From the NCBI GenBank assembly GCA_031292175.1, contig JARLHQ010000024.1, positions 1-64,000 of the forward strand: a DNA stretch of 64,000 bases, read 5' to 3'. Of the stretch, positions 1 to 64,000 are shown piece after piece. The notes below the pieces were generated by a model. The model was not told the DNA's origin, made no database searches, and saw only the letters and a program-made list of their open reading frames with translations. The position numbers and the translations under genes are program-made. The number at the start of each line of letters is the position of its first letter. Positions within the stretch are counted from its first letter, which is position 1. The stretch comes from Humidesulfovibrio sp. (GTDB lineage: Bacteria > Desulfobacterota > Desulfovibrionia > Desulfovibrionales > Desulfovibrionaceae).

Positions 1-2
1 AC

Positions 3-140
3 TCAAACGAAAGAGCCAGCGAGTTGCCACGCTGGCTCCACGAATACAACTTCTACAGAAATCACTCTGCGTTACAAAACAAACCGCCCATCAGCCGAGT
101 CGGTGAGGTTGTGAACAACGTCTTGCAACTCCACAGCTAG
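3..140 (+). CDS. IS481-like transposase, C-terminal end (partial)
   Basis: An open frame enters from the left edge and ends at a TAG at 138-140, giving 45 residues. The text LPRWLHEYNFYRNHSALQ followed by KPPISRV and a closing NNVLQLHS is the usual C-terminus of integrase-core transposases of the IS481 type, where the last helix carries the W-x3-YN-x3-HS-x-L pattern. The catalytic DDE residues lie outside the window, so whether the element is intact cannot be told. A terminator-like hairpin follows directly. Confidence 0.75.
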   Translation, partial: SNERASELPRWLHEYNFYRNHSALQNKPPISRVGEVVNNVLQLHS

Positions 141-184
141 CGCCGCCCGGCCGGATGTCTGGGGCGGCGCGCCCCGGTTTTTTT
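140..184 (+). terminator. Intrinsic terminator after the transposase fragment
   Basis: A 9-bp GC stem (140-148 with 162-170) is followed by GCCCCGG and a run of seven or eight T (about 178-184). It sits directly behind the transposase stop. The rest of the gap to 352 shows no gene. Confidence 0.6.
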
Positions 185-352
185 CTGCGCGCAGTTCCCG
201 CCCTGCTCCGGCGGTTCCGCCAGACTGTCCAGCCTGAGTGTTCCGGATGCTGTTCCCATACGGGTCCGTAAAGTTGCGCCGGGGTGGGGCGTGGCCCTCC
301 CGGCACGTTCCCGACGCGCACCGCACCGCCAAGTCTGCCCTGGGGGCTGTCA

Positions 353-2089
353 ATGAACAAGACGAAGAACTTTCTCCGCGACATCTGGCGCCTGGCCAGG
401 CCCTACTGGTTCTCTGAGGACCGCTGGCCCGGACGCGGGCTCCTGGCGGTGATCGTGTCCATGAGCCTGGGCCTGGTGTTCATCAATGTGCTCATCAACA
501 AGTGGAACAACGCCTTCTATAATACCCTGCAGGACCGGAACCTGGCGGGTTTCTACCACCAGCTGGGCATCTTCTGCCTGCTGGCGCTGGCCTACATCGT
601 GGTGGCGGTCTACCAGCTCTATCTGCGCCAGATGCTGCAGATCCGCTGGCGGCGCTGGCTCACGGACCAGTTCCTGAGCCGCTGGCTTGCGGACCGGGTG
701 TATTACGGCCTGCAGATGCGCGGCGGGGAGACCGACAACCCGGACCAGCGCATCGCCGACGACATCAACGCTTTCGTTGGCCAGACCCTGACGCTCACCC
801 TGGGCTTCCTGGAATCCGTGGTCACCCTGGCCTCGTTCCTCGGCATCCTCTGGGGGCTGTCTGGCGCGCTGTCGTTCTCCCTGGCGGGCCTCGGCGTGAC
901 CGTGCCGGGCTATATGGTCTGGACGGCGCTTGTGTACTCGATCGTGGGCACCTACCTGACCCTGCGCGTGGGCCATCCCCTGGTCCGGCTGAACTTCGAC
1001 CAGCAGCGCTATGAGGCGGACTTCCGCTTCAGTCTGGTGCGCTTTCGGGAAAACGTCGAGGGCGTGGCCCTGTTCCGCGGCGAGAAGGACGAGAACGAGG
1101 TCTTCCAGGCGCGCTTCGCAAACGTGGTGCACAACTGGTGGGCGATCATGCGGCGGCGCAAACGCCTGTCCTGGTTGACGACCGGCTACGGCCAGGCGGC
1201 GGTGATCTTCCCCTTCCTGGCCGCCGCGCCCCGTTATTTCTCCGGCGCCATCCAACTGGGCGGCCTGATGCAGATCGCCTCGGCCTTTGGCCAGGTCCAG
1301 GGTGCGCTCAGCTGGTTCGTCGACGCCTACGCCGAGCTGGCGGCTTGGAAAGCCACTGTGGACCGGTTGACCAGCTTCACCCAGGCCATGGAGGACGCCC
1401 ATCAGGTCCAGAACGGGAACGCCGCCCTGGATTTGGCCGCGGGCCGCGAAGAGGTGCTGGAAGTTGACGGGTTGTCGCTCGACCTGCCGGACGGCGCAAC
1501 GATGCTTGAAGATGCCCGCTTTCAGCTGCGGCCCGGGGAGCGCGTCCTCATCAGCGGCCCCTCCGGGGTGGGGAAGAGCACGTTGCTGCGGGCCATTGCC
1601 GGACTCTGGCCATACGGCCGGGGGCGGATCGGGTTGCCGGGCGCGGGCAGGATGCTTTTTCTCCCGCAGAAGCCCTACCTGCCCATCGGCACGCTGCGCG
1701 CGGTGGTCAGCTACCCCATGCCCGCGGACGGCTTCGCCGACGCGGACATCACCGAGGCCCTCGCGGCCTGCGGGCTGGGCCATCTGAGCTCCCTGCTGGA
1801 CGACGCCCGTTACTGGGCGCAGACGCTTTCCCCGGGGGAGCAGCAGCGTCTGGCCTTCGCGCGCATGCTGCTGCAGAAGCCGGACTGGCTGTTCCTCGAC
1901 GAGGCCACATCGGCCGTGGATGAGCGTGGCGAGCAGGAGCTCTACCGCCTGCTGACGCAGCGTCTGCCCAAGGCCGCCGTGCTCAGCGTGGGGCATCGCA
2001 TGAGCCTGGAGGCCTTCCACGAACGGCACCTGGAGTTGCGCTCCGGCAAGGATGGGCCGGGACGCCTGGTTCTGGCCCCGGGCGTGTAA
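353..2089 (+). CDS. SbmA/BacA-YddA-type ABC transporter, fused permease and ATPase
   Basis: Fused half-transporter of 578 residues. The first two thirds are an ABC_membrane_2 (SbmA/BacA-like) membrane domain with several hydrophobic helices; the last 200 residues are an ABC ATPase. Visible ATPase motifs are Walker A GPSGVGKST (about residue 402), signature LSPGEQQR and Walker B WLFLDEATSA. The family (E. coli YddA, mycobacterial Rv1819c) moves vitamin B12, bleomycin or antimicrobial peptides across the inner membrane; the substrate here is not shown. The ATG at 353 is chosen because the 23 residues upstream are proline/arginine-rich and look non-coding, while MNKTKNFLRDIWRLARPYW is a typical family start. 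It is a single gene, not clearly in an operon with mntH. Confidence 0.85.
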   Translation: MNKTKNFLRDIWRLARPYWFSEDRWPGRGLLAVIVSMSLGLVFINVLINKWNNAFYNTLQDRNLAGFYHQLGIFCLLALAYIVVAVYQLYLRQMLQIRWRRWLTDQFLSRWLADRVYYGLQMRGGETDNPDQRIADDINAFVGQTLTLTLGFLESVVTLASFLGILWGLSGALSFSLAGLGVTVPGYMVWTALVYSIVGTYLTLRVGHPLVRLNFDQQRYEADFRFSLVRFRENVEGVALFRGEKDENEVFQARFANVVHNWWAIMRRRKRLSWLTTGYGQAAVIFPFLAAAPRYFSGAIQLGGLMQIASAFGQVQGALSWFVDAYAELAAWKATVDRLTSFTQAMEDAHQVQNGNAALDLAAGREEVLEVDGLSLDLPDGATMLEDARFQLRPGERVLISGPSGVGKSTLLRAIAGLWPYGRGRIGLPGAGRMLFLPQKPYLPIGTLRAVVSYPMPADGFADADITEALAACGLGHLSSLLDDARYWAQTLSPGEQQRLAFARMLLQKPDWLFLDEATSAVDERGEQELYRLLTQRLPKAAVLSVGHRMSLEAFHERHLELRSGKDGPGRLVLAPGV

Positions 2090-2211
2090 CCCTGGGGCCT
2101 TGCCCGCGACGCGGCGCCACTGGACAAAACAAGTGGATTGGGCCAATAAAATAGGAGAAAGCGCCCCTCCAACGCCTCCCTTTGGCCCAGAGACAACAGC
2201 GAGTAAACGCC

Positions 2212-3657
2212 ATGAGCACTCCCGACGACGCCCGCAAAACGACCGGGAAAGGACCGGAAACGGTCCACGGCCTGGACGGCGCGCATGGTGAGCACGCCAA
2301 CCACATGTCCCTGGCCGAGGTGCATGAGTCGGTGAGCGTGCCGGGCAGCGGCACCGGCTTCTGGGGGCAGTGGAAGGCCTTCACGGGGCCGGCGCTCCTG
2401 GTGAGCGTCGGCTACATGGACCCGGGCAATTGGGGAACGGACCTGCAGGGCGGGGCGCAGTTCAAATTCGGCCTGCTTTGGGTGGTCGCGCTGGCCAGCC
2501 TGATGGCCATCTTTCTGCAAGTGCTGGCTGCGCGCCTGGGCGTCGTGGCCGGGAAGGACCTCGCGCAGTCCTGCCGTGAGTGGTATCCGCGTTGGACACG
2601 TCTACCCAACTGGTTTTTCTGCGAGACCGCCATCATCGCCACGGACCTGGCCGAGGCCTTGGGCAGCGCCGTGGCGATCAACCTGTTGTTCCATATCCCG
2701 CTCATCTGGGCCCTGCTCATCACCGCCTTCGACGTGTTGTTTCTGCTGGCCCTGCAACGCACGGGCATGCGGAGCATTGAGGCCATCGTGACCATGCTGG
2801 TCGGCACCATCGCGCTCTGCTATTTTATAGAGATCTTCATCATCCCCCAGACGCAGCCGAGTTTCCTGGAGATGGCCCGCGCCCTCGTGTCGCCGGACAT
2901 CGCCAGGAACGGCATGCTCGTCATGGCCATCGGCATCATCGGGGCCACGGTCATGCCCCACAATTTGTACCTACACTCGGCGCTGGTCCAGAGCCGCAAG
3001 TTCCAGAAGGATGAGGCCTCCATCACCGCCGCGATCAAGTTCAACACCATCGACTCCGCCCTGGCCCTGACCCTGGCCTTTTTCGTGAACGCGGCCATTC
3101 TGGTGCTGGCGGGCATGGTCTTCTTTGGCAAGCAGGGCCTGACACTGCCCTCGGGGGAGTTGGTCGCCTTCAGTCCGGACAGCGACTGGATCACCATCGC
3201 CTACTTGACCCTGGCGCCCCTGCTCGGCACCGCGCTGGCCAGCACGCTCTTCGGCGTGGCCCTGCTGGCCAGTGGCCAGAGCAGCACCATCACCGGCACC
3301 TTGGCCGGACAGGTGGTGATGGAGGGCTTCATGCAATGGCGGCTCCAGCCGGCCGTTCGGCGGGTCATCACGCGGCTTTTGGCCATCGTACCGGCCATCG
3401 TCATCATCGCTGTGCGCGGGAACACCAGCGTCACAGAACTCATTGTGCTGAGTCAGGTGGTTCTGGCCATGCAGCTGCCGTTCGCCATGTTTCCGCTGCT
3501 GCACTTCACCAGCTCCCGCAAGCGCATGGGCATGTGGCGCAGCGGCTGGTTCTTGACCATCGCCGGATGGGGCAGCGCGATTCTCATAACGGCGTTGGAT
3601 ATTTACGGCCTGCCGGATTCCCTGAAAGCCGCCTGGCAGGTACTCACCGGCGGGTGA
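2212..3657 (+). CDS. mntH: NRAMP-family Mn2+/Fe2+ transporter
   Basis: Proton-coupled divalent metal importer of the inner membrane, 481 residues, about 11 hydrophobic segments. The metal-site motifs are intact: DPGN in the first helix (GYMDPGNWGTDLQ) and MPHN in helix 6 (GATVMPHNLYLHS). The N-terminus carries about 45 hydrophilic residues before helix 1, longer than E. coli MntH. The ATG at 2212 is preferred over an in-frame TTG at 2182. A universal stress protein starts 22 bp downstream on the same strand, so the two are probably cotranscribed. No MntR or Fur box was recognised in the 122-bp upstream gap. It could prefer Fe2+ over Mn2+; sequence alone does not settle this. Confidence 0.9.
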   Translation: MSTPDDARKTTGKGPETVHGLDGAHGEHANHMSLAEVHESVSVPGSGTGFWGQWKAFTGPALLVSVGYMDPGNWGTDLQGGAQFKFGLLWVVALASLMAIFLQVLAARLGVVAGKDLAQSCREWYPRWTRLPNWFFCETAIIATDLAEALGSAVAINLLFHIPLIWALLITAFDVLFLLALQRTGMRSIEAIVTMLVGTIALCYFIEIFIIPQTQPSFLEMARALVSPDIARNGMLVMAIGIIGATVMPHNLYLHSALVQSRKFQKDEASITAAIKFNTIDSALALTLAFFVNAAILVLAGMVFFGKQGLTLPSGELVAFSPDSDWITIAYLTLAPLLGTALASTLFGVALLASGQSSTITGTLAGQVVMEGFMQWRLQPAVRRVITRLLAIVPAIVIIAVRGNTSVTELIVLSQVVLAMQLPFAMFPLLHFTSSRKRMGMWRSGWFLTIAGWGSAILITALDIYGLPDSLKAAWQVLTGG

Positions 3658-3679
3658 TGCCCGCAACCACGAGGGGAGC

Positions 3680-4096
3680 ATGTACGAGAGCATCCTAGTC
3701 ACGCTGGACACTACGCCCACCGACCGGGCCATCATCGAGCACATCAAGCCGCTGGCCAAGCTTCTGGACAGCAAGGTGGCGCTGCTGCACGTGGCCGACG
3801 GCTGGGCCGCGCGCCGGTTCGGCCCGGACGCCGTGAGCGAGGAAGTGGAGCAGGACGCCGCCTATCTGGCGAAGGTCCGGGCGGAGTTCGAGGCCGAGGG
3901 CATCCCGGCCAGAACGGAACTGGCGTATGGCGAGCCGGCCGTGGAGATCGTGAAGTGGGTCGAGCGCAACCGTTGCGACCTGGTGGCCATGAGCACCCAC
4001 GGCCACACGGGGCTGTCCGATCTGGTGCTCGGATGGACGGCCAGCCGCGTGCAGCACGAAGTCTCGGTGCCGGTCCTGATGCTTAGGGCCACGTAG
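3680..4096 (+). CDS. Universal stress protein, single UspA domain
   Basis: Cytoplasmic UspA-fold protein of 138 residues starting with a clear GAGGGGAGC ribosome site before ATG 3680. The C-terminal nucleotide loop reads GHTGLSDLVLGWTAS; in the ATP-binding G-x2-G-x9-G-S/T pattern the third glycine is alanine here, so ATP binding may be weakened. It follows mntH by 22 bp and probably shares its transcript. The role is stress-related and unspecified. The downstream 28 bp to the convergent M99 gene hold a short CCGGGG/CCCCGG hairpin (about 4113-4136). Confidence 0.85.
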   Translation: MYESILVTLDTTPTDRAIIEHIKPLAKLLDSKVALLHVADGWAARRFGPDAVSEEVEQDAAYLAKVRAEFEAEGIPARTELAYGEPAVEIVKWVERNRCDLVAMSTHGHTGLSDLVLGWTASRVQHEVSVPVLMLRAT

Positions 4097-4124
4097 CCCG
4101 CTTTTCCCCCCGCCCGGGGCCTTA

Positions 4125-5894
4125 TCAGCCCCCGGTCGCGTCCGTGCTGTGGAGCTTCTTCGCGGTGTCGAGCGTCACAGGTTCGATGATCGGCATCGCG
4201 CCCAGTTCCGTGAACGTCGTCGCCTGCCGGAACACCAGCTCCGCCGGTCCGTCGATGACCAGCTCCTTGCCGAGCCCCACAGGCTTCTTGTTTAGAAATG
4301 CCTGAATTTTGGCGGCCGGGCCGTTGCTCTGGATGTCGGTGAGCCTGTAGCTTCCCGGCGGCAGCGTGAGGGGCTTGCCCGGCGTCCAGGGCAGACGGAG
4401 CGTCTGTCCGGACGGATCCGTGAGGACGAGTCCCCGCACCTCGCGGGGGACGATGCGGATGGAAAAGCGCGTCCTCGGGTTCACGCCGGGCGTCTCGCGC
4501 ACCACCTCGCAGAGCAGATCGCCCTGGGCCTTGCGCACGACGTATTTCGGCAGGAACTCCCGGGGGTCGAGGATGATCTCCTGGCCCGCGTCCTGGCCGT
4601 CGTCGCGTCCTGGCCGGGACACGTAGCCCTTGAGGTTCAGCACCTCTCTGCGCGCGCTGCCCTTGATGCCCTCCAAAATGAGCTGGTCCCCTTCCACGGC
4701 GGTCAGGGTCTGGCCCGGGGCGACGGCCTTGAGCTCTCCGTTCAGCCAGCAGAGCAGATCGCCCGCGGCTGCGACCGGGGGGGTGCGGGAAACGCCGGTC
4801 CAGGAGAGCCGCGCCTTGGAGAGCAGGATCCCATCGGACGTGACGGACAGGCTTTCAAAGGGGGCCATGGGGAGGCGGGGGGCCTGGAGCATGTTGAAGC
4901 CCGCGCGGTCCGAGGCCGCTACACAAGTGATCGGCTCCAGCGGGCTGTGCTGCCCGGAGGCCTGCACCCGCACGTCCAAGGGCACATCCGGGGCAACGGT
5001 CGCGAAAGGATTGGCCGGATCAAGCGTCCGGCCGTTGACGATGACCGTGAGGTCCCTGGGCGGATAGGCCTGGAAGTCCTCCAGCCGCACCGCCGGGGCC
5101 TCAAGCTCCACGCCGAACTTCCTGAGGAACAGCACGGTCGCCTGCATCTGGTGGGAGACCTTCCAGTAGCTCCAGAAGGGCCCGACGAGGTTCTTGCTCA
5201 CCTCGATGTCCAAGGCGGGAATGCCCAGCCGCGACAGGGCGTAATACGTCAGGGATTTGCGCTGCTCCAGGTAGTGGGAACGGTCGTTGAACGTCTCCTG
5301 GTTGAACAGCTTGAACCTGTACTTCTCGGGCTTCAGACCGTCGTTCAGGCGCGCGAGGACCTGCCGGACCGTTTGCGCCAGATGGACGTTCTTGTATTCC
5401 GCGGTGTCAATGACGATGGACTGGCCGTAGCGCTTGGGGCTGTGCATATCATCCAGCCGGACGGGGTTATAGAATCCCGAGCCCTCATGCAGGTGGATGA
5501 GCCCCTGGCTCTGCCCGAGGAGATAGCGGACGAGCCGGGCCAGGTGGTCTTCGTAGAACTCGTTGTAGTCCCTGTCGAAGCGGCGGTTCATGTCGACGTT
5601 GACCACGCGCTTGCGGATGTTGACGGAGGGCGGATTGGCCCTGGGGACGATGATCAGCGCGCCCCTGGTGACCTTGGCCCGGGTGAGCAGCTGGGCGGTG
5701 AGGTAGCCGCAGTACTCATCGCCCTGGATGCCGCCCTGGATCATGATCGTGGGGCCGGGTTTCTCGCCCTGCAGATAATAGACATCCAAGGCGTATTGGG
5801 TGCCGGGGAAGAATGTCTGCATCTCGGCGTGCGCGGCGGTTGCCCAGCCCAAGAGCAGAGCGGTTGCGAACAGCAGACTGCGACGGTTGGACAT
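4125..5894 (-). CDS. M99-family (Csd4/Pgp-like) metallocarboxypeptidase, exported
   Basis: Predicted periplasmic zinc D,L-carboxypeptidase trimming peptidoglycan peptides, 589 residues. A signal peptide (MSNRRSLLFATALLLGW, cleavage after AHA) is followed by the catalytic domain. The zinc motif is GGIQGDEYCG (Q57, E60), i.e. QxxE rather than the HxxE of ordinary M14 enzymes, with the third ligand in LHEGSG (about H136) and an acidic residue in LDIEVSKN. Glutamine in place of the first histidine is the hallmark of Helicobacter Csd4, which sets helical cell shape. Several hundred C-terminal residues form additional beta-rich domains. The start at 5894 is fixed by AGGAAAAAGG upstream and by the signal peptide. 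A vibrioid-cell-shape role is inference. Confidence 0.75.
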   Translation of the reverse strand: MSNRRSLLFATALLLGWATAAHAEMQTFFPGTQYALDVYYLQGEKPGPTIMIQGGIQGDEYCGYLTAQLLTRAKVTRGALIIVPRANPPSVNIRKRVVNVDMNRRFDRDYNEFYEDHLARLVRYLLGQSQGLIHLHEGSGFYNPVRLDDMHSPKRYGQSIVIDTAEYKNVHLAQTVRQVLARLNDGLKPEKYRFKLFNQETFNDRSHYLEQRKSLTYYALSRLGIPALDIEVSKNLVGPFWSYWKVSHQMQATVLFLRKFGVELEAPAVRLEDFQAYPPRDLTVIVNGRTLDPANPFATVAPDVPLDVRVQASGQHSPLEPITCVAASDRAGFNMLQAPRLPMAPFESLSVTSDGILLSKARLSWTGVSRTPPVAAAGDLLCWLNGELKAVAPGQTLTAVEGDQLILEGIKGSARREVLNLKGYVSRPGRDDGQDAGQEIILDPREFLPKYVVRKAQGDLLCEVVRETPGVNPRTRFSIRIVPREVRGLVLTDPSGQTLRLPWTPGKPLTLPPGSYRLTDIQSNGPAAKIQAFLNKKPVGLGKELVIDGPAELVFRQATTFTELGAMPIIEPVTLDTAKKLHSTDATGG

Positions 5895-6114
5895 GCGCGC
5901 CTTTTTCCTAGCGGTTGGTCGTCCTAAATGATCCGCACGGGTTTTCATGCGGTCTCCACTCCCCGGGCTGCTTCCCTTTCCAGAATTTTCCCTGGAAGCT
6001 CCCGCCCGCAGCAGTTTGCCATGGTTTGCCAGGATCGGGCAAGGTGTCATTGCGCGCCTGCGCGCGGGCTCTCCTGGCGGTTCGGGGCGCCGGCCTGTCT
6101 CCGCCACCATTCCC

Positions 6115-6164
6115 ACAGATGAAGAACCTGGGACGCGCATGCGCGTCCCAGGTTCTTCATCTGT
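6115..6164. repeat. Perfect 50-bp palindrome at the 3' end of the kinase gene
   Basis: Two 25-bp arms (6115-6139 and 6140-6164) are exactly complementary with no unpaired centre. It lies 20 bp beyond the stop of the minus-strand kinase gene ending at 6184, and has no T run on either side. The tip, GGGACGCGCATGCGCGTCCC, resembles the tips of the hairpins at 19221 and 28026. It is likely a 3'-end RNA hairpin (terminator or stabiliser). Confidence 0.7.
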
Positions 6165-6183
6165 CAGGAAGGGGCGTCCCTTC

Positions 6184-8097
6184 CTATTTTTCCCTGGGTA
6201 TCCAGATGCGGAAGGTGGAGCCCTGTCCCGGTTCGCTCACGGCGCCGATGCGTCCGCCGTGCTGGTCAACGGCCTTTTTGGCGATGAACAGGCCGAGCCC
6301 GGTGCCGCGCGAGCCCTTGGTGGAAAAAAAGACGCTGAACAGCCGGGCCAGGGTGTCGGGCTGCATGCCGACGCCGTCGTCCTCAATTTCGAAAAACACG
6401 CCGCTGCAGTCCGGGCGGGCGCGAAAACTGACGGTGTGCGCGGTCTTGGCCTTGTCGTCCCGGCATGCGTCCACGGCGTTTTCCAGGATGTTGATCATGG
6501 CGGCGGAGAGGACACCCTCATCCACGGTGAAGTTGCCGAGGTCCGGGTCGATTTCGACAACAAAGGCGACACCCATCTGGCTGGCCTTGGGGGCCACGGC
6601 CTCGGCCACCTGGGCGGCCAGGTCGGCGGCGGGCATCTCGCGCAGTTGGAGCTCGCGCTTTTTGGCGTAGAAAAGGATGTCGAGCACCATGCCCTTGATG
6701 CGTCCGATGAGTTCGGTGACCTTGCACCAGCCGGCCTGGACGATGTCCTGGTCGTTGGCGCGGAAACCCGCGTTGACTTTGTACACGCCGCCGTCCAGCG
6801 CGGTGAGCAGGCCCTTGATGCCATGGGACAGGGAGGCGATGAGCATGCCGAGCGAGGCCAGGTGGTCCTGCATGCGCGAGAGTTCGGTGATGTCGGTGGC
6901 CATCTCCATGACGGCCTCGATTTCACCCGCAGCGTTGCGGATGGGCGCGGTCCAGATGACCACGTTGACGGGGTCGCCATTTTTGCCGCGCACGGTTATC
7001 TCGGTCTGGTGGGAGCGGCCATCCTCGAAGGTTTTAAGCGTGGGGCAGCCGAAGCAGGGGCGCTCCGAGCCGCAGTAGACCTGGTAGCACAGCCCGCCCG
7101 TGGCGGGGCCGAACTCCTGCCGGAAGCGGCGGTTGGCGGCCTGGATGCGCAGGCTGCGGTCATGCACGGTGATGAAACAGGGCGCCTCATCGAAGAGTTG
7201 CTGGTAGCGCTGGCGGGTGGTGTGCAGTTCGTCCTGCAGGCGCTGCACCTCGCCCGCTTCCACGAGAATTTCCAGCACCAAGTCCACTTGCCCCCCGGCA
7301 CTGTGGATGGGCGCGGTGTGCACGGTGACGGCGGAGAGGGTCTCTTCTGGTCCGAAGAGACCCTCGCGGCTTTTCTGGCCTTGGCCGGTGCGCAGGGTCC
7401 GGGCCACGGGACTGTCGAGGCCAAGGCCAGCCGCTCCCGCGTAGATGGTGAAACCCGGCAGGCCGACGCGGTCGCCCAGCCGCTCGCGGTACAGCTGGTT
7501 CGCGGAGAGTACGCGTTGATCGCGGTCCTGGATGGACACGAGACAGGGCAGGGCGTTGAACATGGCGAACTCGCCAGCGATCTCGCCCGCCAGACCGCCC
7601 ATGGCTTGGGTCAGGCCGTCCACGGCCTCCTGGGCGGCGCACTGGCGCTCCAGCTCCACCAGTTTTTGGGCCTGCTCGCTCACGCGGCTTTCCAATTCGT
7701 CGGTGTACTCGCGCATGCGCCGACGCAGCTGGATTTTGTCCATGGCGCGCTTAAGCGCGATTTCCAGGATCTCGGAGTTCACGGGCTTGGAGATGAAGTC
7801 GCAGGCTTCGAGCTTGAGGCCCTGCACGGCCATCTCCAGGTCGCCGTGCCCGGTGACGAGGATGACCTCGGTCTCTGGGCTTTCGGCCTTGATGCGGCGC
7901 AGGAGCTCAAGCCCGTCCATGCCGGGCATACGGATGTCGGTGAGGACGACGGGCGGCTTTTCGCGATGAAAGATCGCCAGCGCCTCGTCGCCGCTTACGG
8001 CTTCAAGCACGGTGTAGCCCATGTCGGACAGGGTGATGCCGACAACCTTGCGGATGCCGGGCTCGTCATCGACGAGCAGCAGCGTCTTTTCCATCAT
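6184..8097 (-). CDS. Hybrid receiver-PAS-histidine kinase
   Basis: Cytoplasmic two-component protein of about 637 residues in inverted order: an N-terminal receiver (LLLVDDEPGIRKVVG, LTDIRMPGMDG with the phosphorylatable Asp, SKPVNSE lysine), a coiled coil, two PAS-like segments, a HisKA-type helix (SLSHGIKG) and an HATPase domain (NILENAVDAC, GVGMQ, GSRGTGLGL). The second PAS contains a cysteine cluster, CYQVYCGSERPCFGCP, also seen in the kinase at 11801. No transmembrane segment is visible. It is last in the minus-strand series behind two receivers, a Usp and tmc. Start choice is ATG 8097 or 8094, or GTG 8103; none has a strong ribosome site. Confidence 0.8.
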   Translation of the reverse strand: MMEKTLLLVDDEPGIRKVVGITLSDMGYTVLEAVSGDEALAIFHREKPPVVLTDIRMPGMDGLELLRRIKAESPETEVILVTGHGDLEMAVQGLKLEACDFISKPVNSEILEIALKRAMDKIQLRRRMREYTDELESRVSEQAQKLVELERQCAAQEAVDGLTQAMGGLAGEIAGEFAMFNALPCLVSIQDRDQRVLSANQLYRERLGDRVGLPGFTIYAGAAGLGLDSPVARTLRTGQGQKSREGLFGPEETLSAVTVHTAPIHSAGGQVDLVLEILVEAGEVQRLQDELHTTRQRYQQLFDEAPCFITVHDRSLRIQAANRRFRQEFGPATGGLCYQVYCGSERPCFGCPTLKTFEDGRSHQTEITVRGKNGDPVNVVIWTAPIRNAAGEIEAVMEMATDITELSRMQDHLASLGMLIASLSHGIKGLLTALDGGVYKVNAGFRANDQDIVQAGWCKVTELIGRIKGMVLDILFYAKKRELQLREMPAADLAAQVAEAVAPKASQMGVAFVVEIDPDLGNFTVDEGVLSAAMINILENAVDACRDDKAKTAHTVSFRARPDCSGVFFEIEDDGVGMQPDTLARLFSVFFSTKGSRGTGLGLFIAKKAVDQHGGRIGAVSEPGQGSTFRIWIPREK

Positions 8098-8205
8098 GCC
8101 CACTTTTGGCGCACATCCGGTCCGTGGGGCGTGGCGTTCTCTCTCCTGGGTGGAGCATGCCGCGTCCCATCCCGGAACGGAAAGGGGGTTATGGCTCAGG
8201 CGGGC

Positions 8206-8565
8206 CTAGGGCTTGCCGATGGCGCGCTCCACGATTTCCAGCACCTGGGCCGGGTCGAAGGGCTTGTTCACGGTCGCCACGGCCTTGCGGATGGCCAGGT
8301 GGATGCCCGCCAAGCCGCTGATGACCACCACGGGCAGGTCCTTGAACTCCGGCTTCTGGCTGAACTTGCGGTACAGGCGCGGGCCCCATTCGTCGGGCAT
8401 CTCCAGGTCCAGGGTCAGAAGGTCGGGGCGTTCGCTCTCCAGCAGTTCCAAGGCGCCCTCGCCTCCGCTGGCGGAGCAGGTCGCGTAGCCTTTTTCCTTG
8501 AAGATGGAAACGAGGTATTCCACGATGTCCGGATCGTCGTCCACCACCATGATTTTCTTGGCCAT
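8206..8565 (-). CDS. Single-domain response regulator (DivK-like receiver)
   Basis: A 119-residue receiver with no output domain. The acidic pair (MVVDDDPD), phospho-acceptor region (LTLDLEMPDEWG), hydroxyl residue (VVVISGL) and lysine (NKPFDPAQ) are all present. A GAGGAGG ribosome site precedes ATG 8565. Aligned by eye it is about 70% identical to the receiver fused to the Rrf2 protein at 18258-19184, including the unusual EWGPR and GIHxAIxKAVATV stretches. It probably relays phosphate among the neighbouring kinases, or competes with the fused receiver for it. Confidence 0.85.
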   Translation of the reverse strand: MAKKIMVVDDDPDIVEYLVSIFKEKGYATCSASGGEGALELLESERPDLLTLDLEMPDEWGPRLYRKFSQKPEFKDLPVVVISGLAGIHLAIRKAVATVNKPFDPAQVLEIVERAIGKP

Positions 8566-8610
8566 GATTTCGCCTCCTCGGGGTTCCATGTTGCTGGTAG
8601 GATGCGGGCC

Positions 8611-9033
8611 TCAGGCCCCGCTCCGCCCCAGTATCCGCTCCGCCTCGCGCAGCAGGCGCTCTGCCGTGGGCGGTTTCTCCACATAGCCGTCTGGCGCGGC
8701 GGGCGCCAGCTCCGGTCCCGCGCGCAGCAGGGCCAGGGAGTGGTCGAAGGTGCCGCTTTCGATGGCGGAGACCACCAGCACCTTCGTCTTGCCGAGCTCC
8801 GGATCGCGCCGGAGTTCGGTCAAAAGACGCAGACCGCCTTGATTCGGCATCATCAAATCCAGGCTCACAAGATCTGGCCTGAACTCGCGAGCCTTGGCAA
8901 GCCCTTCTTCGCCGTCGCGGGCCATGGCCGTGTCATATCCGGCGGATTCGAACACCGCCTTGATGAACAGGCGCAGATGCATCTCGTCATCCACCACGAG
9001 CACCCGGCCACGGGCCGTCTCGCCGCCGGGCAT
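8611..9033 (-). CDS. Single-domain response regulator
   Basis: A 140-residue receiver: VLVVDDEMHLR acidic pair, SLDLMMPNQGG acceptor region, VLVVSAIES and the lysine in YVEKPPTAE. The loop before the lysine carries an insertion (AGPELAPAAPDG). There is no DNA-binding or enzymatic output domain. It starts 4 bp after the stop of the tandem Usp gene, so they are translated from one message. The partner is unknown; the nearby kinases are the obvious candidates. Confidence 0.8.
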   Translation of the reverse strand: MPGGETARGRVLVVDDEMHLRLFIKAVFESAGYDTAMARDGEEGLAKAREFRPDLVSLDLMMPNQGGLRLLTELRRDPELGKTKVLVVSAIESGTFDHSLALLRAGPELAPAAPDGYVEKPPTAERLLREAERILGRSGA

Positions 9034-9037
9034 GGCG

Positions 9038-9979
9038 CTACTCGCCCGCGCGCGGAACGCCGTAGGGGCTCACGTCCACCTTGTCCGGATGGTTCACGCT
9101 CAGGACCGGGCAGGCCGAGCGCAGCACGACCTGCTCAATGGTGCTGCCAAGCATGGCCTTTTCCGGGTCGACATCCTTGGTGTGGTGGGCCATGACGATC
9201 AGGTCGGCCTTGTTTTCCCGTGCGTACTTGAGCACCTCGACGTGCGGGTTGCCCTCGCGCAGGGCTATGACATAGTTGTCGAAGTCGCCCATGTTGGTCA
9301 CGTACTTTTCCTGGATCTTCTTCTCCGCGGCCTGGAGCTGCTGCTCAATGTAGGCCTGGCCTGGCTCCTGCTCGCCGCCGAGGTCCACGCAGTGGAACAC
9401 GTGCAACCGGCAGCCGATCTCCTTGGCCACGTTGCGCGCGAACTGGAAGGCGTAGTCGGAAGGCTTGCTGAAGTCGGTCGCCACGACGATGTTGGCGAAG
9501 TAAGACCAGCAGGTGACACAAGGGCGGCTGACGATGAGCACCGGGCAACGGGCGCTCTTGGCCACCTTCTGCATGGTCGAACCAGCGATGAGGCGGTGGC
9601 GCATGGCGCCCACGTCTTCGGGCCGGGTGTGCGCGCCCATGACGATGAGGCTCGTGTCCTCCTTGCGCGCCTTGCGCAGGATCTCCGTGTGCGGCTCTCC
9701 GGTGATGGTTTCGAACACGCAGGAGGGGTGATCCTTGGCCAGCTTTTCATAGTACTGAGCCATTTCCTCCTTCACAAGGCTGACGAGGTTCTCATCGGCC
9801 TCCTCCGCTTCGCCGGTGCGCACGTCGCGGTAGGTGAGGCCGAAACCGCGCGTGGGCAGCCCGAAAACATGGAACACGTTGAGGCGCGAGCGGTTCTTGC
9901 GCGAAAGCTCAAAGGCCACGCGCGCAGCGTCGTCGCAGGTGGAAGAGGCCGAGGTGGCGAACAGTATCTTCTCAAACAT
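9038..9979 (-). CDS. Tandem universal stress protein (two UspA domains)
   Basis: A 313-residue protein made of two UspA domains (about 1-150 and 160-305). Each ends in a recognisable nucleotide-binding segment: GAHTRPEDVGAMRHRLIAGS in the first and a HHTKDVDPEKAMLGST stretch in the second. An ideal AGGAGG ribosome site precedes ATG 9979. It belongs to the cluster unknown protein - Usp - receiver - receiver on the minus strand. A stress or energy-state role near Tmc is inferred from position only. Confidence 0.85.
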   Translation of the reverse strand: MFEKILFATSASSTCDDAARVAFELSRKNRSRLNVFHVFGLPTRGFGLTYRDVRTGEAEEADENLVSLVKEEMAQYYEKLAKDHPSCVFETITGEPHTEILRKARKEDTSLIVMGAHTRPEDVGAMRHRLIAGSTMQKVAKSARCPVLIVSRPCVTCWSYFANIVVATDFSKPSDYAFQFARNVAKEIGCRLHVFHCVDLGGEQEPGQAYIEQQLQAAEKKIQEKYVTNMGDFDNYVIALREGNPHVEVLKYARENKADLIVMAHHTKDVDPEKAMLGSTIEQVVLRSACPVLSVNHPDKVDVSPYGVPRAGE

Positions 9980-9982
9980 GAG

Positions 9983-10522
9983 CTACCTCCTTAGTGCACA
10001 CTCACGCGGTGTGCCGTGAAAAGCGAGCTGCCATAAGACACCCTCGAAAAATTCAAACAGATTGCAGACAGTCTCGAATCGAAATTCCGCGACCCGGTCG
10101 CCGAAGACCACGTGGCGCAGGGAACCCAGGCACAGCGGCGCGTCGAGCAGCATCTCCACCTGATAACTTCTGATCTCCAAGTCCCCGCCATCCGGCAAAA
10201 TCCCGCGCAGGGTATGGTAGATCTCAAGCCTCGGCGGCCCAGGATGGCCGATCATCTCCACCACGCGGGAAAGCTCCAGGCGCTCAAGCCCCGCGGGCAG
10301 GCAGTCTGCCTTGGGACAGGAGTCGTACCGCGCGGCGAAGTCCGGAGCAAAGTCATTGAGGCGGCAAAGCACGGGGTAACGCCGCAACATGCGCATGAAC
10401 CCCCGCAGACTATAGCCGTCCCCCAGGGTCACCCGCGCCCCAAGCGCCCGCAGGGCGTCTTCGGCAGGAACTCCGTCTCGGTCGAGCAGGCTGCCATCTG
10501 CGCTCAGTATGACTTCATCCAT
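9983..10522 (-). CDS. Conserved-context protein of unknown function
   Basis: I do not recognise this 179-residue protein. It has no signal peptide, no transmembrane segment and no obvious enzymatic motif. It has four cysteines, including a C-x4-C pair (SCPKADC, about residue 70), and a C-terminal half with VEMIGHPGPPRLEIYHTLRG and alternating hydrophobic strands. It is the first gene downstream of a good sigma-70 promoter (10578-10606) and ends 3 bp before the tandem Usp start, so the two are almost certainly cotranscribed. Its place between Tmc-associated kinases suggests a signalling or stress role, which is inference. Confidence 0.6.
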   Translation of the reverse strand: MDEVILSADGSLLDRDGVPAEDALRALGARVTLGDGYSLRGFMRMLRRYPVLCRLNDFAPDFAARYDSCPKADCLPAGLERLELSRVVEMIGHPGPPRLEIYHTLRGILPDGGDLEIRSYQVEMLLDAPLCLGSLRHVVFGDRVAEFRFETVCNLFEFFEGVLWQLAFHGTPRECALRR

Positions 10523-10577
10523 GTTACCCTACACTTCAAGAATGCTTTTGGCTTTCAGGGTCTCGGATACGGATTTA

Positions 10578-10606
10578 GTCATATTTCATGCAGGGATTTG
10601 CGTCAA
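10578..10606 (-). promoter_or_regulatory. Sigma-70-type promoter for the unknown protein/usp operon
   Basis: Reading the minus strand, TTGACG (10606-10601) is followed after exactly 17 bases by TATGAC (10583-10578). It is 55 bp upstream of ATG 10522. The AT-rich gap behind it (10607-10643) ends at the stop of the receiver-kinase gene, so this marks an internal transcription unit within the island. Confidence 0.6.
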
Positions 10607-10643
10607 CACTACAAGAATGAATCACGCAAACTTTAAAATCATA

Positions 10644-11804
10644 CTATAAAACTTTATTTTCATATGATGCTGGTATGATAATATTAAAGGTGCTGCCCTT
10701 GTGTTCCTTGCTCGCAACACAAAGGCTGCCGCCGTGCGCTTCCACGGTCTTTTTGGTAGTCATAAGCCCAAGCCCGCTGCCGCCTTCCCCCTTGGTGCTG
10801 TAAAACGCGGTGAAGAGCTTCGGCCGCGCGGCCTCGGGGATGCCGATGCCGTTGTCCGCCACGCTGTAGTCCACGCCGCCGCTGGGCAAAAGCGCCACGC
10901 GCACGGCCACCGCGCCGCCGGGCTTCTCCGGCCCGTAACCGGCGGCCGTGCAGGCGTCCAGAGCGTTGCCCACAAGGTTCATGAGGCAGCGGTGCAGGGC
11001 CTCGGCGTCGAGCGGAATCTGCGGCAGGTTTTCCTGGGCTTCCAGGGTCAGCGCCAGGCCGGACGCCTGGGCCTGCGTCGCGAGCAGTTCCACCACCTGC
11101 CGGGCTGGGGCGGCGGGGTCCGTGGGCACGGGCTTGAGCGCCTCCGGCTTGGCGTAGCGCAGCATGTCGAGCGAAAGGTTCTTGAGCTTCTGCACGTTGG
11201 CCTCAAGCATCTCAAAGCCCTGCTCCAGGTAGGCTTCGCGGTCGCCCATGAGCCCTTGGCGCAGCAGAAAGAGGCTCCCCTCAAGCCCGCTGGCCATGTT
11301 CTTGATGGCGTGAGACAGATCCGCCACAGTCTGGCCCACCGCCGCCAAGCGTTCGGCGTCCAGCAGTTCGCGGGTCTTCTGTTCCACCAGGCGTTCCAAC
11401 TGCTCGGTGTGTTCGCGGATGGCCCGGCGCATGGCCCGGCGCTCCAGGGCGCGGGAGAGCGCGATGTCCAGCGCGTCGTCGCGGATGGGCTTGGTGACGA
11501 AGTCCGTGGCGTCGAGCTTGATGCCCTGAATGGCCAGGTCGATGTCGCCATGGCCGGTGATGAGGATGACCTCGGTGTCCGGGTCCAAGGCCTTGAGGGC
11601 CCGCAGCAGCTCCAATCCGTCCATGCCCGGCATCTTGATGTCCGTGATGACCACGGGCGTGGGCTCGGCCCGAAACAGGGCCAAAGCCTGCTCGGCGTTG
11701 GCCGCCGTGCGCACCTGGTAGCCCCGGTCGGCCAGACTGAGGCCCAGCACCCGGCGGATACCGTCCTCGTCATCGACAAGCAGCAGGGAGATGGGCTCGC
11801 TCAT
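10644..11804 (-). CDS. Receiver-histidine kinase hybrid (REC-HisKA-HATPase)
   Basis: A 386-residue cytoplasmic protein: N-terminal receiver (LLLVDDEDGIRR, ITDIKMPGMDG, TKPIRDD), a short coiled coil, a HisKA helix with DLSHAIKNM, and an HATPase domain (NLVGNALDAC, DNGIGIP, GGSGLGLMTT). The domain order matches the kinase at 6184 but the PAS domains are missing. Its ATG overlaps the stop of the haem-sensor kinase (11801-11804, ATGA), so the two are translationally coupled and the sensor probably signals through this receiver. Confidence 0.85.
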   Translation of the reverse strand: MSEPISLLLVDDEDGIRRVLGLSLADRGYQVRTAANAEQALALFRAEPTPVVITDIKMPGMDGLELLRALKALDPDTEVILITGHGDIDLAIQGIKLDATDFVTKPIRDDALDIALSRALERRAMRRAIREHTEQLERLVEQKTRELLDAERLAAVGQTVADLSHAIKNMASGLEGSLFLLRQGLMGDREAYLEQGFEMLEANVQKLKNLSLDMLRYAKPEALKPVPTDPAAPARQVVELLATQAQASGLALTLEAQENLPQIPLDAEALHRCLMNLVGNALDACTAAGYGPEKPGGAVAVRVALLPSGGVDYSVADNGIGIPEAARPKLFTAFYSTKGEGGSGLGLMTTKKTVEAHGGSLCVASKEHKGSTFNIIIPASYENKVL

Positions 11805-14113
11805 GCCGACGCGTCTCCTTCCTGTTCAAGCCGTGGCAGGGTGATGATGAACCGTGTGCCTTCGCCCGGTGTGGATTCTGCGCGGATGGTGCCGCCGCAG
11901 TCCTGGATGATGCCATAGCTGATGGACAGGCCCAGGCCCGTGCCCTTGCCTACGCGCTTGGTGGTGAAGAAAGGCTCGAAGATTTTGTCGCGTACGCCGG
12001 GCGCGATGCCGCAGCCCGTGTCGGCAATTTTGACCCGCACTTTGCCGCCAGCGAGGCGCGTGGCCAGGGTGATGCGCTTGGGGCCCTGCGGTGCCTCCAC
12101 CTGCTCCCCGGCGTTTTCCTTGGCCACGGCCCACTTTTCCTCAATTGCGTCGCGCGCGTTGATCAGCATGTTGATGAACACCTGCTCCAGCCTGCCCGCG
12201 TCGGCGCGAACCAGGGGCAGGTCCGGGCTGAGGTCGAGGACCACCTCGATCTCGCGCAGCTTGAGCTGCTGGCTGAAGATGTCCAGCGCGCGCCTCAAAA
12301 TCTCGCTAACGTCCACGGGTTCGAGCTTCATCTCCGGCTTGCGGCCAAACTCGCGCAGGTGGTTGATGATCTTGCTGGCCCGGTCCACGTGGGCATCGAT
12401 CTCAAGCGTCAGCGTGGCCAGGATGTCCCGGGCCAGATCCTCGCCGCGCTCGATCTTGCGGCGAATGAAGCTGGCCGCGGTCTTGATGACCGAAAGGGGC
12501 TGGTTCAGCTCGTGCGCCATGCCCGTGGCCATCTCGCCCAAGGTGGCCATCTTCGAGGCCTGGATGAGCTGTTGCTCGGTCTCCAGGCGTTTTGTCATGT
12601 CGCTGGTGGTGACGAGCAGCACCTTCTGGCCGCTGAACTCCGATGGCGACAGGCGCACGGTGACGAAGAGCCTGCGGCCGTCCTTGGCCACGTTGATGAC
12701 ACGGTCGAGCAGGTTCTTCTGCCGGAGCTTGAGCTGAAAGGCCGCGCGGTCCTCCTCCGGGAACAAGATGAGGAAGCTCTGCCCGGAAAGCTCTGCTTTC
12801 TCGAATCCATACACCGGCTGCACGGACTCGTTGCAGTCCAGGATGACCAAGGTGTTCGCATCCAGCACGAACACAGGGTTCGGAATGTTCTTGAAGATCG
12901 CCAGATACTTGCGTTCGCTTCGCTCCAGCTTGTCTTCCAGCTGCTTGCGGCTGGTGATGTCCAGGCACATCTCCATGGCCGCCACCACCTCGCCCTCCGC
13001 ATTTTTGATGGGGGAGCTGGTGACCAGCCAGTGCCGCATGGCGCCCGTGGCGTCTACGCCGGACTCCTCGCCGGAGAAGGAGCGGCCCGTCTCGAAGCTC
13101 TTCTCCACCGGGCAGTTCGGGCATTTGGAGCTGCGGCCCTTGTACGCGTGGAAGCAGGTGTCGCCGGGCTTGGGCCGGAACTTGTCGCGGAACTCCTGGT
13201 TATAGCGCAGCAGGCGGAAATTACGGTCCTGCACGGTGATGATGCAGGGCACGAGCGAAAAGAGCGTCTGGTACTCGTCGCGCTGGCGGTTCAGCTCGAT
13301 CTGCTTGTCGCTGATGCTCTTGCCCATGCGCTCGATGGTGTGCACGAGGGTGCCCATTTCGTCGGGCTGGTCAATGTCGATGCGCGTGCACTGCCCACCC
13401 TCGGCAATGAGCTGCGCGCCGGTGATGAGTTTGCGGATGGGGCGCATGACAAAGTGGTTCATGAACATGAAGATGACAAGCCCCATGCCCGAGAGCACGA
13501 TGAGCGTGAAGGCCACGCTGCGGGTCTGGAAGGCCTTGATCTCGCGGTCCGTTGGCTCAAGGGAAAGCACGACGTCGATGATGCCCAGGACCTTTTTGTC
13601 CGGCGGGTGGAAGTGGCAGCCTTGGGAGCAGCCCGGTTCGTTGTGGATGGGGCTGATGATGCCGAGCCTGCGCCTGCCGTTCACATCCTTGAAGATTCGT
13701 GTGCGGTTCGCCAGCGGCACATCGGCCGGGGGCGGGCTGGACTGGTGGCAAATGTGGCAGGCCTGGCTACGGATGTTGGCGCCGGTGTCCTTTTCGCCGG
13801 GGATGGTCGAAAACTTGATTTGCCCATCCCGGTTGTAGATGCGGATGGCCTTGATGTCCTTCTGCGAGCCGATATTGGTGATGATCTGATTCAGGTTGTC
13901 GCGCGAATTGACCATCATGGCGTAGCGCGTGCCGAGCTTGATGGTGGTGCCCAGGCGGTCGGCCTCGGCCACCATGTAGCTCATGAGGACGTCTTCCTGG
14001 TGACTGATGGCGAAGTAGGAAAGGGCGGCGACGCTTAGGACGAGCGCAAGGCCCGCCGTGGCGATGAGCTTCAGGACCAGGCTTTTCTGGACGATGCTCC
14101 ACGGGTTGCGCAT
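11801..14113 (-). CDS. Membrane sensor histidine kinase with periplasmic c-type haem motif
   Basis: A 770-residue sensor kinase. Transmembrane helix 1 (about 12-36) and helix 2 (about 199-218) enclose a periplasmic domain containing a canonical haem-c site, CHICH at residues 119-123, and a second cysteine/histidine group at 162-169 (CSQGCHFH) that does not fit CxxCH spacing. After a HAMP domain come a PAS with a cysteine cluster (CFHAY...SKCPNCP), a second PAS, a HisKA helix (GMAHELNQPLS) and an HATPase domain (INARDAIEE, DTGCGIAP, GKGTGLGLS). It lies directly behind tmcA, separated by two hairpins, and overlaps the following receiver-kinase by 4 bases. Covalent haem suggests it senses periplasmic redox state, oxygen or NO; the ligand is unknown. 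Confidence 0.85.
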   Translation of the reverse strand: MRNPWSIVQKSLVLKLIATAGLALVLSVAALSYFAISHQEDVLMSYMVAEADRLGTTIKLGTRYAMMVNSRDNLNQIITNIGSQKDIKAIRIYNRDGQIKFSTIPGEKDTGANIRSQACHICHQSSPPPADVPLANRTRIFKDVNGRRRLGIISPIHNEPGCSQGCHFHPPDKKVLGIIDVVLSLEPTDREIKAFQTRSVAFTLIVLSGMGLVIFMFMNHFVMRPIRKLITGAQLIAEGGQCTRIDIDQPDEMGTLVHTIERMGKSISDKQIELNRQRDEYQTLFSLVPCIITVQDRNFRLLRYNQEFRDKFRPKPGDTCFHAYKGRSSKCPNCPVEKSFETGRSFSGEESGVDATGAMRHWLVTSSPIKNAEGEVVAAMEMCLDITSRKQLEDKLERSERKYLAIFKNIPNPVFVLDANTLVILDCNESVQPVYGFEKAELSGQSFLILFPEEDRAAFQLKLRQKNLLDRVINVAKDGRRLFVTVRLSPSEFSGQKVLLVTTSDMTKRLETEQQLIQASKMATLGEMATGMAHELNQPLSVIKTAASFIRRKIERGEDLARDILATLTLEIDAHVDRASKIINHLREFGRKPEMKLEPVDVSEILRRALDIFSQQLKLREIEVVLDLSPDLPLVRADAGRLEQVFINMLINARDAIEEKWAVAKENAGEQVEAPQGPKRITLATRLAGGKVRVKIADTGCGIAPGVRDKIFEPFFTTKRVGKGTGLGLSISYGIIQDCGGTIRAESTPGEGTRFIITLPRLEQEGDASA

Positions 14114-14134
14114 GCCCTGTCCCTTGAGGATCCG

Positions 14135-14207
14135 CCCGGCGTATGCACGCCGGGTATTGCCTCGGCCCGGGCGCGGGGGGGTGGTGATGCGCGCGGCCGG
14201 GCCGAGG
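14135..14207 (-). terminator. Two hairpins between tmcA and the haem-sensor kinase gene
   Basis: One hairpin has 8-bp arms and a 4-base loop (14135-14154). The other has 11-bp arms (14160-14170 with 14197-14207) around a G-rich loop. Neither is followed by a T run. They sit 9 bases beyond the tmcA stop, so they may lower read-through from tmc into the kinase genes or protect the tmc mRNA. Confidence 0.5.
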
Positions 14208-14215
14208 TCATGGGA

Positions 14216-14593
14216 TTATCGCTTGTGGCACTGGCCGCAGGCCACGGGGCCCTTGCCCTTGGCCTTGTGACAGCTGATGCACTGCTTGTGGTAGGCGTTC
14301 ATGAGGCCCGTGCTCTTGTCTTCGGGCTTCACCTTGTGACACTCGGCGCAGGGCGTGCCCTCGGTGGAGGCGGTCTTGTCGATCTTGCCGTCCTTGCCGC
14401 CGTGGTGGCAGACCACGCAGTCCGTCAGTCCGGCCTTTTCGTTGTGCTGCTCATGGTTGAACTGGGCGGCGGGCCGCGTCAGCTTGCCGAAGGCCTCCGG
14501 GGCCAGATTCTTGATGTCCTGCTGCGACATGGCCGCCTGGGCGAAGGCCAGGATGAGCGCGGCCGAAAGCAGAAGCGGGAGTGTGCGTTTCAT
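14216..14593 (-). CDS. tmcA: TmcA, tetrahaem cytochrome c3 (type II)
   Basis: Periplasmic four-haem cytochrome of 125 residues including a signal peptide ([20 protein letters not shown]). Four CxxCH sites are visible: 59-63 CVVCH, 82-86 CAECH, 105-109 CISCH and 119-123 CGQCH, with further histidines available as axial ligands. In Desulfovibrio, TmcA takes electrons from periplasmic hydrogenase/type I cytochrome c3 and passes them to the membrane-bound Tmc complex. Here it is the last structural gene of the tmc set, 11 bp after tmcB. The adjacent tmcB and tmcC separate it from ordinary cytochrome c3 genes. Confidence 0.9.
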
Positions 14594-14604
14594 GGCTGCT
14601 TCTC

Positions 14605-15924
14605 CTAGACCTCGGGTTTTTCCATGCACTCGTAGATGATGTCGCCGAGGAACTTGATCTCCATGCCCAGCTTGTAGCTGTGCACGGTGTCCTCCAGGCC
14701 GCCGTGGCAGTTGTGGCACGGGGCGACGATGGTCTTGACGCCCGTGGCCCGCAACTCGTCGGCCTTGATCTTGCTGCCGGCGACACGCACATTCTTGAAC
14801 GGGGGGCCGCAGTTGATGACGCCGCCGCCCGCCGTGCAGCACAGGTTGTGCTCACGGTTGGAGGCCGTTTCCACGATACCGCCCTCGACCAGGAAGTTCA
14901 CGAGTTCGCGCAGCTTCTCATGCAGTCCCTGGCCGCGCACGACGTTGCACGGGTCATGCACGGTGACTGGGCCGGGATACTTCTTGGACAGCTTAATCTT
15001 GCCTTCCGTCATGAGCTCCCAGAAGTAGGCGATGGAGTGGATCACCGGCACTGGGGGCATCTTCCAGCCCACGGCGCGGTTGCCCATGTCGTAGATCGAG
15101 CGGAAGGCGTGCCCGCACTCGCCCATGACGATGCGCTTCACCTTGAGCTTCTGCGCGCTTTCGAAGTGCTTGCGCTTAAGTCGGCCCATCATCTCGAAGT
15201 CGCCGGTGAACATGCACATGTCCGAGTTGTCCCAGCCGGGCTCGGAGGGCATGGTCCAATCCGCGCCGGCCATGTGCATGATGGCCGCGGCCTGATAGAT
15301 CAGCTGGGTGCGGAACTTGGGCTCCGGCGCAATGACCGAGTAGTAGATGTCCGCGCCCTCTTTGTCGATCGGGATGCGCAGACCGGGGAATTCCTCCCGG
15401 GCCTCGTCCTCCTGCCACATGAGGGTGTCGGTCCATTCGTCGTCCTTCACCCACATCTGGTTGAAGGTGGCGGAGTGGCTGTGCGCCGTGTCCTGGATGT
15501 ACTGCGGGGTGACGCCCAGCTTGTGGCAGATGCGCCGCACCGTGCTTATGATGTAGCCGGTGTCGATGCCGATGGGGCAGTAGTGCACGCAGCGGCGGCA
15601 CAGATTGCACTCGGTGTAGGCCAGCTGGGCCATGCCGTAGATGAAGTCCGGATCGACCTTGCCCTTCTTGTTGAGCAGCACGCTCATGGTCTGGTGCACC
15701 TTGCCCGCCGGGGTGTAGCTCGGGTCTCCCGGATGGGAGAGCGAGAAGTGGCAAGCCTCGGCGCACAGGCCGCAGCGCACGCAGGTTTCGGCGTAGGCTT
15801 TGAGCCGTGCGCCGGTTTCGCCGGTGATGACGGCGTTGACGATCTTCTCGATTTTCTCCGGGGTGAGCCGGGATACCCCGCGCCTAAGCCCCACATCCTC
15901 AATGAGTCTGTCCGCAATGCCCAT
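14605..15924 (-). CDS. tmcB: TmcB, HdrD-like iron-sulfur subunit of the Tmc complex
   Basis: A 439-residue cytoplasmic subunit related to heterodisulfide reductase HdrD/GlpC. Two ferredoxin-type 4Fe-4S sites are seen: C48-C51-C54-C58 ([11 protein letters not shown]) and C106-C109-C112-C116 ([11 protein letters not shown]). They are followed by two cysteine-rich CCG-type regions (HDPCNVVRG with LCCTAGGG, and APCHNCHGG) that in HdrD-type proteins bind a catalytic cluster. It should carry electrons between TmcC in the membrane and a cytoplasmic acceptor. It sits between tmcC (20 bp gap) and tmcA (11 bp gap). Confidence 0.9.
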
Positions 15925-15944
15925 TTCGTCGTCCTCCTTGGGGC

Positions 15945-16604
15945 TTACCAGTCGCGCGCGTGGCGGACGCCGCCGAACTCCGAGCCCATGTAGGCGCGGG
16001 TGAAGGCGGCGAAGACCATGTGGGAGAGTCGGGTGAAGGGAATGGCCGCGAGCATGATCTCGCCGGCAACCACATGCAGGATGATCATAGCGTTATAGCT
16101 GATGGCCTGATGGTAGGCCAAGAAGCCCGTGAGAAACGGCGCCAGCACGATGACGAGGGCCAGCCAGTCCTTGCCGCTGGTGATGTAGCGCACCTCGGGC
16201 TGCACCAGGCGGCGCCCCGCAAAGTACAGGCAGGCCGCAATGACCACCAGGGTCATGATGTCGGCCGCGTTGTCCGGGATGGTCGCGAAGCTCACGCCGA
16301 AGGCCTGGTTCCACAAGAGCATGTGGGCCACCAGGAAGATGGGCGTGAGGAACAGGCAGGCGTGGAAGACGAAGGTGGCCACGGTCATGACCGGGCTCTT
16401 GCGCCAGCCAAGGGCGTTGAAGGGGATGAGCCAGTTCACGATGGAGCGTAGCGAGAAATGCCAGCTCATGAAGGCGATGGACGTGGCGTCCTTGGTCTTG
16501 GCCAGCTGGTACATGGAGATGAGCCGATAGCCCGAGCCGAGCAGGAATATGCCCCAGGCGGCCCAGGCCAGCGGCCCGGTGACGAATTGATATGCGGCGT
16601 TCAT
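15945..16604 (-). CDS. tmcC: TmcC, integral membrane cytochrome b-like subunit
   Basis: A 219-residue membrane protein with about five or six hydrophobic helices (for example 10-30, 75-95, 113-131, 146-165, 170-192) of the NarI/DsrM type. Histidines in or near helices (FHACLF, VAHMLLW, AYHQAIS, LHVVAGE, LSHMVF) could ligate haem b. It would link quinone or periplasmic TmcA to cytoplasmic TmcB. It starts 21 bp after tmcD with a CAAGGAGGA ribosome site. The call rests on gene order and topology. Confidence 0.85.
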   Translation of the reverse strand: MNAAYQFVTGPLAWAAWGIFLLGSGYRLISMYQLAKTKDATSIAFMSWHFSLRSIVNWLIPFNALGWRKSPVMTVATFVFHACLFLTPIFLVAHMLLWNQAFGVSFATIPDNAADIMTLVVIAACLYFAGRRLVQPEVRYITSGKDWLALVIVLAPFLTGFLAYHQAISYNAMIILHVVAGEIMLAAIPFTRLSHMVFAAFTRAYMGSEFGGVRHARDW

Positions 16605-16625
16605 GTGTGGTCCTCCTTGGGCGGC

Positions 16626-17885
16626 CTAGACTTTGCCCACTTCGGCCACGATGCGGACGAAGGAGCCCTTGTCGATGGCGCGGATGAGCAGCTTGTTGCC
16701 GTCCGGGCTGAAGGTGGGCTCGAAGAGCCGGTCGAAGTCGCGCCCGTACGTGCGGCCGTCCACCACCAGGGTCTGCCGCTTGCCCTTCTCCACCTTCACG
16801 GCCACGTGCCCGCCGAGAGCGCTGATGACCGGTTTCCAGGCCATGTCCCAGCTGCCGGCCCAGGTCTGGCCGTCCACCATGACGTGCCAGTCGGCGTTGT
16901 CGTTGTTGCCCAGGGCGGCCACGCGCTCACCTTCGCGGCCGATGACCAGGTCCGTGACCACGGGGAAGCTGACGGACCAGGGCTTGGCGTTCACGGCCAC
17001 GGTGAAGGCCCCGAACTTCGGCGCCACGATGGCTGCGATGTTCTTGCCGTCCTGGCTGAAGACCTGCTGCCAGCACTGGCAGAACTTGGGCTCCCAGATG
17101 ATCTGGCCGTCCTGGGCCATGCCCCAGGCGCTCTTGACGCGCACCGGAGCCACAGCCTTGCCCGTGGCCGGATTGAAGCGCGGCTCCCAGACGCTGGTGT
17201 AATTCTCGTCCCAGGTCTGGCCGTCCACAGCGATGGTGTAGTCGTACAGGCTCGTGCGCACCTGCGTGGCCACCTTCGCGCCCTGGGCGTCAAAGGCCGG
17301 CGTCCAGCAGTTGACGAAGTTTTTGCCCCAGCTCTGGCCGTTCACGGCTACGCCGAACACGCCACCCTGGAAGGCGTCTAGATCCGCGGGCTTGAGCGAG
17401 GCGAGCTGCACCACGGCGGCCGAGGCCTTGCCGTCGGCGGAGAGCACGCACTGGTTGGCGTTCTCGTAAAGGGTGTCCCAGGGGGCGCCGTCGATGCACA
17501 GGCCGTACTGGCCCCCGCTCTGCATGCAGGCGGCGATGACGTTCCCTTCCTGCGAGAACTGGGTACCCCACAGGAAGTCGAAATTCTCTTCCCAGACCTC
17601 GCCGTCCACGGCCAGGGTCCACATGCCATCCTGCTGAACGATGGCGGTCAGGCGGCCGTCCGGGCTGAAGCGCGGATTCCAGGCTTTGTCGAAGGTGTTT
17701 TCCCAGGGCTCGCCGTTGACCAGCGCCGTAAAGGCGCCTTCCTCCAAGCTGGCCAGGACCGCCACGCGCTCCCCATCCGGCGAGGCGTGCGGCTCCTCCA
17801 CCCAAGCGGCGTTTTCTGGGCGCTCCATGGAGGCGAGGACTACGCGTTGTCCCGATTCCCAATCCCACAAGGCTGGTGGATGCAT
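16626..17885 (-). CDS. tmcD: TmcD, tryptophan-rich beta-propeller-like subunit
   Basis: A 419-residue soluble protein without a signal peptide. It consists of about eight imperfect repeats of some 45-50 residues, each with VDG-x-x-W, then W-x-P-x-FSPDG and a hydrophobic strand, i.e. a WD40/TolB-like propeller. It is the first gene of the tmc operon, preceded by an AT-rich divergent promoter region. Translation most likely begins at ATG 17885, which has GGGGGAGG eight bases upstream; an in-frame GTG at 17930 lacks one. The biochemical role of TmcD is not established; a scaffold on the cytoplasmic face is inference. Confidence 0.8.
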   Translation of the reverse strand: MHPPALWDWESGQRVVLASMERPENAAWVEEPHASPDGERVAVLASLEEGAFTALVNGEPWENTFDKAWNPRFSPDGRLTAIVQQDGMWTLAVDGEVWEENFDFLWGTQFSQEGNVIAACMQSGGQYGLCIDGAPWDTLYENANQCVLSADGKASAAVVQLASLKPADLDAFQGGVFGVAVNGQSWGKNFVNCWTPAFDAQGAKVATQVRTSLYDYTIAVDGQTWDENYTSVWEPRFNPATGKAVAPVRVKSAWGMAQDGQIIWEPKFCQCWQQVFSQDGKNIAAIVAPKFGAFTVAVNAKPWSVSFPVVTDLVIGREGERVAALGNNDNADWHVMVDGQTWAGSWDMAWKPVISALGGHVAVKVEKGKRQTLVVDGRTYGRDFDRLFEPTFSPDGNKLLIRAIDKGSFVRIVAEVGKV

Positions 17886-18257
17886 GCCATTCCTCCCCCG
17901 CACGAAGTGCGTGCGTCTTGAAGTGCTCACAGTACAGAACTAGGGTTAAGCCGGCTCAGCGCATCCATAGCCATTGCTAGGAATAGAATTATAACCGGCA
18001 TCCGGAGCGCTGAATGTAGTTTCGCTTGCAATACTGCCACAGTATTTTTTTTGTGGGAAGCATTTTTTCGTATTTAATGTTTACATACAACTAAAGTATG
18101 TATATGATATTAAATCATATCAGCCTAGTGTGAGTTGAAATGAAGTCGGATATGGCGTACAGCATCAACCTGAGAATCTAGAATAGATGAGCGTTATGGC
18201 TGAATTGAATATATGATTTTGTAATATAAGAACATTTTTCAAGTGAGGGGGACGCTC
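17886..18257. promoter_or_regulatory. AT-rich divergent promoter region between tmcD and the rrf2-receiver gene
   Basis: 372 bp without a gene, far more AT-rich than its surroundings. On the minus strand a perfect TATAAT lies at 17993-17988, about 100 bp upstream of tmcD; no clear -35 box accompanies it. Three inverted repeats follow: 18030-18046 (7-bp arms, 3-bp centre, AATACTG arm), 18082-18102 (7-bp arms, TACATAC) and 18102-18120 (7-bp arms, ATATGAT). The first lies about 50-65 bp upstream of the predicted tmc start point. These are candidate operators for the divergent Rrf2-type regulator or for a partner of the kinases. Confidence 0.55.
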
Positions 18258-19184
18258 ATGCGCCTGACCACCAAAGGCCGTTACGGGATGCGGCTCGTGC
18301 TGGACATTGCTCAGCACGAAAAGTACGGGCCGGTCTCCATGGCCGAGACCTCCCTGCGGCAGGACATTTCAGCTAAATATCTCGAGCGGTTGGTTGGTGA
18401 GCTGCAGCGGGCGGGCATCGTCAAAAGTCTGCGCGGGCGCGAGGGCGGGCATCTGCTCGCCGTTCCGCCAGACAAGATCACCGTGGGCGATATCGTACGC
18501 GTGCTCGAGGGAGAGTCCGCGCAACTGGTCTGCAGCCACAACCGTCTGTCTTGCCCGCGCTCCGTGCACTGTCTCACCCGGGCCATCTGGGTCGCCGCGG
18601 ACCAGGCCATGTTCGAGAAGCTCGATTCCGTCACCGTGCAGGACATCATGGACGACGGGCAGAACTGCATCTCCAAAAAAGAGGCCGCACAGGCCGGTTT
18701 GGGCCGGAGCAAGGCCATCCCGGCGCCTCTTTTGGACGCCAGCGGACGCCGGAAGGCCGTGCGACGGATCTTGCGCCAGCGTTTTCTCCAAAATGGCTCG
18801 GCCCGGCCACAGAAGCTTCCGGGCGCGCCGAAAAAAATCATGGTCGTGGACGACGACCCGGATATCGTCGATTACCTCGTGACCGTATTCCGCGAGCGCG
18901 GCTACGACACCTGCAGTGCAACAGGGGGGATCGAGGCGACCGAGGTGCTCCTGCGGGAAAACCCGGACCTCATCACCCTGGACCTGGAAATGCCGGAGGA
19001 ATGGGGCCCGCGCTTCTACCAGCGCTATGCCCGCATGCCGGAGTACAAGCACATCCCCGTTGTCGTCATCAGCGGGTTGCCTGGCATTCATATGGCCATC
19101 CCCAAGGCCGTCGCCACCGTGCGCAAGCCCTTTGATCCTGCACAGGTGTTGCAACTTGTCGAGGGAATCATCGGCGCGCCCTAG
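18258..19184 (+). CDS. Rrf2-family Fe-S regulator fused to a response-regulator receiver
   Basis: A 308-residue fusion. Residues 1-135 are an Rrf2/IscR-type winged helix (MRLTTKGRYGMRLVLDIA, REGGHLLA wing) with three cysteines at 92, 99 and 105, almost the spacing of the IscR cluster ligands (92/98/104), so an iron-sulfur cluster is likely. A basic linker (about 140-190) leads to a receiver domain (IMVVDDDPD, LDLEMPEEWG, VRKPFDPAQ) close to the stand-alone receiver at 8206. Rrf2 was first named beside the response regulator Rrf1 at the Desulfovibrio hmc operon; here both functions are in one polypeptide facing the tmc operon. GAGGGGG precedes ATG 18258. It probably regulates tmc and itself. 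Confidence 0.85.
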   Translation: MRLTTKGRYGMRLVLDIAQHEKYGPVSMAETSLRQDISAKYLERLVGELQRAGIVKSLRGREGGHLLAVPPDKITVGDIVRVLEGESAQLVCSHNRLSCPRSVHCLTRAIWVAADQAMFEKLDSVTVQDIMDDGQNCISKKEAAQAGLGRSKAIPAPLLDASGRRKAVRRILRQRFLQNGSARPQKLPGAPKKIMVVDDDPDIVDYLVTVFRERGYDTCSATGGIEATEVLLRENPDLITLDLEMPEEWGPRFYQRYARMPEYKHIPVVVISGLPGIHMAIPKAVATVRKPFDPAQVLQLVEGIIGAP

Positions 19185-19220
19185 GCCGGGGAAGGCGGAA
19201 GGTTTTTGTGGTCCGGCCCT

Positions 19221-19270
19221 AAGCGAACGGGCCCCGGATGAGCAGATGCTCGTCCGGGGCCCGTTCGCTT
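19221..19270. terminator. 50-bp near-perfect hairpin between convergent genes
   Basis: Arms 19221-19243 and 19248-19270 pair throughout except for one G-T position, with tip GAGCAGATGCTC. It lies 37 bp after the rrf2-receiver stop and 52 bp before the end of the convergent gene at 19322. No T run follows in either direction. It probably serves as a bidirectional 3'-end structure. Just beyond it is the short palindrome GGGGCATCATGCCCC (19281-19295). Confidence 0.65.
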
Positions 19271-19321
19271 GAGGGGGATGGGGGCATCATGCCCCGGCGG
19301 CTGTCGGAGGCCGCGTTTCCC

Positions 19322-21925
19322 TTACGGTGCGGCGCGGTCGGGTGCGAGCAGGGCCGCCAGGGCGTAAAAGCCCAGAGAGGCGGCGAAGACGGTGGTGTAG
19401 CCGTAGCTGACGGCGAGGAGGTTGGCCAGGGGCGTGGCCACGACGGAAAATGCCCCATTGACGCTCCAGGCCCAGGGGATGAAGGCGCTGGTCGCGCCCC
19501 GATAGGTGGAGAGGGCCAGCGGGAAGGGCATGCCCATGAAGAAGCCCAGGGGGGCGGCAAGGGCGATGACCAGTGCGGCCTTGACCGGGTCGGGCCAGGC
19601 CAGGGCCAGGTCGAGCAGGCGCGGCAGGAACAGGAGCAGGCCGCCGGCCAGCGCGGCGGCGCAGGTGCAGGCGAGGCGTATGCCCGCGCGCGGCCGGGGC
19701 ACGAGGCGGGAGGAAAAGGCGCTCCCCAGGCCGGAGGCGATGAGCATGGAGGAGAGCACCAGGGCGAAGGCGCGTGAGGGGTCGCTCAGGAAGAAGGTGC
19801 AGCGTTCGATGAGCACGATCTCCACGAACAAGAAGCCCAGGCCGAGGCAGAGGAAGTAGCCGAAGCCGGCAAACACCCGCCGGGTGGAGAGTCCGCCCAA
19901 TCCGCGCCGGCGGGCCATGGGCAGCAGGAACACGATGAGGGCGAACAGGGCGGCCTGCGCCAGCACGGCCACGTTGACCAGGTAGCCGATCTCCTGGCGG
20001 GGCAGCAGTTCGATGCGCGCGAGCACCTCGGGGATGCGGTCCAGCCGAATGATCTCGTGGAAGAAGGGCCGGTCCTGCGTGCTGGGCGCGAGGTTGAAGA
20101 AGCGGAAGCTGGAGGACTCCGCCTTGCCGTCGCGCAGGAAGGCCACCAGATCGTCCATGAGCGCGTCGCGGGCGGGCGCGGCGTCCTCGCCGGCCACGGC
20201 ATCGCTGGTGACGGACTCGAAGGATACGGGCGGCAGGTCGTTGAAGATTTCTTCCGTGGCCGGGTTGATGCCTGGGTAGTACGGCGTGTCGAAGCTGCGC
20301 TCGCTGGCGAAGGCGCGGACGCCCGCGACATCCGCCTGGGTGAAGGGGCTCCGGCAGGCCAGGATGCGCGCGGTGAAGGCGCTGCGCACGACGATGATAT
20401 GCCGGGCAGGATCATGGATGCCCGCGAGCAGCAGCCCCGCGCGCACGGTCGCCACGGCCTTGAGCGCATAGACCGGCAGTTCGCTGATGCCCATGGGCAG
20501 GGAGAGCAGCCCGTTTCCGGCCAGGGAGCGCACCAGTTGGGCGATGCCCTCGGCGGTGAGCACGTACTTGTTGGCCTGGCCCTGGTCCAGAAACTCCGGC
20601 GAAATGTCGATGATGCTGTAGGGCTTGGCTGCGGTCTGCGCCAGCACCAGGGGCGAGCCCAGCTGTGGGGGGGAGGCGTGTCCGACCGGGGCGTTGTGCC
20701 CGGCGGCAAAGGCCGCAAGCGGGGCTTTGCCGGGGACGGCGGCGCTGGCGTTGCCGCTGTCCGTGGCACTATCGCCGTCTGTGGCATTGCTGTCGGCCGC
20801 ATTCTCTGCGGGGAGGGTCTCCTCCAGGGGCAGCCGCATGGCATAGCCCTTGGGCGGCGCGCTGGGCGCATGGGTCAGCAGGAGCATCTGGAGCACGGGG
20901 TCGCTCTCCACGCTTTCCACCCGCAGGGCTCCCAATTCCAGGGCCTCGCGCAGGCGGAATCCGCCGCATGTCCCGGCCAGCAGCACGCGTGAGGGCGTGC
21001 GCAACAGATACGGCAACGTGTCCAGCGCGGCCTTGAGGTAGCTGGTGTCGTAGGCCTCGTTCCGGGGCAGGGAGGCTAGGCGTTCGCCGTCGCGGTACAG
21101 GCCCAGCGCCTGGGGCGGCCCACCCGCGCCGAGCAGCGTGTAATTGTTGGACAGGTCCGTGTCGTGCCGCTCCATGTAGTTTTCAAGCAGCATGTAGTAG
21201 CCGCGCGAACTGCGTATCTCCCGCAGGATCTGATTGTCTTCCACGTTCATGGCCGCGGAGATGGGCTTGTACTGGCTGAATGCGGCGTTGTTGTACCGCA
21301 GGATGCCGAAGCCCGCGGCGGCGCAGACGGCGAGCGTCAGCAGGCCAAAACACAGGCGGGCGGCGGTTTTTTTGACCGGGAGGCTGGTGAGGGCGGCCAG
21401 CGCCAGGGGCGGCAGAAGCAGAACGGGGGCCAGGAAGGGCGGCACATAGGCCAGCGCGGCCAAAAACGCGGCCGCGCCCAGACCCGCGCCGACGAGGTCG
21501 GCCATGTAGATCCTGGGGATGTCCTCCTGCTTGGCCAGAAAGGAGAGGCCCACATAGAGCCCGGCGGCGAAGAAGAAGGGGAACAGCGCAAGGTAGTACT
21601 TGCCAATGTTCAGGAGCTGCCCGGTGAAGAGGACTTCATTCTGCAGTTCCAGCGGATTGAAGGGGATGCGGCCCAGGGCGCAGTAACCCAGGGCGCAGAG
21701 CAGCATCATGACTACGGGCAGGGCATGGAACAGGGCGGCCTGGTGGCGTTCGAAGGCCTTGCCGAACAGGCAGAGCACCACGCCGCTGACGGAATATCCG
21801 GCCATGGCCATGGAGATGACCCAGTAGCCGTACTCGCTCCAGTTGGTGATGGCGAAGTGGCGCACGAGAAAGATCTCGAACGCGATGGACGCGAGGCAGA
21901 CAAGGAAGATGCCGAGGTAGCGCAT
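19322..21925 (-). CDS. Multi-spanning membrane protein with spermidine-synthase-like domain
   Basis: An 867-residue protein. About six hydrophobic helices at the N-terminus (MRYLGIFLVCLASIAFEIFL onward) are followed by a soluble central region with a Rossmann-like segment (VLLAGTCGGFRLREALELG, VESDP) resembling polyamine aminopropyltransferases, and then six or more C-terminal helices. The glycine motif reads GTCGG rather than GxGxG and an Asn/Ala/Ser-rich insertion (about residues 365-400) interrupts the domain, so catalysis is uncertain. This architecture occurs in many bacteria as spermidine synthase-like membrane proteins of unknown function. ATG 21925 is chosen because the helix begins immediately; the 15 residues upstream look non-coding. 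Confidence 0.65.
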   Translation of the reverse strand: MRYLGIFLVCLASIAFEIFLVRHFAITNWSEYGYWVISMAMAGYSVSGVVLCLFGKAFERHQAALFHALPVVMMLLCALGYCALGRIPFNPLELQNEVLFTGQLLNIGKYYLALFPFFFAAGLYVGLSFLAKQEDIPRIYMADLVGAGLGAAAFLAALAYVPPFLAPVLLLPPLALAALTSLPVKKTAARLCFGLLTLAVCAAAGFGILRYNNAAFSQYKPISAAMNVEDNQILREIRSSRGYYMLLENYMERHDTDLSNNYTLLGAGGPPQALGLYRDGERLASLPRNEAYDTSYLKAALDTLPYLLRTPSRVLLAGTCGGFRLREALELGALRVESVESDPVLQMLLLTHAPSAPPKGYAMRLPLEETLPAENAADSNATDGDSATDSGNASAAVPGKAPLAAFAAGHNAPVGHASPPQLGSPLVLAQTAAKPYSIIDISPEFLDQGQANKYVLTAEGIAQLVRSLAGNGLLSLPMGISELPVYALKAVATVRAGLLLAGIHDPARHIIVVRSAFTARILACRSPFTQADVAGVRAFASERSFDTPYYPGINPATEEIFNDLPPVSFESVTSDAVAGEDAAPARDALMDDLVAFLRDGKAESSSFRFFNLAPSTQDRPFFHEIIRLDRIPEVLARIELLPRQEIGYLVNVAVLAQAALFALIVFLLPMARRRGLGGLSTRRVFAGFGYFLCLGLGFLFVEIVLIERCTFFLSDPSRAFALVLSSMLIASGLGSAFSSRLVPRPRAGIRLACTCAAALAGGLLLFLPRLLDLALAWPDPVKAALVIALAAPLGFFMGMPFPLALSTYRGATSAFIPWAWSVNGAFSVVATPLANLLAVSYGYTTVFAASLGFYALAALLAPDRAAP

Positions 21926-22036
21926 GGAACCCCATGCCGTCCTCCGGGCGTGTCCCGATGGGCGGCGCAAAAATATGCGCTTGCGTACCCCATCCGGGCC
22001 ACAGAGGCAAGGCGGCGATTCCAGACGTCTGCGGAA

Positions 22037-24253
22037 TCAGGCGTCTGGGGCGGGGATGAAACTCAGACTCAAGGTGAAGGTGCTGCCCGCGCCGGTGGTG
22101 CTCGTGAGCTCCAGGCCGCCGCCCATGCGCATGGCCAGCTCACGGGCGATGGCCAGACCCAGTCCCGTGCCGGAGTAATGCTTGGTCAGCGGGTCCTCGC
22201 CCTGCACAAAGGGCGTGAATACATGCGCCATGGCCTCCGGGGCGATGCCGATGCCCGTGTCCGCCACGCTGATGCGCAGCGTACAGGTATCTTCGTCCTG
22301 GCAGGTGACCTGGAGCGAAAGCCGCACGCCGCCCTGGGAGGTGAACTTGATGGCGTTGTCCAGAAGCTGGCGCAGCACCTGGGCCAGATGTTTCGGGTCG
22401 CCCATGAGGGCCTGCTCCCGGAGTTCGGGCGTGATGTCCGTGTCGAAGCGCAAGCCCTTGCTCTGGGCCTGGGCCGCGTATTCCGGCTCCAGCGGGACGA
22501 GGATCTCGGCTAGGCGGAAGGGGCGGTGTTCAATGTGCATTTCTCCGGAGCCGAGCGCCGCGTAGTCCAGGAAGTCGTTTACCAATTGGGTGATGTGTTG
22601 GGCCGATTGGGTGGCCCATTCAAGGTATTCCCGCTGTTGATCCGGGGTGTTGTCCTCATGGAGCAATTGCAGCATCCCTAGAAGCCCATTCAACGGGGTG
22701 CGCAGTTCGTGGCTCATGTTGGCCAGAAATGCGCTTTTGGCCAGGCTCGCGGCCTCGGCGGCCTCCTTGGCGGCGGTGAGGGCGCGCTCGGCCAGCTTGC
22801 GCTCGGTGATGTCGCGCGAGAAACTGGCGATTTGCACGATTTCGCCCGTCTGGTTGTGGATGGGGTGCAGACGGATGGCATAGGTGCGGCCCTCGCGTTC
22901 CTCCTCAAAGCGCAGGGCCCGGCCCGTGCGCACCACCTCTTCGAAGCGCGCGCGGCGGCCATTGCGCACGTAAATGGGGATGAGGTCCAGAATGTTCGCC
23001 CCGGTGAGTTCCAGCGGAGTCTTGCCGCGCCGCCGGGCCGCGCTCTCGTTCATGACCAGCACATGGCCATCGGGCACCAGGAGCAGCATCCCGTCACTGG
23101 AGGCGTTGAAGACCGCCCGGAGACGCTCCTCGCTCTCAAATAGCGCGCGGCTCGCGACCTCCTGCTCCTCCTTGTGCCGTTGGAGTGCTTCGGCCATGTG
23201 GTCGATGGAGCCGCCCAGCTCGCCCAGTTCTCCCGGCGTGTCCTCAAGACCGGTGCGGGCGCTGAAGTCCCCGGCGTGCAGGGCGCGCACGGTCCCCATG
23301 AGCCGGGCCGAGGAGCCGAGGATGTTGCGCCGGGCCCACAGCCGGGAGAGGGCAAGCACCAAAAGCACGATGACCGCCAGGGCCATGAGGTGCTGGCGGA
23401 GCTTCGCCGCGCTGCTGGCGTAGACGGCGTCCTTGGGGATGCCCACGCGCACGTAGCAAACCTCGTCGCGGCTGATGTCCAGCCGCTTCAAAACGTAATA
23501 ACGCGTCACACCGTCGAGCCCGACACCCCAGCCACGTATGTCCTGCGGACCGGTGCGGAGCAGCCCGGCCTGTTCCAGCGGCAGGAGCGCACCCGCGTAG
23601 CGTGGGGCCTCCGGCAGCCGGTAGAGGATGCGGTCGTCTTGGCCGACGAGCACCAGGGTGGTGCCCTCGGGCAACTGCGCCTCGTTGAAGGTTCTGGCCG
23701 CGTCGCTCACGGGCAGCTGGGCCGCCAGCACCCGGGGGATGCCGCCGTTTGCGGCCCTTAAGGGCGTGGCATAGCTCACCGTCGCCCCCCGGGGCAGGGT
23801 GGAGACGCCCACGGCGAAGCTTTGACCGGCGAGCGCTCCGGCGACGGCCGGGTCCTTGGCCATGTCCGCGTCTCTGGACACGGGCCGGGCGCTGGTCAGG
23901 ACAGCGCCGTCCGCTCGCACCAACAGCAGGTTGCTGTAGTGACCGGCTACCTTGGAAAAGCGCGCAAGGATCGGCTGGCAGGCGGGGCCTGCGCAGGCGC
24001 GCACATGCGGGTTCGCGGCCAGAAGCTCCAGAAAGATGCGGGCGTTGTTTGTTTCCTGGGCCAAGGAGCGGGCCACCAGGCTGGAGGCCCGGGCGGCCTC
24101 GGACACTGCGGCTTCGCGCTCCAGGGAGCGGTCGCGCAGGTGGTTCGTCAGGGAAAGCACCAGCACGGGTGCAAGCGTCAGCGCAACAAGCCCGAGGAGC
24201 ATGCCGTGGAGGCTGTTGGCCAGCTTGAACCAGCGTGAGCGTAGGCCGGGCAT
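22037..24253 (-). CDS. Membrane sensor histidine kinase (Cache-HAMP-PAS-HisKA-HATPase)
   Basis: A 738-residue kinase. Helix 1 (about 18-36) and helix 2 (about 287-306) flank a large periplasmic Cache-like sensor with two cysteines near residue 88 (RACAGPACQP). After HAMP (about 310-365) come a PAS domain (SEERLRAVFNASSDGMLLL), a classical HisKA box (FLANMSHELRTPLNGLLG) and an HATPase domain (LDNAIKFT, DTGIGIAPE, GTGLGLAIA). There is no receiver. It starts 1 base after the stop of the REC-GGDEF-EAL gene, so the two form a tight operon and the kinase may phosphorylate that receiver. The signal is unknown. Confidence 0.85.
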   Translation of the reverse strand: MPGLRSRWFKLANSLHGMLLGLVALTLAPVLVLSLTNHLRDRSLEREAAVSEAARASSLVARSLAQETNNARIFLELLAANPHVRACAGPACQPILARFSKVAGHYSNLLLVRADGAVLTSARPVSRDADMAKDPAVAGALAGQSFAVGVSTLPRGATVSYATPLRAANGGIPRVLAAQLPVSDAARTFNEAQLPEGTTLVLVGQDDRILYRLPEAPRYAGALLPLEQAGLLRTGPQDIRGWGVGLDGVTRYYVLKRLDISRDEVCYVRVGIPKDAVYASSAAKLRQHLMALAVIVLLVLALSRLWARRNILGSSARLMGTVRALHAGDFSARTGLEDTPGELGELGGSIDHMAEALQRHKEEQEVASRALFESEERLRAVFNASSDGMLLLVPDGHVLVMNESAARRRGKTPLELTGANILDLIPIYVRNGRRARFEEVVRTGRALRFEEEREGRTYAIRLHPIHNQTGEIVQIASFSRDITERKLAERALTAAKEAAEAASLAKSAFLANMSHELRTPLNGLLGMLQLLHEDNTPDQQREYLEWATQSAQHITQLVNDFLDYAALGSGEMHIEHRPFRLAEILVPLEPEYAAQAQSKGLRFDTDITPELREQALMGDPKHLAQVLRQLLDNAIKFTSQGGVRLSLQVTCQDEDTCTLRISVADTGIGIAPEAMAHVFTPFVQGEDPLTKHYSGTGLGLAIARELAMRMGGGLELTSTTGAGSTFTLSLSFIPAPDA

Positions 24254-24254
24254 C

Positions 24255-26426
24255 TCAGGAACCTGCAGGCGTTTTGGGGCAGCAGACGGACAAAAGCTCC
24301 AGGGTTTTTTCCTCGGTCAGGGGCCGGGAGAAAAGATAGCCCTGGCCATACTCGCACTTCAGGTCCGCCAGGAAGTCGCGCTGGCGCTCGGTCTCAATGC
24401 CCTCGGCCACCACGTCGAAGCCCAGGTTGTGGGCCAGGCTCACGATGGTGCGCACGATGATGAGGTTCTCGAAGGCGTCGAGGTCGGAGACGAAGCTGCG
24501 GTCCACCTTGAGCGTGCTGATGGGGAAGCGCCGCAGGTACGAGAGGGAGGAATAGCCGGTGCCGAAATCGTCAATGCTGACCTTGACGCCCATCTCGCGC
24601 AGGCCGCGCAGCTTGTGCACCACGTTCTCCGGATTCTGCATCACCATGGTTTCGGTGATCTCCAGCTTCAGGTGCTGGGGATCCAAGTGGTTTTCCTCCA
24701 GCGCGCGGGTGAGCTGGCGCACCAGGTCCGGCTGGGCGAACTGCTTGGCCGAAAGGTTCACGGCCATGGTGAAGTTCCTCGGCAGACGGAAGCGTTCCGC
24801 CCAGGCGGCGGTTTTCTCGCAGCTTTCGGCCAGGGCCCATTGGCCGATGGGCACGATGAGCCCGGTCTGCTCCGCGTAGGGGATGAAGTCGTCGGGCGGC
24901 ACAAGACGGTCCTCCACCTGCCAGCGGATCAGAGCTTCGAACCCGGCCAAGGTGTTGTCCGCCAGGTTGAAGATGGGCTGGTAGTGCAGGCGAAATTGCT
25001 GGCGCTCCAAGGCGTGGTGCATGCTCTGGTTCACGTTCAAGGCGTACTGTGCGCGGGTGCGCATGGCCCACTTGAAGACCTTCACCTTGCCGCCGCCCAG
25101 GGCGCGCGCCTGCTCCATGGCGATGCCTGCGTCCTGCAGCAGCTCCTCGGGCTGGGCGTAGTCCGCCGGGCCCAGCACCACGCCAACGCTGGCGGAAAAG
25201 TGCAGTGAATGGCCGTCCACGTCCATGGGCTGTGCCAATTCCTTACAGATGCGCCGGGCCACGCGCAACGCCTCGCCCGGGTTCTTCAGTTCCTCCAGGA
25301 TCAGCGCGAACTCGTCGGCGCCGCAACGCGCCACGGTGTCCAACCCGCGCGCCACATTTTTTATCTTCTCGGCCACGGCGCGCAGGACCTTGTCCCCCGC
25401 CGCGTGGCCCAGGCTGCTGTTAATGGGCTTAAAGTTGTCCAGGTCGAGGAAGAGCACAGCGTATAGGTAGTTGAGCCTCCGCCGCGAGCGCTCCATGGAC
25501 TGGTCCAGGCGGTCCATGAACAGGGCGCGGTTGGCCAGACCGGTAAGCGGATCCTGGAAGGTGCGTTCCTGGATGGTCTCCTCGGCCTTTCTCCGTGCGG
25601 TGATGTCTTCGGCCACCAGGGCCAGCAGGCCCGCTCCGGGCACATAGGCCTGTATCCGCAGCCAGCGCTTGATGTCCCCGAGGTAGCTCTCGATGAGCCC
25701 GCTCTTGCCAGAGCGTGCCACCTCGGCCGCGAAATCGCGCAGGTAGCCCTCAAGGTTCGGCAGGATTTCGCCCAGAAGGTGGTCCATGAGGGCCTCGCGC
25801 GGGCGCGCCAGCATCTGCTCCATCGCTGGATTGATTTCCACGATGCGCGCCTGGGCCAGGTCCACGGCCCGCCCCTGGTCGTGGGAGAGCAAGGCGAAGC
25901 CGTTGAACATGGAGGTGAAAAGGCTCTGGTAGCGGGCGCGGCTGTCGGAAAGGGCGCGGGACGAGGCGCGCAACTCGGTCACGGTCTTGGCCAAGACCTC
26001 GCCGGCCCGCTGCACGGCCAAGCGCTGGCGGTACATGTCCACAAAGACCTGCACCTTGTTCTTCAGAATCTCGTGCTCGAAGGGCTTGATGAGATAGTCC
26101 ACGGCGCCGGCTTCGTAGCCTTTGAAGATGTGGCGCTGCTCTTTGCTGATGGCGGTGATGAAGATGATGGGGATGTGGCAGGTGCGTTCATCGGCGCGGA
26201 AGCGCTCCGCAGTGGTGAAGCCGTCCAGGCCGGGCATCATGACATCGAGCAGGATGAGCGCAAAGTCGTGTTTCTCTGTGAGTTTGAGCGCCTCATAGCC
26301 GCTGCGCGCGGTGACGACGTTCACTCCCTCGCGGCGCAACAGCCCCGTGAGCAGCAGAAGGTTCACCTGCTCGTCGTCCACAGCCAGAATGTCGATAACT
26401 TCCGGCGTGTTTTCAGCTTTGCCCAT
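24255..26426 (-). CDS. Response regulator with PAS, degenerate GGDEF and intact EAL domains
   Basis: A 723-residue c-di-GMP protein: receiver (ILAVDDEQVN, LLDVMMPGLDG, IKPFEHE), PAS (about 165-280), GGDEF domain and C-terminal EAL domain. The GGDEF signature reads RCGADEF, with alanine for the second glycine, so cyclase activity is doubtful. The EAL residues are complete: FEALIRW, KLEITETMVM, IDDFGTGYSS, TLKVDRSF, VAEGIET and GQGYLFS, so it is most likely a phosphodiesterase tuned by phosphorylation. It is cotranscribed with the kinase at 22037 and divergent from the degenerate EAL gene at 26641. Confidence 0.85.
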   Translation of the reverse strand: MGKAENTPEVIDILAVDDEQVNLLLLTGLLRREGVNVVTARSGYEALKLTEKHDFALILLDVMMPGLDGFTTAERFRADERTCHIPIIFITAISKEQRHIFKGYEAGAVDYLIKPFEHEILKNKVQVFVDMYRQRLAVQRAGEVLAKTVTELRASSRALSDSRARYQSLFTSMFNGFALLSHDQGRAVDLAQARIVEINPAMEQMLARPREALMDHLLGEILPNLEGYLRDFAAEVARSGKSGLIESYLGDIKRWLRIQAYVPGAGLLALVAEDITARRKAEETIQERTFQDPLTGLANRALFMDRLDQSMERSRRRLNYLYAVLFLDLDNFKPINSSLGHAAGDKVLRAVAEKIKNVARGLDTVARCGADEFALILEELKNPGEALRVARRICKELAQPMDVDGHSLHFSASVGVVLGPADYAQPEELLQDAGIAMEQARALGGGKVKVFKWAMRTRAQYALNVNQSMHHALERQQFRLHYQPIFNLADNTLAGFEALIRWQVEDRLVPPDDFIPYAEQTGLIVPIGQWALAESCEKTAAWAERFRLPRNFTMAVNLSAKQFAQPDLVRQLTRALEENHLDPQHLKLEITETMVMQNPENVVHKLRGLREMGVKVSIDDFGTGYSSLSYLRRFPISTLKVDRSFVSDLDAFENLIIVRTIVSLAHNLGFDVVAEGIETERQRDFLADLKCEYGQGYLFSRPLTEEKTLELLSVCCPKTPAGS

Positions 26427-26518
26427 CCCTGGCGCTCCTCGACTCGCGGGCCCGTGCGGGACGATCCAGCGTCCGCACCTTTAAACGTAAGACCTATCCG
26501 AACATCATGTGAATGTAC

Positions 26519-26557
26519 AGAATCATTCGTCTCCGTGGTCTTTCCGCGAATGATTCT
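26519..26557. promoter_or_regulatory. Inverted repeat between divergent c-di-GMP genes
   Basis: Perfect 11-bp arms, AGAATCATTCG (26519-26529) and its complement (26547-26557), are separated by 17 bp. It lies about 95 bp upstream of the minus-strand regulator and 85 bp upstream of the plus-strand EAL gene, a suitable place for a shared operator. A TTGTCG box follows at about 26576. The remainder of the 214-bp gap holds no gene. Confidence 0.45.
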
Positions 26558-26640
26558 TCTTGTCTGGCCAGGTCTTGTCGGCTATACGTATTTTCGTAAT
26601 TCCAAAGCCGGGATTGCGCCAATTTTGAGGAGACACGCTT

Positions 26641-27891
26641 ATGCAGCTCGCCGCGACCGAGTTTCAGCAAAAGGCCCTGCCGGACAAGAAGGGCATCGAT
26701 GGCGTGTTGGAGAGCGAGAGCATCTCGGTGTTCTTCCAGCCCGTGGTGTCCGTGCGCTCCAAGGGCATCCTGGGCTTTGAGGCCTTTTCGCGCTCGGTCG
26801 GCGGCGCCGGCGCGCGCATGGACGCCCAAGATCTCTTCGGCCAGAGCTGGGACGCCGAGACGCGGCTCAAGCTGTGCCGCCTGTGCCGCCGCAAGGCGTT
26901 GGAGGCCTTTCTTCCCATCTTTAAACGCCACCAGCAGATGCTGCTCTTCCTGAACACCGACGGCGGGGCGCTTTCCGCCAGCACGAAAAACGGGCATCTG
27001 GACGCCATGAGCCAGGCCATGAACATTCCTGGCCGGCGCATCATCATCGAACTGGAGCGGCCCTACCTGAACTCGCCCCGCGTGGGCAGCTTTGTCTCCT
27101 ATTACCGGGAGCGCGGCTTTGGCCTGTCCGTCGACCTCTGCGGCGGCATGGGCGTGCCCGCGGAGGAACTTTTCGCGCTCAAGCCGGACTTCATCAAATT
27201 TGACCGTCCGTTCTTCGCCGACGTGGAGGGCCAGGAGTTCAAACGCGACATGGTGCAGTCGCTGTGCCGCCTGGGCGAGCGCCTGGGCAGCACCCTCCTG
27301 GCCAAGAACGTGGAGTCCGAGGACGAGGCCATCCGCCTGCTGGAATGGGGTGTGAACCACCAGCAGGGCTTCTGTTACACCAAGGACAAGGATTCGTCCG
27401 AACGCGACCCCATCCGTGCCTTTCAGCAAAAGGTGGAGGACATAAACCGCCGCTACCGCGAACGCGCACAGGCAGGTGTAGCTGAAAAGCGCAAACGCTA
27501 CGAGGACTTCCATAAAGTCCTGAAGAAGGTCGCTTACAAGCTGTCCGACAGCCCAGCCATGGATTTCACCGCCGTGTGCGAGCGCCTGGCGGTGGCAGAG
27601 GATATGCTGGCCTGCGCCTATGTGCTCACGGACGACGGCGTGCAGCTCACGCCGCGCTGCTTCAAGCGCAGTCTGGTGGGTGATTCTCCGCTGCTTGGTC
27701 CGGAGCGCGGCCGCGGCACGGACTATGGCATCCGCGAAGATGTGCTGCACCTGAAAAGCGGCCTCGACAAATACGTACTGCCCGAGCACATCTCAATCTA
27801 CGCCAAGGTCAAGGTCAGCGCCATCTCCGCGCGCTTTTACAACTCCGAGGGCTCGCCCTACATCCTCTGTCTGGAGTACTTGAGCCAATAA
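26641..27891 (+). CDS. Degenerate EAL-domain protein with C-terminal sensory-like domain
   Basis: A 416-residue cytoplasmic protein with a good GAGGAG ribosome site. The N-terminal 250 residues follow the EAL fold (VFFQPVVSVRSKGILGFEAF, FIKFDRPFF, NHQQGFCYT), but the catalytic positions are changed: EAL is EAF, the EITE motif is ELERP, and DDFGTG is DLCGGM. It should not hydrolyse c-di-GMP and may bind it or act as a scaffold. A charged coiled coil (about 265-300) leads to a C-terminal domain resembling the sensory C-terminal domain of YkuI-type EAL proteins. It is divergent from the REC-GGDEF-EAL gene. Confidence 0.75.
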   Translation: MQLAATEFQQKALPDKKGIDGVLESESISVFFQPVVSVRSKGILGFEAFSRSVGGAGARMDAQDLFGQSWDAETRLKLCRLCRRKALEAFLPIFKRHQQMLLFLNTDGGALSASTKNGHLDAMSQAMNIPGRRIIIELERPYLNSPRVGSFVSYYRERGFGLSVDLCGGMGVPAEELFALKPDFIKFDRPFFADVEGQEFKRDMVQSLCRLGERLGSTLLAKNVESEDEAIRLLEWGVNHQQGFCYTKDKDSSERDPIRAFQQKVEDINRRYRERAQAGVAEKRKRYEDFHKVLKKVAYKLSDSPAMDFTAVCERLAVAEDMLACAYVLTDDGVQLTPRCFKRSLVGDSPLLGPERGRGTDYGIREDVLHLKSGLDKYVLPEHISIYAKVKVSAISARFYNSEGSPYILCLEYLSQ

Positions 27892-28198
27892 CCCCCTGAC
27901 GTTGAGACGCTGCCTGAGGGATAAGGTTACACCTGCCGCGCGTGGGACTGAGGTCTGGACGCGGGAAAAGCGGCAAGGGGCGCCGCGTCCCATGGACCCC
28001 GGCGGAGGCATGATGCCCCTGGGCCCCTAAGACAATCGAAAGGGTCGAGGACAAGCAAACGCTCGTCCTCGGCCCTTTCGATTGTCTTAGGCATGGCGGA
28101 AGCTTTTGCCTTCCCCCCCCACCCGCTCCGGGGGCGCTTGCTATGAGGGGGGCTGGAGGAAATCATTCCCCCCAGAAAATGCTTCTCCGGCTTGCTTG
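27892..28198. other. Intergenic region between convergent EAL and AOR genes
   Basis: 307 bp without a supported gene. It contains a 66-bp hairpin (28026-28091, listed separately) and, at 28007-28019, GGCATGATGCCCC, the reverse complement of the motif next to the 19221 hairpin. A C-rich run follows at about 28113-28120. Nothing else is recognisable. Confidence 0.6.
28026..28091. terminator. 66-bp hairpin between convergent genes
   Basis: Arms of about 31 bp (beginning CCTAAGACAATCGAAAGGG and ending with its complement) pair with two imperfect positions and an AAGCAAACGCTC tip. It lies between the 3' ends of the EAL gene (27891) and the AOR gene (28199). No T run follows. Its tip belongs with the hairpins at 6115 and 19221. 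Confidence 0.65.
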
Positions 28199-29941
28199 TT
28201 ACACTTCCTGCCCCAGCTCCATGAGCTTCCGCGCGTAGGTCTGGCGCAGCGTCTCCATGTATTGCGTATCAATGGGGCCCTTCCACGTGACAACTTCCGT
28301 GTAGCGTTTGGGGATGGTGGCCTGCATGGGCGCATAGCCGGAGCGCATCCTGAGCCGCCAGCGCAGGCGTTGAATGTCGGTGCCAGCGGCGTCGAGGTTG
28401 GCCGCGACGTCGGCGTAGCCCAGGGAGGTGAGCGCTTGTTGCAGGCGTTCCGCGCTGTAGACGCCGCGCGCGAACAGGCAGCCCACCATGCTGGTGAGCA
28501 CGCAGCGGCTGGCCTCGTCCTTGACGAAGCCAGCGACAACCTTGTCCGCGTCCTTGTCCTGGGGCTTCTGGTCGGCGGAATACGCGCTGGAGTCCAGGTG
28601 CGAGTGCCGGAAGCTCAGGGATTCGGACACGAAGAAGGTCTCGCCGGTGGCGTAGCCGGCCATTTCCTGGCCCAGCACGCAGGCATAGTCCTCGCCGTGG
28701 TAGCGGCTTGCGGCCTTCATGGTGCCCTGGGCCAAGCGGCGGTAAAACTCGTTGGCGCCGGAGCCCAGGTGCCGGATGGCGGCCTTGTAGCCTTCCGGTT
28801 CGCCGAAGGTGAGGGGCGTCAGGGTCTCTTCCTGGGTGACATCGCCCTTTTGCAGGGCCTCGGTGGCCCAGGCCAGGGCCACGCCGGAACTCATGCAGTC
28901 CAGACCCTCACGCTCCACGGCGTCCATGAGGCCCAGCACGGCGAAACCGTCGGTGAAGCCGAGCATGGACCCGAGCGAGAAAATGGGTTCGTAGTCGTAG
29001 GCCACCTGGCGGTAGAGATAGCGGTGGTCGGCCATGAACTTCTCGCGCAGGAAGCCGATGTGGATGCAGCCCACGGGACAGCCCGCGCAGGCGGCGTTTC
29101 TGAGCAGCATGTCGGTCGCGAAGCGTTCGCCGCTTATGCCGTCGATGCCGGGGTCGGTGGTGGCCTGGAGGTTGCGCCAGGGCAGGGACTTCAGCTCGTT
29201 CAGCGCGGCCACGTTCCCGGCGGTGCCAAGGTCATGGTACTTGCTCATCATGGTGGTTTCGGTGAGCTGGCTGTGGATTTCCTTGAACGCTGTGGCGTAG
29301 TCCTTGCCTTCCGGCAGGGGAAAGGACGCATCGCCCAGGATGGCGATGGCCTTGAGGTTCTTGGCTCCCATGACCGCGCCGGAGCCCATGCGTCCGAAAT
29401 GGCGGTACGTGTCCACGTTGATGCAGGCGTAAGCGCAGCCGGTTTCCCCGGCGGGGCCGATGCGCATGATGCTGCGGGTGCCGCTTCCCGGCAGCATGTG
29501 GCGCAGCATCTTGCCCGTGACGAACACGTCCTTGCCCCAGAGGAAAGGCGCGTCGAGGATCTCCATGTGCTGCGAGCCCACGGAAAGCACGCTCGGCCGC
29601 GCGGCCTTGCCCACGACGACCAGCGCGTCCATGTCCGCGAAGCGCAGGGCCAGGGCGCTGCGCCCGCCCGCATGCGACTCCGTGTACTGCCCGTGGTACG
29701 GGGAAAGGAACGAGCACACGGTCTTGCTCATAAGCGGAAAATAGCCCGTCAGCGGGCCGATGGCGAAGATGAGCGGCTGGGCCGGATCGGTCCAGGGTGC
29801 GCCAGCGTTGCCGTACTTTTCGAACAGGAGGGCGGCCAGACCGGAGCCGCCGAGCCATTCGGCGCGGCCGGGGATGTTTTCGGCGTGTGTTTTGCGGCTG
29901 GTGAGGTCGACAACGACGACACGGAAATGTGGACGGATCAT
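28199..29941 (-). CDS. aor: Aldehyde ferredoxin oxidoreductase, tungsten-type
   Basis: A 580-residue enzyme of the AOR family, which oxidises aldehydes to acids at a tungsto-bispterin and a 4Fe-4S cluster and reduces ferredoxin. The N-terminal beta-rich pterin domain (FRVVVVDLTSRKTHAENIPG, LGGSGLAALLF, GPLTGYFPLMSKT) and the cluster ligands CAGCPVGC (CxxCxxxC), with a later cysteine in SMVGCLFARG, are present. The true start is ATG 29941, which overlaps the stop of the ferredoxin-like gene (ATGA); the frame upstream is only a shadow of that gene. With acs and the Pat-like gene nearby, acetaldehyde-to-acetate conversion is a plausible role. Confidence 0.9.
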   Translation of the reverse strand: MIRPHFRVVVVDLTSRKTHAENIPGRAEWLGGSGLAALLFEKYGNAGAPWTDPAQPLIFAIGPLTGYFPLMSKTVCSFLSPYHGQYTESHAGGRSALALRFADMDALVVVGKAARPSVLSVGSQHMEILDAPFLWGKDVFVTGKMLRHMLPGSGTRSIMRIGPAGETGCAYACINVDTYRHFGRMGSGAVMGAKNLKAIAILGDASFPLPEGKDYATAFKEIHSQLTETTMMSKYHDLGTAGNVAALNELKSLPWRNLQATTDPGIDGISGERFATDMLLRNAACAGCPVGCIHIGFLREKFMADHRYLYRQVAYDYEPIFSLGSMLGFTDGFAVLGLMDAVEREGLDCMSSGVALAWATEALQKGDVTQEETLTPLTFGEPEGYKAAIRHLGSGANEFYRRLAQGTMKAASRYHGEDYACVLGQEMAGYATGETFFVSESLSFRHSHLDSSAYSADQKPQDKDADKVVAGFVKDEASRCVLTSMVGCLFARGVYSAERLQQALTSLGYADVAANLDAAGTDIQRLRWRLRMRSGYAPMQATIPKRYTEVVTWKGPIDTQYMETLRQTYARKLMELGQEV

Positions 29942-30372
29942 TCGGCCACCTCCTGCACGACGTTGGCCGTGCCCTTTTCGGCCAGCTCCAGGCAATCGTG
30001 AGGGCAGTAGGGCACGCAACGGCCGCAGTGGATGCACAGGTAGGGGTTGTCCAACTCGTCCTGCACGATGGCCCCGACGGGGCAGGCGGCCACGCATTTG
30101 CCGCAACGGATGCAGAGTTTCTTGTCCTGCTTTATGCCGCCGTCGCTCTTGCGCGGGGTGAGAGAGCCCGTGGGGCAGGCGGCAGCGCACGGGGGCGGGT
30201 CGCAGGCCAGGCACACGCGCGCCTCGAAGCCGGTGGAGATGCCGCCGGAAGAGCCGATGCGGATGCCGGCCGTGTACCAGGACAGGCGCTTGTGCACCAG
30301 CCTGGCGCAGGCCAGCGAACAGCTCTGACAGCCAATGCAGCGCTCCATGCGCGCGGCGATGAGGGTCTTCAT
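29938..30372 (-). CDS. Four-cluster ferredoxin-like partner of AOR
   Basis: A 144-residue iron-sulfur protein with four 4Fe-4S cysteine sets: CIGCQSCSLAC (C12-C22), CLACDPPPCAAAC, CIRCGKCVAAC and CIHCGRCVPYC. This is the HycB/DMSO-reductase-B type arrangement often encoded beside AOR-family enzymes and serves as electron carrier. A CAGGGAGG ribosome site precedes ATG 30372. It overlaps aor by 4 bases and starts 20 bp after the Pat-like gene, so the three form one transcription unit. Confidence 0.85.
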   Translation of the reverse strand: MKTLIAARMERCIGCQSCSLACARLVHKRLSWYTAGIRIGSSGGISTGFEARVCLACDPPPCAAACPTGSLTPRKSDGGIKQDKKLCIRCGKCVAACPVGAIVQDELDNPYLCIHCGRCVPYCPHDCLELAEKGTANVVQEVAE

Positions 30373-30391
30373 GCGGCCTCCCTGGATACGG

Positions 30392-33130
30392 TTATGCCGA
30401 GGCGGGGGGGGCGGCGGGCGCCGGCCGGTTTGTGAAATCAAGCTTCATGTCCACCAACTCCTCCTCCGCGTTCACCTTGATGGAGAAGCCGAACTTGCGA
30501 GCCAAGCCCTGCATGGCTTTGTTGTCCACCAGGGTTTGTCCGACCAGATGCCGGGTGCCGCGGGTCCGGGTGTAGTCTATCATCTTTTTGAACATGATGC
30601 TGCCCAGGCCCGTGCCTTTCTGGTCCGAGCGCACGATGATGGCGAACTCGGCCTCGGTGTTGTCCGGCTTGGTGGCCGTACGCACCACGCCGAGGGTCTC
30701 GGGCTGTCCGCTCTCGGTCATGGCGCTGGCGATGAAGGCCATTTCCCGGTCATAGTCGATTTGCGTGAAGCGCGCCATGTCCTTGTGGTCGAAATCACGC
30801 CGGACCGAGCCGAAGAAGCGCATGCGCAGATCGTCGTCTGAGAGCTGGCGGATGAAGGCGCGGTGCGCGGGCTCGTCCTCCGGCCGGATGGGCCGCAGCG
30901 CGATCTTGCGGCCGGTTTTCAGCACGGCGGCCTCCTCCAGCTCCTTCGGGTAGGGGCGGATGGCCAGGCGCTCCGCGCCCACGCGGGTTTCCGGGGCCAC
31001 GCGCATGCGCGCGCCCAGGCAGAGCACGCCCAACTCGTCGGCATACAGCGGGTTGATGTCCAGCGCCGTGAGCTGGGGCACGTCGATGAGCATCTGGGCG
31101 ATCTGGATGATGGTGAGGCAGATGTCGTCGATGTCTGCGGCCGGGTGCTCCGGCGTGCCGGTCAAGAGCCCGTTGATGCGTGTGCGGGAGACGAGTTCGC
31201 GCGCCAGGCTCATGTTCAGGGGGGGCAGGGTCACGGCGCGGTCGCGGATCATGTCGCGGGCCATGCCGCCGTGGCCGAAGGCGATGACCGGGCCGAACAC
31301 CGGGTCCAGGTGCGCGGAGATGAACAGTTCGTGCGCGCCCGCGCGCCGGCCCATCTTCTGCACGGAAAAACCTTCGATGTAGGCGTCGGGCCGCTGGCGC
31401 GACACACGGGCCAGGATGTTCGCCGCAGCCTCCCAGACCTTGTCCGGGCCCTCCAGGTCGAGCACCACGCCGCCCACTTCCTGAGGCTGGCTTATCTGCG
31501 GACTCTTGAGCTTCACGGCCACGGGATAGCCCAGCTGGTCCGCCGCGATGACCGCTTCGCGCGCGCTGGTGACGTGGCGCGTCTCCACCACCGGGATGCC
31601 GTAGGCCGTGAGCACGTCCTTGGCCTCCATACTGGTGAGACGGCTGCGGCCCTCGGTCAGGGCGCGGGCGCAAATGCCGCGTGCGGTCGCCGTATCCGGG
31701 AAGAAATCCGAGGGCAGGGAGTCCGGGGTCTGGATGAGCAGTTCCTGGTTCTTCTGGAACTGCACCATGTACAGAAAGGCGCGCACGGCCTGCTCCGGAG
31801 TATCGTAGGTGGGCACGCCGCCATCGGCGAACACGGCGCGCGCCTTGAGGGCCGAGTCCGAGCCCATCCAGGAGGTGAGCACCATGCGCTTGGCGCGCTT
31901 GGCCTGCAAGGCCACGGCCTGGGCCACCTCCACTTCAGAAAGTCCGGCGAAGGGCACGTGCAGCACCAGCGCGGCGTCGACCCCCGGATCGGAAAGCAGA
32001 ATCTTGAGCGCCTGCACCCAGTCCTCGGCCTTGGCGTCGAAGCGCAGGCCCACCGGGTTGCCGCCGTCCCACGCGCCGCCCAGCAGTTTGTCCAGGGCCA
32101 GGGTGGTGTCGTCCGTGAACGAGGCCAGGCGTCCGCCGCCGGTCAGAAGCGCGTCGGCCGCCATGATGCCCGCCGAGGCGCCATTCACCAGGATGCCCAG
32201 CCTGTCGCCGCGTACGGGGCGTCCGCCGGAAAGGGTCTGGGCGGCGTCGAAGAGCCCGTCGATGCTGCCCACGCGCAACATGCCCGCGCGGCGGAAGGCC
32301 ACGTCATAGACCTCGTCGGTTGAGGAACCAGCGTCCAGATCTTCGCCCACGGCCGTGGCCTTGGCCAACTCGGCCAGGGCCGCGTGCAGCGCCTGGCCGG
32401 GGCGCAGGGCCAGGACCGGCTTGTTGCGTGAGGCTGCGCGCGCCGCGGAGACGAAGCCGCGCGCGTCGTGGATGGACTCCACGTAGAGCAGGATGGAGCG
32501 CACCAACGGGTCCGCGCCCAGATAGTCCAGGATGTCGGCGAAGGTGATATCGATCTGCGCGCCGAGGGAGATCATGTGCGAAAAACCGATGCCGTGGCTG
32601 CCCGCCCAGTCCAAAACCGTGGTGAACAGGCTGTCGGACTGGGAGAGGAAGGCCGTCTTGCCGGGCAGGCTCCGGGTGTGGGCCAGGCTGGCGTTCAGGT
32701 TGAGCGAGGGCACGATGAGACCCATGCTCTTCGGTCCCAGGATGCGCAGGTCCGGCGGATGCGCGGCCTCCAGGATCTCTGCGCGCAGTTTGAGGCGGCT
32801 TTTCTCGTCCAGCCGGGCAAAACCGGGGCCCATGAGCGCCACCGAGCGTGTGCCGCGCGCGCGCAGGGCATCGATGATGGCCGGGGCCTCCACGAGGGGG
32901 CGGCAGACAATGGCCAGGTCCGGTGTCTTGGGCAGGTCGGCCACGGTGGCGTAGGTGAGCACACCGGCGATGGCCTCGGCCTCGCGGCTCACGGGCATGA
33001 CCGGCCCGGCGAATCCTCCGCCCATGAGGTTCTGCATCACCAGGTGGCCAATGTTCTGCGGGTCGTTGGCCGCACCAATGACCGCCACCGCCTTGGGGCT
33101 GAAAAGGGAATCAAGGTTGGTCAGGCTCAT
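30392..33130 (-). CDS. Pat-like protein: acyl-CoA ligase-like domains fused to GNAT acetyltransferase
   Basis: A 912-residue protein: CoA-binding domain (FSPKAVAVIGAANDPQ), succinyl-CoA-ligase-like domain (about 150-450), ATP-grasp domain (about 490-710) and C-terminal GNAT acetyltransferase (about 740-900; KGTGLGSIMFKKMIDYTR is the acetyl-CoA loop). ADP-forming acetyl-CoA synthetases carry a phosphorylated histidine in an SSHTG-type segment before the D-x-x-YDxAFRxAG stretch; here the segment reads EDLDAGSSTDEVYDVAF with no histidine. This matches E. coli/Salmonella Pat, which acetylates and inactivates acetyl-CoA synthetase. The acs gene lies 1.1 kb away, supporting that target. Start ATG 33130; 35 upstream residues look non-coding. 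Confidence 0.75.
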   Translation of the reverse strand: MSLTNLDSLFSPKAVAVIGAANDPQNIGHLVMQNLMGGGFAGPVMPVSREAEAIAGVLTYATVADLPKTPDLAIVCRPLVEAPAIIDALRARGTRSVALMGPGFARLDEKSRLKLRAEILEAAHPPDLRILGPKSMGLIVPSLNLNASLAHTRSLPGKTAFLSQSDSLFTTVLDWAGSHGIGFSHMISLGAQIDITFADILDYLGADPLVRSILLYVESIHDARGFVSAARAASRNKPVLALRPGQALHAALAELAKATAVGEDLDAGSSTDEVYDVAFRRAGMLRVGSIDGLFDAAQTLSGGRPVRGDRLGILVNGASAGIMAADALLTGGGRLASFTDDTTLALDKLLGGAWDGGNPVGLRFDAKAEDWVQALKILLSDPGVDAALVLHVPFAGLSEVEVAQAVALQAKRAKRMVLTSWMGSDSALKARAVFADGGVPTYDTPEQAVRAFLYMVQFQKNQELLIQTPDSLPSDFFPDTATARGICARALTEGRSRLTSMEAKDVLTAYGIPVVETRHVTSAREAVIAADQLGYPVAVKLKSPQISQPQEVGGVVLDLEGPDKVWEAAANILARVSRQRPDAYIEGFSVQKMGRRAGAHELFISAHLDPVFGPVIAFGHGGMARDMIRDRAVTLPPLNMSLARELVSRTRINGLLTGTPEHPAADIDDICLTIIQIAQMLIDVPQLTALDINPLYADELGVLCLGARMRVAPETRVGAERLAIRPYPKELEEAAVLKTGRKIALRPIRPEDEPAHRAFIRQLSDDDLRMRFFGSVRRDFDHKDMARFTQIDYDREMAFIASAMTESGQPETLGVVRTATKPDNTEAEFAIIVRSDQKGTGLGSIMFKKMIDYTRTRGTRHLVGQTLVDNKAMQGLARKFGFSIKVNAEEELVDMKLDFTNRPAPAAPPASA

Positions 33131-33154
33131 GCGGCCCCCAGGAGCGGAAAAGAG

Positions 33155-33211
33155 CAGGGGTTCGCCGGCCAAGCGCCAGGCTTGGCTTTTGATAGCCCGA
33201 ACAAACCCCTG
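33155..33211 (-). promoter_or_regulatory. Nested inverted repeats upstream of the Pat-like gene
   Basis: CAGGGGTT (33155-33162) is complementary to 33204-33211, and inside this lies a second dyad (GCCAAG/CTTGGC, about 33169-33187). The structure is 25-81 bases upstream of ATG 33130 and could be an operator or a leader hairpin. Function is not shown. Confidence 0.3.
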
Positions 33212-33266
33212 GTGGCAACAGGCGCGGCCATCCACCGCGTTGATGAAAAATATTGAGATTTCCCCT

Positions 33267-33293
33267 TAAGGAAAAGCATCGGGACACCGATAC
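33267..33293 (+). promoter_or_regulatory. Sigma-28 (FliA)-type flagellar promoter
   Basis: TAAGGAAA (33267-33274), an 11-base spacer and ACCGATAC (33286-33293) closely follow the sigma-28 consensus TAAAGTTT-N11-GCCGATAA. It is 53 bp upstream of the FlxA-like gene, a family whose E. coli member is FliA-dependent. Confidence 0.6.
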
Positions 33294-33345
33294 AGCACCC
33301 AGGAAAACTTTTGTGTCCCCCCCATTGAAACACAGGAGAAGAAAA

Positions 33346-33882
33346 ATGGACATTCCCGGCTACACAAACATGGCTTCAACCCTGAACGACGCCAGCACCA
33401 CAAGCAGCCTCACCCTGAGTTCCGCGTCCAAAACGGCCAAGGGCGGCTTGAGCGTCTCCACGAGCAGTTCCAGTTCCTCCGGCTCCGGCGACACGGTGAG
33501 CATCTCCGCTGAGGCCAAATCCCTGGCTTCCAGCAGCAGCACCACGACCACGAGCAACGCCACGACCACCCTGACCACGAACGCGTCGTCCAGCAGCAGC
33601 TTGAGCAGCAGCAGCTCAAGCAGCAGCTCAAGCAGCAGCGAAGCCCAAACCACGGTGGAGAAGTTGCAGAAGCAGATCAAGCAGCTCCAGGAGCAGATCC
33701 AGAAGGCGCAGAACGACGCCACCCTGACCCCTGACGAAAAGCAGGCCAAGGTGCAGCAGTTGCAGTCCCAATTGATGATGGTGCAGTCCCAGCTCACCGA
33801 TGCCGAGGCCAAGAACTCCGGCTCCAGCGCCAGCGCCAACGGCGGCACCAGCGCCAAAGGCATGGCCAGCAGCCTGACGTAA
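33346..33882 (+). CDS. FlxA-like protein, serine/threonine-rich with coiled coil
   Basis: A 178-residue soluble protein. The first 125 residues are low-complexity Ser/Thr, including runs of consecutive serines at about 89-108. Residues about 113-165 form a glutamine/lysine-rich coiled coil (VEKLQKQIKQLQEQIQKAQ) with the DATLTPDEKQAKVQQLQ pattern of FlxA-family proteins. There is no signal peptide or membrane segment. ACAGGAGAAG precedes ATG 33346. With the sigma-28 promoter upstream, expression late in flagellar assembly is likely. The function of FlxA is not established; the serine runs may be phase-variable in length. Confidence 0.65.
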   Translation: MDIPGYTNMASTLNDASTTSSLTLSSASKTAKGGLSVSTSSSSSSGSGDTVSISAEAKSLASSSSTTTTSNATTTLTTNASSSSSLSSSSSSSSSSSSEAQTTVEKLQKQIKQLQEQIQKAQNDATLTPDEKQAKVQQLQSQLMMVQSQLTDAEAKNSGSSASANGGTSAKGMASSLT

Positions 33883-33894
33883 GCCAAGCCGCAC

Positions 33895-33934
33895 CAGAAC
33901 GCCAGAACGCCAGAACACCAGAACACCAGAACGC
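33895..33934. repeat. Five tandem 8-bp repeats (CAGAACGC/CAGAACAC)
   Basis: Units run 33895-33902, 33903-33910, 33911-33918, 33919-33926 and 33927-33934; units 3 and 4 read CAGAACAC and the others CAGAACGC. They lie between the FlxA-like stop and its terminator, outside any coding frame. Such arrays can vary in copy number by slippage. Confidence 0.85.
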
Positions 33935-33948
33935 CACACGCCACTGTC

Positions 33949-33992
33949 CCGCCCGCCGCCCCTGACCAGGGCCGCGGGCGGTTGTTGTTTTT
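33949..33992 (+). terminator. Intrinsic terminator of the FlxA-like gene
   Basis: An 8-bp stem CCGCCCGC/GCGGGCGG (33949-33956 with 33974-33981) plus an inner CCC/GGG is followed by TTGTTGTTTTT. Confidence 0.75.
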
Positions 33993-34051
33993 GCGAAAAG
34001 CCGAACATATCCAGGCTGTCCCACGTATCTCGGAAGTCTACCCGTCCGTCC

Positions 34052-34109
34052 GCGCCGTTCACTTTGCCTTTTGCGCCGTTCACCGAAGAACGCGGGCCAA
34101 AGGCTTGCA
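34052..34109 (+). promoter_or_regulatory. Direct repeats and sigma-54-like promoter upstream of acs
   Basis: GCGCCGTTCAC occurs twice with a 21-bp period (two helical turns), suggesting cooperative regulator binding. Just downstream, the 16-mer at 34094-34109 has GG and GC at -24/-12 spacing (consensus TGGCACRNNNNTTGCW, with TTGCA intact but the -24 half imperfect). It is 102 bp upstream of the acs ATG. A sigma-70 reading is not excluded. Confidence 0.35.
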
Positions 34110-34210
34110 ACCTTACGTAGGACAGAGGCACGGAAACACCACGACCGAAGTGCAGGGGAGTGCGTCCCCGAACCGGCGCGGCACATAAACGAAAGGCAGG
34201 AGTGAGGCAC

Positions 34211-36199
34211 ATGAGCGAAGACATCAAGATCGAAAGCTTGCAGCAGGCAGGACTCGTCTTTGATCCCCCCAAGGCCGTGACCACCGGGGCGTACGTCAAA
34301 AGCATGGCCGAGTATGAGGCCCTGTACAAGCACGCCGACGAGGATCCCGAAGGCTTCTGGGGTGATCGCGCACGCGAGCTCGTCACCTGGGACAAGCCCT
34401 TCACCAAGGTGCTGGAGGCCGACATGGCCACTCCGGTCATCAAGTGGTTCGGCGACGGCAAGCTGAATGTCTCCGCCAACTGCCTGGACCGTCATCTGAC
34501 CGACGGCCGCCGCAACAAGGCCGCGCTCATCTGGCAGGGCGAACCCGAGGACGACGTCAAGGTCTACACCTACCAGATGCTGCACTCGGAGGTCTGCCGT
34601 TGCGCCAACCTGCTCAAGAAGCTGGGCGTGAAGCGCAACGACCGCGTGTCGATCTACCTGCCCATGATCCCCGAGCTGGCCATCGCCATGCTGGCCTGCA
34701 CGCGCATCGGCGCCACCCACTCCATTGTCTTCGCCGGTTTTTCCGCCGTCAGCCTGCAGAACCGCATCGACGACTGCCAAGCCAAGGTGCTCCTGACCGC
34801 CGACGCCGTCTTGCGCGGCGGCCGCTCCATTCCGCTCAAGGGCAACGTGGACGAGGCCCTCAAGACCTGCCCCAGCGTGGAGCAGGTGGTCGTGGTCAAG
34901 CGCGCGGGCAATGAGATCCGCATGGTCGAAGGCCGCGACATCTGGTGGCATGAGGCCATGGAGGCCGAGGACATTTCCAACGACTGCCCGTACGAGAAGA
35001 TGGACGCCGAGGACCCGCTGTTCATCCTCTACACCTCCGGCTCCACGGGCAAGCCCAAGGGCGTGGTGCACAGCACCGGCGGCTACCTCACCTACGCCGC
35101 GCACACCACCCAGTGGGTCTTTGACGTGCACGACGACGACGTCTACATGTGCACGGCCGACGTGGGCTGGATCACCGGCCACAGCTACATCGTGTACGGT
35201 CCGCTGGCCCTTGGCGCCACGAGCGTCATGTTCGAGGGCGTGCCGAGCTTCCCCAAGCCGGACCGCTTCTGGAAGATCGTGAACAAGTTCAAGGTCAACA
35301 TCTTCTACACAGCGCCTACGGCCATCCGCGCGTTGATGCGCGAGGGCACCGACTGGCCGAGGAAGCACGACCTCTCCTCCCTGCGCATCCTGGGCAGCGT
35401 GGGCGAGCCCATCAACCCCGAGGCCTGGATGTGGTACTTCGAGCACGTGGGCGGCAAGCGCACGCCCATCGTGGACACGTGGTGGCAGACCGAGACGGGC
35501 GGCATCATGATCTCCGCCCTGCCCGGCGCCACGCCGCTCAAGCCCGGCAGCGCCACCCGCCCCCTGCCCGGCGTCGCCGCGGCCATCGTGCGCAACGATG
35601 GCTCGGACGCTGGACCGGACGAGGGCGGCCACCTGGTCATCAAGAAGCCCTGGCCCGGCATGCTACGCGGCGTGTTCGGCGACCCGGAGCGCTATCGCAA
35701 GACCTACTTCGACCGCTTTCCCGGCTTCTACGAGGCCGGAGATGGCGCACGGGTAGACAAGGACGGTTACTTTTGGATAATGGGTCGGCTGGATGATGTG
35801 ATCAATGTCAGCGGCCACCGCCTGGGCACGGCGGAGATCGAGTCCGCCCTGGTGGGCCACACCAGCGTGGCCGAGGCCGCGGTGGTGGGCATGCCGCACC
35901 ACATCAAGGGGCAGGGCATCTATGCCTACGTGACCCTGAAGAGCGGCATTGAGGAGACCGACGCGTTGCGCAAGGAGCTTGTGGGCCACGTGCGCAAGGA
36001 GATCGGCCCCATCGCCACCCCTGAGGTTATCCAGTTCACCGACGGGTTGCCGAAGACCCGTTCGGGCAAGATCATGCGCCGCATTCTGCGAAAGATCGCT
36101 GCGGGCGAGATCGAAGACTTCGGCGACACCTCCACGCTGGCGGATCCGACTGTGATCACCAGCCTGGTGGAAGGAAAGAAGGACCTCCTGGGCCAGTAG
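34211..36199 (+). CDS. acs: Acetyl-CoA synthetase, AMP-forming
   Basis: A 662-residue enzyme converting acetate, ATP and CoA to acetyl-CoA, AMP and PPi. The N-terminal ACAS domain, the P-loop-like [11 protein letters not shown] (about residue 277), [10 protein letters not shown] and the hinge region ([16 protein letters not shown]) are present. The C-terminal [11 protein letters not shown] carries the catalytic lysine that Pat-type enzymes acetylate. ATG 34211 follows AGGAGTGAGG. It is monocistronic: its own promoter region lies upstream and a strong terminator downstream. The Pat-like gene lies divergently on the minus strand. This is a full-length, typical Acs. Confidence 0.95.
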
Positions 36200-36225
36200 C
36201 GCCGGTCCAGGAATCATCCGGGGTT

Positions 36226-36262
36226 GCGGGGGCGGATTGGCCGCCCCCGCTTTTCTTTTTTT
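36226..36262 (+). terminator. Intrinsic terminator of acs
   Basis: A stem GCGGGGGCGG/CCGCCCCCGC (36226-36250) is followed by TTTTCTTTTTTT. Confidence 0.85.
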
Positions 36263-36346
36263 GGGGGGGCCGTTGGCCCCTTTTGGTTTCAGCCTGGCGC
36301 AAGGCTCCCGCCTCTCCCGTCCAGCCCCAGCGCCGGAGGCGGCTCG

Positions 36347-37222
36347 CTACCGGCTGACCCAGAGCACTGCGCCTGTGAGCTTGCGGAACAGCGCCATGCT
36401 GACGGACGTGGTGAAGATCCGGGCCAGCCGCCCGCTCTTTTTAAGGCCGGTGCGGCCCAGGGCCACGGCCGCGTAACGACCGCGCGCGGCCTCGCGCAGA
36501 ACGGCCTCGGCCACGTCGTCCGCGGCCTCCACGCGCGTGTGGATGAACTGGGCGGGAAGGCCGTTGTCCTCCAGCAGGCGGGTGGCGCTGTCGAAGGACG
36601 CTTCGGGTTGTTCCGGCGCGGCGGACGGCTTCATGACGCGGAACAGGGTGACGTGGTGTCTGGTCTCGCCGCGCAGGATGTAGCCCACGTGGTCGGCCAT
36701 GCGGTGGAAGGGCTCGGAATCGTCCACGCAGAGCAGCACGCCCTGGCGGTCGTACTCCACGTCGCGGCAGAGCCAGAGAGGAAAATTGAATCTGGAGTGC
36801 AGCATTTCCTCGCTGGCGCTCGAATCCAGGAAGTCCTCAAGCTTGAGCATGGCCCGTCGGCCGAAGACCACGGCGTCGTAGAGCCCGGTCTCGCCTTCCT
36901 TGATGATGTCCTCGATGCGCGAAAAATTGCGGGCCACGATCTTGTCGTCCACCTGGTCGGGATTGAAGCCGCCGCTGACGAACACGGCCCGTGCGGCCTC
37001 CATGGCCTTCTTTCCAGACTGAACGATCGCCTCTGTCGTGGCTTCCCGCTCGCGCAGGGTCTCGAAGCTTTTCTCCTCGCCCCAGACGGCGGGGGGCTGC
37101 GGCGCGGTGTTGAACAGGGTCAGGCGCATGTCGTCCTTGCGCTCGAAGAAGGAGCATACAAAACGCAGCCCGCGCAGGGCGCTACGATCATTGGAGATGG
37201 TGACCAACAGGTGCTTGTTCAT
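36347..37222 (-). CDS. Two-domain universal stress-like protein
   Basis: A 291-residue cytoplasmic protein with two UspA-like halves. The N-terminal half (KHLLVTISNDRSALRGLRFV) is divergent and lacks a recognisable nucleotide loop except YDAVVFGRRAMLKLEDFLDS. The C-terminal half (GVLLCVDDSEPFHRMADHVG) ends in VALGRTGLKKSGRLARIFTTSVS, close to G-x2-G-x9-G-S. It is the third Usp-family gene of the window. A gap of 71 bp separates it from the small gene upstream; cotranscription is possible. Confidence 0.75.
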   Translation of the reverse strand: MNKHLLVTISNDRSALRGLRFVCSFFERKDDMRLTLFNTAPQPPAVWGEEKSFETLREREATTEAIVQSGKKAMEAARAVFVSGGFNPDQVDDKIVARNFSRIEDIIKEGETGLYDAVVFGRRAMLKLEDFLDSSASEEMLHSRFNFPLWLCRDVEYDRQGVLLCVDDSEPFHRMADHVGYILRGETRHHVTLFRVMKPSAAPEQPEASFDSATRLLEDNGLPAQFIHTRVEAADDVAEAVLREAARGRYAAVALGRTGLKKSGRLARIFTTSVSMALFRKLTGAVLWVSR

Positions 37223-37293
37223 TGCCGCTCCGGGCTGCGAAACAAAGCCCCGGCGGACCGCAGGCTGCGCGGCCGCCGGGGCGGGGTGACTTT

Positions 37294-37536
37294 CTACAGG
37301 GACTCGACGAGGATGTTGTCCTCGTAGCCGGTGCTGATGCGAAAATCCTTGCCCCCGGCGGAGAGGGTGTAATCGCAGCCGGGAAAGAGCTGGGAGGCGG
37401 CGTTGAAATCGTCGTTGAGCATGATGTCCTTGGCCTCGCCGCTGGTCTCCCAGCGTACGGCGGTGCCATCGTCCAAACGCAGCAGATCGTCGGGATGCAG
37501 ATGCACGGGAAGGTCCTTCTGAGTGTAGTCCGCCAT
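37294..37536 (-). CDS. Small protein of unknown function
   Basis: An 80-residue acidic protein with an excellent GAAGGAGG ribosome site before ATG 37536, which makes it a real gene. It starts MADYTQKDLPVHLHPDDLLR and contains no cysteine pair, membrane segment or known motif that I recognise; one cysteine lies in FPGCDYTL. It is upstream of the Usp-like gene on the same strand and may share its transcript. Confidence 0.6.
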   Translation of the reverse strand: MADYTQKDLPVHLHPDDLLRLDDGTAVRWETSGEAKDIMLNDDFNAASQLFPGCDYTLSAGGKDFRISTGYEDNILVESL

Positions 37537-37669
37537 GGGAGGTCCTCCTTCAATTGAGGGTTCCCGGCAGCCACAACCCGCCGCCAGGATTATCTTTCAA
37601 TTCCTCAATAGCGCAAAAAAATCAGGGTGTGAACAGCTTCCGGCCAGGGTTGAGAAAAAAAGGGCAAGC

Positions 37670-38839
37670 TTATCTGCCCGCCGTGTCCTCGTCCAGGCCT
37701 TCGAGCACCAGACTGGAGCCCTTTTCGCCGCGCAGGGCCTTGGCGTGGTCGATCAGCTGGCCAAGGCGCGTGCGGTCGCTGGCCGAGAGCAGCGCGGTCT
37801 CCTCGGTGATGGTCCCGGCCTCAAAGAGGGCGAGGAAGTTTTGGTCGAAGGTGCGCATGCCGTAGGTGCCGCTTGTCTCCAATACGCCGTAAATGGTGCG
37901 CTCCGGGCTCTCACCCTGGAGGATGAGCTCCTTAACGCGCAGGGTGTTCTTCAGGACCTCGAAGGCCGCCACCCGGCCGCCGTCCGTCCGGGGCAACAGG
38001 CGTTGGGATACCACGAAGCGCAGGCACTCGGCCAGGCGCATGCGCACAAGCCGCTCCTCCTGCGGGCTGAAGAGCCCCAGGATGCGGTTGATGGTCGCGC
38101 CGGCATCGGTGGTGTGCAGGGTGGAGAGCACCAGATGCCCGGTGCCCGCCGCCTGGAGCGCTATCTCCATGGTCTCGGGGTCGCGTATCTCGCCCACCAG
38201 AATGACCTTGGGCCCCTGGCGGAAGGCCGCGCGCAGGCCGGAGGCGAAGGTGTCGAAGTCGATGCCCAGCTCGCGCTGGTTCACCGTGCCCTTCTTGTGC
38301 GCGTGGGTAAACTCCACCGGGTCTTCCAGGGTTACGATGTGCCCGGCGCGCGTCTCGTTGATGCGGTCGATGAGCGCGGCCAGCGAGTTGGACTTGCCCG
38401 AGCCCGTGCCGCCGGTGACGAGGATGAGCCCGTGCTGTTCCGTCGCCATCTCCCGGAAGGCCTCCGGCAGGTTCAGCTCTTCCAGGGTGGGAATGTGCCC
38501 GGGCAGACGGCGCAGCACCAGGGCCAGGGAGCCCCGCTGGCTGAAGATGTTCACGCGGAAGCGCCCCAGGCCCGGCAGGGCGTAGGAGAGGTCGCAGGAG
38601 CCCTTGGCGGCCAGGGCCTTCTGCAGGCGCGCGTTCTCGCCGATGAGCGTTAGGGCCATGGCCTTGGTGGCAAGCGCCGAGAGTCTTCCCAGGTCCGGCG
38701 TGGTGCCGGCGTCGGTGAGCTCGCCGTCCACCTCGGCCTGGATGGGCTTGCCTGTGGTGATGATGATGTCCGCGACCTTCGGGTGCCGGTCCAGCACCTG
38801 GGCGACCAGGGCGTCGAACTGCGCGCGGGTCATGTTCAC
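37670..38839 (-). CDS. pilU: PilU-type type IV pilus retraction ATPase
   Basis: A 389-residue PilT/PilU-family hexameric ATPase. Motifs: Walker A GGTGSGKSNSL, the Asp box (TLEDPVEF), Walker B (ILVGEIRDPETM) and the His box (STLHTTDA). The GTG start at 38839 overlaps the pilT stop (GTGA) and has GGAGG six bases upstream; an ATG at 38833 is the alternative. Position behind pilT and the longer C-terminus favour PilU over a second PilT. Confidence 0.85.
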   Translation of the reverse strand: MNMTRAQFDALVAQVLDRHPKVADIIITTGKPIQAEVDGELTDAGTTPDLGRLSALATKAMALTLIGENARLQKALAAKGSCDLSYALPGLGRFRVNIFSQRGSLALVLRRLPGHIPTLEELNLPEAFREMATEQHGLILVTGGTGSGKSNSLAALIDRINETRAGHIVTLEDPVEFTHAHKKGTVNQRELGIDFDTFASGLRAAFRQGPKVILVGEIRDPETMEIALQAAGTGHLVLSTLHTTDAGATINRILGLFSPQEERLVRMRLAECLRFVVSQRLLPRTDGGRVAAFEVLKNTLRVKELILQGESPERTIYGVLETSGTYGMRTFDQNFLALFEAGTITEETALLSASDRTRLGQLIDHAKALRGEKGSSLVLEGLDEDTAGR

Positions 38840-39912
38840 CGTTCGCCTCCGTCCGTCCGGTGGATGACCGCCTGGACCTTTTCCTTGTTTTGCGCCTGGA
38901 CGATGGCGTCTTCGGCGGCGATGACGCCGGTCTCCAGCAGACGGCTGATTTCGTCGTCCAGTGTCTGCATGCCGGACTCGCGGCCCGTCTGCAACACGCT
39001 CGGCAGTTGGTGGGTCTTGCCCTCGCGGATCAGGTTGCGCACGCTGGGAATGCCCATGAGAATTTCCAGGGCGGCCACGCGGCCGGGCTTGTCGATGCGT
39101 TTGAAAAGCGTCTGCGACACGACGGCCCGCAGGCTTTCGGCCAGGCTGGCGCGTATCTGCGCCTGGGCGTCCTCCGGGAACACCTCGATGATGCGGTCCA
39201 CGGTCTTGTGCGCGCTCTGCGTATGCAGGGTGCTGAAGACCAGGTGCCCGGTCTCCGCGGCCTCCAGGGCCAGCTGGATGGTCTCCAGGTCGCGCATCTC
39301 GCCCACCAGGATGATGTCCGGGTCCTCGCGCAGCGCGCCGCGCAGGGCGGCCTTGAAGCTCGACGTGTCGCGTCCGACCTCGCGCTGGTTCACCAGGCAG
39401 CCCTGGGGCTGGTGCACGAACTCGATGGGATCCTCAATGGTCAGGATGTGGTCGCGCCGGTTCTTGTTGGCATGGTCGATGATCGCGGCCAGCGTGGTGG
39501 ATTTGCCGCTGCCCGTGGGGCCGGTGATCAGCACGAGCCCCTTGTTCAACAGGGCGAGCTCACACAGGCGCGCGGGCAGGCCCAACTGCTCCACGCTCAG
39601 AATCTCCTGCGGGATCTCGCGGAACACGGCGGCGATGCCCCGGTGCTGCATAAAGAAATTGACGCGGTAGCGCGCAACGCCGGGCAGCTCGTGGGCGAAG
39701 TCCACATCTCCGGTCTCCTCGAACTGCTTGACCTTGGCCTCGGGCGTGATCTCGAAGAGCATGGTCTTGAGTTCCTCATGCGCCATGACCTTGTACTTGA
39801 TGCGCGTGAGCTGTCCGCGCAGGCGCATGAGCGGCTGCGAGCCGCTGGCCAGGTGCAGGTCGCTGCCGCCGTACTCGTGGAGCATGGTGAAAAAGGCGTT
39901 GATCTGGGCCAT
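38836..39912 (-). CDS. pilT: PilT type IV pilus retraction ATPase
   Basis: A 358-residue twitching-motility ATPase that powers pilus retraction at the inner-membrane base. It has the N-terminal SDLHLASGSQPLMR motif, Walker A GPTGSGKSTTL, Asp box TIEDPIEF, the QREVGRD arginines, Walker B DIILVGEMRDLET and the His box STLHTQSA. It is translationally coupled to pilU and lies downstream of two pilin genes; the 129-bp gap upstream shows a GC hairpin and no clear promoter. Confidence 0.9.
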   Translation of the reverse strand: MAQINAFFTMLHEYGGSDLHLASGSQPLMRLRGQLTRIKYKVMAHEELKTMLFEITPEAKVKQFEETGDVDFAHELPGVARYRVNFFMQHRGIAAVFREIPQEILSVEQLGLPARLCELALLNKGLVLITGPTGSGKSTTLAAIIDHANKNRRDHILTIEDPIEFVHQPQGCLVNQREVGRDTSSFKAALRGALREDPDIILVGEMRDLETIQLALEAAETGHLVFSTLHTQSAHKTVDRIIEVFPEDAQAQIRASLAESLRAVVSQTLFKRIDKPGRVAALEILMGIPSVRNLIREGKTHQLPSVLQTGRESGMQTLDDEISRLLETGVIAAEDAIVQAQNKEKVQAVIHRTDGGER

Positions 39913-40041
39913 GCGGGTGCCTCCGGGGCTGCTGCGGACGCTGGTGTTCGTGCGGGGGGAGCGGGGCGGACCTAAGGCCCCGCCCTGTACGGAACAATAC
40001 GCCGAGGCACCGCAAAATCAAAGGGGAAAATGGCGCTGGCG

Positions 40042-40485
40042 CTACGGCCAGGCCGCGCTGACGTTCGCCAGGGCGTTCGTGTCGCCCTTGGTGTAGGCCG
40101 TGACGGTCAGCGCGCCTGCGTTCAGGAGGTAGACGATGTCGTAGTCGCCTGTGTTGACGCGGCCCGAGCCGTCCAGGCCCAGGTAGGCGGAGCCGCTCAG
40201 GTTATCCAGCGTGGTGGGCTTGGTGTTGGTGTCGAGCAGATACTGCGCGTAGGCGTTCTTGAAGCGGGACAGGCCGTCGCTGGCCACGCTCCGGGCCACG
40301 CTCGCGCTGGTTTGATTTACGAACTCCAGGTAGCGCGGCACGATGATGGCCGCCAGGATGCCCAGGATGATGACCGTAGCCACCATTTCCATGAGCGTGA
40401 ATCCGCACGCGTAGCCGTTTCGCAAAGATCTGCGGTCGGGCATTGAAACGCGCGAGGGCTGGGGCCGGGCGGTTTGCTCTTCCAT
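40042..40485 (-). CDS. Type IV pilin-like protein, second copy
   Basis: A 147-residue prepilin. The cleavage site is G|FTLME followed by the hydrophobic helix VATVIILGILAAIIVPRY; E5 of the mature protein is present. The mature part is about 120 residues and is paralogous to the pilin at 40588 (shared AYAQYLLDTNTKPTTL, SAYLG and a closing AWP). The leader is about 28 residues if ATG 40485 is used (AAGG four bases upstream), or 14 if ATG 40443 is used; the choice is uncertain. It lies behind a terminator, so it is probably expressed less than the first pilin. Confidence 0.75.
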   Translation of the reverse strand: MEEQTARPQPSRVSMPDRRSLRNGYACGFTLMEMVATVIILGILAAIIVPRYLEFVNQTSASVARSVASDGLSRFKNAYAQYLLDTNTKPTTLDNLSGSAYLGLDGSGRVNTGDYDIVYLLNAGALTVTAYTKGDTNALANVSAAWP

Positions 40486-40534
40486 GCCGCCTTGCGTAGC
40501 ACGGGAAAAGGAACCTGGGCAAGCCGACTGGGAC

Positions 40535-40563
40535 AAAAAAAGAGGGGGACCAAGTCCCCCTCC
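40535..40563 (-). terminator. Intrinsic terminator between the two pilin genes
   Basis: On the minus strand GAGGGGGAC/GTCCCCCTC (40542-40550 with 40554-40562) is followed by seven T. It would end most pilin transcripts, allowing high pilin and low downstream expression. Confidence 0.8.
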
Positions 40564-40587
40564 CGTGTTGTTGCGCTTCGGAGCCGA

Positions 40588-41001
40588 CTACTGGGGCCAG
40601 GGCACAGCGGTTGTGGCTGCGGAGCCCGTGGAGAACTTCAAGGCAGAATTGGCCGAGTTCGACAGCGTCAAGGTGACGGTCGAAGAAGCAAGAGCATAAG
40701 CGATGTTATAATCGCCGATATTCACCGCGCTAAGGCTCGAACCAAGATAGGCGGTGCTCGTCAGCCCAGTCAGGTCGGCGGGTTTCGTGCTGGTGTTCAA
40801 GACGTACTGTGCATAGGACATGTTGAAGCGCGCCACGCCCTCATTCAGCGCGCCCTTGTAGGCGGCGTCCTGGGCCTTGGAGGTCATGTCGAAATACTTG
40901 GGCACGATGACCGCGGCGAGAATGCCGAGGATGATGACCACGGCCACGAGTTCGATGAGGGTGAAGCCACCCTGGCCTTTGTGAAGCTTTTTCAAAGTCA
41001 T
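40588..41001 (-). CDS. Major type IV (MSHA-like) pilin
   Basis: A 137-residue prepilin with leader MTLKKLHKGQGG, cleavage before FTLIELVAVVIILGILAA and the conserved E5. The mature protein has 125 residues, no cysteine pair, and a Ser/Thr-rich C-terminus. A near-perfect AAGGAGG precedes ATG 41001. It has its own sigma-54-type promoter (41093-41108) and a terminator directly behind, so it is the likely major subunit. It follows pilC of an MSHA-like assembly locus. A pseudopilin of a type II secretion system is the alternative, but pilT/pilU argue for a retractable pilus. Confidence 0.85.
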   Translation of the reverse strand: MTLKKLHKGQGGFTLIELVAVVIILGILAAVIVPKYFDMTSKAQDAAYKGALNEGVARFNMSYAQYVLNTSTKPADLTGLTSTAYLGSSLSAVNIGDYNIAYALASSTVTLTLSNSANSALKFSTGSAATTAVPWPQ

Positions 41002-41092
41002 AACGCCTCCTTGGTGTGCTCCCGGTTGGGGCCGGGAAAAAAGTTCCAGTTTCCCCTCCTGGGCAACACCCCAAGAGCAGCGAGAAACTGAT

Positions 41093-41108
41093 AGCAAATC
41101 CTGTTCCA
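41093..41108 (-). promoter_or_regulatory. Sigma-54 promoter of the major pilin
   Basis: Reading the minus strand, the 16-mer TGGAACAGGATTTGCT matches TGGCACRNNNNTTGCW at all fixed positions but one. The start point would lie about 80 bases upstream of ATG 41001. RpoN-dependent pilin transcription is common in type IV pili. Confidence 0.65.
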
Positions 41109-41163
41109 CTCCGTCTAGCTCGTTTGTAAAGAATCTACACAACACTTTGGAACAATATACTAT

Positions 41164-42405
41164 TTACCTTAGCCCCGAGATGGAGTGTTGCATCAGCTCC
41201 ACCAATGGCAGGAAGATGGCCAGGGCGAAGAAGCCCACCACCCCCGTGAGGCCGGCCACCAGCACCGGGCCGAGCAGCTCGCTCATCTTGCTCACGGCAT
41301 ACTCCACTTCATAGTCGTAGTGCTGGGCCGCCTCCTTGAGCATCTCCTCCATGTTGCCGGTTTCCTCGCCGATGGTGATCATGGAGACCATCATCGGCGT
41401 GAAGGAGCTCGTGCTGCGCAATGGGCCGGAAAGGCCGTGTCCCTGCTCGAGTTTGACGCGCAGGTTCCGGAAATCGCGTGCGATGAAGGCGTTGCCGATG
41501 GTGCCGGCGAGGATGTCCATGGCTTCCAGCACGGTGATGCCGCTGGCCTGCATGATGGCGAAGATGCTGGCGAAGCGGGCCATGGCCGCCTTCTGAAACA
41601 CCGGCCCCAGGATGGGCAGGCGCAGGAAGAAGCCGTCGCGGGTGATCTTGCCGGCCTCGGTGCGGAAATAGGCGCTGAGTGAGAACACCAGCGCGCCCAC
41701 CACACCCAGGATCACGTACCAGTAATGGATCAGGGCGGAGTAGATGCCCAGGCACACGCGGGTGGGCAGGGGCAGGGTGATGTTGGCCTTGCTGAACAGG
41801 GCCACGAACTGCGGCAGGACGAAGAGAATGAGCACGAAAAACGCGATGACCAGGGCCACCACGACGACGATGGGGTAGGTGAGTGCGCTCTTGATGTCCT
41901 TTTTGACCTTGAACTCGTGGTCCACGATGTAGATGAGGCGCTCCAGCACCTCGGTCAGGGTGCCGCTGATCTCGCCCGCGCGGATCATGTTGCAGTAAAG
42001 TTCCGAGAAGATGCCCTGGTGCTTGGCGAAGGCCTTGGACAGGGTGCCGCCGCTCTTGATGTCCGCGCCGATGCTGATGATGGCGCTCTTGAGCCGCGGA
42101 TTTTCGGTCTGGTCCTTCAGCACGTCGAGGGATTGCAGCACCGGAATGCCGGCGTTCAGCATGGTTTTGAGCTGCTTGGTGAAGAGGATGAGGTCCTGCG
42201 GCTTGATGCTCTGCATGCGGTTGGAAAGGTCTGTCAAAAAACTGCCGCTCTGGGCCGTGCCCGGCGCGCTGGTCTCGGCCACGCCCGTGGGGATGAGCCC
42301 GCGCGCGGCCAGGATGTCCTGGGCGGCATCCTCGGTGGCGGCCTCCACCACACCCTTGGTGTTGGAGCCGGTGGCGGTTATGGCCGTGTACTTATAATAG
42401 GGCAC
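41164..42405 (-). CDS. PilC/MshG/GspF-type inner-membrane platform protein
   Basis: A 413-residue polytopic protein with two T2SSF domains (about 75-195 and 275-400), each with hydrophobic helices (VVVVALVIAFFVLILFVLPQ; the second copy ends VVGFFALAIFLPLVELMQ). FTKQLKTMLNAGIPVLQSL and FASIFAIMQASGITVLEAMDIL are the typical repeated motifs. It starts with GTG 42405, six bases after GGAGG, 13 bp behind the extension ATPase. It forms the membrane base on which the ATPases act. Confidence 0.9.
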   Translation of the reverse strand: MPYYKYTAITATGSNTKGVVEAATEDAAQDILAARGLIPTGVAETSAPGTAQSGSFLTDLSNRMQSIKPQDLILFTKQLKTMLNAGIPVLQSLDVLKDQTENPRLKSAIISIGADIKSGGTLSKAFAKHQGIFSELYCNMIRAGEISGTLTEVLERLIYIVDHEFKVKKDIKSALTYPIVVVVALVIAFFVLILFVLPQFVALFSKANITLPLPTRVCLGIYSALIHYWYVILGVVGALVFSLSAYFRTEAGKITRDGFFLRLPILGPVFQKAAMARFASIFAIMQASGITVLEAMDILAGTIGNAFIARDFRNLRVKLEQGHGLSGPLRSTSSFTPMMVSMITIGEETGNMEEMLKEAAQHYDYEVEYAVSKMSELLGPVLVAGLTGVVGFFALAIFLPLVELMQHSISGLR

Positions 42406-42418
42406 GCGACCTCCGCTA

Positions 42419-44134
42419 CTAGATCATCACCGCGCTGGCGGCTTCTTCAAGGGTGGTCAAGCCCTTCGCCACCTTGGCCAGGGCGTCGGTCTTGAGGGTG
42501 CGCAGGGTCCGGGCCTGCACGCAGGCCTTGGTGATGTCCTTGGCCGTGGCCCCTTTCATGATCATGTCCTGGACCATCTCGTCGTTCTGCAGCACCTCGT
42601 AGAGCGCGATGCGGCCGGTGTACCCCGTCTGGTGGCAGGTGCGGCAGCCGGTGCCGCGTTGGAAATTGAAGCGGGGGAGCACGCTTTCCCCGATGCCGAA
42701 GGCGGCGATCAGGTCCCTGCGCGGCATGTAGCTTTCCGTACAGTGCGGACAGTTTTTGCGGACCAGGCGCTGGCTGATGGAGGCGAGCAGCACGGAGCTG
42801 ACCAGGAAGGGCTGGATGCCCATCTCGATGAGCCGGGTGATGGCCGTCGCCGCGTCATTGGTGTGCAGGGTGGTGAGCACCCGGTGGCCGGTCAGGCCCG
42901 CCTGTACGGCGATCCCCGCCGTTTCGGCGTCGCGCACCTCGCCGACCAGGATGACGTCGGGATCCTGTCGGAGGATGCTGCGCAGGCCGGAGGCGAAGGT
43001 CATGCCCGCCTTGCGGTTCAACTGCACCTGGCGCACCGTGGGCATGCGGTACTCCACGGGGTCTTCCAGGGTGACGACGTTGATGTCCGGCGTGTTGATG
43101 TGCTTCAAAAGAGCGTACAGCGTGGTGCTCTTGCCGGAGCCCGTGGGGCCTGCGGCCACGATGAGCCCGTATGGCTTCACCGAGGCGTTTTCCACCTTCA
43201 GACGGTCCGCATCGGACAGGCCGACCTCGTTCAGGTTCAACCCGTTGGCGTTGCGCTCCAGCAGACGCAAAACGATGTTTTCGCCGTGCACCGTGGGTAG
43301 GGAGGAGGCGCGCACGTTGAATTCGCGGCGCTGGGTGACGAAGGTGAAACGGCCGTCCTGGGGGATCTTGGACACGGCGATGTCCATGTTGCCCATGATC
43401 TTGAGGCGCGAGACGAGCGGCAGGAAGCTGGCCTTGGGCGGCGCTGGAATCATGCGCAGCCTGCCGTCCACGCGGAAGCGCAGCTGGATGCTGTCCTTCT
43501 CCGGGCTGATATGCACGTCGCTCGCGTGCTCGCGCACGGCCTGGCTCAAGATGGAGTTCACCATGCGGATGACCGGGGCCTGCGAGGCCTGGTCCTGCAG
43601 GGTGTCGATGGCGATGTCTTCTTTTTCCTCGCCACCTACCTGGGTGGTGATGTCGCCGTCCTCGTCGGTCATGCCGCCGAAGAGGTCCTTTTGCTGCTCG
43701 CCGCGGCCATAGATGGCGCTGAACAGCAGCTCGTAGTCGTTCTCCGGGCAGATGACCGGCTCCACCTCGAGGTTGGTGGCGATCTCCACGGCATCCAGGG
43801 CGTTGATGTCCATGGGGTCGGTCATGGCGATGGTGAGCAGGTGGCCACGCTTGGACAAAGGCACCAGGCGGTGCTTCTGCGCCAGCTCTTCGGACACGTA
43901 GGTGTCGATGCCGTCGTCGTAGGGATGCTTGTCCGGCGTGTAGCGCTCGATGCGCAACTGGCGGCCGATGGAGTCGATGATAATGTTTTCTTTGAGGATG
44001 CCGGACTGAATAAGATACTGCCCAAGCCTCAAGCCGGACTTTTTCTGCCCGGCAAGCGCGGTCTGGAGCTGGGCTTCGGTCAGAGCCCCGGCTTCCATGA
44101 GCAGCTCGCCCAGTCGTTTGCGTTCCCGTCTCAC
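42419..44134 (-). CDS. PilB/MshE-type pilus extension ATPase with MshEN c-di-GMP domain
   Basis: A 571-residue GspE/PilB ATPase. Residues 7-30 and 36-59 are two 24-residue MshEN motifs separated by 5 residues (RLGELLMEAGALTEAQLQTA... and RLGQYLIQSGILKENIIIDS...), the arrangement shown to bind c-di-GMP in Vibrio MshE. Then come T2SSE_N, Walker A GPTGSGKSTTLY, Asp box TLEDPVEYR, Walker B DVILVGEVRDAET, His box TTLHTNDA and a zinc-binding CPHC...CRTC. It starts with GTG 44134 after AGGA. It drives pilin assembly, and c-di-GMP control is predicted from the motif. Confidence 0.9.
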   Translation of the reverse strand: MRRERKRLGELLMEAGALTEAQLQTALAGQKKSGLRLGQYLIQSGILKENIIIDSIGRQLRIERYTPDKHPYDDGIDTYVSEELAQKHRLVPLSKRGHLLTIAMTDPMDINALDAVEIATNLEVEPVICPENDYELLFSAIYGRGEQQKDLFGGMTDEDGDITTQVGGEEKEDIAIDTLQDQASQAPVIRMVNSILSQAVREHASDVHISPEKDSIQLRFRVDGRLRMIPAPPKASFLPLVSRLKIMGNMDIAVSKIPQDGRFTFVTQRREFNVRASSLPTVHGENIVLRLLERNANGLNLNEVGLSDADRLKVENASVKPYGLIVAAGPTGSGKSTTLYALLKHINTPDINVVTLEDPVEYRMPTVRQVQLNRKAGMTFASGLRSILRQDPDVILVGEVRDAETAGIAVQAGLTGHRVLTTLHTNDAATAITRLIEMGIQPFLVSSVLLASISQRLVRKNCPHCTESYMPRRDLIAAFGIGESVLPRFNFQRGTGCRTCHQTGYTGRIALYEVLQNDEMVQDMIMKGATAKDITKACVQARTLRTLKTDALAKVAKGLTTLEEAASAVMI

Positions 44135-44151
44135 GTGGTGTCCTGCCGCGG

Positions 44152-45438
44152 CTACTGGTTGTCCGGGTTCAAGCTGGCCCTCAGGGCGAGGGGCCGTGCC
44201 TTGCCGGGGTCGAAGACGGCCCGGACGGCGGAATTTTGCTCCGGCGTCCGCACTTCAAGCAGAGGCGCACGGTTGGTGTCAACCTTGCTGCGCACGTTTG
44301 GCCCCTGGTCCTGCTGGGGCAACAACGAGACGCGTCCCCCGGTGTTGCTGGCCTCGTCTTCATGCCCTGGCGCGTCCGCCCGGAGCGACAGGCCCTCGGT
44401 GGTCATGCTGGCGTCGCGTGTTTCCGGCAGCGCGGTTACGCCGTCTGTGCCGATGCGGGACTGGACCTCCTGGGAGCCGGGCAGGCTCTTCTGCCCATGG
44501 GCGGCGGGGCCCAGCACCGGGCCGGAGGCCGAGAGCGAGAACCAGAGGCCCCCGAACACGAAGCAGATGGCGGCGATGGCAGCCAGCCCGGCCGTCCGGC
44601 GCGGATTTTTCGTTGTGCCGGGATCCACCCGGGTGGCGGCGCGCACCTCGAAAAGACCTACGCACAAACGTCCGCGCACCAGCATCTCCATAAGGGCCAT
44701 GTGGCACAGGCGCACGGCCTTGCGCGGAGAACCGCCGCTGGCCAGGTGGATGGCCGCCATGGCCGGCAGGGTGAAGCGCACCAGTGGCGCGGAGATGCCA
44801 GCGGCCACCGCCAGACGGTGGCGGATCATGCGGCGCGTCTCGACGAAGGACAGCGGACGGAGCCTGCGGCGCACATTGATGCGGTCGGCCAGGTTGGGCA
44901 TGGCCTCGATCATGGGTTCGAGCTCGCGCTGGCCAAAGAGGACGATTTGCAGGAGCTTCGAGGTGTTGGTTTCGAAATTCAGCATCTCGCGCAGGATCTC
45001 CAAATTTTCCAGGGAGATCTTCTGCCCTTCGTCGATGACCAGGATCACCAGGCGCTTTTCCACCAGCCCCAGGCGGAAGAGCTGTTGTTTGAGCGTTTCC
45101 TTCATGGCCCACAGGCCGAGGCCGGGCTCCGGCGAATGGCCAGAGACGCTGGCCAGGATCACGCGCAGGAATTCCTCGCTGGTCTCGAAATGCGGGTCCA
45201 GCAACAGGTGGACATCGGTGGCCGCATCCGCGGCGAAGGTGCGCAGCAGGCTGCGGCACAGGGTGGTCTTGCCGGTGCCGATGTCGCCGGTGACCACGTT
45301 GAGGCCCCGGCGCAGGCGCAGGGAGATTTCCAGTTCCTGCAGGCAGGTGGCGTGCTGGCGGGTGGCCAGCAGGAAGTTCGGATCAGGCGAGCTGGAAAAT
45401 GGTTCGCGCTCAAGGCCTTGTCCCGCGTAATGGTTCAT
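44152..45438 (-). CDS. ExeA/MshM-like AAA ATPase
   Basis: A 428-residue protein with an N-terminal AAA domain (MNHYAGQGLEREPFSSSPDP, Walker A GDIGTGKTTLC, Walker B LVILVIDEGQ, arginine-rich sensor region) as in GspA/ExeA and MshM. A single transmembrane helix (about 288-307) leads to a 120-residue low-complexity C-terminus outside the cytoplasm; the peptidoglycan-binding domain of ExeA is not evident. It overlaps the secretin gene by 4 bases. Its likely role is inserting or positioning the secretin. Confidence 0.8.
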   Translation of the reverse strand: MNHYAGQGLEREPFSSSPDPNFLLATRQHATCLQELEISLRLRRGLNVVTGDIGTGKTTLCRSLLRTFAADAATDVHLLLDPHFETSEEFLRVILASVSGHSPEPGLGLWAMKETLKQQLFRLGLVEKRLVILVIDEGQKISLENLEILREMLNFETNTSKLLQIVLFGQRELEPMIEAMPNLADRINVRRRLRPLSFVETRRMIRHRLAVAAGISAPLVRFTLPAMAAIHLASGGSPRKAVRLCHMALMEMLVRGRLCVGLFEVRAATRVDPGTTKNPRRTAGLAAIAAICFVFGGLWFSLSASGPVLGPAAHGQKSLPGSQEVQSRIGTDGVTALPETRDASMTTEGLSLRADAPGHEDEASNTGGRVSLLPQQDQGPNVRSKVDTNRAPLLEVRTPEQNSAVRAVFDPGKARPLALRASLNPDNQ

Positions 45439-47294
45439 TGCTGGCCTCCAAGGACGGGCTTGCCCGCCCCGGCTTTGAGCTGGACGTCCTCGTCCCGGCT
45501 CCCGGCCGTGGCGCGCTGGCTTGTGGACTGCGCGGCCCCGGTCTGGGGGGAGACGGACCTCACGATGATCGGTTCATCGGGCAGCGGGGTCTCGCGCACG
45601 TCGGCCTTCCGCCCGGACACAGCCTTGGACTTGCCGCCGTTCTCCCGCAGCTCCTGCTCGGTCTTCCTGGCCTGGGCAAGCTCCTTCTCCAACTCCTCAT
45701 AGCTTTTCTGGCGTTCGTCCTGCTTCCAGTCCGCCAGCACCGTGGGCGTGATGAAGATCATGAACTCGTCCTTCACGTCGTCCTTGCTTTGGCTTTTGGC
45801 CAGCCAGCCCGCGCCGGGGATGTCCATGAGGCCGGGCACGCCCGACTCGCTGAGCTTGTTCGTCAGTTTGGACAGGCCGGAGATGACCACGGTCTCGCCG
45901 TTGCGCGCGATGAGCGTGGTCTCGGTTTTCTTCTTGAGGATGTAAGGGTTGCCGGCGACGGTGCGCGAGGTGTCCACCTCGTCCTTCTGCACCAGCACGT
46001 TCAGCTTGATGAACTCGTCGTCGATGATGTGCGGGGTGATCTCCAGCCGCAGCACGGCGTCCTGGAAGTTCACCGAGTAGGTGACGTTGGTGCCTGTGCC
46101 GGTGACGGTCTGGTAGGGCACGCGCTCGCCCGCCTCGGTGTACGCCTTCTGGTTGTCCATGGTGGAGATGGACGGGCTGGAGATGATGTTCAGCTTGTTC
46201 TCCGAGGCCAGGGCCTGCAGTTGGGTCTCCAGGATGTTGCCGGCGGTCTTGCCGAAGCTCAGGTCGAGCGCCATGCCGGTGCTGCTGGAGGTGACGCCAG
46301 AGGCCGGGAGGCTGACACCAAGCGGGCCCAGGTTGCCGGTGCCCACGGTGGCCGTGCCGGTGGTGCTGGTGGTGGAGCCGGTGGTGCTTTTGCTGCTTAT
46401 GGAGTTGGCGCCGGCTATGCCGAGGTTGTTGCCGGAGCGCACCCTGCCGGTGTAATTGCCGCCCCAGAGGATGCCCAGGTCGCGCGCCACTTCCTTGGTG
46501 GTCTCCACGATGTGCGCCTTGAGCTTGATCTGCGCGCGGGGCGCGTCGAGCCGGGCCAGCAGCTTGGTGACCTTGGAGATGTCCGGGGCCACGCTCTGGA
46601 TGATCAGGGCGTTGGTGAGGTCGTCCACCTGGACGCTGCCGATGGGCTTGCCGTCTTTGTCCTTTGTGAGGGTGCTTTCCACGGTTTTTTGGATCTGCTT
46701 GGCGTCGGCGAAGCGCACCTTGGCCACACTGGTCACCAGCGGCCCCTCCTTGAGGGCGAAGGCACGCTCGGCCATGGTCTTGTGGCGGATGGTCTCCAGG
46801 TCGAGCTCGCCCTTCAAGTCCGCAGTGGCCATGACGCGGATGGTGTCGCCGTCGAAGCTGTACGTAAGCTGGTTGGCGGACAGGATGCCTGTGAAGATCT
46901 CGTCCCAGGGGCGGTCCACAATGTTGACATTGATGGTGCCGCTGACGGCCGGGCTGAAGACCATGCTCTTGTTCGCCGCGCGCGACAGGGCCTGGAGCAC
47001 CGCCACGATGTCCGCGTTGTGCATCCTGAGGCTCATGCGCAACGTGGACAGCTTGGGCTGCGCCGCTCGCTTGGCCGCTTCGGTGTCGACCGGGCTGTCG
47101 ATGACCACCGGAGGCTCATCCAGCAGGAATTTCCCGCGGGGGGAATGCCCCTGCGACTGCTGCTCCATGGCCTTCCACGTCTCGGCGGCGGTTTCCACCG
47201 GGGTGAGGGGCTTGTTCTGCGAGGCGCAGCCCGTGGCAAGGGCGGCCAAAAGCGTGACCATGAGCCCCAGGATTATGGTTGGCTTTCGGTTCAT
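45435..47294 (-). CDS. MshL/PilQ-type outer-membrane secretin lipoprotein
   Basis: A 619-residue secretin. A lipoprotein signal (MNRKPTIILGLMVTLLAALATGC) is followed by a periplasmic STN/N0-like domain (about 85-180), a secretin N domain (VQVDDLTNALIIQSV) and the C-terminal secretin barrel (VRLEITP-like LRLEITPHI, GETVVISGL, VPGLMDIPGAGWLAKS, DEFMIFITP). A Ser/Thr/Gly-rich insertion lies at about 290-330. It forms the pore for the pilus. Gene order (PilP-like - secretin - ExeA-like ATPase - PilB) matches mshK-L-M-E. Confidence 0.9.
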   Translation of the reverse strand: MNRKPTIILGLMVTLLAALATGCASQNKPLTPVETAAETWKAMEQQSQGHSPRGKFLLDEPPVVIDSPVDTEAAKRAAQPKLSTLRMSLRMHNADIVAVLQALSRAANKSMVFSPAVSGTINVNIVDRPWDEIFTGILSANQLTYSFDGDTIRVMATADLKGELDLETIRHKTMAERAFALKEGPLVTSVAKVRFADAKQIQKTVESTLTKDKDGKPIGSVQVDDLTNALIIQSVAPDISKVTKLLARLDAPRAQIKLKAHIVETTKEVARDLGILWGGNYTGRVRSGNNLGIAGANSISSKSTTGSTTSTTGTATVGTGNLGPLGVSLPASGVTSSSTGMALDLSFGKTAGNILETQLQALASENKLNIISSPSISTMDNQKAYTEAGERVPYQTVTGTGTNVTYSVNFQDAVLRLEITPHIIDDEFIKLNVLVQKDEVDTSRTVAGNPYILKKKTETTLIARNGETVVISGLSKLTNKLSESGVPGLMDIPGAGWLAKSQSKDDVKDEFMIFITPTVLADWKQDERQKSYEELEKELAQARKTEQELRENGGKSKAVSGRKADVRETPLPDEPIIVRSVSPQTGAAQSTSQRATAGSRDEDVQLKAGAGKPVLGGQQ

Positions 47295-47809
47295 CGTTGT
47301 TTGACCACCCGTATGCGGATTTTGTCCGTGTCGTCCTCCACGAGGGGAACGCGTTTTGTGGATTTGTGGCCGTTGGAGCTATCCGTTCGCTCCAACAACA
47401 CGGCGTTCTTGTCGATGGCCTTCACCACGTAACCGCCCTCGGCCAACTGGTCGCCGCAAGCGTATTCGATCCCGTTCACCACGGCGAAAACCTTCAGCCC
47501 GATTTTGATGTACCCGCTGTAAACGAGGGCTTGGGCGTTGTCCTGGCCGGAGTCATCCTGGGCTAGGCCGCCGATGCCGCCGTAAAACGGGTCGGCCGTA
47601 GAGTTTTGGGCCAGCAGGCTCAGGCGGTAGGCCTGTCCGGCCGTCAGTTTGGCCTGCTCCACGCCCTGGGTCATCTCCCCCATGTTGATCTGCGGCGCGG
47701 CGGCCCCGGGAGGGCCGGGAACATTCGCGGGGCCGGAGAAAAACACCATGCCCGCCACCACAAGGGTGGCGCCCATGACGCCGAGCAGTATTTTTTCCCG
47801 TTTCTCCAT
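47291..47809 (-). CDS. PilP/MshK-like pilus assembly protein
   Basis: A 172-residue inner-membrane protein with one N-terminal helix (LLGVMGATLVVAGMVFF) and a periplasmic part. Its C-terminal 85 residues form a PilP/GspC HR-like beta domain (YSGYIKIGLKVFAVVNGIEY, GGYVVKAIDKNAVLLER). It connects the inner-membrane platform with the secretin. It overlaps the secretin start by 4 bases. Confidence 0.7.
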   Translation of the reverse strand: MEKREKILLGVMGATLVVAGMVFFSGPANVPGPPGAAAPQINMGEMTQGVEQAKLTAGQAYRLSLLAQNSTADPFYGGIGGLAQDDSGQDNAQALVYSGYIKIGLKVFAVVNGIEYACGDQLAEGGYVVKAIDKNAVLLERTDSSNGHKSTKRVPLVEDDTDKIRIRVVKQR

Positions 47810-47882
47810 GCCTTCCCAAATTGCGTCGTCTCTGCGGTCACTCTATGCCAAGGGCCGGAACCGCCGGCCGCCGTATGCGCTA

Positions 47883-48437
47883 CTACCCGCCGAGGGCGAT
47901 GCGCAGCAGAACCATCATCTCCAGGTGTCCATCCACAGCCCGTATCTCCACCCGCTCAACGCGTGCGAGGCTAGGCAAGCGGGCGAGCTCAATCAAAAAG
48001 GCGCGCACACCGTCGTTCTGGCCGGAGAACATGCCCTGGGCCTGGATGGTGTCCGGGTCCTGGGCCATGCCGGCGGTGTTCAGGGTCACGTCCAGGGTTT
48101 CCAGGCCCACGGCCGTGGCCATGTTCTTCAGCTGGTCGGTCATGAGGTAGGCCTGGGCGCGGGGCACGGGCACCGGTTTGGGAGCCTCCATCGCGGTCAG
48201 TGTCGCGTTGCTCGCGCCCGCGCTGATGCTGGCGATGGTCGGCAGCAGTTTCTGCTGCCCGTCCAACTGGAGCTTCGTCTCAGTGATGCTCGCATCGAGC
48301 TTGCGGCCTTCCAGGAGGGGCATGCCCACCAGCACGTAGGCCGTCAGCAGCACCACCAGCGCCCCGAGGCCGATGCGCATGGCCAGCTGGCGCATCTCCG
48401 GGGACAGGGTCACAGGCATGTCAAGCCGCAGGGCCAT
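47883..48437 (-). CDS. PilO/MshJ-like pilus assembly protein
   Basis: A 184-residue bitopic inner-membrane protein: a short cytoplasmic segment, one helix (about 23-44, MRIGLGALVVLLTAYVLVGM), a periplasmic coiled coil and a ferredoxin-like C-terminal domain (FLIELARLPSLARVERVEI) typical of PilO. ATG 48437 overlaps the stop of the PilM-PilN gene (TGATG); a GTG at 48440 is an alternative. It pairs with the PilN part of the upstream protein. Confidence 0.75.
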   Translation of the reverse strand: MALRLDMPVTLSPEMRQLAMRIGLGALVVLLTAYVLVGMPLLEGRKLDASITETKLQLDGQQKLLPTIASISAGASNATLTAMEAPKPVPVPRAQAYLMTDQLKNMATAVGLETLDVTLNTAGMAQDPDTIQAQGMFSGQNDGVRAFLIELARLPSLARVERVEIRAVDGHLEMMVLLRIALGG

Positions 48438-50554
48438 CACTTCACCCCTAGGCGCATGGTGAAATGCAGCACCTGCCCGCCAGCGTCCAGATCCTTGAGC
48501 CCGGACTCGTTGACCAGGGGCATGGTGAACATGGGCGAGGCCTGCAGCGCCAGGATAAAGCGCGACAGGGCCGCGTCGAAATCGGCCCGGTCCCCCGTGA
48601 CCATCCCCTCAAGGACGATGGAGCCGGTGGAGCCGGGGGCTTGCCCCGGCTGCTGGGCCTGGGGGGGCTTCGGCTGGCCGGGCTGCTGCGGCTGGCCGGG
48701 TTTGGCGGGTTCCGGCGCCGGGTACTCCGCGGTGAAATTCAGGATGCGCACGCTGTCCGGGGCGCGGTTGGCGATCTCCGCCAGCGCGGCCGGGGCCAGC
48801 AGTCGGTCGGAGGCCTCGCGCAGGGCGCTCTGGCGCGCCTTGAACAGCTCTACCGAGTTCAGGAGGGTTCGCTCGTCAAGGGTGGGGCCCATGCTGGCCA
48901 GCCTGCTCTTGATTTCTGCGAGCTCCTTGCGCTTTGCGGCCGTCGCGTGTTCCATGAGGATTCCCGCGCAACCGATGAGCACCATGAGCGTGGCCAGGCC
49001 GAGCAGCAGGAAATGGGTGACGGTGCGCTTGGCCTCCTCTGCCGTGCGGCCCTTGTAGTTGGCGACAAGATTGATGCCCTTGCCCGGCTGCGAAAGCGCC
49101 GCGGCCATGGCCGGAGCCATGGCCATGCGTTCTTCCGGAGCCACGAGCTCGGCCCCGTCGTCCACGATGTGCACGGCGTCGAAAACCACGGCCGGAAAGC
49201 CGAGCTGTCCTGCCAGGGCCTGAGCGATGGCCGGAGAGGCGAAGATCTCGCCGCTCAGGTGCAGGGCGTCGCAACGCAGCTGCTGGCTGCCCGCGTAGTA
49301 GTCCAGGGTGCGCTCCACCTGCCGGGCCAGCCGTTCGATGGCCGGGGCGATGATGTCGATCATCTGCGCGGGGCTCAGCAGATGGGCCTGGGTGGCGAAG
49401 TCAGGCTTGGGCGCACCCAGCAGCACGTGGCGCAGCAGGGCCTGGGCCTGCTCGGCGTCCAGGGGCAGGACTGGCTGCTCCTGTGCGGCCTCCTGAGCGG
49501 GCGTGCGGGCGCCGGGCAGGGGCAGCTCCATGTCGTCCAACGCTGCGGGCCTGGGCTTGGCCTGTTCCTGGAAATACTCCGCCAGGGCTTCGGCCATGCT
49601 GCCCGCACCGGAACGGATGAAGCGGCTGAACAGCAGGCGGTCCTTGGTGTACAGGCCGATGGCGGAGAAGTCCGGCTCCACGTGGATATTTGCGGCCAGG
49701 GTATAGCCAGCTGGCGCGCCGCGCCGGCGGTAGAGCCCCAGGAAGGCGTTGGGGATGGCGGTGATACCGGCTGGCGGGCAGCCTGCATCGCGGAAGCTGC
49801 CGCGCAGACGTTCCACATCAGCCCGGCGTGCCAGGCAGGTCAGCACGTCGAGCTTGGGGTCCTTGGATTCGGCCGCCGGTCCCAGGACCAGATAGTCCAG
49901 GATGTACTCGGCCTCGACGAATTTCTTTTCTTTTTGCAGGGTCCAGTAGACCGCCGCATCGAGCTTGCCGCCTGAAAGCTTGGGCACGCTGAGCACGTTC
50001 AGGTCCAGGTCGGAGGAGCGCAACACGGGCCAGATGTCCGCGTTGGCGTCCGCGAAGCCCATGGTGGCAAGACTTTCGCGCAAGAGCGGCGCAAAGGCCT
50101 TTTCACCCGGGGCCTGGTCTGGTCCCATGGGGAAGCGCCGGGCCGCGGCAATGACCCCGGAGGCGTTACGTATGACCGCAATGCACAGCATCGAGCCGGA
50201 AATGCTTATGCCGATGCTGAGGGGCTTGCCGTTGCGCCCGAAACGAATCTGGCGGGTCCAGAAGGGCTTGGCGGCGGGCTTTGGAGACGGTGCGGCGGGA
50301 GCCGCGGCAGGTGTCTCGGCGGGTTGCGCTGGTGCGAACGCGTCGGAAGTCGCGTTGGCAAGCGGTGCTGCGGCCTTGGGGCGGCGGGCGAGGCCGGAAA
50401 ATACCTCGCCCAGGGAAACGCGGCGGGCCCAGATGGATGGTTTTGTGGAAATGTCCGGCTCGACCCTTCCCGGAGCAGGGGATACGGGAACCTCTCCGCC
50501 GCGTATGGAGCGCAGCAGGTTTTCTGTAGAGGTAAGCCGTTGCTTAAGGTTCAC
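48437..50554 (-). CDS. PilM-PilN fusion protein of the pilus locus
   Basis: A 705-residue protein. A proline/alanine-rich head (about 1-115) is followed by an actin-like PilM/MshI domain (about 115-500; SIGISISGSMLCIAVIRNASG, VYWTLQKEKKF, FSRFIRSGAGSMAEAL, YYAGSQQLRCDALHLSGE), then one transmembrane helix (FLLLGLATLMVLIGCAGILM), a coiled coil and a PilN-like periplasmic domain interrupted by a PQQPGQPKPP-rich loop. In most systems PilM and PilN are separate proteins. The GTG at 50554 is the tentative start; upstream codons look non-coding. It is the first gene of the pilus operon. Confidence 0.75.
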   Translation of the reverse strand: MNLKQRLTSTENLLRSIRGGEVPVSPAPGRVEPDISTKPSIWARRVSLGEVFSGLARRPKAAAPLANATSDAFAPAQPAETPAAAPAAPSPKPAAKPFWTRQIRFGRNGKPLSIGISISGSMLCIAVIRNASGVIAAARRFPMGPDQAPGEKAFAPLLRESLATMGFADANADIWPVLRSSDLDLNVLSVPKLSGGKLDAAVYWTLQKEKKFVEAEYILDYLVLGPAAESKDPKLDVLTCLARRADVERLRGSFRDAGCPPAGITAIPNAFLGLYRRRGAPAGYTLAANIHVEPDFSAIGLYTKDRLLFSRFIRSGAGSMAEALAEYFQEQAKPRPAALDDMELPLPGARTPAQEAAQEQPVLPLDAEQAQALLRHVLLGAPKPDFATQAHLLSPAQMIDIIAPAIERLARQVERTLDYYAGSQQLRCDALHLSGEIFASPAIAQALAGQLGFPAVVFDAVHIVDDGAELVAPEERMAMAPAMAAALSQPGKGINLVANYKGRTAEEAKRTVTHFLLLGLATLMVLIGCAGILMEHATAAKRKELAEIKSRLASMGPTLDERTLLNSVELFKARQSALREASDRLLAPAALAEIANRAPDSVRILNFTAEYPAPEPAKPGQPQQPGQPKPPQAQQPGQAPGSTGSIVLEGMVTGDRADFDAALSRFILALQASPMFTMPLVNESGLKDLDAGGQVLHFTMRLGVK

Positions 50555-50947
50555 GTGTGCCCCAGTTGCCCCCCGGTTGGCGTTAGACGAAAATGCCACG
50601 CAATTGCAGCATCTAAAGCGACACAGCTGGGGGGCGGTGTGTCGGACTCTCACGCAATGCGTAAAAAAATGCGTGAGAAAATCTAAAGTATTTGTAAATT
50701 ACATATTAGAACTAGGTCCAGTCCACGCTAAAAGTCAAGGACTAAAACGCCCGGGAAGGCTGAAAAGACAAGGCCTGCCCCTCCCCGCGCCCGTATGGCG
50801 CCACGGGTATTTGCATTGGATTCCGGCATGCCTCTGGGCGGGGTGTCAATATTTCTCCATTGTGTGTGACTACGCAGTTTACAGGTCCGGTAAAGTCGGA
50901 TAGGTCATACTTGTTGAGAAACTTTCGCTCCACTCCGCGGAGGGCCC
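50555..50947. promoter_or_regulatory. Divergent region between pilus operon and cheV
   Basis: 393 bp without a gene. On the minus strand a possible promoter is TTGACT (50738-50733) with TAGTTC (50714-50709). Downstream of it lies an inverted repeat with 9-bp arms, TCTCACGCA (50648-50656) and its complement (50670-50678), which also contains a repeated TGCGT; it may be an operator or leader hairpin. The cheV-proximal half shows no promoter that I can defend. Confidence 0.4.
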
Positions 50948-51934
50948 ATGAGCCAAACGAATATTCTGCTCGAGTCCGGCACCAACGAGCTTGAGCTGGT
51001 GGAATTTTTTATTGACGAGAAAGATCCCGTCACGGGCCAGACGTATCGGGGCTTCTATGGCGTCAATGTGGCCAAGGTGCTGGAGATCATCCGCATGCCC
51101 GTGGTGACGCAGCTGCCCGAGATTCCGCATCCCTCCGTGCTTGGCGCCTTCAACCTGCGTTCGCGCATCATTCCCCTGGTGGACTTGGCCCTGTGGCTGG
51201 GCAAGCAGATGTTCACCCCGAAGGAAGACACCAAGGTCATCGTCAGCGAGTTCAACCGCATCACGTCGGCCTTCATGGTCTCCGGGGTCACGCGCATCCA
51301 CCGCCTGAGTTGGACCCAGGTGGAGCCTCCGGGCAAGCAGCTGAACGAGTATTCCGGCTCCAGCGTCACCGGCGTGGTGCGCTTTGAGGACCGCATTCTG
51401 CTCATTCTCGACATGGAGAAGATCCTGGCCGACCTGAACCCGGGCCTGGCCATGAAGATCGAGGAAGCGGCCCTGGAGGAGATCGAGGAGACGAACCGGC
51501 CGACCAAGAAGGAGCACTATCGCGCGCTTATAGCCGATGACTCCACGAGCATCCGCCGCATGATCGGCTCCATGCTCGAAAAGGCCGGGTTCGAGGTGAC
51601 GCAGACGGTCAACGGCCAGGAGGCCTGGGACGCCCTGGTCGGCCTGAAGCAGAAGGCCGCGGAAACGGGCGTCGCGCTGACCGACCTCGTGGACATCCTG
51701 GTCTCGGACATCGAGATGCCGGTCATGGACGGCCATAACCTGACCAAGCGGGTGAAGGACGACCCCGTGCTCAAGGAACTGCCGGTCATCCTGTTCTCTT
51801 CGCTCATCACCGACCGGCTGCGCCATAAGGGCGAAAGCGTGGGCGCGGACGAGCAGATCTCCAAGCCCAACATCACGGAACTCACCAAGCGTGCATTCGA
51901 GCTCATCGCCCAGCGGCAGGGCCTGGCGGTGTAA
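50948..51934 (+). CDS. cheV: CheV, CheW-receiver chemotaxis coupling protein
   Basis: A 328-residue cytoplasmic protein. Residues about 15-170 form a CheW domain (VEFFIDEKDPVTGQTYRGFY, GVNVAKVLEIIRMP, LGAFNLRSRIIPLVDL), and about 185-325 a receiver (ALIADDSTSIRRMIG, VSDIEMPVMDG, ISKPNITE). CheV couples chemoreceptors to CheA and is tuned by phosphorylation. GGAGGG precedes ATG 50948. It stands alone next to the pilus locus; control of pilus- or flagellum-based taxis cannot be distinguished. Confidence 0.95.
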   Translation: MSQTNILLESGTNELELVEFFIDEKDPVTGQTYRGFYGVNVAKVLEIIRMPVVTQLPEIPHPSVLGAFNLRSRIIPLVDLALWLGKQMFTPKEDTKVIVSEFNRITSAFMVSGVTRIHRLSWTQVEPPGKQLNEYSGSSVTGVVRFEDRILLILDMEKILADLNPGLAMKIEEAALEEIEETNRPTKKEHYRALIADDSTSIRRMIGSMLEKAGFEVTQTVNGQEAWDALVGLKQKAAETGVALTDLVDILVSDIEMPVMDGHNLTKRVKDDPVLKELPVILFSSLITDRLRHKGESVGADEQISKPNITELTKRAFELIAQRQGLAV

Positions 51935-51943
51935 CTTCCACAC

Positions 51944-52024
51944 GTGCTCCTGGCTCCGGAGGAGAAGGCCGCCCTGCGCAAGAGCGGCGCGGTGCTCTTC
52001 GAAGCGGCCAAGGGGCCGCTTTAG
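51944..52024 (+). pseudogene. Possible remnant: C-terminal tail of a malate/lactate dehydrogenase
   Basis: After the cheV stop, and in the same frame, 26 codons reading VLLAPEEKAALRKSGAVLFE and on to a TAG resemble the last helix of NAD-dependent malate/lactate dehydrogenases (an L-x-x-EEKAALxKS pattern). There is no start or upstream enzyme sequence. It could be a leftover from gene loss or a chance coding-like stretch. Confidence 0.3.
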
Positions 52025-52043
52025 CCCAATGGCCCAGCACCCG

Positions 52044-52084
52044 GGCAAAACAAAAGGCCGGAGGGAATAAATCCCCCCGGTCTT
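52044..52084 (-). terminator. Intrinsic terminator of topA
   Basis: On the minus strand GACCGGGGGGA pairs with TCCCTCCGGCC around ATTTA-like loop bases, followed by TTTTGTTTTG. It begins 29 bases after the topA stop. Confidence 0.75.
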
Positions 52085-52112
52085 TGTCGCGCCAAAGCCT
52101 CTGGCGTTTCGC

Positions 52113-54563
52113 CTATTCCGGCTCTTTCACGTAGTCGCATTCCTTGTTGCCGCAGGCGATGAATGAGCCCTTGGCCTTGCTGTGCTTCTCCACCAGCAGG
52201 GGGAAGTCGCACTTGGGGCAGGGGCCGAGCACCGGGCGGTCCCACAGTGAGAAGGAGCAGTCCGGGTAGCGCGAGCAGGAGTAGAACACCTTGCCCCGGC
52301 GCGAAGTCTTCTCGACCATCTGGCCGGAGCAACCTGGCTCGGGGCAGGCCACGCCCGTGGGCAGGGGCTCGGTGTGCTTGCAGGCCGGGTAGCCCGTGCA
52401 GGCGATGAATTTGCTGCCCCGGCGCGCGGTCTTGATGACCATGGGCTTGCCGCATTCCGGGCAGGTGCCCGCCGGGATCTCCTCCGGCGCTTCGAGCACG
52501 ATGATCTTGCCGAACTCATCGCGCTTGAAGTTTTTGATGTTCTTGCACTTCGGGTAGCCGGAGCAGCCCAGGAAGGGGTCGTGCGAACGGCCCTTGCGCG
52601 GGGTCTTGACGGCAAAGGGCTTGCCGCACAGGTCACACAAAATGTCCGTGATCTCATCCCGGGGCTTGTCCTGCGGCAGGATGTTGCCCTGGTCGTCGCG
52701 CGTGAACTCGCGGATGGCCTTGCACTCCGGGTAGCCGGAACACCCCAGGAACTCGCCGTTTTTGCCGAACTTCACGTGCATGGGCTTGCCGCACTCCGGG
52801 CAGGGCACGCCGGAGTCGATGGTGGCGCGCTGCATCTCGGCGCCGGCCTTCTCCAGCGCCGGGATGAACTCGGCCATGAATTCCTCGATGACCGCCTCCC
52901 AGGCGCGCCCGCCCGCGGCGATCTCGTCCAGCTTGGCCTCCATGCCCGCGGTGAAGCCGATGTCCATGAGCGTTGCGAAGTGCGCCACCAGCTTATCGCT
53001 CACGGTGCTGCCGAGCTCGGTGGGGGCGAAGCGCTTCTCCTCCATGGCCACGTACTCGCGGTCCTGCAGTGTGCTGATGATGGCGGCGTAGGTGCTGGGT
53101 CGGCCGATGCCTTCCTCTTCCAGCGCCTTGACGAGCGTGGCTTCGGTGTAGCGCGGGGGCGGCTGGGTGAACTTCTGCTCACTCGTCAGGTCCTGCAGCT
53201 CCAGGGGCTCGCCGATGGTCAGCTTGGGCAGTTGGGCTGAACTGTTCTGGCCATCCTCGGCCTCGGCGTCCGGGTCCGGGGCCTCCAGGCCCTGCACCTT
53301 CAGGAAGCCGGGGAAGAGCAGGCGCTCGCCCTTGGCCCGCCACAAGGTCGCGCCGTTCTTCGCGGTCACGATCGTGTCGTGGAACTTGGCCGGGCTCATC
53401 TGCGAAGCCACAAAACGCCGCCAGATGAGCTGGTAGAGCTTGAACTGGTCGGCAGGCAGGAACTGCTTTACCGAGTCGGGGGTCAGGGCCACGTCGACCG
53501 GACGGCAGGCCTCATGCGCGTCCTGCGCGCCTTCCTTGGTCTTGTACGCGCGCACCTTGGCCGGGGCGTAGTCCGGCCCGTAGGCGGACAAAATGAAGTC
53601 GTGCGCGGCCTTCTTCGCCTCGTCGGCGATGCGCACGGAGTCGGTACGCATGTACGTGATGAGCGCCACGGTGCCGCGGTCGCCCAGCTCCACGCCCTCG
53701 TAAAGCTTCTGCGCCGTGCCCATGGTCTTCTTGGCCGGGTAGCCAAGCGCGCGGTTGGCCACCTGTTGCAGGCTCGACGTGGTGAACGGCGGCGGCGCGC
53801 TCTTGCTGCGCTCCTTCTCCTCCACGCCCTCCACGGTGAACTGCCCGGCGCGAACGTTTTGGACCAGCGCGTCCGCCGCGTCCTTGCTTCCGATCTCCGC
53901 CAGGCCAGGCGTTACGGTTTTGGTCCCCACCTTCCACAGGTCGGCGCGGAAGGGCGGCGGATTGGCCCCGGCAAGACGCACCTTGAGCGCCCAGTGCTCC
54001 ACGGGCTGGAACGCCCGGCGCTCGCGCTCGCGGTCCACGATGAGCCGAAGCGCCACGCTCTGCACGCGCCCGGCGCTGATGCCGCGCTTCACGTGCTTCC
54101 ACAGGATGGGCGAAATTTTATAGCCGACGAGCCGGTCCAGCACGCGCCGCGCCTGCTGCGCGCCCACGAGGTCCTGGTTGATGGGGCGCGGGTTCTCCAG
54201 CGCCTCCTTCACCGCCCGGGCGGTGATCTCGTTGAACTGGATGCGGCTGACGTTCTTGTTCTGGCCTTTGATGAGCTCGGCCACGTGCCAGCCGATGGCC
54301 TCCCCCTCGCGGTCCGGGTCGGGCGCCAGAAAGACATGATTCGCGGCCTTGGCGGCCTTGCGCAGGCGGCCCACCACGTCTTCCTTGCCCTTGATGATCT
54401 CGTAGCGCGGGGCGTAACCGTGCTCCTCGTCCAGGCCCATGTCGCCTTTGGGCAGGTCGCGCACGTGGCCCACGGAGGCCTCCACGGCGTAGTCCTTGCC
54501 CAGGAATTTGCCGATGGTCTTCACCTTCGCGGGTGACTCAACGATGATGAGGTCTTTTGTCAT
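52113..54563 (-). CDS. topA: DNA topoisomerase I
   Basis: An 816-residue type IA topoisomerase that relaxes negative supercoils. The Toprim domain (LIIVESPAKVKTIGKFLG, DPDREGEAIGWH) and the active-site tyrosine in LITYMRTDSVR are intact. The C-terminus carries five zinc-ribbon modules, beginning CPECGKPM, CDLCGKPF, CPECGKPM, CPEPGCSG and CPKCDFPL, more than the three of E. coli TopA. ATG 54563 is followed directly by the Toprim domain; the 13 residues upstream are not conserved in kind. Monocistronic, with its own terminator. Confidence 0.95.
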   Translation of the reverse strand: MTKDLIIVESPAKVKTIGKFLGKDYAVEASVGHVRDLPKGDMGLDEEHGYAPRYEIIKGKEDVVGRLRKAAKAANHVFLAPDPDREGEAIGWHVAELIKGQNKNVSRIQFNEITARAVKEALENPRPINQDLVGAQQARRVLDRLVGYKISPILWKHVKRGISAGRVQSVALRLIVDRERERRAFQPVEHWALKVRLAGANPPPFRADLWKVGTKTVTPGLAEIGSKDAADALVQNVRAGQFTVEGVEEKERSKSAPPPFTTSSLQQVANRALGYPAKKTMGTAQKLYEGVELGDRGTVALITYMRTDSVRIADEAKKAAHDFILSAYGPDYAPAKVRAYKTKEGAQDAHEACRPVDVALTPDSVKQFLPADQFKLYQLIWRRFVASQMSPAKFHDTIVTAKNGATLWRAKGERLLFPGFLKVQGLEAPDPDAEAEDGQNSSAQLPKLTIGEPLELQDLTSEQKFTQPPPRYTEATLVKALEEEGIGRPSTYAAIISTLQDREYVAMEEKRFAPTELGSTVSDKLVAHFATLMDIGFTAGMEAKLDEIAAGGRAWEAVIEEFMAEFIPALEKAGAEMQRATIDSGVPCPECGKPMHVKFGKNGEFLGCSGYPECKAIREFTRDDQGNILPQDKPRDEITDILCDLCGKPFAVKTPRKGRSHDPFLGCSGYPKCKNIKNFKRDEFGKIIVLEAPEEIPAGTCPECGKPMVIKTARRGSKFIACTGYPACKHTEPLPTGVACPEPGCSGQMVEKTSRRGKVFYSCSRYPDCSFSLWDRPVLGPCPKCDFPLLVEKHSKAKGSFIACGNKECDYVKEPE

Positions 54564-54695
54564 AATGGGGCAGGCTATAGCCACCCCGCGCAGGGTTGGC
54601 AAGGGGAGAGGTTAACGAGGGGATGGCGCGAAACGTTGACCAATAGAGGCCGACTCCATATTGTACGTAATCATGCGGAGGTCTTACGCCTCGTC

Positions 54696-55229
54696 CTAGC
54701 GGGGCGGAGCGACGGATTCCAACTGCGTGAAGGCCTGCTTGATCTCGTCCGACGGGTCGCCCAGCCAGCGGCTCTCACTATTCTGCGTAAGCCGCGCGTA
54801 GATGGCCTTCGTCTCGTGGCTGTACAGGACCTCAATGTTGTTCCCGCCGCAGCTGTGCGCCTTGCAGCCATTGACGTGCAGATACTCCGCGCCGCTGACG
54901 GCCACCTTGCGCACCGGCGTGCCTGGGCCGTTGAAGTGCGTCAGCCAGGCCTCCCGCAGCTTGTTGCGCCGCAAAAGCGCCCGGTAGGCCGTGCTGAAGG
55001 GCGGGGTGTTGCGGATATCGTGCCCGGTGAGCTGCTGGCCGTGTTTGCCCACAAGGTAGCCGAGGAAGGCGACGCCGGTTTGCGGCGCGGCCTGTGCCTG
55101 TATCTGTGGCGCGGGCTGCGCGGGCGGCTGTGGCGCGCAGCCGATGGCCATGAGGCCAACAAACAGCATCTGTGTGGCGAAGACGAGGGGGCGTGCTGTG
55201 CGTATGGCCGTGGTGGAGGGGGTGTGCAT
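54696..55229 (-). CDS. Ivy-type lysozyme-inhibitor lipoprotein (predicted)
   Basis: A 177-residue protein with a lipoprotein signal (hydrophobic segment ending LMAIGC, lipid cysteine near residue 30), a Pro/Gln/Ala linker and a C-terminal domain of about 110 residues. The segment VSGAEYLHVNGCKAHSC is followed by NNIEVLYS and a strand with YARL, which parallels the Ivy fold: a strand, the CKxHDC loop that plugs the lysozyme active site, then two strands. The loop here is CKAHSC, with serine in place of aspartate. It would act in the periplasm or at the outer membrane. No strong ribosome site precedes ATG 55229. Confidence 0.6.
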   Translation of the reverse strand: MHTPSTTAIRTARPLVFATQMLFVGLMAIGCAPQPPAQPAPQIQAQAAPQTGVAFLGYLVGKHGQQLTGHDIRNTPPFSTAYRALLRRNKLREAWLTHFNGPGTPVRKVAVSGAEYLHVNGCKAHSCGGNNIEVLYSHETKAIYARLTQNSESRWLGDPSDEIKQAFTQLESVAPPR

Positions 55230-55342
55230 TTGCTGATCCCGTAGCAACGTTATATGTGGGGCCCACCGTGCCGGTAGGCATGCCGGGGCGGTTCTTACTC
55301 CCGGAGGCGCCACCACAGCAAGCTTCGATTGCCGTTTGGCGC

Positions 55343-55377
55343 AAAAAAGCCCCCGCCTCATCTCTGAGCCGGGGGCT
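55343..55377 (-). terminator. Intrinsic terminator of ald
   Basis: On the minus strand AGCCCCCG/CGGGGGCT (55377-55370 with 55355-55348) is followed by six T, 28 bases beyond the ald stop. Confidence 0.8.
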
Positions 55378-55404
55378 AAATGCGTCAGCCTTGGCGGAGG
55401 GGGA

Positions 55405-56511
55405 CTACGCCAGAGCCTCGGCCGGAGTGATGGCCGGGATGCCGAGGGCTTCGCCGACGGCCGGGCAGGTCAGCTTGCCTTTGTAGGTGTTCAGGCCCAG
55501 CGCCAGGGCGGGGTCTTCGCGCAGGGCGTCCACGCCCTTGGCCGCCAGCTTGATGGCGTAGGGCAGGGTCTGGTTCACCAGGGCGAAGGTGCTGGTGCGG
55601 GGCACGGCGCCGGGCATGTTGGCCACGCCGTAGTGCACCACGCCGTCCACAACGTAGGTCGGCTTGTCGTGGGTCGTGGCTTTGGTGGTCTCGATGCAGC
55701 CGCCCTGGTCAACCGCAACGTCGACGATGACGGAACCCGGGCGCATGGTGGAGATCATGTCGCGGGTGACGAGTTTGGGGGCCTTTGCGCCAACCACGAG
55801 CACCGCGCCGACGACCAGGTCCGCGTCCTTCACGGCGGCGCGGATGTTGGGCTCGGTGGACGTCATGGTGGTGATGCGGTTGCCGAAGATATCGTCCAGG
55901 TACTGCAGACGGGCGTGGGAAAGGTCGAATACGGTGACCTTGGCGCCCATGCCCACGGCAATTTTGGCTGCGTTGGTGCCGACCACGCCGCCGCCGATGA
56001 CCACGACGTTGGCCGGGGTCACGCCCGGAACGCCGCCCAGCAGCATGCCGCGGCCGCCCTGATTCTTCTCCAGGTAGTGCGCGCCAACCTGGGTGGCCAT
56101 GCGGCCGGCCACTTCACTCATGGGCACCAGCAGGGGCAGGGAGCGGTCGGCCAGCTGGACGGTCTCGTAGGCCACGCCGGTGGTGCCGGCCTTCAAGAGG
56201 GCCCTGGCCTGGGTCTCGTCAGCGGCCAGGTGCAGGTAGGTGAAGAGCAGCAGGTCTCCGCGCAGGTATTTGTACTCGGCGGCCATGGGCTCTTTGACCT
56301 TGATGACCATCTCGGCGCCCCAGGCTTCGGCGGCGCTGACCATCTTGGCGCCAGCGGCCTTGTATTCCTCGTCGGACAGGCCGGAGCCCACGCCAGCGCC
56401 GGCTTCAACCAGCACGGAGTGGCCGCGGCGGATAAGGGTCTCGACAGCGCCGGGGGTCATGGAAACGCGATCTTCCAGGGTTTTGATTTCCTTCGGGATA
56501 CCGATGATCAT
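55405..56511 (-). CDS. ald: Alanine dehydrogenase
   Basis: A 368-residue NAD-dependent enzyme interconverting L-alanine and pyruvate plus ammonia. The N-terminal [20 protein letters not shown], the catalytic lysine/histidine regions (VKVKEP, YLHLA), the nucleotide loop [20 protein letters not shown] and the [14 protein letters not shown] motif are all present at normal length. It is followed by a terminator and preceded, 34 bp away on the same strand, by an Lrp/AsnC-family regulator that probably controls it. Confidence 0.95.
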
Positions 56512-56545
56512 GGAAAACTCCTTTGGGTGATGTAAAAGTTGTCGC

Positions 56546-57028
56546 CTATTCGCTGAACCAGGTGCGCGCTCCCTTGGGCAGGGGAATCCACTTGCGCCTG
56601 GCCTTCATGACCACAAACGATTCGCTGGACGCGATGCCGCCCACGCCGGAAAGAGCCTGATCGAGAAAATTGTACAGGTCGGCGATGTCCTCGCTGGTCA
56701 CCACCTCGACGAGGATGTCGTAGCGCCCGGTGACGGCGGCCACCCAGTTCACGTCCGGCAGCAGGGAGATCTCCTCCAGCTTTTCGTCGAGCTGCATCTG
56801 CGTCTGCAGCTTGATGCCCACCAGGGCCACGGACAGCCCCTTGACCTGGAAGGGGTCCACCAGCCCGGCCACGCGCATGAGGCCCTGGCCGATGAGGTTC
56901 TTCATGCGCGCGCGGATGGTGGGCGCGGTGACGCCCAGGCTCTCGGCCAGCTCGGCGGCGGAGGCTTGTCCGTCCTGCGCCAGCGCAGCCACCAGTCTGC
57001 GGTCGGCGACATCAAGAATTTTCTTCAT
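56546..57028 (-). CDS. Lrp/AsnC-family transcriptional regulator
   Basis: A 160-residue regulator: N-terminal winged helix ([37 protein letters not shown] split over residues 6-41) and a C-terminal RAM/AsnC ligand domain ([24 protein letters not shown]). The start at ATG 57028 has AGAGGAA eight bases upstream; an ATG at 57058 would add ten residues and run into the operator. Transcription with ald suggests an alanine-responsive activator, as for AldR/Lrp-type regulators of ald genes. Confidence 0.85.
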
Positions 57029-57047
57029 GCGTGAATTCCTCTTCTGT

Positions 57048-57069
57048 AAATTTTCCATTTCGAAAATTT
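57048..57069. promoter_or_regulatory. Candidate operator of the Lrp-type regulator
   Basis: A perfect inverted repeat, AAATTTTC-N6-GAAAATTT, lies 20 bp upstream of the regulator start within an AT-rich stretch (57045-57105). AT-rich dyads of about this size are typical Lrp/AsnC binding sites and suggest autoregulation. Confidence 0.5.
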
Positions 57070-57231
57070 ATGAGATACAAATATTGCAAAAGCAAAATAC
57101 TTGTCAAGCGGGAGGCCGTAAATTTCTGCGTCCCGCGCGGCGGTCTTGTGGGAGAGCCGTGCTTGGTGTAAGGCTGAAGAGAAATCTTCCCCCGTAAACG
57201 CCTGATTGCGCCTATTCAGAGGAGGCTGCCC

Positions 57232-57918
57232 GTGTCATCGGACGAACGCTTGCTCTCCGTGGCCGAAATCGCCCGCAAGCTGGGCGTGCCCGAATCCACC
57301 GTGCATTACTGGAAGAACCGTTTCGCCCAGCACCTGCCGAGTTCCGGCTCCGGTCGGCAGAAGCGCTTCCGGCCCGAGGCCGTGGACGTGTTCCGCGTCA
57401 TCGCCGAGATGTTCAGTCTGGGCCACAGCACTCAGGATGTCATGGAGACCTTGGGCAAAAGCTTTCCCCTCACGGCGGCCATGGACGGCGACCCGCTCGC
57501 GCCCGGCTCGGACGCGCCCTTTTCCTTCCGCAATCCGCGCGAGGCGGCCTCCGAGGCCGCGCTGGCCGACGCCGCCGTGCGCATGGCCGCCGCCATCGGC
57601 AAGGAGATGGGCCAGGAGATCGCCCGCGGCATCGGCGAGGGCCTGCGCCAGCACCTGTCCGGCCTGCCCGCGGGCGAGAACCGCGAGGCCCTGCCCCCGG
57701 GGCTGGAGGTTGAGGAATTGACGGCCATCAAGGCCGTGGTCGAGGACACCTGCGGACGGCTCAACGCCAACGCGGACGAGGTCGCGCGCATGGCTGTGGA
57801 GAACTCCGAGCTCAAGACCAAGCTCACGGTGCTGGAGGCCGAACTCATCCGCCTGCGCAAGGACCGTCGCGAGATGGAGAAGTACCTGCTTGACAAGATC
57901 AAGGGCATGACTACCTAA
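57232..57918 (+). CDS. MerR-family-like DNA-binding protein with C-terminal coiled coil
   Basis: A 228-residue protein. Residues about 6-70 are a MerR-type helix-turn-helix (LLSVAEIARKLGVPESTVHYW, KRFRPEAVDVFRVI). An Ala/Gly-rich middle leads to a C-terminal coiled coil (about 165-220, NSELKTKLTVLEAELIRLRK). No effector-binding cysteines are present, so it is not a metal sensor of the classical type. GTG 57232 follows AGAGGAGG. It stands upstream of htpG with a terminator between, so a role in heat-shock control is only a positional guess. Confidence 0.75.
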   Translation: MSSDERLLSVAEIARKLGVPESTVHYWKNRFAQHLPSSGSGRQKRFRPEAVDVFRVIAEMFSLGHSTQDVMETLGKSFPLTAAMDGDPLAPGSDAPFSFRNPREAASEAALADAAVRMAAAIGKEMGQEIARGIGEGLRQHLSGLPAGENREALPPGLEVEELTAIKAVVEDTCGRLNANADEVARMAVENSELKTKLTVLEAELIRLRKDRREMEKYLLDKIKGMTT

Positions 57919-57999
57919 AGCCAGGACGAAAGCGCCACACCTTTCGTCCGAACGGGGACCTCCTCCCCGCCGATGGCCCGAATCCTCCTCAGCCAAGCC

Positions 58000-58023
58000 A
58001 AGGCCCCGTGCAAACGGGGCCTT
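58000..58023 (+). terminator. Hairpin terminator after the MerR-like gene
   Basis: AAGGCCCCGT and its complement enclose a GCAA tetraloop. The T content afterwards is low. It lies 58 bp before htpG and may also act in its leader. Confidence 0.55.
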
Positions 58024-58081
58024 GTGCGGTTGAAGGCAGAACGTTGAAGTTTTCACCGACCAAAGCAGCAAGGAGACGCCC

Positions 58082-59989
58082 ATGGCCGCACAGGCAACCT
58101 ACGAGTTCAAAGCCGAAATCAAACAACTGCTCGAGATCCTCGTCCACTCCCTGTACACCGAGCGCGAAATTTTTCTGCGCGAGTTGGTTTCCAACGCCTC
58201 CGACGCGCTGGACAAGCTGCGCATCACCACCGCCGACTCCGCCACGGACGACGACGCCCCCCTTGAGATCCGCATCGAGGCGGACAAGGACAAGAAGACC
58301 CTCACCATCTCCGACAACGGCATCGGCATGACCGAGGCCGAGCTTGTGGAGAACATCGGCACCATCGCCCACTCCGGCTCGGCCAGCTTCTTGAAGGCCC
58401 TGAAAGATTCCGGCGGCAGCGCGGATGGCATCATCGGCCGCTTCGGCGTGGGCTTCTACTCCGTCTACATGGTGGCCGACAGCGTGTGCATCCGCACCAG
58501 GAGCCACCGCGAGGGCTCGCTGGCCGTGGAATGGACCAGCGACGGCCAGGGCGCGTACACCATCCGCGAACTCACCTCCGGCAACGGCGCGGAGGACGGC
58601 GAGACGGTCGCGCGAGGCACCTCCATCGAGGTGCGCCTGAAGGACGATCAGGCCGAGCAGTTCACCGACGTGGAGGGCCTGCGCCACATCATCCGTAAGC
58701 ACTCCAACTTCATCGGCTTCCCCATCCTGGTGAACGGCGAGCGCGCCAACACCGTGCCCGCCCTGTGGCGTGAGCCCAAGTTCCAGATCACCAAAGAACA
58801 GTACAAGGAGTTCTACTCCTTCCTCACCTATGACATGGACGAGCCCATGGACGTGCTGCACACCAGCGTGGACGCGCCCGTGCAGTTCAACGCCCTCTGC
58901 TTCCTCCCCGAGAAGAGCAAGGACTTCATGGGCTTTGATCGCGAGGACTGGGGCCTTGACCTCTACGTGCGCCGCGTGCTCATCCAGCACCAGAACAAGG
59001 ACCTGATCCCGCAGTACCTCATGTTCACGCGCGGCGTGGTCGATACCGAGGACCTGCCGCTCAACATCTCGCGCGAGACCCTCCAGGACAACCGCCTCAT
59101 CCGCAAGATCAACACCACGCTCACCAAGCAGATCCTGGGGCAGCTGGGTAAGATGGCCGAGGACAAGGAGAAGTACGCCAAATTCTGGCGCGAGCACTCC
59201 CGCGTGTTCAAGGCCGGGTATATGGATTTCGTGAATCGCGAAACCTTCTCAGGTCTGCTGCGCTTCAACTCCAGCGCCTGCGAGGCCGCCGACGATCTTG
59301 TGTCGTTCGACGACTACATCTCCCGCGCCAAGCTGGACCAAAAGAAAATCTACTTTGCCTTCGGCCCCAGCCGCGAGGCCTTGAAGCTCAATCCGCACCT
59401 GGAGATCTTCCGCAAGAAGGGCGTGGAGGTGCTCTACCTCTTCGAGCCCATCGACGAGTTCGTCATGGACGCCCTGCACACCTACAAGGAATTCGAAATG
59501 GTGCCCGCCGAGGTGGCAAAGCCCGAGGATTTGGCCAAGCTGCCCGACGTGGAGACCGAGGCCCCGACCGACAGCGCCCCGGCTCCGGAAAAGGACGCTC
59601 TGGAGGCCCTGCTCTTGCGCGTCAAGGCCGTTCTGGGCGATGGCGTGGCCGATGTGCGCGCGTCCTCGCGTCTCACCGGCAGCCCCTGCTGCCTGGTGAA
59701 TCCAGACGGGCACACCACCTCCAGCATGGACAAGATCATGCGCTCCATGAACCACGACAACTCCGTGCCCAAGAAGGTGCTGGAGCTGAATCCGAACCAT
59801 GCGCTTGTCCGCAATCTGGCGGACCTGAACCAGTCCGACGGCAACGACCCGTTTGTTGAGCAGGCCGCGCGCCAGCTCTTCGAATCCGCGCTGCTGCTGG
59901 AAGGCTACCTGACCGACCCCCACGCCCTGGTGGGCCGCGTGCAGGATCTGCTCACCAAGTCCAGCGGATGGTATGCGAAGAGTAAGTAG
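58082..59989 (+). CDS. htpG: Hsp90-family chaperone HtpG
   Basis: A 635-residue cytoplasmic ATP-dependent chaperone. The N-terminal GHKL ATPase motifs are [25 protein letters not shown] and [17 protein letters not shown]. The middle-domain arginine region ([11 protein letters not shown]) and a C-terminal dimerisation segment are present, with an acidic Pro/Ala linker at about 495-510. Length agrees with E. coli HtpG (624). AGCAAGGAG precedes ATG 58082. Two strong hairpins follow the gene. No CIRCE or sigma-32 site was recognised. Confidence 0.97.
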
Positions 59990-60002
59990 AAGATGCGCCG
60001 CA

Positions 60003-60094
60003 GACCGGGGGGCTTAAGCCCCCCGGTCCCCGCAAGGGAGAGTGGGCTAAGAAATATGGGCTCTTCCCGGCGGTTTCTCCGCCGGGAAGAGCCC
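60003..60094 (+). terminator. Two hairpins downstream of htpG
   Basis: The first is a 26-bp perfect palindrome (60003-60028, GACCGGGGGGC arm). The second has 16-bp arms (60058-60073 with 60079-60094) around TTTCT. Neither has a clear T run. They lie 14 and 69 bases after the htpG stop. Confidence 0.6.
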
Positions 60095-60203
60095 TCTGCT
60101 TTGGCGGGCAGCTGGACAAAGGGCGCGTTGGCTGGGTTTGCGTCCGCACGCGCAGAGGGGTAAACAGTGGGCCATGCGAAGCGCATGCACAAGAGGAGGC
60201 AGA

Positions 60204-60506
60204 ATGTTGGAGCAGGAAATCATCACCCTTTTGGCGGTCCTGAGCTTCCGTGAGTCCGTGGACGATGCCGTGCTGGAGGCGCTGGCCGCGCTGGTGGCCG
60301 CCGTGCGCCAGGAGCCGGGCTGCCTGGCGTATGCCGCCCATGTCCACGCCGAGGATCCGAAGCGCGTGCTCTTCTATGAGCGCTGGCAAGACAAGGACGC
60401 ACTGGAGGTCCACAGCGCCGCCGCCGCCCTGGCCACCTTCCGCGAGGACATGGGGCCGCGTATCGCCGGGCCGTCCGAACTGAACTTCTGGAAGCGTCTG
60501 GAGTAG
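60204..60506 (+). CDS. ABM-fold protein (YgiN-like quinol monooxygenase family)
   Basis: A 100-residue protein with the antibiotic-biosynthesis-monooxygenase fold: EIITLLAVLSFRESV, then EPGCLAYAAHVHAEDPKRVL, FYERWQDKDALEVH and ATFREDM. Members act on quinones or as small redox enzymes; the substrate here is unknown. AAGAGGAGG precedes ATG 60204. It lies 114 bp upstream of the OYE-like gene and may be cotranscribed with it. Confidence 0.8.
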   Translation: MLEQEIITLLAVLSFRESVDDAVLEALAALVAAVRQEPGCLAYAAHVHAEDPKRVLFYERWQDKDALEVHSAAAALATFREDMGPRIAGPSELNFWKRLE

Positions 60507-60620
60507 GCTGGCCTTGCGGCCGCCGCCAGCGCGGCAGCTTTTCTCTTGGGGAAGGTTGCTTCTCGCGGCCGGGCTGTTTATGTTGGCAGCGTCATCAAAC
60601 CTTTTTCAGGAGTCCTGCCA

Positions 60621-61727
60621 ATGAGCACCTTGTTCTCCCCCCTGGCCCTTGGTCCGCTCACCCTGCAGAACCGCATCATCGTCGCGCCCATGTGCCAGTA
60701 TTCGGCCAAGGACGGCCAGGCCCAGGACTGGCACCTGATGCACCTGGGCGGCTTGGCTCTTTCCGGCGCGGGTCTGCTCATCACCGAGGCCACGGCCGTG
60801 GAGCCCGAGGGACGCATCAGCGCCGCGGACCTGGGCCTGTATGACGACGCCACCGAGGCGGCGCTCGGCCGGGTGCTGCACGCCGTCCGCAAGCATTCGT
60901 CCATCCCCGTGGCTGTGCAGTTGGCCCATGCGGGTCGTAAGGCCTCATGCGCGCTGCCCTGGCAGGGAGGGCAGTTCACCCCACCCGATGTCGGCGGTTG
61001 GTTGCCCGTGGCGCCCTCGCCTCTGCCGTATACCCCCGGCGATCTGGCCCCGAAGGAGCTTGATCTTGCGGGCATCGCGCGCATACGCGACGCCTTTGTG
61101 GCCTCGGCCAAGCGCGCCGCGCGCCTGGGGGTCGACGCCGTGGAGCTGCACGCGGCCCACGGCTACCTGCTGCACGAGTTCCTCTCGCCCCTGTCCAACC
61201 GGCGCACCGACGAGTACGGCGGCAGCCTGGAGAACCGCATGCGCCTGGTGTTGGAGGTCTTTGCGGCCCTGCGCGAGGTTTTGCCCGCGCCGCTGGCGCT
61301 CGGCGTGCGCATCTCGGCTTCGGACTGGGTCGACGGCGGCTGGGATGTGGAGCAGAGCATCGCGCTGTCGCACAGGCTGAAGGCTCTGGGCGCGGCGTAT
61401 ATCCATGTGTCCTCGGGAGGGCTTTCGCCGGACCAGCAGATCGTCGTGGGGCCGGGCTACCAAGTGCCCTTCGCCTCGGCCATCCGCAGGGAAACCGGAC
61501 TCGCCACCATCGCCGTGGGCCTCATCACCGAGGCCGGCCAGGCCGAGGGCATCGTCGCGGGCGGCCAGGCCGATGCCGTGGCCCTGGCCCGGGGCATGTT
61601 GTTTGATCCGCGCTGGCCGTGGCACGCGGCGGCGCTCCTGGACGCCCAGGTGGACTGCCCGCCGCAGTATCTGCGCTGCCAGCCCCACGGGTTCAAGACG
61701 CTGCTCAGGAACAACGGGCGCGGCTAG
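60621..61727 (+). CDS. Old-yellow-enzyme family NAD(P)H oxidoreductase, YqjM-like
   Basis: A 368-residue FMN enzyme of the YqjM/NamA class, which reduces activated C=C bonds. The class-specific cysteine lies in APMCQYSAKDG (YqjM Cys26 position), the FMN/substrate histidines in ELHAAHGYLLHEFLSP, and SNRRTDEYGGSLENRMR is the family signature. AGGAGT precedes ATG 60621; 25 residues upstream are probably not coding. It could serve in oxidative or electrophile stress; the physiological substrate is unknown. Confidence 0.9.
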   Translation: MSTLFSPLALGPLTLQNRIIVAPMCQYSAKDGQAQDWHLMHLGGLALSGAGLLITEATAVEPEGRISAADLGLYDDATEAALGRVLHAVRKHSSIPVAVQLAHAGRKASCALPWQGGQFTPPDVGGWLPVAPSPLPYTPGDLAPKELDLAGIARIRDAFVASAKRAARLGVDAVELHAAHGYLLHEFLSPLSNRRTDEYGGSLENRMRLVLEVFAALREVLPAPLALGVRISASDWVDGGWDVEQSIALSHRLKALGAAYIHVSSGGLSPDQQIVVGPGYQVPFASAIRRETGLATIAVGLITEAGQAEGIVAGGQADAVALARGMLFDPRWPWHAAALLDAQVDCPPQYLRCQPHGFKTLLRNNGRG

Positions 61728-61859
61728 GATCGCAGTTCCGCCGGGAGGGCGCTGGGCCGTCCCTCTTGCCAAAGCGTCCGGCGGCGCTTATCCTAAATAA
61801 GATTCGCGGATTTTCCGCACGTAAGTTTCGTTTGTATTCCTTCGAAGGAGGATCGCACA

Positions 61860-62570
61860 ATGGCTCAATATCCCAGCTATCCCGGCGCCCAGGCTATCAG
61901 CCGGGCCGACACGGTCAACGCGTTCATGCGCGGCGTGTACGGCTGGATGTCCCTGGGGCTGCTCATTACCGCCGCCGTGGCTTGGTTCACCGCCGCGAGC
62001 CCGCTGGGCGTGACGCTCTTGAAGAGCCCCGGCCTTATGATGGTGCTGGTGGTGGCGCAGTTCGGCCTGGTCATCGGACTTTCCGCCGCCATCAACAAGC
62101 TGTCCGCCTCCACGGCCAGCCTCATGTTCGCGACCTATAGCGCACTCACGGGCCTGACCCTGTCGTCCATCTTTTTCGTGTACAGCGCCGCGAGCATCTT
62201 TCAGGCCTTCGTCGTCACCGGCGGCATGTTCGGAGCCATGAGCATCTACGGCATGGTCACCAAGCGCGACCTGACCGGCATGGGCAGCTTCATGTTCATG
62301 GGCCTCATCGGCATCGTCCTGGCCTCGGTGGTGAACATGTTCGTGCGCAGCTCGGGCATGAGCTTCATCATCTCCGTCATCGGCGTTCTCGTGTTCACGG
62401 GCCTCACGGCCTATGACACGCAGAAGCTCAAGTACATGGGCGAAGCCGTGCCCCTGGGCGACGGCACGGCCATCCGCCGCGGCACCATCCTGGGCGCGCT
62501 CACCCTGTACCTGGACTTCCTGAACCTCTTCCTCATGCTGCTGCGCCTCTTTGGCTCCAGCCGCGACTAG
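61860..62570 (+). CDS. Bax inhibitor-1 / YccA-YbhL family membrane protein
   Basis: A 236-residue inner-membrane protein with seven hydrophobic segments, from GVYGWMSLGLLITAAVAW to LTLYLDFLNLFLMLLRLFG; the last is the family's LxLYLDFxNLFLxLL signature, and TAYDTQKLKYMG is also typical. E. coli relatives modulate the FtsH protease or act as channels. AAGGAGG precedes ATG 61860. A GC hairpin (62584-62613) separates it from lpxK. Confidence 0.9.
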   Translation: MAQYPSYPGAQAISRADTVNAFMRGVYGWMSLGLLITAAVAWFTAASPLGVTLLKSPGLMMVLVVAQFGLVIGLSAAINKLSASTASLMFATYSALTGLTLSSIFFVYSAASIFQAFVVTGGMFGAMSIYGMVTKRDLTGMGSFMFMGLIGIVLASVVNMFVRSSGMSFIISVIGVLVFTGLTAYDTQKLKYMGEAVPLGDGTAIRRGTILGALTLYLDFLNLFLMLLRLFGSSRD

Positions 62571-62583
62571 CCGCGAACCCTGC

Positions 62584-62613
62584 GCGGGGCCGCCCACAGA
62601 GCGGCGGCCCCGC
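62584..62613 (+). terminator. Hairpin between the Bax-inhibitor-like gene and lpxK
   Basis: 11-bp arms GCGGGGCCGCC and complement (62584-62594 with 62603-62613) without a T run. It lies 9 bases before the lpxK start, so it may attenuate rather than stop transcription, or limit lpxK translation. Confidence 0.5.
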
Positions 62614-62622
62614 GTTCCCTCC

Positions 62623-63714
62623 ATGCCGGACATACTCGAACTGCAACGCCGCCTGAAGCCAGCCCTGATTCCCCTGGGCGTGCTCTACGGGCTGTTCATG
62701 CGTCTGCGCCGCTGGGCCTTTGAGACCGGCCGGTTGGACGTGTGGCGGCCCAACTGTCCCGTTGTCAGCGTGGGCAATATCGGCTGGGGCGGCAGCGGCA
62801 AAACGCCCCTCTGCGGCCACATCCTGCACTGGGCGGGCAAGCGCGAGGAGCATGCCGTGGTGCTCACGCGCGGCTATGGGGCCAAGCCCGGCCGTCTGCC
62901 CCTGCTTGTCACCCGCGCGGCGGACCCGGCCGCGTGCGGCGACGAGCCCCTGCTTCTGGCCCGCTCGCACCCCCTGGCGCGCGTGGTGGTGGATCCGAAA
63001 CGCAGGCGCTCCGGCCCCTGGGCCTACGAGCGTTTCGACCCTGATTTCGTGCTCCTGGACGACGGTTTCCAACACCTGCCCGTAGCCCGCGACATCGATC
63101 TGGTGCTGTTGACCCCGCAGGACCTGGCCGAGGGCTGGAACCGCGTGTGCCCGGCCGGGACTTGGCGGGAAGGGCAGGCTGCCCTTGCCCGCGCCTCGGC
63201 TTTCCTGGTCAAGACGCCCCCGGAGCTGAGCGACGGCGTGACCCGGACCATGGCCCTGCGGCTTGAGCCCTACGGGCGGCCCGCGTTCAGCTTCAGCCTC
63301 AAGCCCAAGGGCCTCATGCGCGTGGATGGCACCCGGCGCGCGGCGGATTTCGGCGGCGAGGACTATGTGCTGGCCACGGGCATTGCCGATCCCGGCCAAG
63401 CCGCAAGCACGGCCGAACAGTACCTCGGTCGCGCCCCGCGCCTCGTGCTGCCCTTTGCCGACCACCACGCCTTCAGCGCTCAGGATCTGCTGCGCATCCA
63501 TGCCGCCGCCGCCGGGGCTCATGTGCTGGTGACGGCCAAGGACGCCGTGAAGCTGGCCAAGCTCCCCGGAGCCGAGGGCTTCTGGGTGCTGCGCACAGAG
63601 CTGGCCTTCGGCCCGTCCGTGTTCACGGACGCCACTTTCGACCAATGGTTTTCGGCGCGTTTCGCTGAGCTCGCGGCCCACTATCATCCCCTGGCCGTCA
63701 GGGAGTTCCTCTGA
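62623..63714 (+). CDS. lpxK: Tetraacyldisaccharide 4'-kinase (lipid A)
   Basis: A 363-residue inner-membrane-associated kinase adding the 4'-phosphate to lipid A precursor. The N-terminal hydrophobic helix (LKPALIPLGVLYGLFMRLRR) is followed by VSVGNIGWGGSGKTPL (P-loop), the conserved LTRGYG, DEPLLLA, LLDDGFQH (catalytic acid/His) and DHHAFS motifs. ATG 62623 is chosen; the upstream frame overlaps the preceding gene. It indicates LPS synthesis. Confidence 0.92.
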   Translation: MPDILELQRRLKPALIPLGVLYGLFMRLRRWAFETGRLDVWRPNCPVVSVGNIGWGGSGKTPLCGHILHWAGKREEHAVVLTRGYGAKPGRLPLLVTRAADPAACGDEPLLLARSHPLARVVVDPKRRRSGPWAYERFDPDFVLLDDGFQHLPVARDIDLVLLTPQDLAEGWNRVCPAGTWREGQAALARASAFLVKTPPELSDGVTRTMALRLEPYGRPAFSFSLKPKGLMRVDGTRRAADFGGEDYVLATGIADPGQAASTAEQYLGRAPRLVLPFADHHAFSAQDLLRIHAAAAGAHVLVTAKDAVKLAKLPGAEGFWVLRTELAFGPSVFTDATFDQWFSARFAELAAHYHPLAVREFL

Positions 63715-63820
63715 CCGCCGTCCCCGTCCTTCTGCGCGCCAGGGCGACTGCCCCGCGCCGCGCATTGCAACCTCCAGAATTTCCTTCCAACCCGCGCGTT
63801 CAGCGCGCATCGAGACCAAA

Positions 63821-64000
63821 GTGAAACTGAAGAAAAAACGCAATCCCAGCGCCCCGCCGCTGCCCACCGACCCGAACACCCTGCTGCGGCTCCTCAAGGA
63901 GTCCCGGCGTCCCCTCTCGCCCGAAGACCTTCTGCCCGTGCTGGGCCTGCATCGCCGCAAGCGCGGCCTGGTGGACGACATGCTCCACGGCCTGGAGGCG
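63821..64000 (+). CDS. rnr: Probable ribonuclease R, N-terminal part (cut by window end)
   Basis: An open frame from GTG 63821 runs to the window edge (60 codons). A lysine-rich start (VKLKKKRNP) and a winged-helix-like LLRLLKESRRPLSPEDLLPV followed by RKRGLVDDMLHGLE resemble the N-terminal HTH_12 domain of RNase R. The catalytic RNB domain is outside the window, so the call is provisional. Confidence 0.55.
   Translation, partial: MKLKKKRNPSAPPLPTDPNTLLRLLKESRRPLSPEDLLPVLGLHRRKRGLVDDMLHGLEA

Follow-up and report, generated by a model that had tools for sequence, protein, structure and literature searches.

Here, we describe a single polypeptide in which an Rrf2 winged-helix domain is joined to a complete response-regulator receiver and whose gene faces away from the tmc operon, as found in a stretch of 64,000 nucleotides of Humidesulfovibrio DNA (hereafter, the window). 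The fusion itself, its conservation, the kinship of its receiver and a pair of operator-like sites linked exclusively to the fusion within the genus are directly visible in the sequences compared. They point to a regulator that is devoted to tmc and controls its own gene, with an Rrf2 half that would bind DNA and a receiver that would be fed by the kinases of the tmc operon, a reading to which we assign a probability of roughly 55%.

The fusion gene occupies positions 18258–19184 of the forward strand (coding part 18258–19181, stop codon TAG at 19182–19184), is preceded by a ribosome-binding-like GAGGGGG and encodes 308 residues in a frame that is open throughout. Its N-terminal domain (residues 3–133; 18264–18656) matches the Rrf2 model PF02082 over model positions 1–132 of 132 with 127.8 bits (cut-off 30), which places it in the Rrf2 family, and scores 124.1 bits against TIGR00738 (cut-off 73.3). 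The alignment shows a linker that varies in both length and sequence (residues 138–190; 18669–18827), followed by the receiver (residues 194–301; 18837–19160), which scores 59.7 bits against PF00072 (cut-off 30.2) and belongs to the DVU0259 family (168.6 bits against NF045717, DVU0259_DivK in NCBIfam; cut-off 160). A preliminary description of this DNA had proposed a single chain composed of an Rrf2 domain and a complete receiver, with cysteines at positions 92, 99 and 105. The open frame and the two Pfam domains above cut-off confirm the former, and the cysteines lie exactly where they were placed, together with a fourth, Cys137, just past the Rrf2 domain, which had gone unmentioned. A stop codon between the domains, named in that description as an observation that would speak against a true fusion, occurs neither here nor in any other fusion copy. 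Cys92, Cys99, Cys105 and Cys137 are invariant in all 13 full-length copies, and so are the five residues of the complete phosphorylation pocket, namely the acidic pair D198/D199, the acceptor D242, S272 and K290. Across 10 pairs of fusion copies, dN/dS ranged from 0.03 to 0.13 for the Rrf2 half, from 0.05 to 0.18 for the receiver and from 0.16 to 0.92 for the linker, such that both domains stayed well below 1 in every pair tested.

Beyond an intergenic region of 372 bases (17886–18257), the tmc genes lie in the order tmcDCBA on the opposite strand, with tmcD adjacent to the fusion gene, in agreement with the divergent arrangement proposed earlier. TmcD (16626–17885; 419 residues from a likely ATG at 17885) scores 600 bits against NF045725 (cut-off 440), a value taken on the longer listed frame with a GTG start at 17930, while TmcC (15945–16604; 346.2 bits against NF045723, cut-off 240) and TmcB (14605–15924; 826.6 bits against NF045724, cut-off 735) likewise exceed their NCBIfam equivalog cut-offs. 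TmcA (14216–14593; 125 residues, four CxxCH motifs) was called by motif and place. Tmc plays an important part in the oxidation of hydrogen by D. alaskensis G20 (PMC4215793). Past tmcA, and on the same strand, follow a histidine kinase (HK1; 11801–14113), a hybrid of a receiver and a histidine-kinase ATPase domain (10644–11804), a hypothetical protein, a universal stress protein, two free receivers and a second kinase. The latter, HK2 (6184–8103), combines a receiver with a histidine kinase and adjoins RR2 (8206–8589), a free-standing receiver of the DVU0259 family. With 69% identity, RR2 is the nearest paralogue of the fused receiver in a genome that is 81% complete, where the next receiver match reaches 35%. 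HK1 and HK2 are, judging by their sequences and position, candidate phosphate donors for the fused receiver.

HK1 carries HAMP, PAS, HisKA and HATPase domains behind two hydrophobic stretches (residues ~7–38 and 197–223 in a plain hydropathy scan), which flank a CxxCH motif at residue 119. All 41 distinct homologous sensor sequences among the loci examined, which come from both tmc and hmc loci and count that of the window, retain this motif. HK1 is therefore likely to contain a periplasm-facing haem-c sensor. Residues 142–186 gave a weak match to PF21563 (40H sensor), at 22.4 bits below the cut-off of 27.

The distribution of the fusion was surveyed across 348 genomes of the order, where matches down to E ~4e-39 were listed and the best six candidates per genome were scored. 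At least 13 full-length copies were identified in at least 12 genomes, comprising at least 11 of the 15 genomes of the window's genus (with two copies in G219) and at least one of the 333 genomes outside it, G013, which belongs to another family (f3); a very divergent fusion could lie beyond the matches listed. The recurrence of the fusion in these genomes, free of internal stops, rules out an assembly artefact. The preliminary description had proposed searching the Desulfovibrionales for such fusions along with their neighbourhoods and had regarded absence from every relative, together with a tmc unaffected by loss of the fusion, as evidence against its proposal. As to the former, the opposite was found, both in the presence of the fusion across the genus and in G013 and in its location, divergent from tmcD in 12 of the 12 copies that have upstream sequence. 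The thirteenth copy (L009) has 35 bases upstream on its contig. Among the matches listed, four genomes of the genus yielded no full-length fusion. One of them, G223, has a relative with a degenerate receiver, described below. In the other three, G213, G221 and G222, the contig that carries tmc breaks off within tmcC or tmcD, and the place beside tmcD is therefore missing from these contigs. As G222 is 99% complete and its contig breaks at tmcD, either true loss of the fusion or its non-assembly would account for the result in this genome. A wider draw of 395 genomes from the phylum (matches listed down to E ~1e-26, best five candidates per genome scored) returned a full-length match in at least three genomes, all from the window's genus among the matches listed.

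Several further candidates were rejected. In G317, G321 and G328, the two halves are encoded by separate genes with a stop between them, and the long frames near Rrf2 genes in G462, G434, G095, G537, G348 and G478 proved on reading not to be Rrf2 fusions; at L162 and L165, kinases follow in frames of their own. The long frames in genus g12 are two-receiver fusions instead (two genomes examined); at these loci (L145 and L146), both genomes encode the two free receivers that neighbour the universal stress protein as one protein. A partial literature search, which did not extend to the original hmc and Rrf papers, returned no published Rrf2–receiver fusion.

In the TmcB tree, G013 falls in an 18-row branch (support 99) together with the TmcB proteins of the window's genus and three from genus g4, the latter without a fusion. 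The tmc cluster was thus likely transferred into G013 together with the fusion (L016/L139), yet the case is not clean, because the branch also holds the fusion-free g4 members.

To place the two halves, we compared trees of each. In the receiver tree, built by a quick method from 116 rows and only 117 columns, with rows shorter than 100 residues and duplicate loci left out and with several of the tmc and hmc labels assigned by hand from neighbouring genes, the 14 fused rows, two of which are identical, group as a single branch with an SH-aLRT support of 94. They share a branch of 25 rows (92) with 11 free tmc receivers from the genus and from G013, and this branch is in turn nested in a larger one of 39 rows (95), made up of tmc and unlabelled receivers with no hmc row among them. 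In the Rrf2 tree (51 rows, with long branches that meet), the 16 fused rows, G223's among them, again form one branch (100), apart from the hmc Rrf2 groups, and no donor of the Rrf2 half could be recognised in these 51 rows. As the fused rows make up one branch in both trees, and the one in the receiver tree lies among tmc receivers, a single origin of the fusion from a duplicated copy of the tmc receiver is probable. A derivation of the fused receiver from hmc Rrf1 is rejected on the receiver tree, where hmc receivers were called Rrf1 by position and DVU0259 family. Read literally as a joining of the hmc proteins Rrf1 and Rrf2, the preliminary description is not supported for either half, as the receiver branches with the tmc receiver and the Rrf2 half lies outside the hmc groups.

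IscR binds its cluster through three cysteines and a histidine, His107. The Rrf2 half of the fusion shares the winged-helix domain of IscR, NsrR, RsrR and CymR, but differs from them by its additional receiver, by its CX6CX5C cysteine spacing and by an arginine at the place of IscR His107. This residue, Arg108, is an arginine in every fused row, and a histidine occupies the corresponding place in 2 of the 51 Rrf2 domains compared. The scores against the equivalog models of IscR (TIGR02010, 117.3 bits, cut-off 207.55), NsrR (NF008240, 55.5 bits, cut-off 182) and CymR (NF047409, 99 bits, cut-off 195) all fall below their thresholds, while the nearest solved chains by sequence are 4cic, 3lwf, 2y75 (CymR), 3t8r (CymR) and 4hf0 (IscR). 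The earlier label 'IscR-like' is therefore apt only in part, given the CX6CX5C spacing, Arg108 at the histidine place and the missed TIGR02010 cut-off.

The 51 Rrf2 domains displayed two mutually exclusive cysteine layouts, with either a three-cysteine loop and a Cys137-like residue or a four-cysteine loop. Expressed as raw counts, in which kinship between rows is included, a cysteine within three columns of position 137 was present in 33 of the 38 domains with a three-cysteine loop and in none of the 13 with a four-cysteine loop. This distribution suggests four cysteine ligands in both loop types, and since a cysteine near 137 tracks the three-cysteine loop and is missing with the four-cysteine loop, Cys137 is likely the fourth ligand of the putative cluster of the fusion.

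Two promoter-like sites were found in the intergenic region, against 0.6 expected from shuffles, and one of them (TTTACA-17-TATGAT, 18080–18108, forward strand, 10 of 12 consensus matches) is positioned to serve the fusion gene. A putative operator, O1 (CATAC-N7-GTATG, 18084–18100, no mismatches), lies in the spacer between its -35 and -10 elements and overlaps the last two bases of the -35, as part of a longer palindrome, TACATAC-N7-GTATGTA, over the promoter-like site. At a distance of 32 bp from O1 lies a second putative operator, O2 (CATAT-N7-GTGTG, 18116–18132), with two mismatches to the O1 pattern, and 54 bp from O1, towards tmc, lies a third dyad, AATAC-TGCCACA-GTATT (18030–18046), which is complete only in the window, L010 and L012, with its TGCCACA core present in 10 of 12 intergenic regions. 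No clear tmc promoter was found in the intergenic region. On the tmc side, the TGGCA-TTGCA stretch was considered by eye as a sigma-54 promoter and rejected, its spacing being 3 bases short of the consensus.

All 12 intergenic regions contain the pattern CATAC-N7-GTATG, with up to two mismatches, as two copies at a spacing of exactly 32 bp (0.01 expected from shuffles). This count is partly circular, as the motif was derived from the alignment of these same regions. The single operator pattern was present in 9 of the 12, and the control pattern GTATG-N7-CATAC, with up to two mismatches, once in each of 3. Free of this circularity is the genome-wide search, in which the tandem operator, with up to three mismatches over the pair, was found 11 times in the 15 genomes of the genus, each time at a fusion locus; these hits fall in 10 genomes, with two in G219, and the backward-read control returned none. 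In the eleventh genome with a fusion, G214, the contig ends 35 bases before the gene. The strength of the palindrome within a single AT-rich region is not above chance, with 16% of shuffles reaching the window's best. Within the genome of the window, the longer O1 pattern has a single exact occurrence, O1 itself, and recurs with three mismatches at one place, and the backward-read control gave equally many. It is hence exclusivity and conservation, not palindrome strength, that carry the operator case. The architecture is a genus-level one with a single apparent target. The 7-bp centre is also found in the ScNsrR site, described as 23 bp with a central 7 bp (PMC9338935), a geometry that the candidate operator matches.

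From these features, we infer DNA binding, the sign of regulation, phosphorylation and a cluster for the fusion protein as follows. A dimer would use its Rrf2 winged helices to bind both CATAC-N7-GTATG operators, which are separated by about three turns of the DNA helix. As one operator overlies the promoter spacer of the fusion gene and the other its approximate predicted start, self-repression is the most likely outcome, and a weaker third site would face tmc. Control of tmc itself would be less direct, because both O1 and O2 overlie the promoter of the fusion gene. HK1 and/or HK2 would phosphorylate the receiver and thereby alter DNA binding, while a cluster on Cys92, Cys99, Cys105 and probably Cys137 would tie DNA binding to redox, NO or iron conditions in the cytoplasm. 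A periplasmic signal, passed on by HK1, and a cytoplasmic one could in this way be combined in one polypeptide at the promoter of Tmc, taken as a complex that moves electrons between the periplasmic and cytoplasmic sides. More tentatively, and at clearly less than even odds, the Rrf2 domain may be regarded as a response-regulator output that integrates, at the tandem operator, a periplasmic electron-carrier signal from the CxxCH kinase with the state of its own cluster. The fused receiver may also have another role, since the free receiver RR2 is still present.

A related second fusion bears on these proposals. G219, which carries the Rrf2–receiver fusion, also encodes an Rrf2-PAS-HisKA-HATPase fusion of 551 residues (L121:192-1844, minus strand; G219:C4) behind the tmcA of a second tmc operon. 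Its kinase part is 70% identical to HK1, and an Rrf2 domain replaces the membrane sensor. If Rrf2 does act as a response-regulator output, this protein would complete the circuit as its matching half. It was the sole full-length match in the 348 genomes among the best four candidates per genome.

The strongest rival to a phosphorylation-controlled tmc regulator is that the receiver merely serves as a dimerisation or docking module independent of phosphorylation, which would leave an essentially ordinary Rrf2 one-component regulator of itself and of tmc. It draws on a relative in G223 (L114:3014-4300, minus strand; G223:C345), an Rrf2–receiver protein of 421–428 residues with a long linker, followed by an HK2 relative, in which the Rrf2 half is kept but the receiver is degenerate and lacks both the acidic pair and the lysine. 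Phosphorylation may therefore be dispensable in one lineage, and Rrf2 genes beside tmc and hmc elsewhere do without a fused receiver. Yet a pocket that is unchanged in all 13 full-length copies and a receiver with such low dN/dS speak against a mere docking role, which we consider unlikely, at about one chance in five. Less probable still is an inverted arrangement, in which the Rrf2 half senses and the receiver is the output, drawing phosphate from the tmc kinases as a sink or competing for them, while RR2 is the actual effector. The close paralogy of the two receivers, which may share their kinases, would allow it, as would the G219 kinase with its Rrf2 domain in place of the membrane sensor, and the authors of PMC5701242 term an adjacent Rrf2 protein a sensor. 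It sits poorly, however, with an Rrf2 half that is the most conserved part of the fusion and with the exclusive tandem operator that accompanies it, and we regard it as improbable. That the protein is mainly an hmc regulator, or a global redox or Fe-S regulator, and stands beside tmc by chance is the least probable of all, for although rrf1 and rrf2 of D. vulgaris Hildenborough are described as genes for regulators that act on hmc expression (figure legend in PMC10924467) and the hmc loci of G000 and G216 pair an Rrf2 gene with no detected receiver in the stretch examined, the tandem operator is confined to fusion/tmc regions in 15 genomes, no single operator with up to one mismatch was present in the hmc stretches L113 and L166 (one strand scanned, the motif being self-complementary), and the G000 hmc locus has its own Rrf2 of another cysteine type.

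The dedicated tmc regulator proposed here belongs to a wider pattern in which Rrf2 proteins and receivers are encoded together. Among 16 hmc-type loci with a DVU0259-type receiver, a separate Rrf2 gene lies close by in 12, a share that is biased upward, as these loci were fetched by their likeness to the fusion. The hmc loci of G000 (L113, G000:C2) and G216 (L166, G216:C4) are not counted among the 16; they have the Rrf2 gene directly after HmcF and, unlike most hmc-type loci examined in other genera, no DVU0259-type receiver was found in the stretch examined there. Downstream of tmcB, on the same strand and with room for tmcA, a free Rrf2 gene is present at L026, L137 and L138 in another genus; in other genera, such genes lie near a kinase or receiver (L126, L128-L130). 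At L149:2257-2607 (G276), a receiver of the DVU0259 type faces away from a free-standing Rrf2 gene and has an asparagine at the expected acceptor aspartate.

The Rrf1/Rrf2 pair of hmc, described as regulating hmc expression (PMC10924467), likewise places a receiver gene and an Rrf2 gene beside those of a transmembrane redox complex. There, however, two genes are involved, while the fusion is one polypeptide at tmc, a contrast drawn here through the proteins of the hmc loci compared. In D. desulfuricans 27774, the adjacent genes Ddes_0843 (Rrf2) and Ddes_0844 (receiver) are strongly induced together by nitrate and are called a two-component system by the authors, with the Rrf2 protein as sensor (PMC5701242); these too are separate genes, known here from the paper's description. 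The earlier proposal that Rrf1-type and Rrf2-type proteins act together gains from gene order, from the Rrf2–receiver and Rrf2–kinase fusions and from this co-induction. Joint action is well supported by these comparisons, because of gene order and fusion, but the idea is not wholly new, an adjacent and co-induced Rrf2/receiver pair being already in print (PMC5701242). Overall, the earlier proposal points the right way, while its details on the origin of the receiver and the likeness to IscR are at most partly borne out; the integration of Fe-S sensing with phosphorylation that it also suggested may hold.

The free receiver RR2, likewise a member of the DVU0259 family, has no output domain, whereas the fused receiver has a partner of DNA-binding type in the same chain. 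Classical response regulators of the OmpR, NarL and NtrC types also combine a receiver with a DNA-binding domain in one chain. In contrast to these, the output-side domain of the fusion is an Rrf2 domain, lies N-terminal to the receiver and may carry a cluster. The fusion may represent a new output class for response regulators.

Rrf2 proteins and receivers recur together at hmc, at tmc and, as an induced pair, in print (PMC5701242), and the partial literature search returned no mechanism by which they would act jointly. The fusion reduces this recurring pair to a small, testable system with one protein, one intergenic region and few candidate inputs, and it would link a conserved CxxCH sensor kinase to the control of energy metabolism in sulfate reducers.
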